Shown here: piece after piece, positions 1 to 45,689 of the stretch
How positions within the stretch are numbered: the first letter of the stretch is position 1
How the letters are laid out: each line of letters starts with the position of its first letter
Program-made: the position numbers and the translations under genes
Assembly: GCA_903828645.1 (NCBI GenBank)
Contig: CAIKNA010000286.1
Location: 1 to 45,689 of the forward strand
Source: an uncultured Bacteroidales bacterium
GTDB lineage: Bacteria > Bacteroidota > Bacteroidia > Bacteroidales > FEN-979
Length of the DNA stretch: 45,689 nucleotides
Reading direction: 5' to 3'
The notes under the pieces: model-generated
What the model was told of the DNA's origin: nothing
What the model saw: the letters and a program-made list of their open reading frames with translations, nothing else
Database searches by the model: none

Positions 1-619
1 AAAGGTGCCGCTGTTGAATGCCAGCGTGACGGGCGAATACTCCGCGGTTCCGGTTGCATCCCCCACAGGGAATGTAAAACTCGTTGCCGACGGGAACTCC
101 TTCTGAAGTTGCCCGGTGGAGGTTGGAACGATCATATTGGCTGCGGCGGGTGTACCGGCAACCGTAGCAGCAGGTCCCAGAAGAAGGTTGTAGGTACCCA
201 GGTTTACAAGCCCGTTGGTCAGCGTCAGCACCCCGTTTACCCGGGTATTCCCGGCAACGGTAAGACCGGCGGCATTGGCCAGTTCGAAATTCTGAATCAC
301 ATTCTGGCCGCTGATTGACTGGTTGACCGTACCCGAAAACACCACCGATCCGCTTCCAAGGGAATTGGCCGAAGTGTTCTGATTGATGAGGTCTTTCTTC
401 AGGACAAGGGTTCCCTGTATATCCACCACTCCACCCGAATTTAAAACCACATTCATGGAGGAGTTCATGGAGGAGGCAGGATTGATTTTAACCGTCGTGC
501 CGTTGAAGACAGTCATTTGCGAATAGCCGGTAATGGAACAGATGCAAAGGAACAGGAACGTAACGGGCCAGGTGCGATGAAATCGCTTGCCAATCGCGAT
601 GGAAGATAGTTTTCTCATG
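1..619 (-). CDS. Secreted repeat-type surface protein, N-terminal part only (runs off the window)
   Basis: An open frame runs from an ATG at 619 to the left edge without a stop, so about 206 residues of the N-terminus are visible. It starts with a basic stretch and a hydrophobic signal peptide (about residues 17-33, ending near TGYSQ). The rest is low in charge and rich in Ser, Thr, Asn, Gly and Val, with short beta-type repeats such as NGTTVKINPASSMNSSMN and NGVLTLTNGLVNLGTYNLLL. This is the texture of large Bacteroidota surface or T9SS cargo proteins. No catalytic domain can be named. A TAnnTTTG promoter lies 40 bp upstream. The function is unknown. The confidence is in it being a real exported protein. 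Confidence 0.75.
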
Positions 620-658
620 GTTTATGTTGTTTAACCAATATTCACTTAGAATAATTTA

Positions 659-666
659 CAAAGGTA
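659..666 (-). promoter_or_regulatory. Bacteroidota -7 promoter element (TACCTTTG) for the secreted protein
   Basis: TACCTTTG on the minus strand matches the phylum -7 consensus TAnnTTTG. It lies about 40 bp before the ATG at 619. The rest of the 620-815 gap shows nothing else recognisable. Confidence 0.6.
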
Positions 667-815
667 GGTGAGCCGGCATGACAAATCAATGGTGGAAAGC
701 TGTAAAAAGCTGCTGCGGAAAACCGGAATACGACTTTCTGCTGCAAGTTCTTGTGCAAATAATGATGACAACCAGGCAGGGTAATTTCCGGAGAAAAAGA
801 TAAAAGGGTTGGGTG

Positions 816-1832
816 TTATGATTTCCCGGCAACATCGTCCAGGTAGAGCGCTGAGATCTCCCTTACAGACTCCTCCACAGGACGGAAAGCAAAGTTCAGG
901 GTTTTACATAGTTTATCGCTTGAATAGGAATATAACTGGGAGGTGGTTGCTGCCATTTCGCGGGTGACTTCGGGCACCGATCCGGTGAGGAAAGAGCGAA
1001 TCGCCTCCACCCTCCAGGCAACTGAAGTCATGGCAGGAGGAACGTTGACCGAGGGAGCCGGCTTACCCATGTGCCTGGCAATGAGGCCAAAAAAATCCTG
1101 GTATGAAAGATTTTCCGCCGAACAGACAAACCGTTCCCCGAAATGGTTTCCGTCCATCAGGTCAATCATGGCAATGCAGATATCCCTTACATCAACATAG
1201 CCATTTGTACCACGGGTGTAGTATTTCAGTCCTTCGTACACAAGCCGGAACAACCCGGAGTTATCCTGCCAGAAACCAGGGCCCAGGATAACGGAAGGGT
1301 TGATGATCACGGCATTCAATCCCTCTTCCATGCCCCTCCATATTTCACGCTCGGCCCCATACTTGCTGATGCCATATACCGAATTTTTTTTTGAAGGGAC
1401 CCAGTAAGTCTCCTCGGTGGAGAGCTCTTTGTTTTCGGTCCTTCCAAGCGTTGCCACTGAACTGACGTAGCAGAATTTCGCCACCTTGTTTGCGATCGCC
1501 TGGTTTACCAGGTTCGCGGTACCTTCGATATTCACCCTGAGCATGGATTGATGGTCCTTCGGATAAAATGAAACAACAGCTCCTGCATGGTAAATTTCCG
1601 TGATACCCTCCATGGCATCTTCGATGGCGCCGAAATCCATGAGGTCGGCATCCACCCAGCGGATTTTACCGGCGAGTTCGTCCGGGCCCGGAGTATAATA
1701 GGAGAATATCTTGCGGACCATCGCAATGTTGCTGGCCGGGCGTTTGATGGCGCGGATCTCTTTCCCTTTTTTTAACAGGTCAAGAAGCAGGTGGGAACCA
1801 AGAAGGCCGGTTCCTCCGGTTACGAGGATCAT
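816..1832 (-). CDS. NAD(P)-dependent epimerase/dehydratase (extended SDR family)
   Basis: This 338-residue protein has a Rossmann fold at its N-terminus. The dinucleotide motif GGTGLLG is at residues 6-12, and a serine of the active-site strand (CYVSSVATLG) is near 124-125. The YGISK motif at 153-157 supplies the catalytic Tyr and Lys. The overall pattern is like dihydroflavonol-4-reductase or 3-beta-HSD-type reductases acting on sugar, sterol or flavonoid-like carbonyls. The substrate cannot be told. A TTG 24 bp upstream (1856) is in frame but forms the end of the TACCTTTG promoter at 1861-1854. The ATG at 1832, giving MILVTGG directly, is therefore the start. It is transcribed divergently from the cation exporter. 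Confidence 0.88.
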   Translation of the reverse strand: MILVTGGTGLLGSHLLLDLLKKGKEIRAIKRPASNIAMVRKIFSYYTPGPDELAGKIRWVDADLMDFGAIEDAMEGITEIYHAGAVVSFYPKDHQSMLRVNIEGTANLVNQAIANKVAKFCYVSSVATLGRTENKELSTEETYWVPSKKNSVYGISKYGAEREIWRGMEEGLNAVIINPSVILGPGFWQDNSGLFRLVYEGLKYYTRGTNGYVDVRDICIAMIDLMDGNHFGERFVCSAENLSYQDFFGLIARHMGKPAPSVNVPPAMTSVAWRVEAIRSFLTGSVPEVTREMAATTSQLYSYSSDKLCKTLNFAFRPVEESVREISALYLDDVAGKS

Positions 1833-1853
1833 TGGCTGGGGGTTTTGGATGTG

Positions 1854-1861
1854 CAAAGGTA
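1854..1861 (-). promoter_or_regulatory. -7 promoter element (TACCTTTG) for the SDR gene
   Basis: This minus-strand TAnnTTTG match lies about 22 bp before the ATG at 1832. It contains the apparent upstream TTG start, which it therefore excludes. Confidence 0.65.
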
Positions 1862-1930
1862 GGAAAAGGATGGGATTTGCGCAGAGCTACAGGGGAGGGA
1901 GCAGGTAAAAAGGCATATCATAAAAATAGG

Positions 1931-1938
1931 TAATTTTG
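1931..1938 (+). promoter_or_regulatory. -7 promoter element (TAATTTTG) for the cation exporter
   Basis: TAATTTTG ends only 4 bp before the ATG at 1943. With a start site about 7 bp beyond the element, the mRNA would be leaderless or nearly so. Confidence 0.6.
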
Positions 1939-1942
1939 GGCA

Positions 1943-2845
1943 ATGGAAAAACATGCGCATCATCATGAATCGGTTGGGGCAAGGTTGCTGCTGGCCATCC
2001 TTCTGAACGGGTTGATCACCATCCTGGAGATTGCAGGGGGAATGATGTCGAACAGCCTCGCACTGGCCTCAGACGGCATTCATAACCTGGGGGATACGCT
2101 GGCGCTTATCCTTGCCTGGGTGGCAAGCAAAGTGGGCACACGCAAGCCAGATCAGAAGCGGACTTTCGGCTATCATCGCTTTGAAATTTTATCGGCTTTT
2201 ATCAATGCTTCCATCCTTACGGCTATTTCGATCTACCTGGGCTGGGAAGCCTTCCTGCGCTTTCTGCACCCGGAACAGGTAAAGTCGGTTCTGATGCTGA
2301 TTATCGCATCAGCAGGACTGTTCGTAAACCTGGGCTCCATGCTCTTTTTGAAACGGGATGCAAAAACAAGTCTGAACATCAAAGCTGCCTATGTTCATCT
2401 CCTGGGCGACACGCTTTCATCAGTGGCGGTGATAGCCGGTGCGATTCTTATCTATTTTACCCGGATGGTGTGGATTGATCCTGCGCTCACGCTGATCATC
2501 AGCATGGTGATCCTGATCCAGGCTTACCGGATCCTGCGCGAATCTGTTGACATTCTGATGCAAAGCACTCCCCCGGACCTGATCCTTTCGAAAATCAAAC
2601 TAAAGATCGAAGAGCATCCCCTTGTAAGGAATGTACATCACATTCATTGCTGGCAACTCCAGGATCACGACATCCTGTTCGAAGCACACATCGAAACCTC
2701 GAGGGATATGTTGCTGAGTGAATCCTGCAAACTGCTGGCGGAGATTGAACAGCAACTCATGGAAAATTTTCACATTTCCCACACCACCCTGCAGGTTGAA
2801 TTTGAGGCATGCATTGATACTGAGATGATCCGGCAACCGGGGTGA
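1943..2845 (+). CDS. Cation diffusion facilitator (CDF) family metal exporter, CzcD-like
   Basis: This 300-residue inner-membrane protein should export Zn(II) or related divalent metals in exchange for protons. It has a short His-rich N-terminus (HAHHH at 4-8) and about six membrane segments. The two intramembrane metal sites are DGIHNLGD (D44, H47, D51) in TM2 and HLLGD (H152, D156) in TM5. A cytoplasmic C-terminal domain with conserved HHIHCWQL follows. The ATG follows a TAnnTTTG promoter almost directly. Its stop is 1 bp from the stop of the convergent sugar transporter. Metal specificity cannot be read from the sequence. It lies about 1.3 kb from the mercury-methylation operon but is not part of it. 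Confidence 0.92.
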   Translation: MEKHAHHHESVGARLLLAILLNGLITILEIAGGMMSNSLALASDGIHNLGDTLALILAWVASKVGTRKPDQKRTFGYHRFEILSAFINASILTAISIYLGWEAFLRFLHPEQVKSVLMLIIASAGLFVNLGSMLFLKRDAKTSLNIKAAYVHLLGDTLSSVAVIAGAILIYFTRMVWIDPALTLIISMVILIQAYRILRESVDILMQSTPPDLILSKIKLKIEEHPLVRNVHHIHCWQLQDHDILFEAHIETSRDMLLSESCKLLAEIEQQLMENFHISHTTLQVEFEACIDTEMIRQPG

Positions 2846-2846
2846 A

Positions 2847-3995
2847 TCAGGCTTTTTTCAGGCTGAAGGCGGTGAACAGCAGGTATAACATCGCTATGAG
2901 CAATACGGCCAGCCCCCCGGCCTGCCCCATGGCATCGGAAACGACCCCCATCAGGGGAGGAATTACGGCACCCCCGGCTACGCCCATGATCATCAGTCCT
3001 GAGATCTCATTGGCACGCCCTGGCATCTTCAGCAAGGCAGCGGAGAAAATAATGGAAAAGACGTTGGCCACGGCAAATCCGATTACAAAAACCAGTACCA
3101 GGATTGCCCAGAGGTTATTCAGCATAAGCAAGGAAACCATACCGATAATGGCAACGAACATGCTGATGATGAAAAATTTCCTTGCGGGAAACTTTACCAG
3201 GAGGATGGCTCCAATAAAAGTTCCCGTGGTCCGGGCAATAAAGTACAAACTGGTACCCAAACCTGCCTGACTCAGGAGAATGTGGCATCGCTCCATCAGG
3301 AATTTTGGAACCGTGATGTTCAGCCCTACGTCAATCCCGACAACGGAAATGATGCCAAGGAAGAACATCAGGATGGTTTTATCATTCAGCAAACCGAAAC
3401 AGGCTGCAAAAGAGGATGTTTTCCCTTCGACCGGTTTCTCCTCAATCGGGGTGAGCAGCAGCCACAGTGTGGAAAGCAGGGTAACGGCCGCAAAGATCGG
3501 GAAGAGCATCTTCCAGTTGTGAAGACCTGCCGCGGCAAAACCTGCAATTACCGGGCCCAGAAAGGAGGCAATGGCTTTGATAAACTGTCCCCAGGTGAGG
3601 CTGCTGGTAAGGCGGTCGCCACGTACAACATTGGAAAGCAGCGGGTTGAGTGATACCTGGAGGATCGTATTCCCGATACCAAGGAGGGCAAAAGCCACCA
3701 GGACCACCTCAAACCTGTAGGCAATCAACGGGACCAGCATGGCCACGAAGGTGACGGCCATGCTCAGCACGACGGTTTTTTTCCGACCGATCGAATTCAT
3801 CAGCAGCCCGGTCGGAACGGCGAATACGCCAAACCAGAGGAAGACCATCATCGGCAACAGGTTGGCCAGCGAGTCGCTCAGGCTGAAATCCTGTTTGATG
3901 TAATTGGTGGCTATGCCAACCACATCGACAAATCCCATGATAAAAAACCCGAACAAAACGGGCAGCAGTCTGGAGAAGGAGTTTTCGTTTTTCAT
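2847..3995 (-). CDS. Sugar MFS transporter of the FHS (fucose/glucose permease) type
   Basis: This 382-residue, 12-segment major-facilitator protein has the FHS-type N-terminus (FFIMGFVDVVGIATNYIKQ) and the cytoplasmic loop NSIGRKK after TM2. It probably imports a hexose or deoxyhexose with protons across the inner membrane. There are no enzymes nearby to fix the substrate. It reads away from the hgc operon, sharing a 175-bp divergent intergenic region that carries a promoter for each direction and two short palindromes. It is slightly short for the family (about 400-430), but both ends are intact. Confidence 0.88.
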   Translation of the reverse strand: MKNENSFSRLLPVLFGFFIMGFVDVVGIATNYIKQDFSLSDSLANLLPMMVFLWFGVFAVPTGLLMNSIGRKKTVVLSMAVTFVAMLVPLIAYRFEVVLVAFALLGIGNTILQVSLNPLLSNVVRGDRLTSSLTWGQFIKAIASFLGPVIAGFAAAGLHNWKMLFPIFAAVTLLSTLWLLLTPIEEKPVEGKTSSFAACFGLLNDKTILMFFLGIISVVGIDVGLNITVPKFLMERCHILLSQAGLGTSLYFIARTTGTFIGAILLVKFPARKFFIISMFVAIIGMVSLLMLNNLWAILVLVFVIGFAVANVFSIIFSAALLKMPGRANEISGLMIMGVAGGAVIPPLMGVVSDAMGQAGGLAVLLIAMLYLLFTAFSLKKA

Positions 3996-4021
3996 GATCT
4001 GGTATTTGATTACCCGGAGGG

Positions 4022-4029
4022 CAAATATA
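4022..4029 (-). promoter_or_regulatory. -7 promoter element (TATATTTG) for the sugar transporter
   Basis: This minus-strand TAnnTTTG match lies 26 bp before the ATG at 3995. A 13-bp palindrome abuts it on the upstream side. Confidence 0.6.
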
Positions 4030-4030
4030 A

Positions 4031-4043
4031 TGAAGTTACTTCA
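4031..4043. promoter_or_regulatory. 13-bp palindrome, possible operator of the sugar transporter
   Basis: TGAAGT-T-ACTTCA has perfect 6-bp arms around one base. It lies next to the minus-strand -7 element, between the -7 and -33 positions. A repressor bound here would block that promoter. No regulator gene is adjacent. Confidence 0.35.
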
Positions 4044-4101
4044 TACCCAAACTGTTTTTTCGGACTTGAAACAGCCGCCAAACAAAACTGAATATTTTTT
4101 G

Positions 4102-4115
4102 ACGTATTATTACGT
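4102..4115. promoter_or_regulatory. Inverted repeat ACGTA-N4-TACGT, possible operator of the hgc operon
   Basis: This inverted repeat has perfect 5-bp arms around TTAT. It starts 31 bp before the TATATTTG element and so overlaps the expected -33 region of the hgc operon promoter. That is a plausible repressor or activator site. No ArsR- or MerR-type gene is in the window, so the regulator, if any, is encoded elsewhere. Confidence 0.35.
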
Positions 4116-4132
4116 TATTTAAAAAGATGATG

Positions 4133-4140
4133 TATATTTG
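4133..4140 (+). promoter_or_regulatory. -7 promoter element (TATATTTG) of the hgc operon
   Basis: This TAnnTTTG match lies 31 bp before the ATG at 4171. The next three genes follow with gaps of 4 and 6 bp and a 4-bp overlap, so this is the likely single promoter for all four. Confidence 0.65.
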
Positions 4141-4170
4141 TTGCGGTTCACAATATTCAGAGAGGCATCC

Positions 4171-4461
4171 ATGGAAAAAGATCATAACGAAAAAATCCCG
4201 GTTGAAAACAAGCCTGATCCGCAGGATTGCGGGTGCGAAGGAAACTGCTGTCCACCTAAAAAAAACAACCTGCTCACAAAGGTGATCTTCATGGTTGTCG
4301 TCCTGATGGCCATCGGCATCATCGCGGTCAAACTCTTTCACCATTCTGACCCTGTTGCCGAGAAGCAGACACAATGCACCCCCGGTTCGGGTTGCTGCGA
4401 TACCGTCAAAGCCGCATCGTGCGATACCACCAAAGGTTCCTCATGCTGCCCTAAAAAATAG
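4171..4461 (+). CDS. Small cysteine-rich single-span membrane protein, first gene of the hgc operon
   Basis: I do not recognise a named family. The protein has 96 residues and ten cysteines. Residues 1-33 hold CGC (20-22) and CC (26-27) in CEGNCCPP. One membrane helix spans about 34-56 (VIFMVVVLMAIGIIAVKLF). The tail holds C69, CC (75-76), C84 and CC (92-93), ending SSCCPKK. Vicinal cysteine pairs thus occur on both sides of the membrane, a pattern suited to binding soft metals or exchanging thiols. The in-frame TTG at 4138 is part of the promoter, so the ATG at 4171 is the start. The next gene begins 4 bp after its stop, and the set continues into hgcA and hgcB. A role in mercury or thiol handling is inferred from context only. 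Confidence 0.72.
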   Translation: MEKDHNEKIPVENKPDPQDCGCEGNCCPPKKNNLLTKVIFMVVVLMAIGIIAVKLFHHSDPVAEKQTQCTPGSGCCDTVKAASCDTTKGSSCCPKK

Positions 4462-4465
4462 CCGT

Positions 4466-5167
4466 ATGCACACATGGATAAACCAGGTCCTGGCCAGCGA
4501 GCATGCGACCATTACCGTTCTGACAGCAGTATTCCTGATGGGCATGATCAGCGTGGTGACCTGCGGGTGTAATTTCGCGGTGATCGGTGTCGTTGCCGGA
4601 TACACAGGGGCCAGTTCTTCATCGGGAGATAAAAGAGCAATATACCTGAGAGGATTTTCTTTTCTCATCGGAGCGGTTATTTCCATGGCTGTAATCGGAT
4701 CGTTGTTCGGGTTTGCAGGCAGGATCATCAGCAATTCCCTGGGGAGTTACTGGAAAATAGCTGCGGGGCTCATCGCCATCCTTTTCGGCCTCTATTCCAT
4801 GGACCTGGTTCCATTTAAAATTCCCGGGCTTAACATCAAACCGAGCCGGTCGCGGCAAAATATTTTTTCAGCCATCCTCTTCGGGCTGGCTATCGGGGGG
4901 CTCTCAACTGCCCTGAATTCATGCTGCAACCCGGTTTTCCCGGTCATACTTGCTGCCTCTTTCGTGAAGGGAAGCGCTGTTTGGGGGCTGATGATGCTGA
5001 CAGCATTTGCACTTGGATACGGAATCCCGCTTGCCGCGATGATCGTCGGGTTCAGCCTGGGGCTGGGAAAAGTTTCAAAAACACTCACCGTGATCGGAAC
5101 AATTGCAAAATACGGCGGAGGAATTGCCTTGGTAACCCTGGGTTTCTATTTCCTTTTAACCCTTTAG
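4466..5167 (+). CDS. CcdA/DsbD-like transmembrane thiol/metal transport protein in the hgc operon
   Basis: This 233-residue polytopic protein has about six membrane segments arranged as two similar halves, like the membrane domain of DsbD/CcdA (cytochrome c biogenesis transmembrane region). Those proteins pass electrons across the membrane using one cysteine in each half. Here the equivalent spots hold pairs: VTCGCNF (C33, C35) and NSCCNPVFPV (C153, C154), the second next to the conserved Pro. The doubled cysteines are unusual and would suit metal chelation as well as disulfide exchange. Upstream in-frame ATGs fall inside the previous gene, so the ATG at 4466 is preferred. hgcA starts 6 bp after its stop. 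A link to mercury methylation is inference from operon position. Confidence 0.8.
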   Translation: MHTWINQVLASEHATITVLTAVFLMGMISVVTCGCNFAVIGVVAGYTGASSSSGDKRAIYLRGFSFLIGAVISMAVIGSLFGFAGRIISNSLGSYWKIAAGLIAILFGLYSMDLVPFKIPGLNIKPSRSRQNIFSAILFGLAIGGLSTALNSCCNPVFPVILAASFVKGSAVWGLMMLTAFALGYGIPLAAMIVGFSLGLGKVSKTLTVIGTIAKYGGGIALVTLGFYFLLTL

Positions 5168-5173
5168 ATCATC

Positions 5174-6211
5174 ATGGAACCAGCCTTTATTTGTGGTCAT
5201 CTTCAAACGGGAGCAGGAATTGTTCCCCGGGTATTCACGACCTGGAGCCGCCAGGATCATCTGGATGCCATAAAAGTAAGATGGGCGGCCGGGAGGATGA
5301 ATTACCGTGTTTTGCCCGGGCTTTATGCCACAGGTGCTCCCGGCCGGAATTCACATGTGTTTGTTACCGGAAATTACAAACTCAGCTTCGACCATCTCAG
5401 GCGTGCCCTGAACGGGATCGACGCATGGATGCTCGTAATTGACACCAGGGGGATCAATGTATGGTGCGCTGCCGGGAAGGGCACTTTCGGGACAACAGAA
5501 CTGGCTAATCGTATCCGCCTTCATCACCTGGACCAGCTGGTGGATCACAGGAGACTGATCCTTCCGCAACTTGGGGCCACCGGGGTTGCCGCACATGAAG
5601 TGAAGAAGATGACCGGGTTCACCGTGGTATACGGCCCGGTGAAGGCCATCGATATCAGGGATTTTCTCGAAGCAGGGGAAAAATCCTGCGAATCGATGCG
5701 TCGGGTTACATTTCCCATGGCCGAGCGGCTGAAACTGATCCCGGTTGACCTGTTCTACGGAAAGTATTACCTGCTGATCGTACCCGCGGTTTTCTTTTTG
5801 CTTTCGGGTTTCACTCCGTCGGGATATTCGTTTGATCTTGCCCTCCATTCGGGATGGAAGACCACGGTAAACCTCTTTGCCGGTTACCTGTCGGGGTGTG
5901 CCCTGACCCCTGCCCTGCTGCCCTGGATTCCTTTTCGAAGTTTTTCCCTGAAGGGTCTTGCCACAGGCTGGCTGGTTGCCATTCTTCTAGCTTCGGCAGG
6001 CATGCTGGGATCGGGTGTGGGCGACCTGTTCCCGTGGTTCCTGATCCTGGGAGGAGTGTCGTCGTTCATGGCGATGAATTTCACCGGATCCTCCACCTTT
6101 ACTTCGCTTTCGGGTGTTCAGAAAGAGATGAAAACAGCTTTGCCTGTCCAGATTTCCATGGTGATTGTGGGCCTGGCGGGATGGATATTAACCAGATTTG
6201 TTGATCTATGA
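5174..6211 (+). CDS. hgcA: HgcA, corrinoid-dependent mercury methyltransferase
   Basis: HgcA carries a methyl group on its cobamide and transfers it to Hg(II), making methylmercury. It is a membrane protein with a cytoplasmic corrinoid domain. The 345 residues match the family length. The diagnostic cap-helix motif NVWCAAGKGTFGT is at 95-107, with C98 as the lower axial cobalt ligand. About five membrane helices follow (near 197-212, 230-250, 261-279, 285-303 and 322-342), and the family block MNFTGSSTFTSLSGV is at 301-315. The motif and the membrane domain distinguish it from the related CdhD/AcsC subunit of CO dehydrogenase/acetyl-CoA synthase. The start at 5174 lies 6 bp after the CcdA-like gene. 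The stop overlaps the hgcB start (ATGA). Nothing essential is missing. Confidence 0.95.
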   Translation: MEPAFICGHLQTGAGIVPRVFTTWSRQDHLDAIKVRWAAGRMNYRVLPGLYATGAPGRNSHVFVTGNYKLSFDHLRRALNGIDAWMLVIDTRGINVWCAAGKGTFGTTELANRIRLHHLDQLVDHRRLILPQLGATGVAAHEVKKMTGFTVVYGPVKAIDIRDFLEAGEKSCESMRRVTFPMAERLKLIPVDLFYGKYYLLIVPAVFFLLSGFTPSGYSFDLALHSGWKTTVNLFAGYLSGCALTPALLPWIPFRSFSLKGLATGWLVAILLASAGMLGSGVGDLFPWFLILGGVSSFMAMNFTGSSTFTSLSGVQKEMKTALPVQISMVIVGLAGWILTRFVDL

Positions 6212-6504
6212 CCGGATTCGTATACCTTACAGATGTAGTGACCCTTCAACTGGATGTTGAAAAATGCACCGGTTGCCGGATGTGCCTGATGGTTTGCCCC
6301 CATGCTGTTTTTGAGATTGAAAATAAAAGAGCGTCAATCCGCAACAGGGACTTTTGCATGGAGTGCGGGGCCTGTTCGAAAAATTGTCCCGAAGGCGCCA
6401 TCTCTGTAAAATCGGGCGTTGGCTGTGCAGCCGGCATCCTCAACGGACTTATCCGCGGGACGGAACCCACCTGCGATTGCGATTCAGGCGGCGGGTGTTG
6501 CTGA
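6208..6504 (+). CDS. hgcB: HgcB, ferredoxin partner of HgcA
   Basis: HgcB is a 2[4Fe-4S] ferredoxin thought to reduce the HgcA corrinoid and to bind or hand over Hg(II). The 98 residues contain two CX2CX2CX3C clusters: C20, C23, C26, C30 and C50, C53, C56, C60 (FCMECGACSKNCPEGAI). The extra conserved cysteine of the family is at C73 in GVGCA. The tail carries C89, C91 and the terminal pair C97-C98. Each is a known hallmark of HgcB that ordinary ferredoxins lack. The ATG at 6208 overlaps the hgcA stop by four bases, so translation should be coupled. It ends 5 bp before the convergent beta-barrel gene, and no hairpin terminator is visible between them. Confidence 0.95.
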   Translation: MTGFVYLTDVVTLQLDVEKCTGCRMCLMVCPHAVFEIENKRASIRNRDFCMECGACSKNCPEGAISVKSGVGCAAGILNGLIRGTEPTCDCDSGGGCC

Positions 6505-6509
6505 CAAAA

Positions 6510-7475
6510 CTATTCATCGTCCGTAGCACCGAAATGAATCAAAATGCGGAGGTACAGCCCGAAGGAGGGTTTAAAATCAGGGTAGTGCTCCAGGTTGGTG
6601 GGGTAATAGTGCGCAAAAAAACCGGGTTCAAGACCGAAGGCGGCAGTCAGTGGAATGCCGGCACCTACACCAAGGTATCCCCCAAACCCGAATGCATTCT
6701 GGTTGACCGTCATCGTTTGCTGGTTGTAACCCTGCTGATAGCCCTGACTTCCATAGATGTTTACCATGCTGTATTCCTTCCCTTCCACCACGAAAATTGA
6801 TTTGATCACCTGTGTATAACACATTGTCAGACCAGCCTGTATAAAGAGGTTGATCCTTGACTTCAGGGGAAAGGACCTTTGATATCCCAGGTCGATCATC
6901 ACCCGGCCCTCTCTGCCAATGACCTGTTCGCTGCGAAGATCAGGAAAGGAAAGATAGGTGTTGTTCGGATTCACCTGAAGGATGATGGCATCACCGGCTT
7001 TTAACTGGGCATAATTGGCCTGAAGGAAGATGCTGTTCTTCCTGTTAAAATTAATCCTCATAAACAAGCCGCCTGAAAAAGCAACACTGTAATGCATGTT
7101 CGTCGGATACCCATTGCCGTAGCGATCGGACTGGACACCGACTGAATCCGTCTGACTCAACCCCAGCAACTGTTGTATTTCACGATACCATGTCGGAGGA
7201 TTTTGGTTCTTCATGACATAATCGACATTATTGACATTGCCCGGGGTTCCGTTGTAAAAATTGGCAGCGTATTTGTTGGCGAAGTAGGCCCCAAAATTGA
7301 GACCGTATTCAAACTTCTTCAGCGGGAACGGATTCGGATCTTCCTTTTCATCCTTCATCCCGTGATTCCGGGTCTTGCTTTGTGCCTTTTTACCGGAAGA
7401 CGACGTGGCCTCCTGGCCGGATACAGAAACCGATATAATGAATAACGCTGTAAACAGGATCAGAAATGTACGCAA
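6510..7475 (-). CDS. Outer-membrane beta-barrel protein, unknown function
   Basis: This 321-residue protein has a signal peptide (RTFLILFTALFIISVSVSG, cleavage before about residue 21) and then a charged linker rich in Lys, Ser and Asp. About ten amphipathic beta strands follow, with glycine and aromatic residues alternating (YGLNFGAYFANKY, FSGGLFMRINF, GFGGYLGVGAGI, FGLYLRILIHFG). This resembles Bacteroidota PorT/OmpA-like barrels, but no specific family is recognised. Translation must start at the TTG at 7475. An in-frame stop lies just upstream, no ATG is available, and later starts would lose the signal peptide. A TAnnTTTG element lies 26 bp upstream. It is convergent with hgcB and unlikely to belong to that operon. 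Confidence 0.75.
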   Translation of the reverse strand: MRTFLILFTALFIISVSVSGQEATSSSGKKAQSKTRNHGMKDEKEDPNPFPLKKFEYGLNFGAYFANKYAANFYNGTPGNVNNVDYVMKNQNPPTWYREIQQLLGLSQTDSVGVQSDRYGNGYPTNMHYSVAFSGGLFMRINFNRKNSIFLQANYAQLKAGDAIILQVNPNNTYLSFPDLRSEQVIGREGRVMIDLGYQRSFPLKSRINLFIQAGLTMCYTQVIKSIFVVEGKEYSMVNIYGSQGYQQGYNQQTMTVNQNAFGFGGYLGVGAGIPLTAAFGLEPGFFAHYYPTNLEHYPDFKPSFGLYLRILIHFGATDDE

Positions 7476-7501
7476 GGGTTTGTTGTATTAAGTTGATAGT
7501 G

Positions 7502-7509
7502 CAAATTTA
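7502..7509 (-). promoter_or_regulatory. -7 promoter element (TAAATTTG) for the beta-barrel gene
   Basis: This minus-strand TAnnTTTG match ends 26 bp before the TTG start at 7475. Confidence 0.55.
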
Positions 7510-7564
7510 GGAATTATTACGGGACTACGAAGGATGCTCAAACAAAGCTCATCCAAAGGTCAGG

Positions 7565-7646
7565 CAAAGCATATACGAAGCTTATACAAAGCATATACGA
7601 AGCTTATACAAAGCATATACGAAGCATATACGAAGCATATATAAAG
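7565..7646. repeat. Short tandem repeat, 11-bp unit (GAAGCATATAC and variants)
   Basis: About seven head-to-tail copies of an 11-bp unit alternate between AAAGCATATAC and GAAGCTTATAC, giving a 22-bp higher-order period in the first part. It lies in the long gene-poor stretch 7510-7969. It has no spacers, so it is not a CRISPR array. Confidence 0.85.
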
Positions 7647-7778
7647 ATAGAAGGTTATTCAATTATTAATAAAACCGGTTCAAAGTAATAATCCGTACTT
7701 TATGGTAATTACTTTCACGAAGAGCTACGAAGAACCACGAAGTTGAAAATTTTCGACATTCAGCCCTCAGTTCCATTG

Positions 7779-7973
7779 TTAATGTCCATATATCTCGAAA
7801 ACTTTAAAAGCTGTTTTCAATAAACCAATACCAGGCAATATATGAAGTTCAATGGCAGAGCCAAGGATTTGTTTCGAAAGGGAACCGGTTTCCAGGTTAA
7901 ATTCGGTTTCTTCGTGGTCCTTCGTGGTTCCTTCGTGGATCTTCGTGTAAAAAAAAGTGAAACGGGAACTCAA
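7779..7973 (-). pseudogene. Degenerate fragment of a GxxExxY-family protein
   Basis: The 64-codon frame reads a leader-like stretch (TKIHEGTTKDHEETEF) and then ETGSLSKQILGSAIELHILPG and IGLLKTAFKVFE. These correspond to the opening of GxxExxY proteins, which usually read like a stop-free LSxxIIGxAIEVHxxLGPGLLESxYE and run to about 125 residues. Here the frame stops soon after that block, so only the first quarter remains and the Gly/Glu signature is broken (IGLLKTAF). The leader is made of TTCGTGG-type repeats often found before these genes. It is almost certainly not functional. The GT51 gene ends where it begins. Confidence 0.55.
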
Positions 7974-9922
7974 TCCTGAATGGTATCGGAGGATACGGGT
8001 TCAGTCTGTTTCAACAGTAATTTTGCCGGGCCTTTCAGGGTTACATCCGGAACCAGTTTTTCGGCATCCTGGGGGGTGATCCAGCCTTTATTCAACATTT
8101 TTTCAGATACCAGGCGATAGAAGCCAGCATTGGATTCGCGGAGGTGTCCGTTTTCATCGAAGGAATATTTAAACCATTTCGGCCGGGGGATGATGGACGC
8201 CATGAAGATGGCCTCGGCCAGCGTAAGCCGGGAGGCATCTTTATTGAAGTAATAGTGTGATGCTTCATTTGCGCCGTAAATCATCGGTCCCCACTCGATG
8301 AGGTTGAGGTAGACTTCATACATCCGTTCCTTGGTGCTTAACCCCTGGTTTTCGATGAGCCAAACGATCAGCGCCTCTTCCATTTTGCGTGCCACGGTTT
8401 TATTCCGGCTGAGAAACACATTTTTCACAAGCTGCATGCTGATGGTGCTGCCCCCGCGGGCAAACCTTCCTTCCTTTATATTGGTGATGACCGATTCGCG
8501 GAAGGCATCGGGGAGGAAGCCCCTGTGCTGATAGAAACTCCCATCCTCGCTGGTAAGAACAGCAGATTGCAGGAAATGCGAGATGCGGTCGAGTGTGCGA
8601 AATTCGGGATTTTCAGGGCCGACCATAAAGGTGCGGACCGGATTGTCGTGTTCATAGGCGGTATACTGGAAGGGAGTGTTGATTTTAGTCAGGTTGGCAT
8701 TCCCGTATGACAACACGCTGAACTGATGCCTGTTGAGCGAGGTCTCAAATTTCAGCGAATCGGGTTTGGAGAGATCGGCAAAAAAATCGAGGTCCCAGGA
8801 GAGGTTTCCCTTTACCCGGATGCCGTCGAGGTTGGTGAAGAGACCGGGCGGAAAGGAGGAAAAGAGGTCCTGTGCCGGGAATTGCGGTTTATGTATCCTC
8901 AGCGTGATCTGTTTTGCCGGATTCGGGCGGAAACGGATATAGGGGCGGAAGTCGATCCGGTTGAAAGTCACGCGTGTTGCACTGTCCAGTTCGGCGTAGT
9001 CGGAGCCGATGTTGACCAGGTACCTGATCTCCATCCGGGCAAACTCCACCGGCCCTGCTGCAATGCTGCGATGGTCGATGCGCAGCCCCGTCACGGAGGC
9101 AAATCCGCTGATCTTTGCCAGGTCGTCGCCTCCCTCCTGCTCTGCAATGCTCAATGCAAGGGTATCGAAGTCGATCCCTGCGTTCCATTTATGGTTGATC
9201 CAGGGAAGGATCACTTTTGCATGATCCGCAGTGTAAAGCCTGAATTCAGCTGTCCGGTTCCGGTTGTCGATTCTTCCGGCCACCACCCAGCGGGCAACAG
9301 CACCCTCCTCTCCTACCTCCACCGACGACCGGAAATAGTGTTCGGAGAGGGTGAACCGGCCGAGGTGAAAAGTTAACCGGTGGCCATCGGCAACACTCTG
9401 CAGGGTGAAATTCCGGATATTGAGGGAGAGGGGGATCTTATCAAAGACAAACCGCATCATCCGGTCGATAGTCTCCGAATAGTTTACCCTGCCGGTTACC
9501 GAATCGCCCGGCTGCCGTGCGGTGTGCAATAAAAACCTGTAATTGGAAGTGCTGTCATGGCTTTCAAGCAGAATGGCGGTATTGACCAGGTTCACACGGT
9601 GCAGTACGATGCGGCCGGCCAGCAATTTGAGGATGCTGATGGAGGTATAGGCCGAATCGATTTTCAGCAACGTATCGCCGATGGCGGGTTTGAGACTGAT
9701 CCCGGTGACCAGGATGGAGGCCAGCCCCTGGATCCTTACATGTGAAACCCTTAGGGTTGCCTGGCCGGTCTTGTTGAAACGTTCGACGTGCCGTTGAAGG
9801 TACCATTCCGCCAGGGGCGACCGGAACATAAAGATAAACAGGAGAAGTACCAAACCCCCGAGCAGCAATATCCGCAGGGCAAGCCGGAGTTTCCCGGCAG
9901 GGTATGTCGGTTTTTCAGCCAT
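7970..9922 (-). CDS. GT51 peptidoglycan glycosyltransferase with AsmA-like N-terminal region
   Basis: This 650-residue membrane protein has one N-terminal membrane helix (about 17-34). A long AsmA/DUF-type beta-rich periplasmic region covers roughly 35-430. The C-terminal glycosyltransferase-51 domain covers about 435-620. Its signatures are TSEDGSFYQHRG (catalytic E459) and RGGSTISMQLVKN (489-501). This domain polymerises lipid II into glycan strands. There is no transpeptidase domain, so it is a monofunctional-type enzyme with an unusual added region. The start overlaps the CPBP protease stop by 8 bp, indicating coupled translation. The arrangement suggests a cell-envelope assembly enzyme that may also contact lipids. 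Confidence 0.88.
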   Translation of the reverse strand: MAEKPTYPAGKLRLALRILLLGGLVLLLFIFMFRSPLAEWYLQRHVERFNKTGQATLRVSHVRIQGLASILVTGISLKPAIGDTLLKIDSAYTSISILKLLAGRIVLHRVNLVNTAILLESHDSTSNYRFLLHTARQPGDSVTGRVNYSETIDRMMRFVFDKIPLSLNIRNFTLQSVADGHRLTFHLGRFTLSEHYFRSSVEVGEEGAVARWVVAGRIDNRNRTAEFRLYTADHAKVILPWINHKWNAGIDFDTLALSIAEQEGGDDLAKISGFASVTGLRIDHRSIAAGPVEFARMEIRYLVNIGSDYAELDSATRVTFNRIDFRPYIRFRPNPAKQITLRIHKPQFPAQDLFSSFPPGLFTNLDGIRVKGNLSWDLDFFADLSKPDSLKFETSLNRHQFSVLSYGNANLTKINTPFQYTAYEHDNPVRTFMVGPENPEFRTLDRISHFLQSAVLTSEDGSFYQHRGFLPDAFRESVITNIKEGRFARGGSTISMQLVKNVFLSRNKTVARKMEEALIVWLIENQGLSTKERMYEVYLNLIEWGPMIYGANEASHYYFNKDASRLTLAEAIFMASIIPRPKWFKYSFDENGHLRESNAGFYRLVSEKMLNKGWITPQDAEKLVPDVTLKGPAKLLLKQTEPVSSDTIQD

Positions 9923-10865
9923 GGTGAGGTTCAGGCACAGGCCGGCTCCCCGGTCTTATCCTGTAAATGATGAAAAGCAAAGCCGGAACGGCCAGCCCGC
10001 TCAGCAGGATGAGAAAGGGATTCTCCGTGGCCCCGAAATTTTCATAATCACCGGTCAGCATACCGCGCTGACAGAGATACGAGAAGACCACCGCCGCCCC
10101 GTTGTTGATGAAATGCGCGCTGATGGGCACCCAAAGCGAACCTGTCCAGTAAAAAAGGTACCCGAAGATAACCCCCATCAGCATCCGGGGAAAAAATCCA
10201 TAAAACTGCATGTGCATGGCTGAAAAAAGAAACGCGGAGATGAAAATGGCCACATGTATGTTGCCCAGCCACTCTTTAAGCAGACGCTGGAGCAGCCCAC
10301 GGAACATGAACTCCTCTCCGATGGCCGGCAAAAGGGCAATCATCACCATGTTGAACAGAAACCCGCCGAAGGTGGGCATCTTCATAAAGGCCACGGTAAG
10401 TTTTGCAGCGGCATCTTCGGTGATTTTCATCCAGTCCTCGAGCCCCTTCAGAAACCCGGGAAGTTTCATGGATTCATTTACAGATACCATCCAGTTGATG
10501 AATGGCAGGAATGCGAACATCAGCCCCAGTGTGACCAGGTAAACAGGCCATCGCGACGGCTTGCCGATGCAGAGATACCGCACACTGCTTCGTTCGAAGA
10601 GGTAACCGGCCAGCAGCGCCGGAATGATGAACAGTCCGAAGGACTGGATCACCTGGAAATATTGAAGCAACGGCATGACCCTGGCATCGTCAAGGTCGGA
10701 GAGCGAGGAGATGAGCTCCTTCAGGCCAATCCCGAAAAGCGGCCCGGCCAGCAACATCCCGAGTAAAAAGGAGGTGGCAAAGCAGGAGATGACCAGCAGG
10801 ATTGAAAACAAAAGCCGGGTGAAGGGTGTCAGGCTCTCCAGGATGGGCTGTTTACGGAAATCCAT
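9915..10865 (-). CDS. CPBP family intramembrane metalloprotease
   Basis: This 316-residue protein has about eight membrane segments and the CAAX-protease/bacteriocin-processing (Abi) motifs GEEFMFRG (EExxxR), FSAMHMQF (Phe-x-x-x-His) and a later HFINN. Members are membrane-embedded glutamic proteases of mostly unknown substrate. The coding region overlaps the downstream GT51 gene by 8 bp, so the two form an operon. The ATG at 10865 lies 37 bp from the divergently read dusB start at 10902. No clear promoter is seen on this strand. Confidence 0.88.
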   Translation of the reverse strand: MDFRKQPILESLTPFTRLLFSILLVISCFATSFLLGMLLAGPLFGIGLKELISSLSDLDDARVMPLLQYFQVIQSFGLFIIPALLAGYLFERSSVRYLCIGKPSRWPVYLVTLGLMFAFLPFINWMVSVNESMKLPGFLKGLEDWMKITEDAAAKLTVAFMKMPTFGGFLFNMVMIALLPAIGEEFMFRGLLQRLLKEWLGNIHVAIFISAFLFSAMHMQFYGFFPRMLMGVIFGYLFYWTGSLWVPISAHFINNGAAVVFSYLCQRGMLTGDYENFGATENPFLILLSGLAVPALLFIIYRIRPGSRPVPEPHHG

Positions 10866-10875
10866 CTATTTTGGC

Positions 10876-10883
10876 TATTTTTG
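10876..10883 (+). promoter_or_regulatory. -7 promoter element (TATTTTTG) for dusB
   Basis: This TAnnTTTG match contains an in-frame TTG at 10881, which is therefore not the translation start. It lies 18 bp before the TTG at 10902. Confidence 0.6.
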
Positions 10884-10901
10884 CCGCTAAATTACCACAA
10901 T

Positions 10902-11870
10902 TTGATCAGGATAGGAAATATTGATCTGGGTGACTTCCCGCTCATCCTTGCACCCATGGAGGATGTCACCGACTCGCCCTTCCGGGTCATCTGCAAACAA
11001 CACGGCGCCGATGTGCTGGTAACCGAATTCATCGCCGCCGAAGGGTTGATCCGCGATGCCGAAAAGAGCAACAACAAGATGCGGTTTGAACCCGGAGAGC
11101 GTCCGATCGGCATCCAGATCTTCGGTGAAAACGTGGAATCGATGATGAAGGCCGCCGCTGTGGCCGAAGCCGCGGGGCCCGATTTCATCGACCTGAATTT
11201 TGGCTGCCCTGTGCGCAAGATCGTGATGAAAGGCGGGGGAGCCGCCCTGCTGCAGGACATCCCGAAAATGATCCGCATGACGGAGGCGGTTGTCAGGTCA
11301 ACCCGGCTGCCGGTGACCGTGAAGACGCGACTCGGATGGGATGAAGCGCACCTTGATATTGTCGGCATTGCCGAACGTTTGCAGGATGTCGGCATCAGCG
11401 CCATTGCCATCCATGGACGCACCCGGTCGCAACTGTATGGGGGCGAAGCCGACTGGACCCTGATCGGCGAGGTAAAAAACAATCCTTTTATAAAAATCCC
11501 GGTATTCGGCAACGGAGACATCGATTCTGGGCCAAAGGCAGAAGAGATGAGAAACCGGTACGGTGTTGACGGAATCCTGATCGGCCGCGCTGCCACCGGC
11601 AATCCATGGATCTTCCGGGAGATAAAATCATGGCTTTCGGGTCATCTCATCCCCACGCCGCCAACCATCGCCGAACGGATCTCCGTCGTGCGCCGGCACC
11701 TGGAAACCTCCATCGCCTACAAGGGCGAACGCGCCACATTGTTTGAGATACGCAAGCTTTACAGCGGTTATTTCAGGGGGATCCCGGATTTCAAATCGTG
11801 GCGGATGAAGATGGTTACCGCGGGCTCGACGGAAGAGGTGCTGGAGGTGCTGAGGGAGATTGAGGAATGA
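10902..11870 (+). CDS. dusB: tRNA-dihydrouridine synthase (DusB type)
   Basis: This flavoenzyme reduces specific uridines of the tRNA D-loop. The 322 residues form a TIM barrel with the FMN-binding and catalytic blocks LAPMEDVTDSPFR (16-28), NFGCPVRK with catalytic C102, VKTRLGW, and a later HGRTRSQLYGG. The C-terminal helical tRNA-binding domain ends in EVLEVLREIEE. The frame extends to a TTG at 10881, but that codon is inside the promoter. The TTG at 10902 gives MIRIGNIDLG, the usual family N-terminus, so it is chosen here. A 9-bp tandem repeat begins at the stop codon. Confidence 0.92.
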   Translation: MIRIGNIDLGDFPLILAPMEDVTDSPFRVICKQHGADVLVTEFIAAEGLIRDAEKSNNKMRFEPGERPIGIQIFGENVESMMKAAAVAEAAGPDFIDLNFGCPVRKIVMKGGGAALLQDIPKMIRMTEAVVRSTRLPVTVKTRLGWDEAHLDIVGIAERLQDVGISAIAIHGRTRSQLYGGEADWTLIGEVKNNPFIKIPVFGNGDIDSGPKAEEMRNRYGVDGILIGRAATGNPWIFREIKSWLSGHLIPTPPTIAERISVVRRHLETSIAYKGERATLFEIRKLYSGYFRGIPDFKSWRMKMVTAGSTEEVLEVLREIEE

Positions 11871-11927
11871 AGGCAATGCAAGCAATGCAGACAATGAAAG
11901 CAATGCAAACAATGCAAACAATGAAGG
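11867..11927. repeat. 9-bp tandem repeat (about 6.5 copies of ATGCAAACA-type unit)
   Basis: Units ATGAAGGCA, ATGCAAGCA, ATGCAGACA, ATGAAAGCA and ATGCAAACA follow each other without gaps, starting on the stop codon of dusB. Because the unit is a multiple of three, it can be read through as repeated Met-Lys/Gln-Ala/Thr. No start signal suggests that it is. Confidence 0.8.
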
Positions 11928-11932
11928 AGTGG

Positions 11933-14821
11933 TTATTTTTCGGGGTCGGGTTCTTCGTCGTTGGTCTCTTTCACGTTTTTGATCCGGTCGAGCATCTCTT
12001 TCGGCAGTTCGTCTGTATAATCGGATTCTTTCAGATCATCTGTTTCTTTTCCTTTGCCATACCTGATTTTCATGTTTTCGGAGGTTCCGGTGATCTTCAT
12101 GGGGATGCCGATGATTCCAAACGGACCCATCCCGAGCCGTACTTTTAAATTAAGCTTGCTGTCGAAGGTGCTGCTCCCCGAAATTTTAACCCGGATACCC
12201 TTGACCTTAAACTTGAATTGCTCCACAGTGACCGTGTTGTTTTTAATCGTGGATTTGATATCGACTTTCGACATGTCGGGATTGCTCAGCCCCTCTTTTT
12301 GCGTGCCCTTGCTGATGTCGTTAAAGAGTTTGAGCCCGTAAAATTTCACCTTTTTCACCGTGACGACCCCTCCTCCTTCCAGCGAGGGCAATACCGGGAA
12401 CATCGCTGCATTGATCATCCCCTTCACGCTGTAGTCAAGCGAAACGATCCCTTCCGCTTTTCCTGCCGACGGGGCCATTTCACGCACCATGGCCACTTCG
12501 TTGAAGGCCCGTTTGATGTCGAAATCGTTGGCCCTGATATGAAAATCAAAGAACCCCTTCAGCGGCGTCACGCTGCCATAGGTTGCGTCCATGCCGGCCG
12601 TGCAGCCGACCAGGTTGAGGGTGCCCTCCCTGAGAATCATGATTCCATCCTTCAGGTCTATCTCACCCTTCATATCTTTTATCTCGAGCCCCTTGAACAA
12701 CGTTTTCTTCACCTCTGCCTTGAAACGGATGTCGAGGTCGCCGGGGATGATGACCACGCCTGTTTCCCCTGTCGTTGAAGCAGGCTTGCTGTCGCCGGCA
12801 GGGGCCAGCGCCATGAATTCATCCACCTGGATGAGGTCGGAATTCATCTGGAAATCCCCTTTAAGGGTTCCTCCCTTTGAAAGGAAGTAATTAAGGGTGT
12901 TCTTCATGGCCCCTTTCAGGTGAAAGTCGGAGGCGCCATAAGTTGCCAGGAAATTTTCAAACCAGATTTTGTCCTGGTCAAACCTGAAATTGCCTGTTTT
13001 TATAATGAACGGTTTCGGGTAATCCGCTGATGTCATCGCGATATCCCTTAGTTTGAGGGTACCGTTGTTCCTTAGTTTTTCGTAGCGGCCGGCGGTGGCA
13101 TCGCTCTGTTTTCCTTTGAGAGAAAGGTCGGTTTCGATGTAACCATCAAGACGGAGCCCTTTCCGCGAAAAAACCTGGTACACCTTTCCAAGGTCAATGG
13201 TCCCTTTAGACTGAATGTCGTAGCCCAGGTCGTCAAAATTTTCCAGTGCGGCGGTGATGGCGAAGGGTTTTCCCTCAAACATGAAGGTAAGCGGGTTGAG
13301 ATGGACATAGAGGTCTTTCATGGCGCCGGAATGATTTGTCACCACGGCTGCCATCTCTATCTTCTCCAGCGGATGGGGGTAATACCGGGTCTGCACCGAC
13401 CCGCCTTTCAGGCTGATGGTTGCCGAAGTAACCGGGAACATCTTCTTCTGCGGCGCATAATTCCCTTTTACCTTAACTTCCAGTGCAAGCACGCCGGCCA
13501 GGGAGATGCTGTCCATCGGTACCACCTGTTTCAACTCAGCCAGGTCGCAGCTGCAGGAAAGACTGGCTTCAACGGGAATGTCGTTCAGACTTTTCATCCT
13601 GAAAAAACCGTTTACCTGGTTTTTCAGGAAAGTGGCCTGCAGATTTTCAAGCTGTACATTGATGTTACGGTAATTGGTGTCGGGGCAGGATGCATTAAGC
13701 GAGAAGTTTATGTTGCTGAGTGGCTGAGGCAACCCGGCATATTTGAAATAACCCCCGGCAAGTTTTGTCATCAGGCTGAATTTCGGAATACTCAGGATGA
13801 CCGTGTCTGTTTCGTTGCGGATGCCTTTTGAAACCACCCCCTTGAGATAAGATCCTTCGGCGTCGAGGTTCAGTTCATAGATTCCTTTTACCGTGACCGT
13901 TTTCAGATCGAAGGCCCTGGCCCATTTTTCGAGGTCGACACTGGCATTCACTTTTGCGGAAACCCACATGGTTTTTGATTGCCTGATCTTGAACCTGGCG
14001 CTGAGGAACTCTTTTTCCATGACCGATAGGAAGTTCAGGTTCACTGCGTAGCCCTCTTTTTCAAAGTTGAATTTCCCACTGAACTGCAAGGGAATGTCTT
14101 TGATTTTCAGATCATTTTTTTCAAAATTTACCGATAAATCCCGGCTGTTGACCCTGGTGGTTAATTTCGCGGTGACCGGTTTTGAATCAATGTATTTCCG
14201 ATGGTTGTACGTTACATCGAGCCCGTCAATTTTCACATCGGAGGTGAGATTGAAAAAGTCGCTGGTGATGCTGCTCGTGCCGGCATAGTTCAGCCCGCTG
14301 GCGACAATCTCCACCGGGATGGCCGGATCGGCATAAACCACCCGGCAGTTTTTAAAAATGATGTGTTCGATGTTCAGTTCGGCCCCGGGAGAAGAGGTCG
14401 TCTCCTTGTGAACTGAAACGGTATCCTTTGACTGGTACACTTCATAATTGGCAGCCCCCTTGTCATTATAGCGAATGTTAATCACCGCCCTGTCAAAATA
14501 GATCCGTGTGATCCGGATGGTCTTGCCCAAAAGACTTCCCACATCCACCCCGAAAGCGATCTCATTGGCACGGATCAGGGTGTCATTGCTGAAGGGAGCC
14601 GGTGATTTCAGCGAAAAACCGGTAAGAGTGAGGCTCAGGTTCGGGAAGTGGCTGAAAAAGGAGAGATTCATGTCCGTGAAATTCAACTCGGTTTTAAGGG
14701 TGCGGTTGGCCAGGTTTTTAACCTCCTGTTTGATCCTGTCCTGGAATAACAAAGGAGCAAGAAGGAGAATCAAAAGCATTGACACCAGGATAATTCCTGC
14801 GATTTTAAGGACTTTTTTCAT
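11933..14821 (-). CDS. Large AsmA family protein
   Basis: This 962-residue protein has an N-terminal membrane helix (about 7-26), the AsmA N-terminal signature (LANRTLKTELNFTDMNLSFF...PNLSLTLTGFSL) and a long beta-rich middle. The C-terminal AsmA_2-type region has GGGVVTVKKVKFYG and VKISGSSTFDSKLNLKVRLG. A charged tail rich in Asp, Glu and Lys follows. Such proteins form bridge-like beta grooves implicated in moving phospholipids between inner and outer membranes. The start lies 21 bp after the stop of the hypothetical gene at 14843-15646, so the two are probably co-transcribed. Confidence 0.85.
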   Translation of the reverse strand: MKKVLKIAGIILVSMLLILLLAPLLFQDRIKQEVKNLANRTLKTELNFTDMNLSFFSHFPNLSLTLTGFSLKSPAPFSNDTLIRANEIAFGVDVGSLLGKTIRITRIYFDRAVINIRYNDKGAANYEVYQSKDTVSVHKETTSSPGAELNIEHIIFKNCRVVYADPAIPVEIVASGLNYAGTSSITSDFFNLTSDVKIDGLDVTYNHRKYIDSKPVTAKLTTRVNSRDLSVNFEKNDLKIKDIPLQFSGKFNFEKEGYAVNLNFLSVMEKEFLSARFKIRQSKTMWVSAKVNASVDLEKWARAFDLKTVTVKGIYELNLDAEGSYLKGVVSKGIRNETDTVILSIPKFSLMTKLAGGYFKYAGLPQPLSNINFSLNASCPDTNYRNINVQLENLQATFLKNQVNGFFRMKSLNDIPVEASLSCSCDLAELKQVVPMDSISLAGVLALEVKVKGNYAPQKKMFPVTSATISLKGGSVQTRYYPHPLEKIEMAAVVTNHSGAMKDLYVHLNPLTFMFEGKPFAITAALENFDDLGYDIQSKGTIDLGKVYQVFSRKGLRLDGYIETDLSLKGKQSDATAGRYEKLRNNGTLKLRDIAMTSADYPKPFIIKTGNFRFDQDKIWFENFLATYGASDFHLKGAMKNTLNYFLSKGGTLKGDFQMNSDLIQVDEFMALAPAGDSKPASTTGETGVVIIPGDLDIRFKAEVKKTLFKGLEIKDMKGEIDLKDGIMILREGTLNLVGCTAGMDATYGSVTPLKGFFDFHIRANDFDIKRAFNEVAMVREMAPSAGKAEGIVSLDYSVKGMINAAMFPVLPSLEGGGVVTVKKVKFYGLKLFNDISKGTQKEGLSNPDMSKVDIKSTIKNNTVTVEQFKFKVKGIRVKISGSSTFDSKLNLKVRLGMGPFGIIGIPMKITGTSENMKIRYGKGKETDDLKESDYTDELPKEMLDRIKNVKETNDEEPDPEK

Positions 14822-14842
14822 ACCTGTTGAATTCAGATTGTT

Positions 14843-15646
14843 TTAAAACCGGCGTTCAACCAGTTCCTTCAGTTTCTTAAAAGCATTTGAACCCGTGTTC
14901 CAGAAATTCTTTTTACGCATCAGGTCAAGGAAATCGGCTGCCTGGTCAAGGGTTTTAAAACCATTCAGTGTTTCAACGGTTTCGTTGTATTCGCGCAGGT
15001 TGCCATCGAACAGTTCATTGATGAACATAAACTTTTCGTTGATGCTGATAGCGGTTTTCAGGTTTTCGATGCGATCGGAGGGGATTTTCGGGCCAAAGGA
15101 CTTCTCCCGTGCATCTTTAAGTTTGATATTAAAGGCGGGCTCCTCTGAGGCAAAAAGATCGATTTCCTGTACTTTGGAGGTTTTCTTTGAAGTGGCCGGC
15201 ATTTCCTGCCGCACGGTAGCGGGCCCGGCCGGTTTGAAGGGAACCATTCCCGGGTGAATCGGTCCTGCATTGTCATCGTAGGGAATGTCAGCCTTTGGGG
15301 CAGGCGGTTCAGGCTCGCTGAACCTGACGGTAACCCCTGAGCCCCGGGCTGGCGGGGTTGGGGCGGATGCGGCCGGCTGAGGTTGTGAGTAACCGCGGTA
15401 TTCCTGACCAGCGCCTGTACTTTGGAAGTTCCCGGGGGTCCTTGTTTTTTTATCGGGGTAAAGCAGCGGATCATTCAATCGCTGCAGCAGGTGCATGTTC
15501 TCATAAAATTTCCGCACATTCTCCATCAGGATGTCAAATTCGATCTGCGGGATCTTTTCACCATGGCGGCGGATGGCTTCATATTGTTCGTTGATGGCCT
15601 CAAGAAGCCAGTTGATCTCGTCTTTAATGATCGCGCTGTTCATCAT
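14843..15646 (-). CDS. Conserved hypothetical protein with helical ends and a proline-rich middle
   Basis: I do not recognise a named domain. The 267 residues divide into three parts. The helical N-terminus (1-65, DEINWLLEAINEQYEAI...) is likely a coiled coil. The middle (about 66-165) is rich in Pro, Ala, Ser and Gln and likely disordered. The helical C-terminal domain (about 190-267) ends LMRKKNFWNTGSNAFKKLKELVERRF. No signal peptide or membrane helix is seen, so it should be cytoplasmic. It precedes the AsmA gene by 21 bp and may be an adaptor acting with it, but that is only a guess from position. The start is one of two consecutive ATGs at 15646 and 15643. Confidence 0.68.
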   Translation of the reverse strand: MMNSAIIKDEINWLLEAINEQYEAIRRHGEKIPQIEFDILMENVRKFYENMHLLQRLNDPLLYPDKKTRTPGNFQSTGAGQEYRGYSQPQPAASAPTPPARGSGVTVRFSEPEPPAPKADIPYDDNAGPIHPGMVPFKPAGPATVRQEMPATSKKTSKVQEIDLFASEEPAFNIKLKDAREKSFGPKIPSDRIENLKTAISINEKFMFINELFDGNLREYNETVETLNGFKTLDQAADFLDLMRKKNFWNTGSNAFKKLKELVERRF

Positions 15647-15675
15647 ATAATTTTTCCGTGGTTGCCGGAAATGTT

Positions 15676-15683
15676 TACTTTTG
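15676..15683 (+). promoter_or_regulatory. -7 promoter element (TACTTTTG) for tdk
   Basis: This TAnnTTTG match lies 43 bp before the tdk ATG at 15726. Confidence 0.55.
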
Positions 15684-15725
15684 TCATGAAATCAGCTATA
15701 AAAATACAAAATATTAATCTCCCGG

Positions 15726-16301
15726 ATGCAGATCGAAAAAAATAATCCCATAAATCGCCTGGGATGGATAGAGGTAATATGCGGATCAATGTTTTCGGGC
15801 AAAACCGAGGAGCTGATCCGGAGGTTGAAACGGGCCAGGATCGCCCGTCAGAAGGTGGAGATCTACAAACCGGAGATTGATAAACGCTATGATGAGATCA
15901 ATGTTGTTTCGCATGATGAGAACGCTATCTTGTCAACCCCGGTGCAATCTGCATCGCAGATCCTGCTTCTCACCAATGATGTAAATGTGGTGGGGATTGA
16001 CGAAGCCCAGTTTTTCGACGACGAACTCGCTTCTGTATGCAACAAGCTTGCCAACAGCGGTATCCGGGTGATCGTGGCGGGTCTCGACATGGATTATCTC
16101 GGGAAGCCGTTCGGCCCGATGCCCGGCCTGATCGCCATTGCCGAAGATGTTACCAAGGTACACGCCATCTGCATGAATTGCGGCGACCTGGCGCATTACA
16201 CTCACCGGATGGTGAAAGACGACCACCTGGTCATGCTTGGCGAAATGGATTCCTATGAGCCGCTTTGCCGGCACTGTTACCTCGAAAAAACAAGGATTTA
16301 G
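15726..16301 (+). CDS. tdk: Thymidine kinase (type II)
   Basis: This salvage enzyme phosphorylates thymidine with ATP. The 191 residues include the P-loop GSMFSGKT (20-27), IDEAQFF (91-97) with the catalytic Glu E93, and a structural zinc site formed by CMNC (C149, C152) and CRHC (C181, C184). The nucleotide-binding lasso lies between. The length is as expected. The ATG at 15726 gives an N-terminal extension of about a dozen residues before GWIEVICG, which is normal in Bacteroidota. It stands alone, with a tRNA on the other strand downstream. Confidence 0.95.
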
Positions 16302-16376
16302 GAATTCATAAAACACACTTTTTCATGAACAGACTCCAGCACTGCCCAGGAGCAGCTGAGAGAATTTTAACCTTAA

Positions 16377-16403
16377 AACAAAACCCGCTATCAACGCGGG
16401 TTT
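16377..16403 (-). terminator. Hairpin terminator after the tRNA
   Basis: AAACCCGC (16381-16388) and GCGGGTTT (16396-16403) form an 8-bp perfect stem with a 7-base loop. On the minus strand it comes 10 bp after the tRNA CCA and is followed by TGTTTT, so it looks like the intrinsic terminator of the tRNA. The same stem may also stop tdk transcription from the other side. Confidence 0.7.
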
Positions 16404-16413
16404 AAGTTTGATT

Positions 16414-16490
16414 TGGTGGGCCCACAAGGACTTGAACCTTGGACCAATAGATTATGAGTCTACTGCTCTAACCATCTGAGCTATGGGCCC
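16414..16490 (-). tRNA. tRNA with anticodon CAU (elongator Met or Ile2)
   Basis: The minus strand folds as a complete 77-nt cloverleaf. The acceptor is GGGCCCA/TGGGCCC, the D stem GCTC/GAGC, and the anticodon stem GTAGA/TCTAT with loop CTCATAA (anticodon CAT). The T stem is CAAGG/CCTTG with loop TTCAAGT, and CCA is encoded. CAU anticodons belong to initiator Met, elongator Met and lysidine-modified Ile2. The paired first acceptor base (G1-C72) argues against the initiator. Met and Ile2 cannot be separated by eye. Confidence 0.93.
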
Positions 16491-16495
16491 TGCTC

Positions 16496-16537
16496 AATTT
16501 TCGATTTTCGATTTTCGATTTACGATTTTCGATTTTG
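16496..16537. repeat. Simple repeat of TTTTCGA / TTTACGA units
   Basis: About five copies of an 8-9-bp unit (ATTTTCG, with one ATTTACG) sit just downstream of the tRNA gene's 5' end. Related units recur at 16632-16664 and at 21936-21986, so it is a dispersed repeat of this genome. Confidence 0.75.
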
Positions 16538-16603
16538 AGGACTGCAAAAATAGATATTTTTTACGATGTTTGCAATTTCAATCCGGGTAATCTTCTTTCT
16601 CCC

Positions 16604-17296
16604 ATGCAACACCGTCTCTCCGAATCCCTCATTCGTAAATCCCAAATCGTAAATCCCAAATCGATCAGAAACCTGGTCTTCGACTTTGGCGGGGTAATCT
16701 GCAACATCGATGTAAAGCTGACTGAAAAGGCTTTTATGGATCTCGCCGGGTTGCAGGATATGCAAAGCTTCAGGAGGGCTGATACGGGAAGTTCCATTTC
16801 CGATTCCTCCGGCATCTTCGGGCAGATTGAAACAGGGGCGATAACCCCGCAACATTTTCGCGATGAACTCAGGAGGTTTTTCAGGAAACCGGTTACCGAT
16901 GAGCAACTCGATGATGCCTGGAATGCCATGTTGCTCGACATTCCCGAACCGAGGATCAGGTTGCTTGAATCGTTGCGGAACGATTACCGCATTTTCCTGC
17001 TCAGCAATTCCAATGAAATCCACTACATGAAATTCCTGGAAAGGTTCAGGAAACAGTCGGGCTACGCCGATTTTGACGCCCTGTTCGAAAAGGCATATTT
17101 TTCATTCCTCATCGGGTTGAGGAAACCATCCCCCGAAATATTCAGTCATGTTCTGAATGAAAGCATGCTGGAACCATCTGAGACCCTGTTTATCGACGAT
17201 ACCCTGATGCATGTGGAAGGGGCCGTAAAAGCAGGGATACATGCCTGTCACCTCGCACTGGACGAAGGGGAAGAGATCACCCGCCTTTTTCAATAA
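16604..17296 (+). CDS. HAD-like hydrolase (haloacid dehalogenase superfamily)
   Basis: This cytoplasmic phosphatase-like protein is about 230 residues long. Motif I is VFDFGGVI, with DFG replacing the usual DxD, as in the FMN-hydrolase/YihX-type subfamily. Motif II is LLSNSNEIH, the motif III Lys is in GLRKPSPEIF, and motif IV is LFIDDTLMHVEGA. It probably dephosphorylates a small sugar or nucleotide phosphate. The best start is the ATG at 16604, but the next 20 or so codons (IRKSQIVNPKS) are made of the AAATCCCAAATCGT repeat, so the N-terminus is unusual. The ORF continues upstream to a TTG at 16535, also within repeat DNA. Confidence 0.82.
   Translation: MQHRLSESLIRKSQIVNPKSIRNLVFDFGGVICNIDVKLTEKAFMDLAGLQDMQSFRRADTGSSISDSSGIFGQIETGAITPQHFRDELRRFFRKPVTDEQLDDAWNAMLLDIPEPRIRLLESLRNDYRIFLLSNSNEIHYMKFLERFRKQSGYADFDALFEKAYFSFLIGLRKPSPEIFSHVLNESMLEPSETLFIDDTLMHVEGAVKAGIHACHLALDEGEEITRLFQ
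16632..16664. repeat. AAATCCCAAATCGT repeat inside the HAD gene 5' end
   Basis: CGTAAATCCCAAAT occurs twice in tandem within the first codons of the HAD gene. The same words occur after ruvC at 21936-21986. Confidence 0.7.
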
Positions 17297-17326
17297 AAAA
17301 CACTTGACAATGATCAAAAAAAGTAT

Positions 17327-17334
17327 TACCTTTG
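17327..17334 (+). promoter_or_regulatory. -7 promoter element (TACCTTTG) for queA
   Basis: This TAnnTTTG match lies 24 bp before the ATG at 17359. It includes the in-frame TTG at 17332 that is not the real start. Confidence 0.6.
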
Positions 17335-17358
17335 CCGACCTTTAACCGGCAGAATTCC

Positions 17359-18408
17359 ATGAAATTATCTCAGTTTCGCTTCCATCTTCCTCCAGATCTG
17401 ATCGCCAATCAACCTCCGAAACATCGTGACGATGTTCCGATGCTGGTTCTTGATCGCAAGACTCAAACCATTGAGCATGCGCAGTTCAAAGACATCCTGA
17501 CCTATTTTGGGGAAGGGGATGTTTTCATCATCAACAATACCAAGGTTTTTCCTGCCCGGTTATACGGGGAAAAGGAGAAAACGGGGGCAAAGATAGAAGT
17601 GTTCCTGCTTCGCGAACTGAACCGCGAATCACGTCTTTGGGATGTACTGGTGGATCCTGCCCGGAAAATCAGGATCGGCAACAAGCTCTATTTTGGCGAT
17701 GACGACGCGCTGGTTGCCGAAGTAATCGACAACACTACTTCGCGCGGCCGGACCATCCGCTTTCTTTTTGACGGGCCATACGAAGAGTTTAAGAAAACCA
17801 TTCAGCGGCTGGGCGAAACCCCGCTGCCAAAAATCCATAACCGCCAGGCCACGCCGGAAGACGAAGAGCGTTATCAAACCATTTTCGCGAAGCATGAGGG
17901 GGCCGTTGCAGCGCCCACAGCCGGGTTGCATTTCAGCCGCGAAATTATCAAGCGTCTCGAACTCCAGGGGGTTTCCTTCGCCGAGATCACCCTGCACCTC
18001 GGGCTCGGCAACTTCAGAACCATCGATGTGGAAGATCTGACCAAGCACAAAATGGATTCGGAGGAGATGATCATTGAACCGGAAGCCGCCGAAATCGTGA
18101 ACCGGGCCATGGCAAACAAAGGACGGATCGTGGCGGTGGGAACCACCACCATGAAAGCCATCGAATCGTCGGTGACCGTTGCAGGAACCCTCAAACCTTA
18201 CCGCGGCTGGACCAACAAGTTCATCTTTCCGCCTTATGAATTCAGCATTGCCAACGCCATGATCACCAACCTGCACATGTCGCAGTCGCCCATGATGATG
18301 ATGGTCGCCGCATTCGCCGGATACGACCTTCTCATGAAAGCGTATGAAGTTGCCATTGACAAGAAATATAAATTCTTCACCTACGGCAACCCGATGCTGA
18401 TCCTTTGA
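17359..18408 (+). CDS. queA: S-adenosylmethionine:tRNA ribosyltransferase-isomerase
   Basis: QueA moves the ribose of SAM onto 7-aminomethyl-7-deazaguanine at tRNA position 34, the step giving epoxyqueuosine. The 349 residues show the family blocks [64 protein letters not shown] and [15 protein letters not shown]. The length is typical. The ATG at 17359 gives MKLSQFRF, the expected N-terminus, whereas the upstream TTG is in the promoter. ispD follows 48 bp later and may be co-transcribed. Confidence 0.96.
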
Positions 18409-18456
18409 TCAAAATTGAAATGGGAAGATGGTAAATTTACTAGATCCTGTTTGCTT

Positions 18457-19143
18457 TTGAAAAAATCTGCGATCATTGTGGCAGGCGGTGCCGGATCACG
18501 CATGAATGCGGAAATTCCTAAACAATTCCTGCTTCTTCATGGAAAACCGATGCTGATATACAGCATTGAAGCGTTTTACAATGCATCCCCCGGTATTTCG
18601 ATCATCCTGGCATTGCCTGCGGGGCAATGCGGTTTCTGGCAAAAACTTTGCAAAGATCATGGTTTCCTCCTGCCGCATCAGATCGTGGATGGCGGAGAAA
18701 CCCGTTTCCATTCGGTTCAGCATGCACTTGCCGTGATCGATAACGACGGGCTGGTTGCCATTCATGACGGGGCAAGACCCCTGGTTTCAGAATCGCTGAT
18801 CAGGATGGCGTTTTTAACAGCCTCCCAGCTGGGAAACTGCATCCCGGTGATCCCTTTCACCGAGTCGGTGAGGGTGGTGTCACGTATCCCCACGCTTAAG
18901 CGTGGGGATAGTCGCCCGGTGCTACGTGCGTCCCTCAGGATCGTCCAGACCCCCCAGGTGTTCCGGGCGGCCACCATCAAAAAGGCCTACGAACAGGAAT
19001 TCAGGGAAGAGTTTACCGATGATGCCACCGTGGCAGAGCATTTTGGAGAGACCATCCACCTGATCGACGGCGACCCGGTGAATTTTAAAATCACCCATCC
19101 CTATGATCTTGCCGCAGCTGAAATCATGCTCGGAGCGCAATAA
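18457..19143 (+). CDS. ispD: 2-C-methyl-D-erythritol 4-phosphate cytidylyltransferase, with an in-frame palindromic insertion
   Basis: IspD joins CTP and methylerythritol phosphate in the non-mevalonate isoprenoid pathway. The 228 residues contain the nucleotide-binding start AIIVAGGAGSRM...PKQF, VDGGETRFHSV, VAIHDGARPLVS, IVQTPQVF and FTDDATVAEHFG. The reading frame continues upstream to a TTG at 18415, but the TTG at 18457 gives MKKSAIIVAGG, the normal N-terminus. Between FTESVRVV and LRIVQTPQVF there are about eight extra residues (around IPTLKRG). They are encoded by a 26-bp palindrome at 18885-18910 in the loop where homologs have a short turn. The frame stays open, so the enzyme is probably still active. 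Confidence 0.93.
   Translation: MKKSAIIVAGGAGSRMNAEIPKQFLLLHGKPMLIYSIEAFYNASPGISIILALPAGQCGFWQKLCKDHGFLLPHQIVDGGETRFHSVQHALAVIDNDGLVAIHDGARPLVSESLIRMAFLTASQLGNCIPVIPFTESVRVVSRIPTLKRGDSRPVLRASLRIVQTPQVFRAATIKKAYEQEFREEFTDDATVAEHFGETIHLIDGDPVNFKITHPYDLAAAEIMLGAQ
18885..18910. repeat. 26-bp perfect palindrome inserted within ispD (REP-like)
   Basis: The left arm TATCCCCACGCTT is followed by its exact reverse complement, with a TTAA centre and no loop. It shares the layout TA(A/T)CCCC-N4-TT plus mirror image with the palindrome at 21193-21218, which suggests one family. Confidence 0.85.
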
Positions 19144-19151
19144 TCCACCCT

Positions 19152-20303
19152 TCATCCCCTTCTTCCCTTCCACCGGTATGGAACAAAGAGTCCCAGCAAA
19201 CCGGCAAGTGGCACATAGACCAACTGAAAAACCTGGGCGATAAAATAATACCCCGTCAGTTTCTCCTTCCGGAAAAACCGCATCATGATCCGCACAACCG
19301 GGTATTCCAGCAGGATTTTCACCAGCCAAAACATCATGGCCGTCAAAAGCAATGCGGGGTAGAAAAATCCCAGCAACATTCCGGCGAGCAGTAAAAGATG
19401 GGTTAAATAAACTGTAATCCCGACCATGATCACTACCGGGTCGCGGTAACCACGGCTTTTTGAAACCCATCTCAACCGTTGATTGAAGAATCCTCCGAGG
19501 GTTGCCTCAGGCTCGGTCGCGACCGCTGCCAGAGGATCGGGATTAAACACCACAGATCCCTTTCCATAATGGCTCCTCACCGAACTCATCACAAACTGGT
19601 CATCTCCCGAACCGTACCTGAGGTTCCCGCTGAATCCGCCGGTGTGAATAAATGCGCTGCGCCGGTATGCCAGGTTGGCACCGTTGCACATCACCGGCAA
19701 GTCCAATGCGGCACTTCCCGCCGTGGTGCCCATCAGTCCGAGGAATTCCAGAGATTGGATTTTTTGAAGGGGGTTTTTCTCTTTGCAATAATAAACCGGG
19801 CCAAGCACCATCTGAATGTTGTGCGCTGTGAAATCAGAAACCATGGAAGATATCCAGCCTGACCCGCGACGGGTATCGGCATCTGTAAAAAGCAAAATCT
19901 CCCCCTTAGCCTCCGAAACAGCCCTTTCAATCGCTCTTTTTTTCCCGGGCACGGCTAAGCCGGTATGCGGGGATGGAACAAGTCTCAGCCGAAACCCGGT
20001 ATGAAAGCCGGCAAAACGACCGGCCAGCACCATGGTTTCATCTTCAGAGTGATCATCAGCCACGATCACTTCCATGCAATCGGCCGGAAAATCCTGGGCG
20101 AGCATCTCTTCCAGTATCCCCGTGATGTGTGACGCTTCGTTGCGGACAGGAATAATAACCGAAACAAATGAACCGGGAAGCGCAGGCGGAAGCGTTTTTT
20201 TTTTCAGGATCCGGATCAAACCGATGGTAAAGGCACAGGTCATAAATCCGTATGCTGTCATCACCAGTACCACCATCCAACTGTATGTTTCCGGAAATCC
20301 CAT
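19152..20303 (-). CDS. Membrane-anchored family 2 glycosyltransferase
   Basis: This 383-residue inner-membrane enzyme has an N-terminal helix (about 9-31) and a cytoplasmic GT-A domain. The domain shows VSVIIPVRNEA, DDHSEDET (D83-D84), TDADT (D141, D143) and the acceptor-site motif QRLRW (275-279). Three or four C-terminal helices follow. Such enzymes build glycolipids or exported polysaccharides from nucleotide sugars. The ATG at 20303 shares its A with the TGA of the preceding gene (TGATG), so the two are translated together. The frame extends upstream to 20387, but that part overlaps the neighbour. It is convergent with ispD, 8 bp apart. Confidence 0.9.
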   Translation of the reverse strand: MGFPETYSWMVVLVMTAYGFMTCAFTIGLIRILKKKTLPPALPGSFVSVIIPVRNEASHITGILEEMLAQDFPADCMEVIVADDHSEDETMVLAGRFAGFHTGFRLRLVPSPHTGLAVPGKKRAIERAVSEAKGEILLFTDADTRRGSGWISSMVSDFTAHNIQMVLGPVYYCKEKNPLQKIQSLEFLGLMGTTAGSAALDLPVMCNGANLAYRRSAFIHTGGFSGNLRYGSGDDQFVMSSVRSHYGKGSVVFNPDPLAAVATEPEATLGGFFNQRLRWVSKSRGYRDPVVIMVGITVYLTHLLLLAGMLLGFFYPALLLTAMMFWLVKILLEYPVVRIMMRFFRKEKLTGYYFIAQVFQLVYVPLAGLLGLFVPYRWKGRRG

Positions 20304-21376
20304 CAGTCGTTCATTTTTCTGAAAAACTTCAGCCTGAAAACAAATACAGCCCCGATAAGGGCGGGTATTCCCAGGTTGATCACCCATAAAATGGTTGATG
20401 CGGCCAATACCCCCAGGTTGTGGTCGCCGGCCATCGGCAGTGCCCGGCCAAACCAGAACCCGAAAACATACAACGCCACCGATCCCCGGATGCCCAGTTC
20501 GGTGAGCGCAATGGTTGGAATGATCGCCATGATCAGGTAGATCAGCGCGATCAGTACCAAAGCGTCGAAGTATTGGATCCTGATTCCGAACAGAACCAGC
20601 AGCAGGTAAAACTGTGTCGTGAAAACAAGATACCGTGACAGGCTCAACAACATAACCGTCGCCATTTCACGGTTGTGGTAAAAGGCGAAAATCCTGAAAA
20701 ATCTGCGCAACCCTTTCAACCCTTTCCGGAGAATCCGTTCCTTCAGAGCCGCCAGGAAAGAGATTTTGAAAAAAAGAGTTACCAGCAAAAAATCCAGTAT
20801 GATCACGAGCACGACCAGGGTATCATAGAGATATCCATGGCTGAACCTGTCATCGGGCAAATAGCGGGGAATAAACACCAACAGGCCGAGGGAGCCCGCG
20901 AGTACCGTGATCAGGAGCTGGCTCATGCTCCCGACAACCGTGATGAGGATGGCTTCGATGCGGCTTGCGGTTTTCAGGATGAAAACCCTCCCGAAGAACT
21001 CCCCCACCCGGTTCGGGATGAACGAGCTGACGCTGACGCCGGTCAGTACTGCCTGGAATGCTTTGAAAAAGCTCACCTCCTCCACCTTCCCGATCAGGTA
21101 TTTCCATTTCACCGCTTCCAGGCTCCAGTTGACGACCATCAGGATGACTACCCCTATACCCCCGGGACTAACCCCGGGACTAACCCCGGGACTAACCCCG
21201 GGTTTAAACCCGGGGTTAAACCCGGGGTCAGACAGAGCCCCCTTTAGCGACTGCATGACCATCGAAAGGCTCTCCTTCTGAAACACCTGGCGGTAGATGA
21301 AAAGGCAGGTTGCCAGAAATATGGCCAGCTGGATCAGCAGGTTCATTATTTTCTGTACTTTTGACCTGTTATTCAT
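20303..21376 (-). CDS. Lysylphosphatidylglycerol synthase/flippase-like transmembrane protein, with repeat insertion
   Basis: This roughly 357-residue, eight-segment protein belongs to the UPF0104/LPG_synthase_TM superfamily, seen in motifs such as [27 protein letters not shown] and [15 protein letters not shown]. The aminoacyl-transferase domain is absent, as in many Bacteroidota homologs. Their role is probably glycolipid or lipid translocation. It pairs with the glycosyltransferase through a TGATG overlap, so a two-step glycolipid synthesis/flipping pair is likely. Residues about 51-73 ([18 protein letters not shown]) come from a GC-rich palindromic repeat inserted between the first two helices. 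The ATG at 21376 lies 7 bp from the divergent ruvC start. MNLLIQ at 21346 is the alternative start. Confidence 0.82.
21158..21230. repeat. 12-bp tandem repeat (AACCCCGGGACT) within the flippase-like gene
   Basis: Three to four copies of a 12-bp unit lead into a perfect palindrome (21193-21218) and a further half copy (AAACCCGGGG). Because 12 is a multiple of 3, the array encodes Gly-Val-Ser-Pro repeats and keeps the frame open. Confidence 0.85.
21193..21218. repeat. 26-bp perfect palindrome (REP-like) in the flippase-like gene
   Basis: The left arm TAACCCCGGGTTT is followed directly by its reverse complement. It has the same total length, TTAA centre and TA(A/T)CCCC ends as the palindrome inside ispD. 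Confidence 0.85.
21356..21363 (+). promoter_or_regulatory. -7 promoter element (TACTTTTG) for ruvC
   Basis: This TAnnTTTG match ends 20 bp before the ruvC ATG at 21384. It overlaps the first codons of the divergent membrane protein gene, so the two genes' starts are interlocked. Confidence 0.55.
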
Positions 21377-21383
21377 CTTTGTT

Positions 21384-21935
21384 ATGGCCGCCGAACGCAT
21401 TATTCTAGGGATTGATCCGGGAACCACCGTCATGGGATATGGCGTAATCAGTGTGACCGGCAACAAAATGACCATGCTTGCTTTGGGCGTGCTAAAATTA
21501 AGCAAATACGACGACCATCCATTGCGGCTTAAATTTATTTTTGAGCGCATGATTTCTTTGATCGAACAGTATCATCCCGATGAACTTTCCATTGAAGCGC
21601 CCTTTTTCGGAAAGAATGTCCAGTCGATGCTGAAGCTGGGACGGGCACAGGGGGTGGCCATTGCCGCAGCGCTATCGCGGTCGCTTCCCATTTTTGAATA
21701 TTCCCCGCGCAAAATCAAACAATCCATCACCGGGAAAGGAGCTGCCTCCAAAGAGCAGGTTGCCGCCATGCTGATGCACCTCCTGCGGATCACCGAAAAT
21801 CCAGAGACCATGGATGCGACGGATGGACTTGCAGCAGCTGTCTGCCACTATTTCCAAAACGGGAAACCGGAAACGGGAAAGAAATTTTCGGGATGGAAGA
21901 GCTTTTTGACAGCTAACCCGGAGAGACAGGGTTAA
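21384..21935 (+). CDS. ruvC: Holliday junction resolvase RuvC
   Basis: RuvC cuts four-way DNA junctions in recombination together with RuvAB. The 183 residues carry all four catalytic acids: D11 in LGIDPGTT, E71 in [10 protein letters not shown], and D144 and D147 in [10 protein letters not shown]. The basic loop region [10 protein letters not shown] is also present. The ATG at 21384 gives [11 protein letters not shown]. The open frame extends further upstream to 21297, but that part lies across the promoter and inside the opposite gene. A simple repeat starts at the stop codon. Confidence 0.95.
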
Positions 21936-21986
21936 AATCCCAAATCGTAAATCGTAAATCGTAAATCGTAAATCGTAAATTGTAAA
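21936..21986. repeat. ATCGTAAA simple repeat between ruvC and the arginase-like gene
   Basis: About five copies of an 8-bp unit (ATCGTAAA), preceded by AAATCCCAAATCGT, fill most of the 62-bp gap between the convergent genes. They are related to the repeats at 16496-16537 and 16632-16664. Confidence 0.85.
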
Positions 21987-21997
21987 GATTCCCTCCC

Positions 21998-23176
21998 TTA
22001 CATCAACTTCTGGTATACCATCCACCATCTGTCGGGGATGTCGTTTTCGCAGGCAATCTGGTAATCCTTGTAGGAACAGGGAACGAGGTAATGTCTTTCA
22101 TATTTGATGCGCTGTTCGGCGGGCAGTGGGATTTCCATCCACCAGCGGTCGGTTTTCTTGCTCTTGTAAAAAACGATCTCTTCCTTATGGTCCCTGATGC
22201 TGACCCGGTATTTCAGGTAATCTTCTTCGTTTTTAAAGGGAAAATCATGGGCCCGGTTGTAGTATCCGTCGATGAAATACCAGATCATCTGTGCCACAAG
22301 GTGGGCGGTCTGGCCGGCTTTATCATACTTTGGATTTACCTCGTAAAATCCGATGGAAGTGAGCTTGTCGCTTAAACCTGCATAGCGCACTATCTGGCAG
22401 GCTTCTTCGCCGTAAAATCCATTCGGGGTTGCATTGGCATTGCCCGGGGCATCGGAATAGCGTATCGAGGAGATGTCGAAGGTAAGCATGTCGGCGTTGC
22501 GTACAATGGGTTCCACATCCTCGAGCGTTTCCCTGACAATGCCCAGGCGATAGGTGTCAAAGAAGAGGTTTTTCATCAAACCGACTGCATCCTGGTCGAT
22601 GAAGTATGTCTGGTAACCGATATTGGCATAATTGAAGAGGTAATTGGGCTGATGCAGGATGATGCTGCTCAGGTATGATTGCGCGTTGATCTCCTCCTCT
22701 GATTTTCCAAGATCAAACATGGGATCGACCGCCACGATGTTGATGATCTGCCCCAGGCTCTGATAGGCCTGGTAATTGGCAAAGGTGAGATCCTGGCTGC
22801 CCCCGATGATCACCGGCAAAACGTTGTTTTCGATGAGCTCAGCCACCACTGAACTCAAGGCAAAATAGGTATCGGAAACGGAAAATCCATTTTTGATGTT
22901 TCCGAGATCAGCCATTTTGATGGGATAGGGACCCACGTTGAGCCGGAAAAGGAACTTTCTTATTGAGTCAGGGGCCAACCCGCAACCTTCATTGCCCACG
23001 GCCCTGCGGTCGTCGGTCACGCCGATGAGGGCGATGTTGCAGGTTGTATAATCAGGCAAACCATCTTCGGCGGTATGGATGGCGATGATGTTGCCCAGGC
23101 GGACCTGTCCGGTCGTTTCTCCGCTGCCGGGAAATTCATCCAGGTCGAGGGGTTCAAAAAAAGCTGAAATATCCAT
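21998..23176 (-). CDS. Arginase/formimidoylglutamase-like protein with degraded metal site
   Basis: This 392-residue protein has the ureohydrolase fold. The three metal-binding blocks are recognisable but altered. GGSQD (125-129) replaces GGDHS, putting Gln at the His ligand. DPMFD (151-155) replaces DAHxD, with Met at the second His ligand. FDIS (233-236) replaces DxD, with Ser at the last Asp. Three of six manganese ligands are therefore gone, and hydrolysis of arginine or formimidoylglutamate is doubtful. The start lies 6 bp after topA, an arrangement seen elsewhere in Bacteroidota. It may be a structural or regulatory pseudoenzyme. Database names such as formimidoylglutamase should be treated with caution. 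Confidence 0.82.
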   Translation of the reverse strand: MDISAFFEPLDLDEFPGSGETTGQVRLGNIIAIHTAEDGLPDYTTCNIALIGVTDDRRAVGNEGCGLAPDSIRKFLFRLNVGPYPIKMADLGNIKNGFSVSDTYFALSSVVAELIENNVLPVIIGGSQDLTFANYQAYQSLGQIINIVAVDPMFDLGKSEEEINAQSYLSSIILHQPNYLFNYANIGYQTYFIDQDAVGLMKNLFFDTYRLGIVRETLEDVEPIVRNADMLTFDISSIRYSDAPGNANATPNGFYGEEACQIVRYAGLSDKLTSIGFYEVNPKYDKAGQTAHLVAQMIWYFIDGYYNRAHDFPFKNEEDYLKYRVSIRDHKEEIVFYKSKKTDRWWMEIPLPAEQRIKYERHYLVPCSYKDYQIACENDIPDRWWMVYQKLM

Positions 23177-23182
23177 GGGACA

Positions 23183-25504
23183 TTACTTTTTTTTCTTTGA
23201 TTTTGATTTTGAAGGCTGTGTTTCAGCAATGATGGTCCTGCATTCTTCAAGGGTGAGTGCCTTTGGGTCTTTACCCTTCGGAATTTTATAGTTTTCCTTG
23301 TTGCAGGCTATGTAGGCACCGTAACGTCCATTCAGAATCTGTATCAGGGGTTTCTCACCGGTGAATTCACGCAGAATTTTTTCACTGTCCGATTGTCTTT
23401 TGGCCTGGATGATCCCGCCGGCCTGGTCAAGTTCAACCGTAAGCGGGTCGACATCTTTCGGCAGGGAATAAAAGAGTGAATTATGGCGGATGTATGGTCC
23501 GAAACGGCCGATGGCTACGACCACTTCGGCCGATTCAAATTCTCCCAGCGTCCGGGGAAGTTTGAAAAGGTCAAGCGCCTCTTCCAGCGTGAGCGTCTCG
23601 ATGCTCTGGCCCTTTTTAAGCGAGGCAAATTTCGGCTTGGCTTCGGCATCGGCATCTCCCATCTGAACCATGGGTCCGTACCGGCCGATTTTTACAAATA
23701 TATTTTCCCCGTTTTTAGGGTCTTTTCCCAGGAGCTTTTCACCGCTCACCTTCCCGGTGTTTTCAAGGGTTCCTTCGATCTGCTTGTGAAACGGGAAATA
23801 AAACTCCCTGATCATCTGGTTCCATACCATCCGGCCCTCTGCGATCTCATCGAACTCCTCTTCCACACTGGCGGTGAAATTATAATCGAGGATGTTGTTA
23901 AAATGCTCTACCAGGAAGTTGTTCACAATGGTTCCGATATCCGTGGGGAAAAGTTTTGACTTTTCAGACCCGACATTCTCCGATTTTACCTCCTCGGAAA
24001 TGGTCGATTTTTTCAGGGTGACGATGGTGTAGGCGCGTTGTATTCCGGGGCGGTCTTCCTTGACAACATACTCCCTTTTTTGTATCGTTGAAATGGTGGG
24101 GGCATAAGTGGAGGGGCGGCCAATTCCAAGTTCTTCCAGTTTTTTTACCAGCATGGCCTCCGTATACCGGAATGGCTGCTGCGTGAATTTTTCCTGGGCG
24201 GTCATCTCATTCAGGTCGAGTTTTTCACCGGCATTCATCGGTGGCAACATTCCTTCTTCCCCGGTTTGTTCCTCATCATCGGTCGATTCCATGTAAACTT
24301 TCAGAAAACCATCGAATTTGATCACCTCCCCCCTGGCGATGAATTTTTCAGTTGTTTTGGAGACCCCGATGGTGACGTTGGTTTTTTCAAGCTCAGCATC
24401 TGCCATCTGGGAAGCGATGGTCCGTTTCCAGATCAGTTCGTACAACCGTTTGTGCGACTTGTCCCCCTCGGTGGTTTTGTTGGCCATATAAGTCGGACGG
24501 ATGGCTTCATGGGCCTCCTGCGCGCCTTTGCTTTTTGTGGCGAATTTGCGTGTTTTAACATATTCAGGCCCGAAGGAGGCGGTAATTTCGGTACGCGACA
24601 TGGCCAGGGCCATATCGGAAAGGTTCACCGAGTCGGTACGCATGTATGTGATCAGCCCCGATTCATAAAGTTCCTGGGCCACCCTCATGGTGTTGGCAAC
24701 AGAGAAACCAAGTTTGCGGGAGGCCTCCTGCTGCAGGGTGGAGGTGGTAAAGGGCGGTGCGGGTGATTTTTTCGAAGGTTTGGTATCGACATCTTCGATG
24801 GTATATTGTGCATCGATGCATTTCTGCAAAAAAGCCACCGCGTCTTCTTTTTTCACAAAACGCTTGTTCAGTTCAGCCCTGACGACACTGACTTTATTCC
24901 CATGCTTCAGGAGGAACTCACCGACGATGCGAAAAGCGGAGGTACTCACGAAGTTTTTAATCTCTTCTTCCCGTTCCACGATCAGGCGCACGGCAACTGA
25001 CTGAACCCGGCCTGCAGAAAGGGAGGGCTTGATCTTTTTCCAGAGCAGCGGGGACAATTCAAAACCGACGAGCCGGTCGAGCACCCGGCGAGCCTGCTGT
25101 GCGTCGACCAGGTTCTTGTCAATGCTCCGCGGATGCTCGATGGCCTCCTGTATGGCAGTTTTTGTTATTTCATGGAAAGCAATGCGTTTGGTCTTGCCTT
25201 CGTCAAGCCCGAGGGCCTGGATCAGGTGCCAGGAGATGGCCTCCCCTTCGCGGTCCTCGTCAGACGCCAGCCAGACCCATTCCGAATCCCTGGCAAGTTT
25301 GGCAAGTTCGGCAACCAGCTTTTTTTTCTCGGGGGAGATGATATATTTGGGAATAAATCCGTTTTCAATATCAACGCCCAGGTCTTTTTTCGAAAGATCG
25401 ACCACATGCCCCATGCACGACTTTACTGTAAAATCCTTCCCCAGAAACCCGCCAATGGTTTTGGCCTTGGCCGGAGACTCAACAATCACTAAGTTCTTTG
25501 TCAT
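23183..25504 (-). CDS. topA: DNA topoisomerase I
   Basis: TopA relaxes negative supercoils by cutting one strand through a tyrosyl phosphodiester. The 773 residues contain the Toprim start LVIVESPAKAKTIGGFLG, DEDREGEAISWHL, the strand-cleavage block SAGRVQSVAVRL, and GLITYMRTDS with the active Tyr. The C-terminal repeats include IGRFGPYIRHN and NGRYGAYIACNKENY. The protein ends in a lysine tail (SKSKSKKKK) and has no obvious four-cysteine zinc fingers, as in other Bacteroidota. The ATG at 25504 is preferred over an upstream TTG at 25540 lying inside the promoter. The arginase-like gene follows 6 bp later. Confidence 0.96.
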   Translation of the reverse strand: MTKNLVIVESPAKAKTIGGFLGKDFTVKSCMGHVVDLSKKDLGVDIENGFIPKYIISPEKKKLVAELAKLARDSEWVWLASDEDREGEAISWHLIQALGLDEGKTKRIAFHEITKTAIQEAIEHPRSIDKNLVDAQQARRVLDRLVGFELSPLLWKKIKPSLSAGRVQSVAVRLIVEREEEIKNFVSTSAFRIVGEFLLKHGNKVSVVRAELNKRFVKKEDAVAFLQKCIDAQYTIEDVDTKPSKKSPAPPFTTSTLQQEASRKLGFSVANTMRVAQELYESGLITYMRTDSVNLSDMALAMSRTEITASFGPEYVKTRKFATKSKGAQEAHEAIRPTYMANKTTEGDKSHKRLYELIWKRTIASQMADAELEKTNVTIGVSKTTEKFIARGEVIKFDGFLKVYMESTDDEEQTGEEGMLPPMNAGEKLDLNEMTAQEKFTQQPFRYTEAMLVKKLEELGIGRPSTYAPTISTIQKREYVVKEDRPGIQRAYTIVTLKKSTISEEVKSENVGSEKSKLFPTDIGTIVNNFLVEHFNNILDYNFTASVEEEFDEIAEGRMVWNQMIREFYFPFHKQIEGTLENTGKVSGEKLLGKDPKNGENIFVKIGRYGPMVQMGDADAEAKPKFASLKKGQSIETLTLEEALDLFKLPRTLGEFESAEVVVAIGRFGPYIRHNSLFYSLPKDVDPLTVELDQAGGIIQAKRQSDSEKILREFTGEKPLIQILNGRYGAYIACNKENYKIPKGKDPKALTLEECRTIIAETQPSKSKSKKKK

Positions 25505-25537
25505 TCGGATACCTTGTTTGGTGCTCAAAATCCGTTG

Positions 25538-25545
25538 CAAAAGTA
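25538..25545 (-). promoter_or_regulatory. -7 promoter element (TACTTTTG) for topA
   Basis: This minus-strand TAnnTTTG match lies 33 bp before the ATG at 25504. It stands back to back with the miaB promoter at 25565. Confidence 0.6.
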
Positions 25546-25564
25546 AGACAATTAACTTAATCCT

Positions 25565-25572
25565 TACCTTTG
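25565..25572 (+). promoter_or_regulatory. -7 promoter element (TACCTTTG) for miaB
   Basis: This TAnnTTTG match lies 51 bp before the chosen GTG start at 25624. It contains the in-frame TTG at 25570. Confidence 0.6.
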
Positions 25573-25623
25573 CACTTCATTTTATGGTTAAACGGTCACC
25601 AGACCAGAAGGCAAAACACCCCC

Positions 25624-26952
25624 GTGGAGAATAGTAAAAACATATATATAGAGACCTATGGCTGCCAGATGAATTTTTCTGACAGTGAGATTGTTGCATC
25701 GATTTTAAAGGAAAACGGCTACACATACACCGAAGATGTACTGTCGGCAGGAATCATCCTGGTCAACACCTGTTCCATCCGCGAAAATGCGGAGGAGAGG
25801 GTCAGAAAAAGGCTTCATTATTTTAAATCGTTGCGTAAAAGAAACCCCGGATTGCTGATCGGATTGCTGGGATGCATGGCCGACCGCACCAAAACAGCCC
25901 TGATGGAAGAGGAACAGCTCCTTGACCTGGTCGCAGGTCCCGATTCCTACAGGCATCTTCCGCAGCTTCTTGAACAGGTTGGCACCGGCCGGCGGGCGAT
26001 CGACACCATCCTCTCCGTTGATGAAACTTACGCAGACATCACCCCGGTAAGACTTGATTCAAATGGTGTTTCCGCCTTCATCTCCATCATGCGCGGCTGC
26101 GAAAACTATTGTTCCTATTGCGTTGTCCCTTCGACCCGTGGCCGCGAGCGCAGCCGCGACGCAGCATCCATTGTGCGTGAAACCCGCGACCTGTTTGAAA
26201 AAGGATACCGCGAGGTGACCCTGCTCGGGCAAAATGTCAACTCCTATTCATGGAAAACAGGCGATCGCATCATCACTTTTGCCGACCTGCTCGGACAGGT
26301 TGCAGGGGTCAACCCACTGATGCGCATCCGCTTTGCGACCTCGCATCCCAAGGATATTTCCGATGATTTGCTGCGGACCATTGCAGCCAGCCATAATTTG
26401 TGCAAGGCCATTCACCTGCCTGTTCAATCGGGAAGCAACCATATGCTCGGCCTGATGAACCGCAAATATACCCGGGAGGATTACCAGGAGCGCATCGAGA
26501 CCATCCGGAAAATCATTCCCGGATGCTCCGTATCGACCGACATTATCGCCGGGTTTTGCGATGAAACCGAGGAGGACCACCTGGATACGCTTTCGCTGAT
26601 GAACCAGGTCGGGTATGATGCCGCCTTCATGTTCAAATATTCTGAACGTCCGCAAACCCTGGCTGCCGATACCCTGACCGACAACATTCCGGAGGAGATC
26701 AAAGATCGCCGGTTGAGGGAGATCATTGACCTTCAGCAGCAACTTTCGCTGGCCAGCAACCAGAAAGAGGTGGGAAAAACATTCGAAATCCTGGTCGAAG
26801 GAAAGTCCAAAAGATCAGAAAATCAGTATTTTGGAAGGAATTCACAAAACAAAGTCGCTGTTTTCACAAAAACTCAATCAGGGCCGGGGGAATACGTTAT
26901 GGTAAAAATCACCGGTGCAACTTCTGCGACGTTGCTGGGAGAAGTTGTTTGA
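25624..26952 (+). CDS. miaB: tRNA-2-methylthio-N6-dimethylallyladenosine synthase
   Basis: MiaB is a radical-SAM methylthiotransferase that adds a methylthio group to A37 of tRNAs. The 442 residues contain the UPF0004 cluster cysteines C14 (YGCQMN), C50 (VNTCSIR) and C84 (LGCMA). The radical-SAM cluster is C159-x3-C163-x2-C166 in RGCENYCSYCVVPSTRG. A C-terminal TRAM domain ends in GATSATLLGEVV. The frame extends to a TTG in the promoter. The GTG at 25624 gives MENSKNIYIETYGCQMN and is the likeliest start. A 16-codon frame from the ATG at 25584 overlaps this start and could be a small leader, but the evidence is weak. Confidence 0.94.
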   Translation: MENSKNIYIETYGCQMNFSDSEIVASILKENGYTYTEDVLSAGIILVNTCSIRENAEERVRKRLHYFKSLRKRNPGLLIGLLGCMADRTKTALMEEEQLLDLVAGPDSYRHLPQLLEQVGTGRRAIDTILSVDETYADITPVRLDSNGVSAFISIMRGCENYCSYCVVPSTRGRERSRDAASIVRETRDLFEKGYREVTLLGQNVNSYSWKTGDRIITFADLLGQVAGVNPLMRIRFATSHPKDISDDLLRTIAASHNLCKAIHLPVQSGSNHMLGLMNRKYTREDYQERIETIRKIIPGCSVSTDIIAGFCDETEEDHLDTLSLMNQVGYDAAFMFKYSERPQTLAADTLTDNIPEEIKDRRLREIIDLQQQLSLASNQKEVGKTFEILVEGKSKRSENQYFGRNSQNKVAVFTKTQSGPGEYVMVKITGATSATLLGEVV

Positions 26953-26960
26953 AAAATATG

Positions 26961-26968
26961 TATTTTTG
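26961..26968 (+). promoter_or_regulatory. -7 promoter element (TATTTTTG) for the polysaccharide export genes
   Basis: This TAnnTTTG match lies 21 bp before the ATG at 26990 and directly after the miaB stop. It probably serves wza-wzc-cysD-cysN. Confidence 0.6.
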
Positions 26969-26989
26969 CCTTTTCAACTCCGGGCTTAT

Positions 26990-27793
26990 ATGAAAAAACT
27001 CCTTACGCTGGTCGTAAAACCCGCATTGGTCTGCCTGTTATTTGCTGTTTTGATCTCGTCATGCGTGCCCCAGAAAAAGATCAAATACCTGCAGAAACAA
27101 CAGGCAAAAGATACCACTTCCGCTATTCATGTAAGCAAGCGCGACGCCGATTATAAGATACAACCCAAAGACAACCTGTATGTGCGTGTATACGCACTCG
27201 ACGAGAAGGCCTACCTGTTTTTCAACAAACAGTCGGGATCGAGCTCATTCAACGATTTTGCCAACGATGCTTCGATTTACCTGAACAGTTACGATGTAAA
27301 CGAGGAAGGCTACATCGATTTTCCGATCGTGGGGAAAGTGCTTGTCAAGGGTTTGACAATTTTCCAGGTAAGAACCGTTTTGCAGGAGATGATCGGCGAG
27401 TACCTGAAGGAGACCACAGTTGTTGTCAAGACGGTCAACTTCAAGATAACCATGCTGGGTGAAATGATGCGCCCCGGGCAATTTACCATTTACAAGGACG
27501 ACATTAACATTTTCGAAGCGCTTTCCATGGCAGGCGACATGACGGAGTTTGCCAACCGCACAAGGGTGGCCATCATCAGGCAGATTAAAGGCGGCTCGCA
27601 GGTGCATTACCTCGATCTGACCAGTGAAAACATTCTCAGTTCACCTTATTATTATTTGCAGCCAAACGACATCGTTTATGTTTCCCCGCTGGGTTACAAA
27701 CGCTGGGGGCTGGGTTCGGCTTTCCCATGGGCCATCGTGCTTGGTGCAGTTTCAACTACCCTGCTGCTGATCAATTACATTAAAACATACTAA
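26990..27793 (+). CDS. Wza-like polysaccharide export lipoprotein
   Basis: This 267-residue outer-membrane lipoprotein has lipobox LISSC with the lipidated C25. A Poly_export (PES) domain begins at YKIQPKDNLYVRVYALDEKAY, and SLBB-type segments (VVVKTVNFKITMLGEMMRPG, FTIYKDDINIFEALSMAGD) follow. A C-terminal helix (about 247-265) could anchor the multimer. Such proteins form the outer-membrane channel for capsule or exopolysaccharide. The tyrosine kinase partner begins 7 bp later. The ATG at 26990 is chosen because it starts the signal peptide; the frame extends back into miaB. Confidence 0.92.
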   Translation: MKKLLTLVVKPALVCLLFAVLISSCVPQKKIKYLQKQQAKDTTSAIHVSKRDADYKIQPKDNLYVRVYALDEKAYLFFNKQSGSSSFNDFANDASIYLNSYDVNEEGYIDFPIVGKVLVKGLTIFQVRTVLQEMIGEYLKETTVVVKTVNFKITMLGEMMRPGQFTIYKDDINIFEALSMAGDMTEFANRTRVAIIRQIKGGSQVHYLDLTSENILSSPYYYLQPNDIVYVSPLGYKRWGLGSAFPWAIVLGAVSTTLLLINYIKTY

Positions 27794-27800
27794 TTTTACC

Positions 27801-30290
27801 GTGAACGATCATATCCAGAATCTTAGTCAGCAGCACCAACAGCAACAACCTGTTGATTACAAGATTATTCTGTTTAAATTTTACCGTTTCTGGTATTTCT
27901 TTGCCCTCACCATCTTCATTGCCCTCATCATTGCCTTTATTTTCAACAAATACACCAAGGAGGTATTCGAGGTGACCACGACCGTGCTTGTGAAAGACAA
28001 GTCGGAAAGCAAAATAAATCCCCAGGACATGCTGGGAATGGGTCTGCTCAACAACATGCAGAACCTGCAGAATGAAATCGGCATTTTATCATCCTATACC
28101 CTGACCTACCGTACGGTAACCAAAATAGGTTTTGAAGTCTCCTATTTTACCGAGGATCATTTTGTTACCAAGGAGTTATACCTTGACAGCCCGTTCAGGG
28201 TGGTCATGGACACTTCATTCCCGCAACCCGTCAACATGTTCTTCAACCTCAAATTCGTTTCGAAAGACAAGTTCAGGCTGGAAACAAACGATGAAGCCAT
28301 CAAATTTTTCAACTTCTCAACCCGGAAAATGGTTGGGGAGCGAAAGGAAAACATCGCTGTTGATCAGATCTATTCATTCGGACAGGAGATCCGGACGAAG
28401 CATTTTAAATTCCGGGTGGTGCTGACCGATAAATTTGATGAACAGCAGGATTTGAAAAAATCATTTTCGTTCATTTTCAAGAATTACGACGCGCTGGTCA
28501 CAGAATTCAAATCATTCGTCATCGAACCCATCAATAAGGAGGCTTCCATTGTTGAAATCAAGCTGAAAGGGGGCAATGTTGACAAACTTGTCGAGTTTTT
28601 AAACACCCTCACCAAGGAGTACATGGCCAAGGGGCTGGAAAAGAAAAACATTGTGGCTTCACGAACCATATCCTTTATTGACAATGAGTTACGGGGAATT
28701 TCCGATTCCCTCAATGCTTCTGAAAAAGCGCTGATGCTTTTCCGGACCAACAAGGAGATCATGAACCTGAATGACGAGGCCAAGCAGGTTTTTGAAAAAA
28801 TGATGCAGTTGCAGGATGAAAAAGCAATCCTGATGGTCAAGTCGAAGTATCTTCAGAACATGAAGGAATACATCGAAAAGAACCAGAAATTCGATGAACT
28901 CATTGTTCCGGCTTCCATGGGAATTGAAAACACGGTGTTGAATGACCTTACCATGCAACTGACCAACCTGTATATGAAACGTACAGAATCGTCACAGTTT
29001 TCCAAATCAAAAAACCCCAGCCTCATGGCAATTGATCTGCAGATTGCCACGACCAAAAACGCCCTGTACGAAAATGTAAAAAGCGCCATCAATTCCAACG
29101 ACATCGCCCTGAAGGAGGTTAACGACCGGGTTTCGGTGATCAACGCGCGTATCAGCAACCTTCCCGAAACCCAGCGTGTTTTGTTTGGAATTGAACGGAA
29201 ATTCAAACTAACGGATGCCATTTACACTTACCTCCTGCAAAAGCGGTCGGAGGCCCAGATCTCCCTGGCAGCCAACCTTTCGGACAATGAGGTTGTGGAT
29301 GAGGCTTCCGCTATCGGGCTGAAACCGGTATTTCCGAAGAAGACACTGAATTACATCATCGCACTGATCCTTGGAATCCTGGTTCCGATCATCTATATTC
29401 TTGGCAAAGACTATTTCAATGACAAGATCATGGAGCGGGAAGATGTTGAAAAACTAACCAAACTGCCGATCGTCGGCCATGTCATTCACAGTGACAAACC
29501 CAGTACGGTCGTTGTGCTTGACTCGCCGAAATCGTCCATTGCCGAATCGTTCAGGTCTGTCCGGACCAATCTCAACTACCTGCTCCAGGGCAAGGAGAAA
29601 CAAACGATTCTCATTACAGCCGACATGGTCAGCGCAGGGAAAACCTATGTTTCCATCAACCTGGCCCTAATTTTCGCCATGTATGGCAAAAAGACGCTCC
29701 TGATCGGATTTGACTTGCGGAAGCCGAAGATTTTCGAGGACTTCGGCCTGACGAACACGGCGGGTATCAGTTCTTATATGATCGGGAAAAGCAAACTGGA
29801 GGAGATTATCCAATTTTCAACCATCGACAACCTCGACATCATCATGTCGGGACCGGTCCCGCCTAACCCGGCCGAGATGATTGCATCGGCGAAATGTGCG
29901 GAGATGTTCACGCGCCTGAAGGAAATATACGATTACATCATTATAGATACCCCGCCTGTGGGACTGGTCACCGATGCATTTCTTCTGATGAAATATGCCG
30001 ATGCCAACCTGTTCCTTGTGCGCCAGGGATACACCCATAAGAAAATATTCGGATCGATCATCCATGACATGGCGCAGCGGAAAATTTCAAACCTGGCCAT
30101 TTTGATCAATGACGTTAAACTTAACCGGAGTTCCTATGGATATGGATACGGGTACGGATACGGATACGGGCATGGATACGGGTACGGTTCGGGATACGGA
30201 TATGGTTACGGTTACGGATATTACTCAGATGACAAGGAAGCATCCAACAAAAACAAGTCCTTTCTTCAGCGTGTATTTGGTAAATCTTAG
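27801..30290 (+). CDS. Wzc-like bacterial tyrosine kinase / polysaccharide co-polymerase
   Basis: This 829-residue inner-membrane protein controls polymerisation and export of exopolysaccharide. It has a Wzz/GumC domain between two helices (about 28-48 and 515-535) and a long helical periplasmic part. The cytoplasmic BY-kinase domain has Walker A VSAGKT (610-615), Walker A' LIGFDLRKP and Walker B IIIDTPP (D716). The tail (779-808) is an alternating Gly-Tyr run with 14 tyrosines, the substrate of autophosphorylation. This is far longer than the usual cluster and is encoded by tandem GGATAC/GGTTAC units. Translation starts at a GTG, 7 bp after the Wza-like gene. The stop overlaps the ribosome-binding site of cysD. 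Confidence 0.93.
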   Translation: MNDHIQNLSQQHQQQQPVDYKIILFKFYRFWYFFALTIFIALIIAFIFNKYTKEVFEVTTTVLVKDKSESKINPQDMLGMGLLNNMQNLQNEIGILSSYTLTYRTVTKIGFEVSYFTEDHFVTKELYLDSPFRVVMDTSFPQPVNMFFNLKFVSKDKFRLETNDEAIKFFNFSTRKMVGERKENIAVDQIYSFGQEIRTKHFKFRVVLTDKFDEQQDLKKSFSFIFKNYDALVTEFKSFVIEPINKEASIVEIKLKGGNVDKLVEFLNTLTKEYMAKGLEKKNIVASRTISFIDNELRGISDSLNASEKALMLFRTNKEIMNLNDEAKQVFEKMMQLQDEKAILMVKSKYLQNMKEYIEKNQKFDELIVPASMGIENTVLNDLTMQLTNLYMKRTESSQFSKSKNPSLMAIDLQIATTKNALYENVKSAINSNDIALKEVNDRVSVINARISNLPETQRVLFGIERKFKLTDAIYTYLLQKRSEAQISLAANLSDNEVVDEASAIGLKPVFPKKTLNYIIALILGILVPIIYILGKDYFNDKIMEREDVEKLTKLPIVGHVIHSDKPSTVVVLDSPKSSIAESFRSVRTNLNYLLQGKEKQTILITADMVSAGKTYVSINLALIFAMYGKKTLLIGFDLRKPKIFEDFGLTNTAGISSYMIGKSKLEEIIQFSTIDNLDIIMSGPVPPNPAEMIASAKCAEMFTRLKEIYDYIIIDTPPVGLVTDAFLLMKYADANLFLVRQGYTHKKIFGSIIHDMAQRKISNLAILINDVKLNRSSYGYGYGYGYGYGHGYGYGSGYGYGYGYGYYSDDKEASNKNKSFLQRVFGKS
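30135..30225 (+). repeat. 6-bp coding tandem repeat (GGATAC/GGTTAC/GGGTAC) encoding the Gly-Tyr tail
   Basis: About fifteen hexamer units encode Gly-Tyr pairs, interrupted once by His and once by Ser. Such an array can lengthen or shorten in frame. Confidence 0.85.
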
Positions 30291-30295
30291 GAGGT
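30289..30295 (+). promoter_or_regulatory. Strong Shine-Dalgarno sequence (AGGAGGT) before cysD
   Basis: A full AGGAGGT lies 9 bp before the cysD ATG and overlaps the wzc stop. It is unusual in this window, where most starts have no such sequence. Confidence 0.6.
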
Positions 30296-30304
30296 AAAAG
30301 TGCG

Positions 30305-31210
30305 ATGGGCAATTATCATTTGACTCACCTGAAAGAACTGGAGTCTGAAGCTATTTATGTATTGAGAGAGGTGGCCGCGCAATTCGAGCGCCCGGTATTG
30401 CTCTTTTCGGGGGGAAAGGACTCCATCGTTCTTGTTCACCTTTCACGCAAGGCCTTTTATCCTGCCAAGATACCATTTCCTTTGCTGCACATCGATACCG
30501 GGCACAATTTCAGCGAAACCATTGAATTCAGGGACCGCATGGCCCGTTCGGTGGATGCGCGGCTGCTGGTGGGTTCTGTGCAGGAGTCTATCGACAAGGG
30601 CAGGGCTGTGGAGGAAAAAGGGATCAATGCCAGCCGGAATGTTTTGCAAACGGTCACTTTGCTTGATGCGATCGAGGCCAACAAATTCGACGCCGCTATC
30701 GGTGGCGGCCGTCGTGATGAAGAGAAGGCTCGTGCCAAGGAACGTTTTTTTTCTCACCGTGATGAATTCGGGCAGTGGGATCCCAAAAACCAGCGGCCTG
30801 AACTCTGGTATATGTTCAACGGAAAAAAACGGATGGGGGAACATTTCAGGGTCTTCCCCATCAGCAACTGGACGGAAATGGATGTATGGCAATACATCCT
30901 GGCAGAGAACATAGACCTTCCGAGCCTCTATTTCACCCACGAACGGGATGTGTTTTACCGCGATGGCGTATGGCTGGCGGCGGCCCCGTTCATGGAGATG
31001 AAATCATCGGAGAAGGTTGAATACAGGAGTGTGCGCTGCCGAACGGTAGGCGACATCTCCTGCACCGGACTCACCCTGTCGACCGCTGATACTGTTGAAG
31101 ATATTATTCAGGAAATTGCTGCCACGCGTGTTACCGAGCGGGGCGGACGGTATGACGATAAACGGTCGGAAGCGGCAATGGAAGACCGAAAAAAAGAGGG
31201 ATATTTTTAA
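30305..31210 (+). CDS. cysD: Sulfate adenylyltransferase subunit 2
   Basis: CysD forms APS from ATP and sulfate, driven by the GTPase CysN. The 301 residues contain the PP-loop SGGKDS (35-40), LLHIDTGHNFSETIEFRD, GGGRRDEEKARAKER and the C-terminal block RTVGDISCTG. The length is normal. The stop TAA shares its last base with the cysN ATG. No cysH (reductase) or cysC (APS kinase) follows, and the pair sits directly behind a polysaccharide export pair. The activated sulfate may therefore serve sulfation of an exported polymer rather than cysteine synthesis. That is inference. Confidence 0.95.
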   Translation: MGNYHLTHLKELESEAIYVLREVAAQFERPVLLFSGGKDSIVLVHLSRKAFYPAKIPFPLLHIDTGHNFSETIEFRDRMARSVDARLLVGSVQESIDKGRAVEEKGINASRNVLQTVTLLDAIEANKFDAAIGGGRRDEEKARAKERFFSHRDEFGQWDPKNQRPELWYMFNGKKRMGEHFRVFPISNWTEMDVWQYILAENIDLPSLYFTHERDVFYRDGVWLAAAPFMEMKSSEKVEYRSVRCRTVGDISCTGLTLSTADTVEDIIQEIAATRVTERGGRYDDKRSEAAMEDRKKEGYF

Positions 31211-32490
31211 TGGAACGGACATTTTCTTCTAAAGCCTATCTTGACATGGAACTGCTGCGGTTTACCACCGCCGGAAGTGTTGATGATGGAAAAAGCACCC
31301 TGATCGGACGTTTGTTGTACGACAGCAAATCAATTTTCGAGGACCAGCTTGACGCCGTAAAAAGGGCCAGCGTTCAAAAAGGCAGCGAACATCTCAACCT
31401 CGCCCTTTTCACAGATGGATTGCGTGCCGAAAGAGAACAGGGCATCACCATCGATGTGGCGTATCGCTATTTTGCCACCCCGCATCGTAAATTTATCATT
31501 GCCGATACCCCCGGGCACATTCAATATACCCGCAACATGGTTACCGGCGCCTCCACGGCCAATGCCGCCATTGTGCTGATCGATGCGCGGAACGGCGTGA
31601 TCGAACAAACCCATCGCCACACTTACATCGCCGCCCTGCTTGGAATTCCGCACATCATCGTTTGCATCAATAAAATGGACCTGATGGATTACCGGGAGGA
31701 AATTTACTGTGCCATAAAGAATGATTTCCAGTCATTTGCAAGTAAGGTGTTTCCCGGGAATGACATGCGGTTCATTCCGATCAGTGCCCTGAAAGGCGAC
31801 AATGTTGTTAAACCTTCGGAAAACATGCCCTGGTATTCCGGAGGAACCCTTTTATACCATCTTGAAACCATTCCCATCAGCCAGGACCACGACCTGGTGA
31901 ACCAGCGGTTCCCTGTACAATATGTCATCCGGCCCGAATCGGATGAATTCCACGACTACCGTGGTTATGCAGGAAGGGTGGCAGGGGGCTTTTTTCACCC
32001 CGGCGACAAAGTTGTGGTCTTCCCTTCCGGCATCGAATCTGAAATTACTTCGGTCGATACCCTTTCGGGACCGCTTACTGAAGCCCATCCTCCGATGTCG
32101 GTGACTCTGACCCTGAAGGATGACATCGATCTGAGCCGGGGGGATATGATCGCAGGCATCGGGCTGGCTCCCCGTGAAAGTTGCGAAATCACAACCATGA
32201 TTTGCTGGATGAACCAGAAGCCCATGCAGATCAATGGAAAATACGCCCTCAAACATACTACCAGGGATGTGCGGTGCATCATCCAGTCTGTAGAATATGT
32301 ATTGAATATCAGCACATTGGAAAAGGTTGCAGAAAACAAGACCATCAAAATGAACGACATAGCCCTCATCAGGCTGCGCACCACCAGGCCGCTTTTCTAT
32401 GATCCATACACAACCAACCGCATCACAGGAAGCCTGATCCTCATCGATGAAACAACCAATGAAACCGTTGCTGCAGGAATGATCGTGTGA
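31210..32490 (+). CDS. cysN: Sulfate adenylyltransferase subunit 1 (GTPase)
   Basis: This 426-residue EF-Tu-like GTPase activates CysD. The motifs are GSVDDGKST (22-30), the switch region EQGITID, DTPGH (99-103) and NKMD (154-157). Two beta-barrel domains follow (RFPVQYVIRPESDEFHDYRGYAGRV). It stops after the third domain with no fused CysC kinase. The ATG overlaps the cysD stop by one base. Just past the stop, AAAACC-CTCC-GGTTTT could be a weak terminator stem. Confidence 0.95.
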   Translation: MERTFSSKAYLDMELLRFTTAGSVDDGKSTLIGRLLYDSKSIFEDQLDAVKRASVQKGSEHLNLALFTDGLRAEREQGITIDVAYRYFATPHRKFIIADTPGHIQYTRNMVTGASTANAAIVLIDARNGVIEQTHRHTYIAALLGIPHIIVCINKMDLMDYREEIYCAIKNDFQSFASKVFPGNDMRFIPISALKGDNVVKPSENMPWYSGGTLLYHLETIPISQDHDLVNQRFPVQYVIRPESDEFHDYRGYAGRVAGGFFHPGDKVVVFPSGIESEITSVDTLSGPLTEAHPPMSVTLTLKDDIDLSRGDMIAGIGLAPRESCEITTMICWMNQKPMQINGKYALKHTTRDVRCIIQSVEYVLNISTLEKVAENKTIKMNDIALIRLRTTRPLFYDPYTTNRITGSLILIDETTNETVAAGMIV

Positions 32491-32507
32491 AAAACCCTCC
32501 GGTTTTC
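32491..32507 (+). terminator. Weak hairpin after cysN
   Basis: AAAACC (32491-32496) and GGTTTT (32501-32506) form a 6-bp stem with a 4-base loop just after the cysN stop. It could end the polysaccharide/sulfate transcript, but the stem is short. Confidence 0.3.
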
Positions 32508-32575
32508 CACAATAATTTCTAAAAAAAGCAGTTACATTGAGAGTTCCCATTGTTCATTTCTGAAAACCGGCCGTT

Positions 32576-34960
32576 ATGAAACCTTTTCGTACTTTTTTCC
32601 TGTTATTTCTTCTTTTTTCAGGTCTTGCACAGGTTTTTGCGCAACAGGTACCCGTTGGGCAATGGAGCGATGAGCTTCCTTACACCCTGGTGAATTCCGT
32701 CACCGACGCAGGAACCCTGATTTATGCCTCCACTCCATATGCTGTTTTTTATTTTGACAAAGAAAATAACAGCGTCGTGCGGATCACGAAAATCACGGGA
32801 TTGTCCGACATCGGGATCAGCAGCATCAACTACAACCCTGCATACAAGACCCTGGTGATCGCATACAGCAATGCGAACATCGACCTGATCAAAAACAATG
32901 TCATCATCAACATTTCCGACATCAAGCGCAAAGCCATCCTTGGAAATAAAACGATCAACGACATCTATTTTATCGGGAAAGACGCATATCTGTCATGCGG
33001 GTTTGGCATTGTCGTGCTTGACATCGACAAGGAAGAAATCCGCGACACATACTATATCGGCAAGGACGGAAGCCAGGTAAATGTGAAGGCCCTTACCAGG
33101 AATCAGAACGACACCTTGTTTGCCGCCACGGAGAAAGGAATTTACAAGGCCCGGGCAAGTGATCCAAACCTCTCTAATTTCTCTTCATGGCACAAAGATC
33201 CGAAGATAGACTCTACTGCTGGTTACAATACCATTGCTGCTTTTGCCGGGATGGTTTTCACCAACAAAAAAGCTGCCGCTGAAGGAATTTCAGATACAAT
33301 CTACGCTTACAATAATGGCTCCTGGACCTCCTGGCAGCAAGCGCCATTTTACCCCGTGATGCACATCGCCTCAACAGACAAATACCTGGTTGTGACCTAC
33401 AACAATTATGTCAAAGCGTACGGAACCAATCTTGAACTCTTTACAAATGTTTACGGCGCCGATTACCCCCAGGTCGCCATTGCCGACAACGACGGGCTGA
33501 TGTGGGTGGGCGATACCTATGTGGGATTGACAAGTTTCAACCCCTCCAATCAGAATATCAACCATGTAAAACTCAGCGGCCCGTCAACTGCACTGGCCTT
33601 CAGCATGACCTGCAGCGGGAATGACCTCTACATTGCACCTGGGGGACACGACGGTTCCTACATTCCCATTTACATCAGGCCCCAGGTTTACCATTTCAAC
33701 AATACCGACTGGAAAAACCTTGAAGCGTACAACAACCCGCTGATGAGTACGATGCACGACATTGTCACCGTCGCCATTGATCCCAAAAACAACAAACATG
33801 TTTTTGCCGGAAGTTACGGCCAGGGGTTACTTGAAATATCCAATGATTCTGCCATCAGGCGTTTTACTTACGGCAACAGCACCCTCCGCAATTATACGGG
33901 TTCCGACACATCCGATATCCGCATTGGAGGTGCCACCTTCGATGCCGAAGGCAACTTATGGGTGGTCAACTCGCACAACAACAACTGTCTTTCGATGAAG
34001 AAGGGGGATAGTTGGACCGGCTTTAACATACCCATCGCAAACGAGAACGACCTGGGGCAGATCCTTGTCGACAAAAACGGCCAGAAGTGGATCCAGATGC
34101 GGTACGGGAACATGAATGCAAATTCGATCCTGGTGTTTACCGATAACCATACCCCCGGGAACATCGCCGATGATCATTCCATCCTGCTGAATTCAACGCC
34201 CGGCAACGGTAACATTCCCGGAACGACGGTTTTAACCATGGCCGAAGATAAAAACGGGGAGATTTGGGTAGGAACCGAAAAGGGAGTCGGGGTTTTTTAT
34301 TCACCGGAGAATATTTTTACCGGACAGAATTTCGATGCTCAGCAGATCCTGGTTACACAGGGAACACATGTTCAGTACCTTCTTGAAAATGAAACGGTCA
34401 CTGCAATCATGGTGGATGGAGCCAACCAGAAATGGATCGGAACCGACCGGGGCGGGGTATACCTCTTTTCCCCTGACGGCACGAAGGAAATGCTTCACTT
34501 CACATCGGAAAACAGTCCATTGCTGTCGGACAGGATAACCTGCATTGCCCAGAACAGCGATGGGAACGTTTTTTTTGGGACCGATAACGGGGTCATCTCA
34601 TTCAGGGGTTCAGCCACTCAGCCAGAAATGAGCAACGGGAACGTATATGCCTTCCCTAACCCGGTGAGGGAAGATTACGAGGGCTATATCGCCGTTAAAG
34701 GACTTGTCGCCAACGCACAGGTGAGAATTACAGACATCAACGGCACCCTGGTGTTTGCAGGCCAGGCAGGCAGCGTGGGCACACCGGCAGGTGAAACTCC
34801 GAACGGATCGGTAGGCCAGACCGGAGTCAATGGCGGACAGGTTGTATGGGATGGGAAAAATTTCGATGGGAAAAAGGCCCGCAGCGGTGTTTACCTTGTT
34901 TTTGCGGCCGACGATACCGGTTCAAACAGGGTCGTCACCAAAATCCTCATCATCAATTGA
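32576..34960 (+). CDS. porZ: PorZ, T9SS surface component with beta-propeller domains
   Basis: PorZ is part of the surface attachment complex of the type IX secretion system. The 794 residues begin with a signal peptide (to about VFAQ, 23). Two seven-bladed-type propeller regions follow, marked by GQWSDELPY, TKITGLSDIGISSI, YSNANIDLI and, in the second half, MAEDKNGEIWVGTEKGVGVF and ITCIAQNSDGNVFFGTDNGVISF. A C-terminal sorting-like domain has VYAFPNPV, QVRITDINGTLVF, WDGKNFDGKKARSGVYL and TKILIIN. The sorting-like domain carries a Gly/Thr-rich insert (around AGSVGTPAGETPNG). The stop overlaps the recO start (TGATG), the gene order known for this pair. Confidence 0.88.
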   Translation: MKPFRTFFLLFLLFSGLAQVFAQQVPVGQWSDELPYTLVNSVTDAGTLIYASTPYAVFYFDKENNSVVRITKITGLSDIGISSINYNPAYKTLVIAYSNANIDLIKNNVIINISDIKRKAILGNKTINDIYFIGKDAYLSCGFGIVVLDIDKEEIRDTYYIGKDGSQVNVKALTRNQNDTLFAATEKGIYKARASDPNLSNFSSWHKDPKIDSTAGYNTIAAFAGMVFTNKKAAAEGISDTIYAYNNGSWTSWQQAPFYPVMHIASTDKYLVVTYNNYVKAYGTNLELFTNVYGADYPQVAIADNDGLMWVGDTYVGLTSFNPSNQNINHVKLSGPSTALAFSMTCSGNDLYIAPGGHDGSYIPIYIRPQVYHFNNTDWKNLEAYNNPLMSTMHDIVTVAIDPKNNKHVFAGSYGQGLLEISNDSAIRRFTYGNSTLRNYTGSDTSDIRIGGATFDAEGNLWVVNSHNNNCLSMKKGDSWTGFNIPIANENDLGQILVDKNGQKWIQMRYGNMNANSILVFTDNHTPGNIADDHSILLNSTPGNGNIPGTTVLTMAEDKNGEIWVGTEKGVGVFYSPENIFTGQNFDAQQILVTQGTHVQYLLENETVTAIMVDGANQKWIGTDRGGVYLFSPDGTKEMLHFTSENSPLLSDRITCIAQNSDGNVFFGTDNGVISFRGSATQPEMSNGNVYAFPNPVREDYEGYIAVKGLVANAQVRITDINGTLVFAGQAGSVGTPAGETPNGSVGQTGVNGGQVVWDGKNFDGKKARSGVYLVFAADDTGSNRVVTKILIIN

Positions 34961-35673
34961 TGCTTCATTCAACCAGGGGCATCGTTTTTCATTCCATAAA
35001 ATACTCGGAAACAAGTATCATTGTTAAAATTTACACCGAACTTTTCGGCATCCAGTCATACCTCATCAAAGGGATCCGGAATGCCAGATCAAAAATAAAA
35101 CCAGGACTGTTCCAGTCAATGACGCTGCTTGACCTGGTGGTGTATCACAAGGAGAAACAGTCGCTGCAATCGGTCAGAGAGGTCCACCTTGCCCAACCGT
35201 TTAAAACCATTCCGTTTGATATCCGGAAAAGCTCTGTCGCACTTTTCATCAACGAACTGGCATTCAAATCCATTCGTGAAGAAGAGGCCAACGCCGACCT
35301 CTTCGTCTTTCTCTGGCAAACCTGCATTGAACTGGATGAAACAGCGGAGAGCGTTTCCTTTTTCCATATAAGGTTTGCATTGCACCTGATGGAATACCTG
35401 GGCATCTTCCCGCACAACAACCACTCTCCGGCATTTCCAGTCTTCAACCTTCGGGAAGGACTATTCCAGCCATCGGTTCCAAACCATCCTCATTACCTGG
35501 ACCCTGAAAACAGCCTTCTTTTTCACAACCTGCTCACAACTTTCGACCAACCATCTGCGGGGGTGCAAAGCCGGGCTCCCCTGCTTGAGACCATCTTGCT
35601 CTATTATCAGCTGCACCTGCCGGAGTTCAGGGGATTGCGGTCGCATCACATCCTCCATGATGTTTTGGCCTAA
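34960..35673 (+). CDS. recO: DNA repair protein RecO
   Basis: RecO helps load RecA on SSB-coated DNA and anneals strands. The 237 residues start with an OB-fold (STRGIVFHSIKYSETSIIVKIYTE...YLIKGIRNARSK) and a helical C-terminal domain (FHIRFALHLMEYLGIFP). The four-cysteine zinc motif of other RecO proteins is not seen, which is common in Bacteroidota. The ATG at 34960 overlaps the porZ TGA by one base. The open frame extends upstream to 34846, but only in the shadow of porZ. Confidence 0.9.
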   Translation: MLHSTRGIVFHSIKYSETSIIVKIYTELFGIQSYLIKGIRNARSKIKPGLFQSMTLLDLVVYHKEKQSLQSVREVHLAQPFKTIPFDIRKSSVALFINELAFKSIREEEANADLFVFLWQTCIELDETAESVSFFHIRFALHLMEYLGIFPHNNHSPAFPVFNLREGLFQPSVPNHPHYLDPENSLLFHNLLTTFDQPSAGVQSRAPLLETILLYYQLHLPEFRGLRSHHILHDVLA

Positions 35674-35678
35674 ATCCT

Positions 35679-35686
35679 TATCTTTG
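35679..35686 (+). promoter_or_regulatory. -7 promoter element (TATCTTTG) for lysS
   Basis: This TAnnTTTG match lies 17 bp before the ATG at 35703. Confidence 0.6.
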
Positions 35687-35702
35687 CCGAAAATAAGGAA
35701 AC

Positions 35703-37214
35703 ATGACAACAGGATTAACCGAACAGGAAACCATCCGCAGAAATTCTTTGAATGAGCTGATCAGGCTCGGCATCAACCCCTATCCGCCTGAAACATTCGA
35801 GGTCAACGTAAAAGCTGCTGATATAAAGAGATACTTTCCATCCGACAATACCCTTTACCAGCAGGCAAGCATCGCCGGGCGCATTATGAGCAGGCGCATC
35901 ATGGGCGCTGCATCTTTTGTTGAACTCCAGGACGAAAGCGGCCGCATCCAGCTGTACATGAAACGCGACGACATATGCCCCGGGGAGGATAAAACACTTT
36001 ACAATACGGTATTTAAAAAGCTCCTCGACATAGGCGACATCGTCGGGATCACCGGTTTTGTTTTCGTCACCCAGATGGGCGAAATCACCATCCATGTCCA
36101 ATCCCTGAAACTGCTGAGCAAATCCCTCCGCCCTCTTCCCATCGTGAAGGAGAAGGAGGATGAAGTTTTCGATGCCTACACGGATCCCGAGCAGCGATAC
36201 CGCCAGCGTTATGTCGACATGATTGTGAACCCGGAAGTCCGCGACGTGTTCGTAAAGCGCAACACCCTCCTGAACTCCATGCGGAACTACCTGAACACCA
36301 GGTCGTACCTGGAGGTGGAGACACCGGTTTTGCAACCGCTTTACGGCGGCGCTGCCGCCCGGCCCTTCAAAACCTTTCACAACAGCCTCGATATGACCCT
36401 GTATCTCAGGATCGCGAACGAGTTGTACCTGAAGCGTCTCATTGTTGGCGGGTATGACGGGGTGTACGAATTTTCGAAGGATTTCCGCAACGAAGGGATG
36501 GATCGTTTTCACAATCCCGAATTCACCCAGATGGAGCTTTACGTGGCCTACAAGGATTATGAATGGATGATGGACCTTGTGGAGGAGATGGTAGAGAAGA
36601 TCGCCATGGATCTGCACGGAACCACCCGGGTCAGGGTAGGTGAAAACATGGTCGATTTCAAACGGCCATGGAAACGGTTTACAATGTTCGAAGCCATCGA
36701 GCATTTCACCGGCATCAACATTGACGGAAAATCAGAGGAAGAGCTCGGCACCATCGCCAAAGAACTCGAGGTTCCCATCGACCGCACCATGGCCAAGGGA
36801 AAGATCATCGACCAGATCTTTGGCGAGAAATGCGAACCCTTCCTTATCCAGCCTACTTTCATCACCGATTATCCTGTCGAGATGTCGCCGCTGGCCAAGA
36901 AACACCGCAGTAAAGCGGGACTGGTAGAGCGTTTTGAAGCGATCTGCAACGGGAAGGAGCTCTGCAACTCCTTTTCCGAATTAAACGATCCCATCGACCA
37001 GCGCGAACGGTTTGAATCGCAGCTGGAGCTGGGCAAACGAGGTGATGACGAGTCGATGGTACTCGATGAGGATTTCCTCCGGGCCCTTGAATTCGGCATG
37101 CCTCCCACCGCAGGGCTGGGCATCGGGATCGACCGTTTGACGATGATCATGACCAATTCGCCATCCATCCAGGATGTGCTCTTCTTCCCGCAGATGCGGG
37201 CGGAAAACAAGTGA
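35703..37214 (+). CDS. lysS: Lysyl-tRNA synthetase (class II)
   Basis: LysS charges tRNA-Lys. The 503 residues include the OB-fold anticodon-binding domain ([20 protein letters not shown]) and class II motif 1 ([25 protein letters not shown]). Motif 2 is [18 protein letters not shown], and motif 3 is [22 protein letters not shown]. The length is typical and the protein is intact. The stop is 5 bp from that of the convergent GH108 lysozyme gene. Confidence 0.97.
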
Positions 37215-37219
37215 TTTTC

Positions 37220-37741
37220 CTAAGCAACGAACTGAAAATCCATCAGCCTGTTCATCCATCCCTTCCGGAATCTTTCCTGGGTGGGATCGTTCTGGATCAA
37301 ATCATCCAGGAATTTTATTCTGGCTTCTACCACCTTTGCGTGAAATTCCTGTTGATCCGCTGCATTTAATGCATCAATGGTCAGTGGTCCGACATTACCG
37401 TCATCCCCGACATTGAGCAACTGCTGGGGTATCTTAACTCCCCATTTTCCCGAGCCCCATACCCAGTCCACGAGGATCTCTGCTACCGACTGATTCTCGA
37501 TCAGGTCGGCTTTCCAGCGGTCCCAATAAAATTTTTTAAGGACAATGGTAGCATCATCCCTGGTGAGCAAACGCATGTCGTCGGCATCAATGTCGTTGTC
37601 GCCGTCCTTGTCATAACCGACCTGTCGCCAGGTTGCCAGCGTGACACCCATGTTTGTGGCGCCGCCACGATCTGTGGGATCATTTACAAACCCACCTTCC
37701 CATTTGAATATCTTAGGGGCCAAAAGAGTTACATCAGCCAT
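37220..37741 (-). CDS. GH108 family lysozyme (N-acetylmuramidase) with an EF-hand-like loop
   Basis: This 173-residue protein has the glycoside-hydrolase-108 start [20 protein letters not shown] (catalytic E15) and, at the C-terminus, the peptidoglycan-binding part [17 protein letters not shown]. The family includes phage-type endolysins and secreted muramidases. No signal peptide is present, so release would need a holin, lysis or another route. A calcium-binding-type loop [12 protein letters not shown] (44-55) is inserted after the catalytic region. No phage genes are nearby. It reads towards lysS and away from the deiminase gene. Confidence 0.88.
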
Positions 37742-37781
37742 AATTATTGATTTATTTGTTTAATTGATTGATTTACACTAA

Positions 37782-39827
37782 CTACCGGATCAGGACCATC
37801 CTCATGGTTTTTGTGTTGTTGCTGCTGGTGACCCTGCAGAGGTAAATTCCTCCCGGAAGTTTTTTTCCACGACTGTCGGTTCCATCCCATTGCAAGGTGG
37901 TGGATCCCGGTTCGAATATCTTTGAAGCCAATGTCTTCACCCTGGTTCCCCTGATATCCAGGATTTCGAGTGTAACCGGGCCTCGTTGCCTTATTTCCAA
38001 AGGTATGGATGTAACATCGCTGAATGGGTTGGGGTAGCTGGTTCCGACATCCACCGGAGTTACGGATTCTGAAACGGAAGTCAACAGGTCCCTGTTGATC
38101 ATAATGATCACGTGGAAATTGCCGGCAGAAGTTGTCACCCTCATGCTGTCTGTCGCATAAAGGATGGCCGGATTCGCATTTAATAAAATATATATTCTAA
38201 CACGAACAGCAACGCTGTCGCCGGGGTTGACAAGGTGGGGCATTGCCGCCACTGAAATGGAATCGACATACCATGGCAGGAAAATCCCGTTCGGTTGAAC
38301 CTCATTCAATGTAATCACTCCCTGCGTATAATTATGGAGCTGGGTAATTTTTCCATAGATTGCATCCTGAAAGGTGATAAACCAGAGGGTGTCGCGGACG
38401 GGGGTCAGATTGGTATAAACCGTATGGAAGGTAAACGGGTCGGCAGCACCGATGAAAGGGGCGGTAGCGTGGCGACCCGACTGGTCGGCAGCGGAAAGAT
38501 AATATTTTATCACGCTTCCGGCAGGCTGCCTGGGAATAAAGCCCCTGTAATGGTTGGCTGATGTGATTAACATCGGTGCCAGGTGATACGATCCCCCGTT
38601 CACCTGGTAATGGACCATTACCGAGTCATTCACCACCGGCTGGTGACTGCTGGCAATGATATCGGCATCAACCATGTAATCCTGCTCACAAGGCTGGTTG
38701 CCCGAGATTGGAATGTGTTTGATGTGCAGCAGGCCAATGTCGGCAATGCCCATCACCCGGCAGTGCAGTGCATCGGTTGAAATCCATGGGGCGGAGGTGA
38801 GACCGATAAAACCAATTACCTGGTATCCCGGCATGGCGGTTTCATAAACAGCTTTGGCGCTGTCGTCCCAGGCTGAGCCCATAAATGGCACAAGGACCTT
38901 GTTGTTGAGGATCACCGAGTTGGAATAGGGTTGGTCCTGGGGGGTATTCACCCTGTATACTTTATAGGGATAACCATAGGAGCAGGTTTGCGATGCCCAG
39001 TAGGTTGCTGCCGACTCCAGTGCGGTATAGGAGGAATTTGTGGCATCGACCTTCCTGATCAATATTTTATCGGGTGCAAGAAATTTGCCCCAGCAGTCGA
39101 TGTGATCGATGGAGGTTGAAATATTCGGATCCGGAACGACCTGGTAATTAGCAATACCAAGGTAATTGGTCATTTTCTGGGCAATCTGTGCAGATGTCTG
39201 GGTCGGGTTTTCGACCCATACCAGGTCGGTAGAGGCAGAGATGCCGAATCCATCGGTCATGTAATTGCCGCCGGTTGAAATAACGTTCATTCCAAACCAT
39301 GGGATTCCCAGCATCTCCGCCACCTTTTTAGGGATTTCATCATCATTGGGTCGAGGGCGGTTGTAGGGAAAGTCAACGATTCCGATCTGGCTGGCGCTGT
39401 CCGACTCGAACCACGGGCCATAATCCCTGGTCCAGTAACTGTCTGTCGGGGCAATCAGGAAATTGCAATGGCTGGTGTCCACGCCATTGGCAAGGTACTG
39501 GCTGATCACGGTGTTTTCCTGGGCAATGGTTGCCACGATGGTGGTCACGGTGACATTGGTTGCCATCTCCTTGATCAGGGATACCGGGATGCCAAACGGG
39601 TAGCGCACCAGGGCGCCCTGCATCCGTTCAAATTCGGCTACATTGCGAACAGGGGCAACGGGCGGACCTGTTTCAACAAAATTCCTGCCTATTTCGCTTT
39701 TGTGCAACAACTCAGCCGGCGACATTTCGTGCTGAAGGACCGGGAGGGTATCCGGTGACTTATCCTGGGCCATGGCAGTTGCGCCCATCAGGAAAGCCAG
39801 AATCAGGAGAGTGTAAGTCTGTCTCAT
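37782..39827 (-). CDS. Peptidylarginine deiminase-like protein, secreted by T9SS
   Basis: This 681-residue secreted protein has a signal peptide (MRQTYTLLILAFLMGATAMA). An agmatine/peptidylarginine deiminase domain of the Porphyromonas PAD type covers about 60-390, followed by a beta-rich middle. The C-terminal type A sorting domain runs from SYPNPFSDVTSIPLEI through TLQWDGTDSRGKKLPGGIYL to the final TMRMVLIR. The catalytic set is present: D135 in WTRDYGPW, H242 and D244 in DHID, N303 in YSNSV, and nucleophile C356 in DALHCRVMG. The spacing nearly matches D130/H236/D238/N297/C351 of P. gingivalis PAD. It should deiminate arginine, in protein C-termini or peptides. The ATG at 39827 begins the signal peptide. 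Confidence 0.88.
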   Translation of the reverse strand: MRQTYTLLILAFLMGATAMAQDKSPDTLPVLQHEMSPAELLHKSEIGRNFVETGPPVAPVRNVAEFERMQGALVRYPFGIPVSLIKEMATNVTVTTIVATIAQENTVISQYLANGVDTSHCNFLIAPTDSYWTRDYGPWFESDSASQIGIVDFPYNRPRPNDDEIPKKVAEMLGIPWFGMNVISTGGNYMTDGFGISASTDLVWVENPTQTSAQIAQKMTNYLGIANYQVVPDPNISTSIDHIDCWGKFLAPDKILIRKVDATNSSYTALESAATYWASQTCSYGYPYKVYRVNTPQDQPYSNSVILNNKVLVPFMGSAWDDSAKAVYETAMPGYQVIGFIGLTSAPWISTDALHCRVMGIADIGLLHIKHIPISGNQPCEQDYMVDADIIASSHQPVVNDSVMVHYQVNGGSYHLAPMLITSANHYRGFIPRQPAGSVIKYYLSAADQSGRHATAPFIGAADPFTFHTVYTNLTPVRDTLWFITFQDAIYGKITQLHNYTQGVITLNEVQPNGIFLPWYVDSISVAAMPHLVNPGDSVAVRVRIYILLNANPAILYATDSMRVTTSAGNFHVIIMINRDLLTSVSESVTPVDVGTSYPNPFSDVTSIPLEIRQRGPVTLEILDIRGTRVKTLASKIFEPGSTTLQWDGTDSRGKKLPGGIYLCRVTSSNNTKTMRMVLIR

Positions 39828-39845
39828 TGCATAATAATTGATTGA

Positions 39846-39853
39846 CAAATATA
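39846..39853 (-). promoter_or_regulatory. -7 promoter element (TATATTTG) for the deiminase gene
   Basis: This minus-strand TAnnTTTG match lies 18 bp before the ATG at 39827. It is divergent from the promoter at 39881. Confidence 0.6.
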
Positions 39854-39880
39854 GCACTTTTACCGTTCTTTCAAAATCCT

Positions 39881-39888
39881 TAAATTTG
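39881..39888 (+). promoter_or_regulatory. -7 promoter element (TAAATTTG) for the second cation exporter
   Basis: This TAnnTTTG match lies 16 bp before the ATG at 39905. Confidence 0.6.
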
Positions 39889-39904
39889 CTGAAATTTAAA
39901 CTGG

Positions 39905-40759
39905 ATGAACAAAAAAGTCCGTGTCGCCCGCTTGTCAATCCTGTCAAACAGCATCCTGATCATCCTGAAGGTGATCGTCGGGATGTTTTCCGGCTCCGTG
40001 AGCATCCTCTCCGAAGCCATTCATTCATTCATGGACCTGCTGGCATCGATCGTGGCATTTTTTTCCGTCCGTATTTCCGATACCCCCGCTGATGAGCGTC
40101 ACCCATACGGGCATGGAAAATATGAAAACATCTCGGGAGTGATTGAGGCCCTGCTGATTTTTGTAGCAGCTTTCTGGATCATATATGAGGCTGTCAAAAA
40201 AATCGTCGTACCTCCAAAGGTTGAACACATCGGTTACGGTTTTGCTGTAATGGTTGTTTCGGCCATCGTGAACATATTTATTTCCCGAAGGTTGTATCAA
40301 GTGGCCAGGGAAACGGATTCCGTTGCACTCGAAGCGGATGCGCTTCATCTTAAAACCGATGTCTACACCTCCTTTGGCGTGGCAACCGGGTTGCTGCTGA
40401 TGTGGATCAGCGGCATGCACCTGTTCGATCCGATCATTGCCATTTTTGTGGCATTACTTATTTTAAAGGAATCTTATAGTTTGTTTTTAAAGGCCTATGC
40501 GCCGCTTCTTGATCTTGCTTTGCCGGCTGCAGATGTGACCCTGATCACAACCATCATCGGTCGCCATTGTACCGGGGAAATGAGTTTTCATGACCTGCGC
40601 ACGCGAAAAGCAGGGAACTACAGGTACATCGATTTTCACCTGAACCTTGACCCCGATAAGACCGTCAGGGAGGCCCATAAGATTTGCGATCAGATTGAAG
40701 AGGACCTTAAAAAAGCGTTTGACCACACCGAAGTCACCATCCATGTGGAAAATTTCTAA
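39905..40759 (+). CDS. Cation diffusion facilitator (CDF), FieF-like
   Basis: This 284-residue, six-segment inner-membrane metal/proton antiporter has metal sites SEAIHSFMD (E37, H40, D44) in TM2 and DALHLKTD (D145, H148, D152) in TM5. The conserved loop HPYGHGKYENIS is at 66-77. A cytoplasmic ferredoxin-like C-terminal domain ends VTIHVEN. This pattern fits the Fe/Zn subgroup (FieF/MamB) rather than the His-loop CzcD type at 1943-2845. The specificity is not proven. It reads divergently from the deiminase and 10 bp before the next promoter. Confidence 0.92.
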   Translation: MNKKVRVARLSILSNSILIILKVIVGMFSGSVSILSEAIHSFMDLLASIVAFFSVRISDTPADERHPYGHGKYENISGVIEALLIFVAAFWIIYEAVKKIVVPPKVEHIGYGFAVMVVSAIVNIFISRRLYQVARETDSVALEADALHLKTDVYTSFGVATGLLLMWISGMHLFDPIIAIFVALLILKESYSLFLKAYAPLLDLALPAADVTLITTIIGRHCTGEMSFHDLRTRKAGNYRYIDFHLNLDPDKTVREAHKICDQIEEDLKKAFDHTEVTIHVENF

Positions 40760-40769
40760 AATAAAACGC

Positions 40770-40777
40770 TATTTTTG
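40770..40777 (+). promoter_or_regulatory. -7 promoter element (TATTTTTG) for the MltD-like gene
   Basis: This TAnnTTTG match lies 42 bp before the ATG at 40819. Confidence 0.55.
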
Positions 40778-40818
40778 CAGTTATTCTTTAAACCATTATC
40801 GATTAAAAAGTTAACTTC

Positions 40819-42618
40819 ATGCTTTTAAAAAAAATCCAATTTGCACTTCTTTTCCTGTTGATGTTCCCATTCTGCCTCCCGGCGCAAGAATCACTCCGTC
40901 CCGATACAATAATCAAAAACAGGCATTTTATCGAAGATGACCAGGTCGTGGTCATGCTCGACAGCCTTGCCAACCTGAGGATTTTTGAAGAAACTCACTT
41001 CCCGAATGCCAACCAGTATCAGAACTGGAGCACCTTTTCAGACAATGATATTCCCTCCTTCCCCGATTCTGTTTACCGCGAGCGGATCGCACGGATGAAT
41101 GACCAGTCGCCCTTCGAATTTGTCTACAACGGGGAGGTGAAAAATTTCATCGATCTCTATGGCGTCAGAAAACGCAAACTCACCGCCCGCATCCTCGGTC
41201 TTACACAGATCTATTTTCCCCTGTTTGAAGAGCAACTTGACAAATTCAACATGCCACTTGAACTGAAGTACCTGGCTGTAATCGAGTCGGCGCTCAACCC
41301 GGTGGCCAATTCCCCTGCCGGTGCAAAGGGCTTATGGCAATTCATGTATGGTACCGGGAAGGTTTACGGGCTGAAGGTGAGCACTTATGTTGACGACCGT
41401 TTCGATCCCTACAAATCGACCATCGCGGCCTGCGAACACCTCACCGACCTGCACAACATCTACGGAAGCTGGTCACTGGCACTGGCCGCCTACAATTCGG
41501 GGGCAGGCAATGTAAACAAGGCTATCCGCCGTGCCGGCGGAATCAAGAATTTCTGGGCTATTAAAAAATATCTCCCAAAAGAGACCGCCTCGTATGTCCC
41601 GGCCTTCATTGCTGCAAGCTATGTCATCATGTATGCGAAAGAACACAAGATCAACCCGGTTGATCCTGGTATTCTCTATTATGAGGTGGATACTGTGACT
41701 GTTCATCATCCCCTGTCGTTCGATCAGATTTCGGAAATGCTGAACATCCCGATGGAAGAAATAATGTTCCTGAATCCCTCCTTCAAACGCAAGGTCATCC
41801 CGGCTACGAATGAAACCCCCTATAAACTGCGTCTGCGGAAAAAATATATCGGTAACTATATCAACAATGAAGTTGCCCTGTACGCCTACCGCACAAAAGA
41901 GGGTATGGCCAGCGATGCCATGGCGCAACTGGTTTACAGCACCTACCGCGAATCTGAACTCTATACCGTCAGAAGCGGCGAAACAGTTTCTTCAGTTGCG
42001 AAAAAATTCCACATGACCCCGGCTGAACTAAAATCGCTCAACGGGTTGAAGAAAAACTCGATTAAACCGAATAAAAAAATCCTCGTCTATACCAACACTT
42101 CCAAAGCCAAACCACTTGAGACCGGGGTCACCTCCACCTATATTCCACAAGCGGTTCCCAGGGATACTGCCTTAAAAACAACCGCTGCCAGCCTGGCTTC
42201 CGAACCGGTTGCCCCCAAACAATCAGCTCCTCCTGTCAAGTCAGACGAAACTCCTAAAATCCATGTGGTCAAGAGTGGCGAAAACCTGGGAATCATTGCA
42301 ACAAAATATCATTGCACAACCGCAGAACTGATGAAATGGAACAACCTGAGCAACCAGAAAATCCTGGTCGGCCAGAAGATCAAAGTTGTGCCGAATGTTA
42401 TCACTTCCAAGGGCAGTGCCAAACCTGAAGCGACTTCCAAAACCAAAACGACCCAGGCCGGGTCCCAGCGATATTCCTATTACACCATCCTGTCGGGAGA
42501 CAACCTTTGGGATATTGCTGGCAAGTTCGATGTAACCGTTTCACAACTCAAGTCGGCCAATGCCATGAAAAATAACAGCCGGCTGACGCCGGGTCAGAAA
42601 ATAAAAATTCCCAAATAA
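40819..42618 (+). CDS. MltD-like lytic transglycosylase with three LysM domains
   Basis: This 599-residue envelope protein has a signal peptide (to about LPAQ, 23). Its GH23/SLT domain (about 145-280) shows AVIESALNPVANSPAGAKG (catalytic E156) and LWQFM, plus AAYNSGAGNVNKAI. Three LysM repeats follow, at about 375-420 (YTVRSGETVSSVAKKF), 483-527 (HVVKSGENLGIIATKY) and 553-599 (YTILSGDNLWDIAGKF). It cleaves glycan strands to form anhydromuramyl ends during wall turnover. The linkers between the LysM units are Ser/Lys/Thr-rich. It is typical of Bacteroidota MltD proteins. Confidence 0.93.
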   Translation: MLLKKIQFALLFLLMFPFCLPAQESLRPDTIIKNRHFIEDDQVVVMLDSLANLRIFEETHFPNANQYQNWSTFSDNDIPSFPDSVYRERIARMNDQSPFEFVYNGEVKNFIDLYGVRKRKLTARILGLTQIYFPLFEEQLDKFNMPLELKYLAVIESALNPVANSPAGAKGLWQFMYGTGKVYGLKVSTYVDDRFDPYKSTIAACEHLTDLHNIYGSWSLALAAYNSGAGNVNKAIRRAGGIKNFWAIKKYLPKETASYVPAFIAASYVIMYAKEHKINPVDPGILYYEVDTVTVHHPLSFDQISEMLNIPMEEIMFLNPSFKRKVIPATNETPYKLRLRKKYIGNYINNEVALYAYRTKEGMASDAMAQLVYSTYRESELYTVRSGETVSSVAKKFHMTPAELKSLNGLKKNSIKPNKKILVYTNTSKAKPLETGVTSTYIPQAVPRDTALKTTAASLASEPVAPKQSAPPVKSDETPKIHVVKSGENLGIIATKYHCTTAELMKWNNLSNQKILVGQKIKVVPNVITSKGSAKPEATSKTKTTQAGSQRYSYYTILSGDNLWDIAGKFDVTVSQLKSANAMKNNSRLTPGQKIKIPK

Positions 42619-42655
42619 ATTTTTCGAAAAACGCAGATCACAAAAAATTTTGCAC

Positions 42656-42663
42656 TACCTTTG
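42656..42663 (+). promoter_or_regulatory. -7 promoter element (TACCTTTG) of the efflux operon
   Basis: This TAnnTTTG match lies 44 bp before the TetR ATG at 42707. An inverted repeat overlaps its 3' end. Confidence 0.6.
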
Positions 42664-42676
42664 ACCACCTGGTTAA
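42661..42676. promoter_or_regulatory. Candidate TetR-family operator
   Basis: TTGACCA-CC-TGGTTAA is an inverted repeat with 7-bp arms and one mismatched pair. It overlaps the end of the -7 element and the likely start site, a good place for autoregulation by the next gene. Confidence 0.45.
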
Positions 42677-42706
42677 ACCAAATGATCAACCCGCACAGTA
42701 TATAGC

Positions 42707-43324
42707 ATGGAAAATCCTGTGAAAACCACCGAAGAGCGAATCCTTGAGGCTGCCAAAAGGGTGTTTCACGCCAAAGGGTACGATGGCGCCCGCATGCAGG
42801 AGATTGCCGATGAAGCCGGGGTGAACAAATCGCTGGTCCACTACTATTACCGGAATAAAGACAACATTTTCCAGGCTGTTTTTGAAGATGCTTTTGCGCA
42901 GCTCATTGCCGCATTGAATGAGATCTTCATTTCCGAACGCACCTTCCCCTCCAAAATCGAAACATTTATCAGCTATTACGTCACTTTTCTGTCGAAAAAT
43001 CCCTATCTCCCGTTATTCATTCTGAACGGATTGTATGAAAAACCGGAACAGATCAAAACAATGTTCGAAAAAATCCATCTAAGTCCTGACCACCTGATGC
43101 AACAGATACACTTGCAGGTGAAGGAAGAGCTGAACCTGGATATCGATCCGTTCCATATTTTTATCAACATCCTGGCGCTCAGTATTTTTCCGGTTGTCGC
43201 CAGGCCACTCATCCAGACCATTTTCGGTTTTTCAAATGAGCAGATCGGTCAATTCTACGAAGAAAGGAAGACAGTTGTTCCGGAATTCATTTTAAATGCT
43301 TTGAAAGGTTATGAAAAGAGATAA
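42707..43324 (+). CDS. TetR/AcrR family transcriptional regulator
   Basis: This 205-residue DNA-binding protein has an N-terminal TetR domain (ILEAAKRVFHAKGYDGARMQ), a helix-turn-helix over about 28-49 (IADEAGVNKSLVHYYYRNK) and a helical ligand domain. Its gene overlaps the TolC-like gene by 14 bp and is followed by a membrane fusion protein. It is probably the local repressor of this efflux operon, acting on the inverted repeat at 42661-42676. The inducer is unknown. Confidence 0.92.
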   Translation: MENPVKTTEERILEAAKRVFHAKGYDGARMQEIADEAGVNKSLVHYYYRNKDNIFQAVFEDAFAQLIAALNEIFISERTFPSKIETFISYYVTFLSKNPYLPLFILNGLYEKPEQIKTMFEKIHLSPDHLMQQIHLQVKEELNLDIDPFHIFINILALSIFPVVARPLIQTIFGFSNEQIGQFYEERKTVVPEFILNALKGYEKR

Positions 43325-44618
43325 GGCAGGTAACATCTTCCGAACCAGGCTCACGGCGACCTTGCTCCTCGTGTTGCTGCCCGCCATGATGCATGCCCAG
43401 GATTCCATCACCCTGGACTATTGTTACCGGCAGGCTGAAAAAAATTACCCCCTTCGTCAGCAAACGGAGATGCTGGGTAACTCGAGCACCCTGAAGTTAG
43501 GAAATCTGAACAAGAACTACCTGCCCCAGTTCGCAGTCAATGGAGGAGCCTCCCTGCAATCTGACGTTACCGCGGTGGCCATCGACCTTCCCAAGGGGAT
43601 ATCGGTACCGCTCATGCCCGTCCTCAGCAAGGACTGGTATAAGCTCACCCTTGATGTGAATCAGGTGATCTACGACGGGCAGGTGACCCATTACCAGAAG
43701 CAGGTGGAAGCTTTCAATCTCAAGGCAGACCAGAAAGGGGTGGAAATTGAGTTGTACAAACTCAAGGATCGGATCAACCAGATCTTCTTCGGAATCATCC
43801 TGTTAAAACAAAATGAATCGCTCCTGAAAAGCAACAGGGAACGCATCGAGGCAAAGCTGGCCGAAGTGCAGTCGGGAATCAGAAACGGCGCTTCGCTTGA
43901 AATGAATGCAGATATCCTCCAGGCGGAGCTGGTCAGGCTCGACCAGCAGCAAACCGAAACCCGGATGGACCGGACCGCATCGTATCAGATGCTTTCTGAA
44001 CTGATCTCCTCCCGGGTTTCGGAAAACACATCCCTGTCACTTCCCCAGGTGACCCTCCCGGGCACTGCATTCGAAGATAACCGGCTTGAAAATGAATTGT
44101 TCAACATCGAGCGTTCGAAAGTCGGCCTGATGCGCAACATGGTCACCACGAAATGGAACCCAAAAATTTTCGCTTACGGACAGGCGGGTTATGGAAGGCC
44201 AAACCTGAACATGCTGGATGACAATTTCAAGCCCTGGTGGCTTTTCGGGGCCAAACTGACCTGGAGCCCGTGGAACTGGAACCAGAATAAAAATGAAAAG
44301 CAGATCCTTTCGATTCAAAATGACATCCTGCGGAGCCAGCAGGAGACTTTTGATAAAAACCTGAAGATCAGTTCACAAAAAGATCTCAGCGAGGTGATGA
44401 AATATACGGAGCTGCTTTCGCAGGATGAACAGATCATCACCCTCCGTGTAAAAATCTCGAAAACGGCTTCTTCACAAATGGATAACGGGGTGATCTCACC
44501 AAGCGACTATGTTTCGCGGGTGAATGAAGAAACACAGGCACGACTTAATCTGGAAATACATAAAATTCAATTAATTAAAGCAAAGCTTTCTTACCTTTAT
44601 ACGCTTGGAAAACTTTGA
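43311..44618 (+). CDS. TolC-like outer-membrane efflux protein
   Basis: This 435-residue protein has a signal peptide (LTATLLLVLLPAMMHAQ, cleaved near 30). Long amphipathic helices and two barrel segments of the OEP type follow. The block SITLDYCYRQAEKNYPL is at the start, and repeated helical hairpins contain NLNKNYLPQFAVNGGASLQ and its equivalent KWNPKIFAYGQAGYGRPNL. It forms the outer-membrane exit channel. The ATG lies inside the end of the TetR gene, so they are co-transcribed. The membrane fusion protein follows 68 bp later, across a GC-rich palindrome. Confidence 0.9.
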   Translation: MKRDKAGNIFRTRLTATLLLVLLPAMMHAQDSITLDYCYRQAEKNYPLRQQTEMLGNSSTLKLGNLNKNYLPQFAVNGGASLQSDVTAVAIDLPKGISVPLMPVLSKDWYKLTLDVNQVIYDGQVTHYQKQVEAFNLKADQKGVEIELYKLKDRINQIFFGIILLKQNESLLKSNRERIEAKLAEVQSGIRNGASLEMNADILQAELVRLDQQQTETRMDRTASYQMLSELISSRVSENTSLSLPQVTLPGTAFEDNRLENELFNIERSKVGLMRNMVTTKWNPKIFAYGQAGYGRPNLNMLDDNFKPWWLFGAKLTWSPWNWNQNKNEKQILSIQNDILRSQQETFDKNLKISSQKDLSEVMKYTELLSQDEQIITLRVKISKTASSQMDNGVISPSDYVSRVNEETQARLNLEIHKIQLIKAKLSYLYTLGKL

Positions 44619-44631
44619 CCCCTCCCCTTCA

Positions 44632-44653
44632 CCCCTCCCCCATGGGGGAGGGG
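44632..44653. repeat. 22-bp perfect palindrome between the TolC-like and HlyD-like genes
   Basis: CCCCTCCCCCA and its exact reverse complement form a palindrome centred on AT, within a C-rich then G-rich tract (44620-44660). It could fold into a strong stem in the operon mRNA. Confidence 0.8.
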
Positions 44654-44686
44654 GCGGGGGCAAACAGGCCAAAAAAGCAAATACAT

Positions 44687-45580
44687 ATGAGAAATCTATT
44701 TACAGCATGCTTATTCTCCATGGTTGTCGCGGGGAGTTCATGCAGCGACAGGAGTGACAAACCCGATGCCTATGGTTCATTTGAAACCACGGAAGTGACA
44801 GTTTCATCACTTGCCAATGGTAAGATCATGCTGTTCAATGTCGAGGAGGGGCAGTTGCTCGATTCAAACCAGTTTATCGGTTATGTGGATACCACCGACC
44901 TGCATCTGAAAAAAATGCAGACCATGGAACAAAAAAGTGCCACAGGCTCGCGGCAGGATGACCTGGCATCCCAGGTTGCAGTCCAGGAACAAAGCCGTGA
45001 AAACCTCCTTGTTGAGAAAAACCGGGTGGTCAAACTACTCAGGGATGGCGCTGCAACCCAAAAACAGCTCGACGACATCAACTCAGGCATCAGCCTGATC
45101 GATAAGCAGATCACTTCAATTAAAACGCAATTCCGTGGCATTTCCGATCAACTCGGCAGCGCTGACCAGCAGATTGCACAGGTGCGGGAGTCGATTAAAA
45201 ACGCCCGCATCATCAATCCGGTCAAGGGAACCGTTCTGACAAAATTCGCCGAGAACAATGAAGTGACTACCTTTGGCAAGCCGCTGTACAAGATTGCTGA
45301 TTTGCGTGAAATGTTGCTGCGCGTTTACGTGAGCGGGGCACAGTTGCCGCACATCAAAATCGGCGACAAGGTAGAAGTGAGGATCGACAAGGATGAAAAG
45401 GGTTATTCAAAGATGGAAGGAGTTGTAAGCTGGATTTCGCAAACAGCGGAATTCACGCCAAAGACGATCCAAACGAAGGAGGAGCGCGTTAACCTCGTTT
45501 ATGCGGTCAAAGTGCGGGTAATGAACGACGGCAGCCTGAAGATCGGTATGCCCGGGGAGATAAAACTGATTTCAAATTAA
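44687..45580 (+). CDS. HlyD-like membrane fusion lipoprotein of an efflux pump
   Basis: This 297-residue periplasmic adaptor has lipobox AGSSC (C19), a lipoyl-type half motif (VSSLANGKIMLFNVEEGQLLDSNQFIG), an alpha-helical hairpin (about 75-165) and a second lipoyl half (IKNARIINPVKGTVLTKFAENNEV). A beta-barrel part follows (VEVRIDKDEKGYSKMEGVVSWI). This layout suits the ABC-exporter type (YbhG-like). The open frame extends upstream to 44615 through the palindrome, but the ATG at 44687 begins the signal peptide. The energising pump genes should lie past the window edge. Confidence 0.9.
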   Translation: MRNLFTACLFSMVVAGSSCSDRSDKPDAYGSFETTEVTVSSLANGKIMLFNVEEGQLLDSNQFIGYVDTTDLHLKKMQTMEQKSATGSRQDDLASQVAVQEQSRENLLVEKNRVVKLLRDGAATQKQLDDINSGISLIDKQITSIKTQFRGISDQLGSADQQIAQVRESIKNARIINPVKGTVLTKFAENNEVTTFGKPLYKIADLREMLLRVYVSGAQLPHIKIGDKVEVRIDKDEKGYSKMEGVVSWISQTAEFTPKTIQTKEERVNLVYAVKVRVMNDGSLKIGMPGEIKLISN

Positions 45581-45594
45581 ACAAAAACAAAAAC

Positions 45595-45689
45595 ATGAAA
45601 AAAACAACCTCAACCCTTTTAATGCTGCTGGTCATGACCCTGTGGACGGGATTAACCGCATCGGCACAAACCCACAAAGCCGATGACAT
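45595..45689 (+). CDS. Secreted protein, first 31 codons only
   Basis: An ATG 14 bp after the HlyD-like stop opens a frame that runs off the window. The visible part is a signal peptide (MKKTTSTLLMLLVMTLWTG, cleaved near TASAQ) followed by THKADD. It could be a further operon member. The mature protein is not visible, so its function cannot be guessed. Confidence 0.6.
   Translation, partial: MKKTTSTLLMLLVMTLWTGLTASAQTHKADD

What the first reader, a model, noticed from the sequence alone, without database searches (positions are those of the whole stretch)
5174..6504. Intact hgcAB mercury-methylation pair in a Bacteroidota chromosome
The sequence shows NVWCAAGKGTFGT at HgcA residues 95-107 (C98 as the cobalt ligand), a five-helix membrane domain and the MNFTGSSTFTSLSGV block. 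HgcB has two CX2CX2CX3C clusters, C73 in GVGCA and terminal C97-C98. Established knowledge is that HgcA and HgcB are both required for biological methylmercury formation and that these residues are critical. Every signature is kept and the genes overlap by ATGA, so the host is predicted to methylate mercury. Bacteroidota carriers are less studied than Desulfobacterota or methanogens.
Basis: partly seen in the sequence, partly recalled or inferred. Interest (0 to 1): 0.93.

Follow-up and report, generated by a model that had tools for sequence, protein, structure and literature searches.

The report
Mercury-methylation operon under arsenic-type operator
A Bacteroidota bacterium carries intact genes for making methylmercury in a four-gene operon with two cysteine-rich partner genes; the operon lacks the arsenic-resistance genes that flank it in relatives but has kept what looks like their switch, so arsenic may control methylmercury production from a distance.

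Summary
HgcA (5174-6211) and HgcB (6208-6504) are intact, pass the NCBIfam equivalog cut-offs and keep every signature residue. As a Bacteroidota hgcAB pair this is ordinary: such pairs are in print. The new part lies upstream. (1) hgcAB ends a tight operon: cysR (my name; 96 aa, one hydrophobic helix, 10 Cys), a CcdA/DsbD-type membrane protein, hgcA, hgcB. In the order sample 15 of 17 genomes with this CcdA type have hgcA, against 24 of 393 overall. The pair also occurs in arsenic operons without hgcAB. (2) Relatives at the same chromosomal site hold arsR-arsC-cysR-ccdA-hgcAB-acr3, partial versions, or nothing; the window has only the hgc part. (3) A 14-bp palindrome 17 nt before a -7-type box precedes cysR. 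Relatives have the same element before arsR operons. It occurs at exactly two places in the 5.1-Mb genome: here, and before the genome's unlinked arsR-arsC-acr3 operon. I predict an ArsR acting in trans on hgcAB. Regulation, methylation and the role of CysR-CcdA are untested.

The parts
4102..4115 (.). Palindrome ACGTA-N4-TACGT, predicted ArsR operator (O1)
   Evidence: Only match in the window, 0.02 expected; 2 places in the whole 5.1-Mb genome; same element 17 nt before a -7 box at 13 of 14 composite sites in fetched loci
4133..4140 (+). TATATTTG, Bacteroidota-type -7 promoter box (consensus recalled)
   Evidence: 17 nt after O1; same arrangement in relatives
4171..4461 (+). cysR (name given here): 96 aa, one hydrophobic helix by eye, 10 Cys (CGC..CC before it, Cys-rich tail after it)
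   Evidence: ORF and homologues; no Pfam or NCBIfam match for the longer reading 4138-4461
4466..5167 (+). ccdA-like: DsbD_TM/CcdA-type membrane protein with C33-x-C35 and C153-C154
   Evidence: PF02683 38.1 bits, cut-off 27.1, scanned as 4472-5167; Foldseek best hit CcdA 5vkv, E 4.2e-3; Cys columns
5174..6211 (+). hgcA, mercury methylation corrinoid protein
   Evidence: NF040863 422.2 bits, cut-off 275; signature residues
6208..6504 (+). hgcB, mercury methylation ferredoxin
   Evidence: NF040864 123.7 bits, cut-off 99; Cys columns
2847..3995 (-). MFS transporter, left border of the variable site
   Evidence: PF07690; found beside the site in 8 of 19 fetched stretches of relatives
6510..7475 (-). 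Protein that looks like an outer-membrane protein (by eye), right border of the variable site
   Evidence: No Pfam match; one NCBIfam line at E 0.083, 12.6 bits against a cut-off of 300; border in the same relatives

Best explanation
This is a functional HgcAB mercury-methylation system in a four-gene operon, cysR-ccdA-hgcA-hgcB. Two relatives carry it at the same site inside an arsenic-resistance operon (arsR-arsC-cysR-ccdA-hgcAB-acr3). In the window arsR, arsC and acr3 are absent from the site, but the palindromic operator in front of the operon is kept, and the genome's only other copy of it stands before an unlinked operon that encodes ArsR, ArsC and Acr3. Most likely mechanism: that ArsR, made from contig C67, binds O1 and represses cysR-ccdA-hgcAB until arsenite or a similar soft metal releases it. 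HgcB then reduces the corrinoid on HgcA (Cys98 ligand), the methyl group goes to Hg(II), and CysR-CcdA supplies thiols: CysR takes or hands over Hg(II)/CH3Hg+ and CcdA passes reducing equivalents, or the metal itself, across the membrane. Shown: the genes, residues, operon order, co-occurrence, palindrome and its genome-wide count. Inferred: that the ars genes were lost rather than never there, ArsR binding, the inducer, methylation, and the CysR-CcdA role.
For: HgcA and HgcB exceed equivalog cut-offs; C98 in 67 of 67, HgcB C73 in 65 of 65 rows. Gaps are 4 nt (cysR-ccdA) and 6 nt (ccdA-hgcA), and hgcA-hgcB overlap by 4 nt. ccdA ends within 60 nt of the hgcA match start in 20 of 27 distinct loci that hold both. 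Of 393 order genomes, 17 have this CcdA at E<1e-20 and 15 of these have hgcA at E<=1e-40 (Fisher p 3.5e-19). In a phylum sample of 395 the one further strong hit, G570, has hgcA right behind it. The palindrome occurs at 2 places in the genome (reversed-pattern control: 9 matches on each strand), and they are the hgc promoter and the promoter of the ars operon. The C67 ArsR has the same stretch SRTTVNQHL (recognition helix, by recall) as the ArsRs of L026, L033, L043 and L006; L077 has SRTTINQHL. Published work (Gionfriddo 2023, not held; told in PMC10349881, passages read) reports an ArsR-like protein controlling hgcAB in Pseudodesulfovibrio mercurii.
Confidence: 0.7

Rival explanations
1. CysR-CcdA is purely an arsenic (methylarsenical) or general thiol-redox module; hgcAB merely sits in an ars island, and the promoter is a fossil.
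For: G154 has arsR-arsC/arsM-cysR-ccdA-acr3 and G094 arsR-arsM-cysR-ccdA, with no hgcA found in either genome; the CcdA is a distant relative of ArsG permeases (30.2 bits against a cut-off of 200).
Against: The window and G808 have cysR-ccdA-hgcAB at the site without ars genes; G808 (=G394, L027; 93% complete) has no acr3 over the cut-off anywhere, one match of 25.9 bits below it. O1 stays exact in both while O2 has drifted.
Confidence: 0.3
2. HgcAB here acts natively on arsenic or another metalloid, and mercury methylation is a side reaction.
For: 20 of 25 hgcA loci examined in the family (G806's decayed copy and G788's second copy not counted) have an ars gene (arsR, arsC, arsM or acr3) within about 1.5 kb; ArsR-type operator.
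Against: The HgcA/HgcB residues known to matter for mercury are kept; the loci of the window, G808, G798, G790 and G817 have hgcAB without an ars gene in the stretch examined. Co-location does not show a shared substrate.
Confidence: 0.1
3. The shared palindrome is bound by a regulator other than ArsR.
For: No binding data; published ArsR operators were not compared. The regulator could be the C227 ArsR-type protein or something else.
Against: The 14 distinct palindromes in the fetched loci lie before arsR, before the thioredoxin-like gene that heads an arsR operon, or before cysR or hgcA (L050 and L149 judged by eye), and arsR is the regulator common to the linked ones. The loci were chosen for such genes, so this is biased; the genome-wide count is not.
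Confidence: 0.2

Closest known systems
HgcAB mercury methylation system (Bacteroidetes branch)
   Same: Domain order, C98 (Cys93 of ND132), HgcB Cys set, hgcA followed by hgcB
   Different: Operon with cysR-ccdA; arsR absent from the site with the operator kept
ArsR-regulated hgcAB of Desulfovibrio/Pseudodesulfovibrio (told in PMC7438021 and PMC10349881)
   Same: hgcAB under a predicted ArsR-type repressor
   Different: There arsR is upstream and co-transcribed; here it is on another contig and predicted to act in trans
Prolixibacteraceae hgcAB with arsenic genes (PMC10504345)
   Same: Bacteroidales hgcAB next to ars genes
   Different: The window has no ars genes at the site. That paper's figure 6b was not seen; library searches for hgcA with ccdA or 'cytochrome c biogenesis' returned no paper, so its text holds neither term; its text was not searched for an operator
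CcdA/DsbD transmembrane electron carriers
   Same: PF02683, fold best matched to CcdA, Cys in each half
   Different: C-x-C and CC motifs (single Cys in the known ones, by recall), Cys-rich partner CysR, ars/hgc context

Membership tests
HgcA | NCBIfam equivalog NF040863 over its cut-off | tested here: met
   422.2 bits, cut-off 275
HgcA | Cap-helix motif with strictly conserved Cys (Cys93 of ND132; PMC7305189) | tested here: met
   C98; C in 67 of 67 rows; passages read
HgcA | Corrinoid domain of CFeSP type plus membrane domain | tested here: met
   PF03599 43.8 bits, cut-off 24.8; Foldseek: HgcA model 9a0b, then CFeSP chains
HgcB | NF040864 over its cut-off; two CX2CX2CX3C motifs, Cys73, C-terminal Cys | tested here: met
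   123.7 bits, cut-off 99; columns
HgcAB | Methylmercury formation | not testable with these tools
   Needs an assay
CdhD/AcsC (CFeSP, ACDS gamma) | Equivalog score of the gamma subunit | tested here: not met
   NF003195 64.8 bits, cut-off 306
DsbD_TM / CcdA | PF02683 over gathering score | tested here: met
   38.1 bits, cut-off 27.1
DsbD_TM / CcdA | Fold of CcdA | tested here: inconclusive
ArsG permease | NF040495 over its cut-off | tested here: not met
   30.2 bits, cut-off 200
ArsR-regulated promoter | Binding of ArsR released by arsenite | not testable with these tools
   Only sequence evidence

The most novel reading that the evidence does not exclude
[quoted passage not shown] The same pair would serve methylarsenite from ArsM, which would make it a shared export or detoxification module for two unrelated metal methylases, controlled together by one ArsR.
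Probability: 0.25. Interest if true: 0.85.

Novelty: new variant of a known kind. Interest (0 to 1): 0.6.

Why it matters
What switches hgcAB on, and how mercury gets to and methylmercury leaves the enzyme, are open questions. This genus gives a natural series at one chromosomal site (empty, arsenic only, arsenic plus hgcAB with and without cysR-ccdA, hgc only, decayed), which makes both questions testable. If right, arsenic levels would set methylmercury gene expression even where no ars gene lies next to hgcAB, which surveys by gene neighbourhood would miss.

Tried and rejected
CdhD/AcsC misannotation: rejected on scores. Cofactor source: HgcA is the only PF03599 match in the genome, so no CFeSP was found; the methyl donor stays unknown. 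Remnants of arsR or acr3 in the window's flanks: apart from matches to cysR itself only weak tblastn matches of at most 33 residues among the eight lines printed, not accepted. ArsG membership of the CcdA: not met. Selenoprotein HgcA (listed in PMC13188914, passages read): the flagged TGA in L179 lies at residue 344, two before another stop at 346, so I take it as the natural end and dropped the idea. Six order-level CcdA hits between 9e-13 and 7e-9 were left out of the strong set; none of their genomes is among the 24 with hgcA. The phylum sample has four further weak hits between 5e-13 and 8e-10; their genomes were not searched for hgcA. L057's ccdA lies 6 kb from hgcA and was not counted as linked in the tree label. 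L010 was counted there as lacking ccdA although its genome G242 has one 1.7 kb upstream, so the 13 changes are approximate. In one search the ArsR query was read out of frame; arsR identity rests. The O2 comparison (3 of 3 arsR-unlinked sites with symmetry 1 of 4 against 0 of 11 linked; Fisher p 0.0027 on typed counts) was chosen after seeing the data, and the sites are related; L027 and the window may share one loss. The family and order hgcA counts use different E limits (1e-20 and 1e-40). An earlier count said 22 nt and 17 distinct hits; the correct values are 17 nt and 14 distinct sites.

Print: hgcA with 'cytochrome c biogenesis' 0 papers, with ccdA 0, with dsbD and mercury methylation 1, a selenoprotein review. 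These cover only the held open library. Gionfriddo 2023 was not held. No search was made for the operator sequence.

Full report
Observation. HgcA (5174-6211, 345 aa) and HgcB (6208-6504, 98 aa) are intact and overlap by ATGA. They score 422.2 bits against NF040863 (cut-off 275) and 123.7 bits against NF040864 (cut-off 99); the acetyl-CoA decarbonylase gamma model gives 64.8 bits against a cut-off of 306. C98 and its neighbours N95, V96, W97 and K102 are identical in 67 of 67 HgcA rows; the eight cluster Cys and C73 of HgcB are Cys in 65 of 65. The HgcA model (pLDDT 88.3) matches first the published HgcA model 9a0b, then CFeSP chains. The genome has one hgcA and no other PF03599 match.

What is ordinary. 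hgcA is patchy but not rare in the order: 24 of 393 sampled genomes at E<=1e-40. In the window's own family it is in 26 of 43 at E<=1e-20, and in its genus in 13 of 19, one of them (G806) decayed. Against the rest of the order sample this is a clear excess (26 of 43 against 20 of 388, p 3e-18; the two E limits differ). Bacteroidetes hgcAB, their transcription in a fen, and nearby arsenic genes are in print (PMC7438021 and PMC10504345, passages read). A quick tree of 67 HgcA rows puts the window with L026, L077 and L027 (SH-aLRT 96) inside a starred 25-row set of Bacteroidota or same-order rows; it holds no CdhD/AcsC rows.

The operon. Directly upstream lie cysR (4171-4461) and a DsbD_TM/CcdA-type gene (4466-5167), 4 nt apart, with 6 nt to hgcA. 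CysR has 10 Cys: four before and six after a hydrophobic stretch that follows PPKK, so I infer N-terminus inside and tail outside; no membrane predictor was run. It has no Pfam or NCBIfam match (scanned as 4138-4461). The CcdA has Cys at 33, 35, 153 and 154. Columns 35 and 154 are Cys in 28 of 28 and 29 of 29 filled rows of an alignment without the window row; with the window and an ArsG row added, 154 is invariant and 35 is at 90% or more. Its nearest fold is CcdA by Foldseek, but only at E 4.2e-3, and the model is weak.

Association. Seventeen of 393 order genomes have this CcdA at E<1e-20, and 15 of them have hgcA (p 3.5e-19). In 395 genomes of a phylum sample the only other strong hit, G570, has hgcA 25 nt behind it. 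HgcA and CcdA distances correlate over 27 loci (Spearman 0.79; 0 of 2000 permutations reach it), which shared descent alone could cause. CcdA also lies upstream of hgcA in Chloroflexota (L052, L053, about 0.8 kb) and Planctomycetota (L054, 0.1 kb). In L052 the gene between them is a lipoprotein-like protein (by eye) ending in CCGGGVCP, so a Cys-rich partner recurs in another form. Results against a strict link: 9 of 24 hgcA genomes have no CcdA match at 1e-8; G154 and G094 have cysR-ccdA with arsR and arsM but no hgcA found; G196 has a second cysR-ccdA pair with neither ars nor hgc genes in the 11 kb read; on the HgcA tree the linkage changes about 13 times.

History of the site. The window's operon sits between an MFS gene and an outer-membrane-like gene. 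I fetched 19 stretches beside the latter gene in relatives; 8 hold both borders. G800 has the two borders about 25 bp apart and no hgcA. G811 has arsR-arsC-arsM-acr3 plus several kb of other DNA and no hgcA. G799 and G802 have arsR-arsC-cysR-ccdA-hgcA-hgcB-acr3. G810 has the same without cysR-ccdA. G808, like the window, has cysR-ccdA-hgcA-hgcB only. G806 has a decayed copy, with ccdA and hgcA partly missing. G804 has about 4 kb of other DNA and no hgcA. The other 11 stretches (G797, G805 and nine with more distant outer-membrane genes) showed only that gene; several are short. The window's genome keeps arsR, arsC and acr3 on contig C67. G808's genome has no acr3 over the cut-off (as G394). 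G799, G802 and G810 have one acr3 each, the one at this site (as G393, G396, G395).

The switch. ACGTATTATTACGT at 4102-4115 is the only match of ACGTA-N4-TACGT in the window (0.02 expected). In the whole genome the pattern occurs at two places, here and C67:11466; the reversed pattern gives 9 matches on each strand. The C67 site lies before the first gene of a run of genes on one strand: a thioredoxin-like gene, an FtsX/MacB permease, an ABC gene, arsR, arsC and acr3. In the fetched loci (187) the palindrome, with at most one mismatch, plus a TANNTTTG box was found at 14 distinct places, 13 with a spacing of exactly 17 nt. The palindrome is exact in the window, G808 and G798, where no arsR was found in the stretch held. 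In these three the bases flanking the -7 box have lost the symmetry kept at the 11 arsR-linked sites (1 of 4 pairs against 2 to 4). I read this as relaxed but retained control by an ArsR in trans.

Mechanism. Steps known for HgcAB elsewhere: Cys-on corrinoid, reduction by HgcB, Cys73 and a tail Cys needed (PMC7305189, passages read). That paper expects an outside thiolate, possibly a protein Cys, to release methylmercury. CysR is a candidate, and CcdA may keep it reduced or carry the metal across. This is inference.

Verdict. Ordinary enzyme pair, new arrangement. The strongest new evidence is the two-site palindrome and the same-site series; the weakest link is the biochemical role of CysR-CcdA.

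Noticed in passing
L031:4549-5844, L032:444-1862, L109:1987-3216: ArsC (LMW phosphatase) and ArsM methyltransferase read as one continuous frame, an apparent ArsC-ArsM fusion (Pfam domains shown for L031 only).
   Followed up: partly
G397 = G788 (genome of L028): Two hgcA copies in one genome, 70% and 59% identical to the window's.
   Followed up: no
L043 (G810): Its HgcA groups with L031/L032 rather than with the window although it sits at the same chromosomal site, which suggests exchange of the island by transfer.
   Followed up: no
L022 (G169), L148 (G806), L186 (G815): Interrupted hgcA copies, so loss of the trait may be under way in several lineages; assembly error not excluded.
   Followed up: partly
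L036, L003, L179, L183, L184, L186: A rhodanese gene sits just upstream of hgcA or of cysR.
   Followed up: no
window 1943-2845: CDF-family cation efflux gene near the site, also found in G799.
   Followed up: no
window 37220-37741: Small protein that looks like a phage-type lysozyme/secretion activator (by eye, not searched).
   Followed up: no
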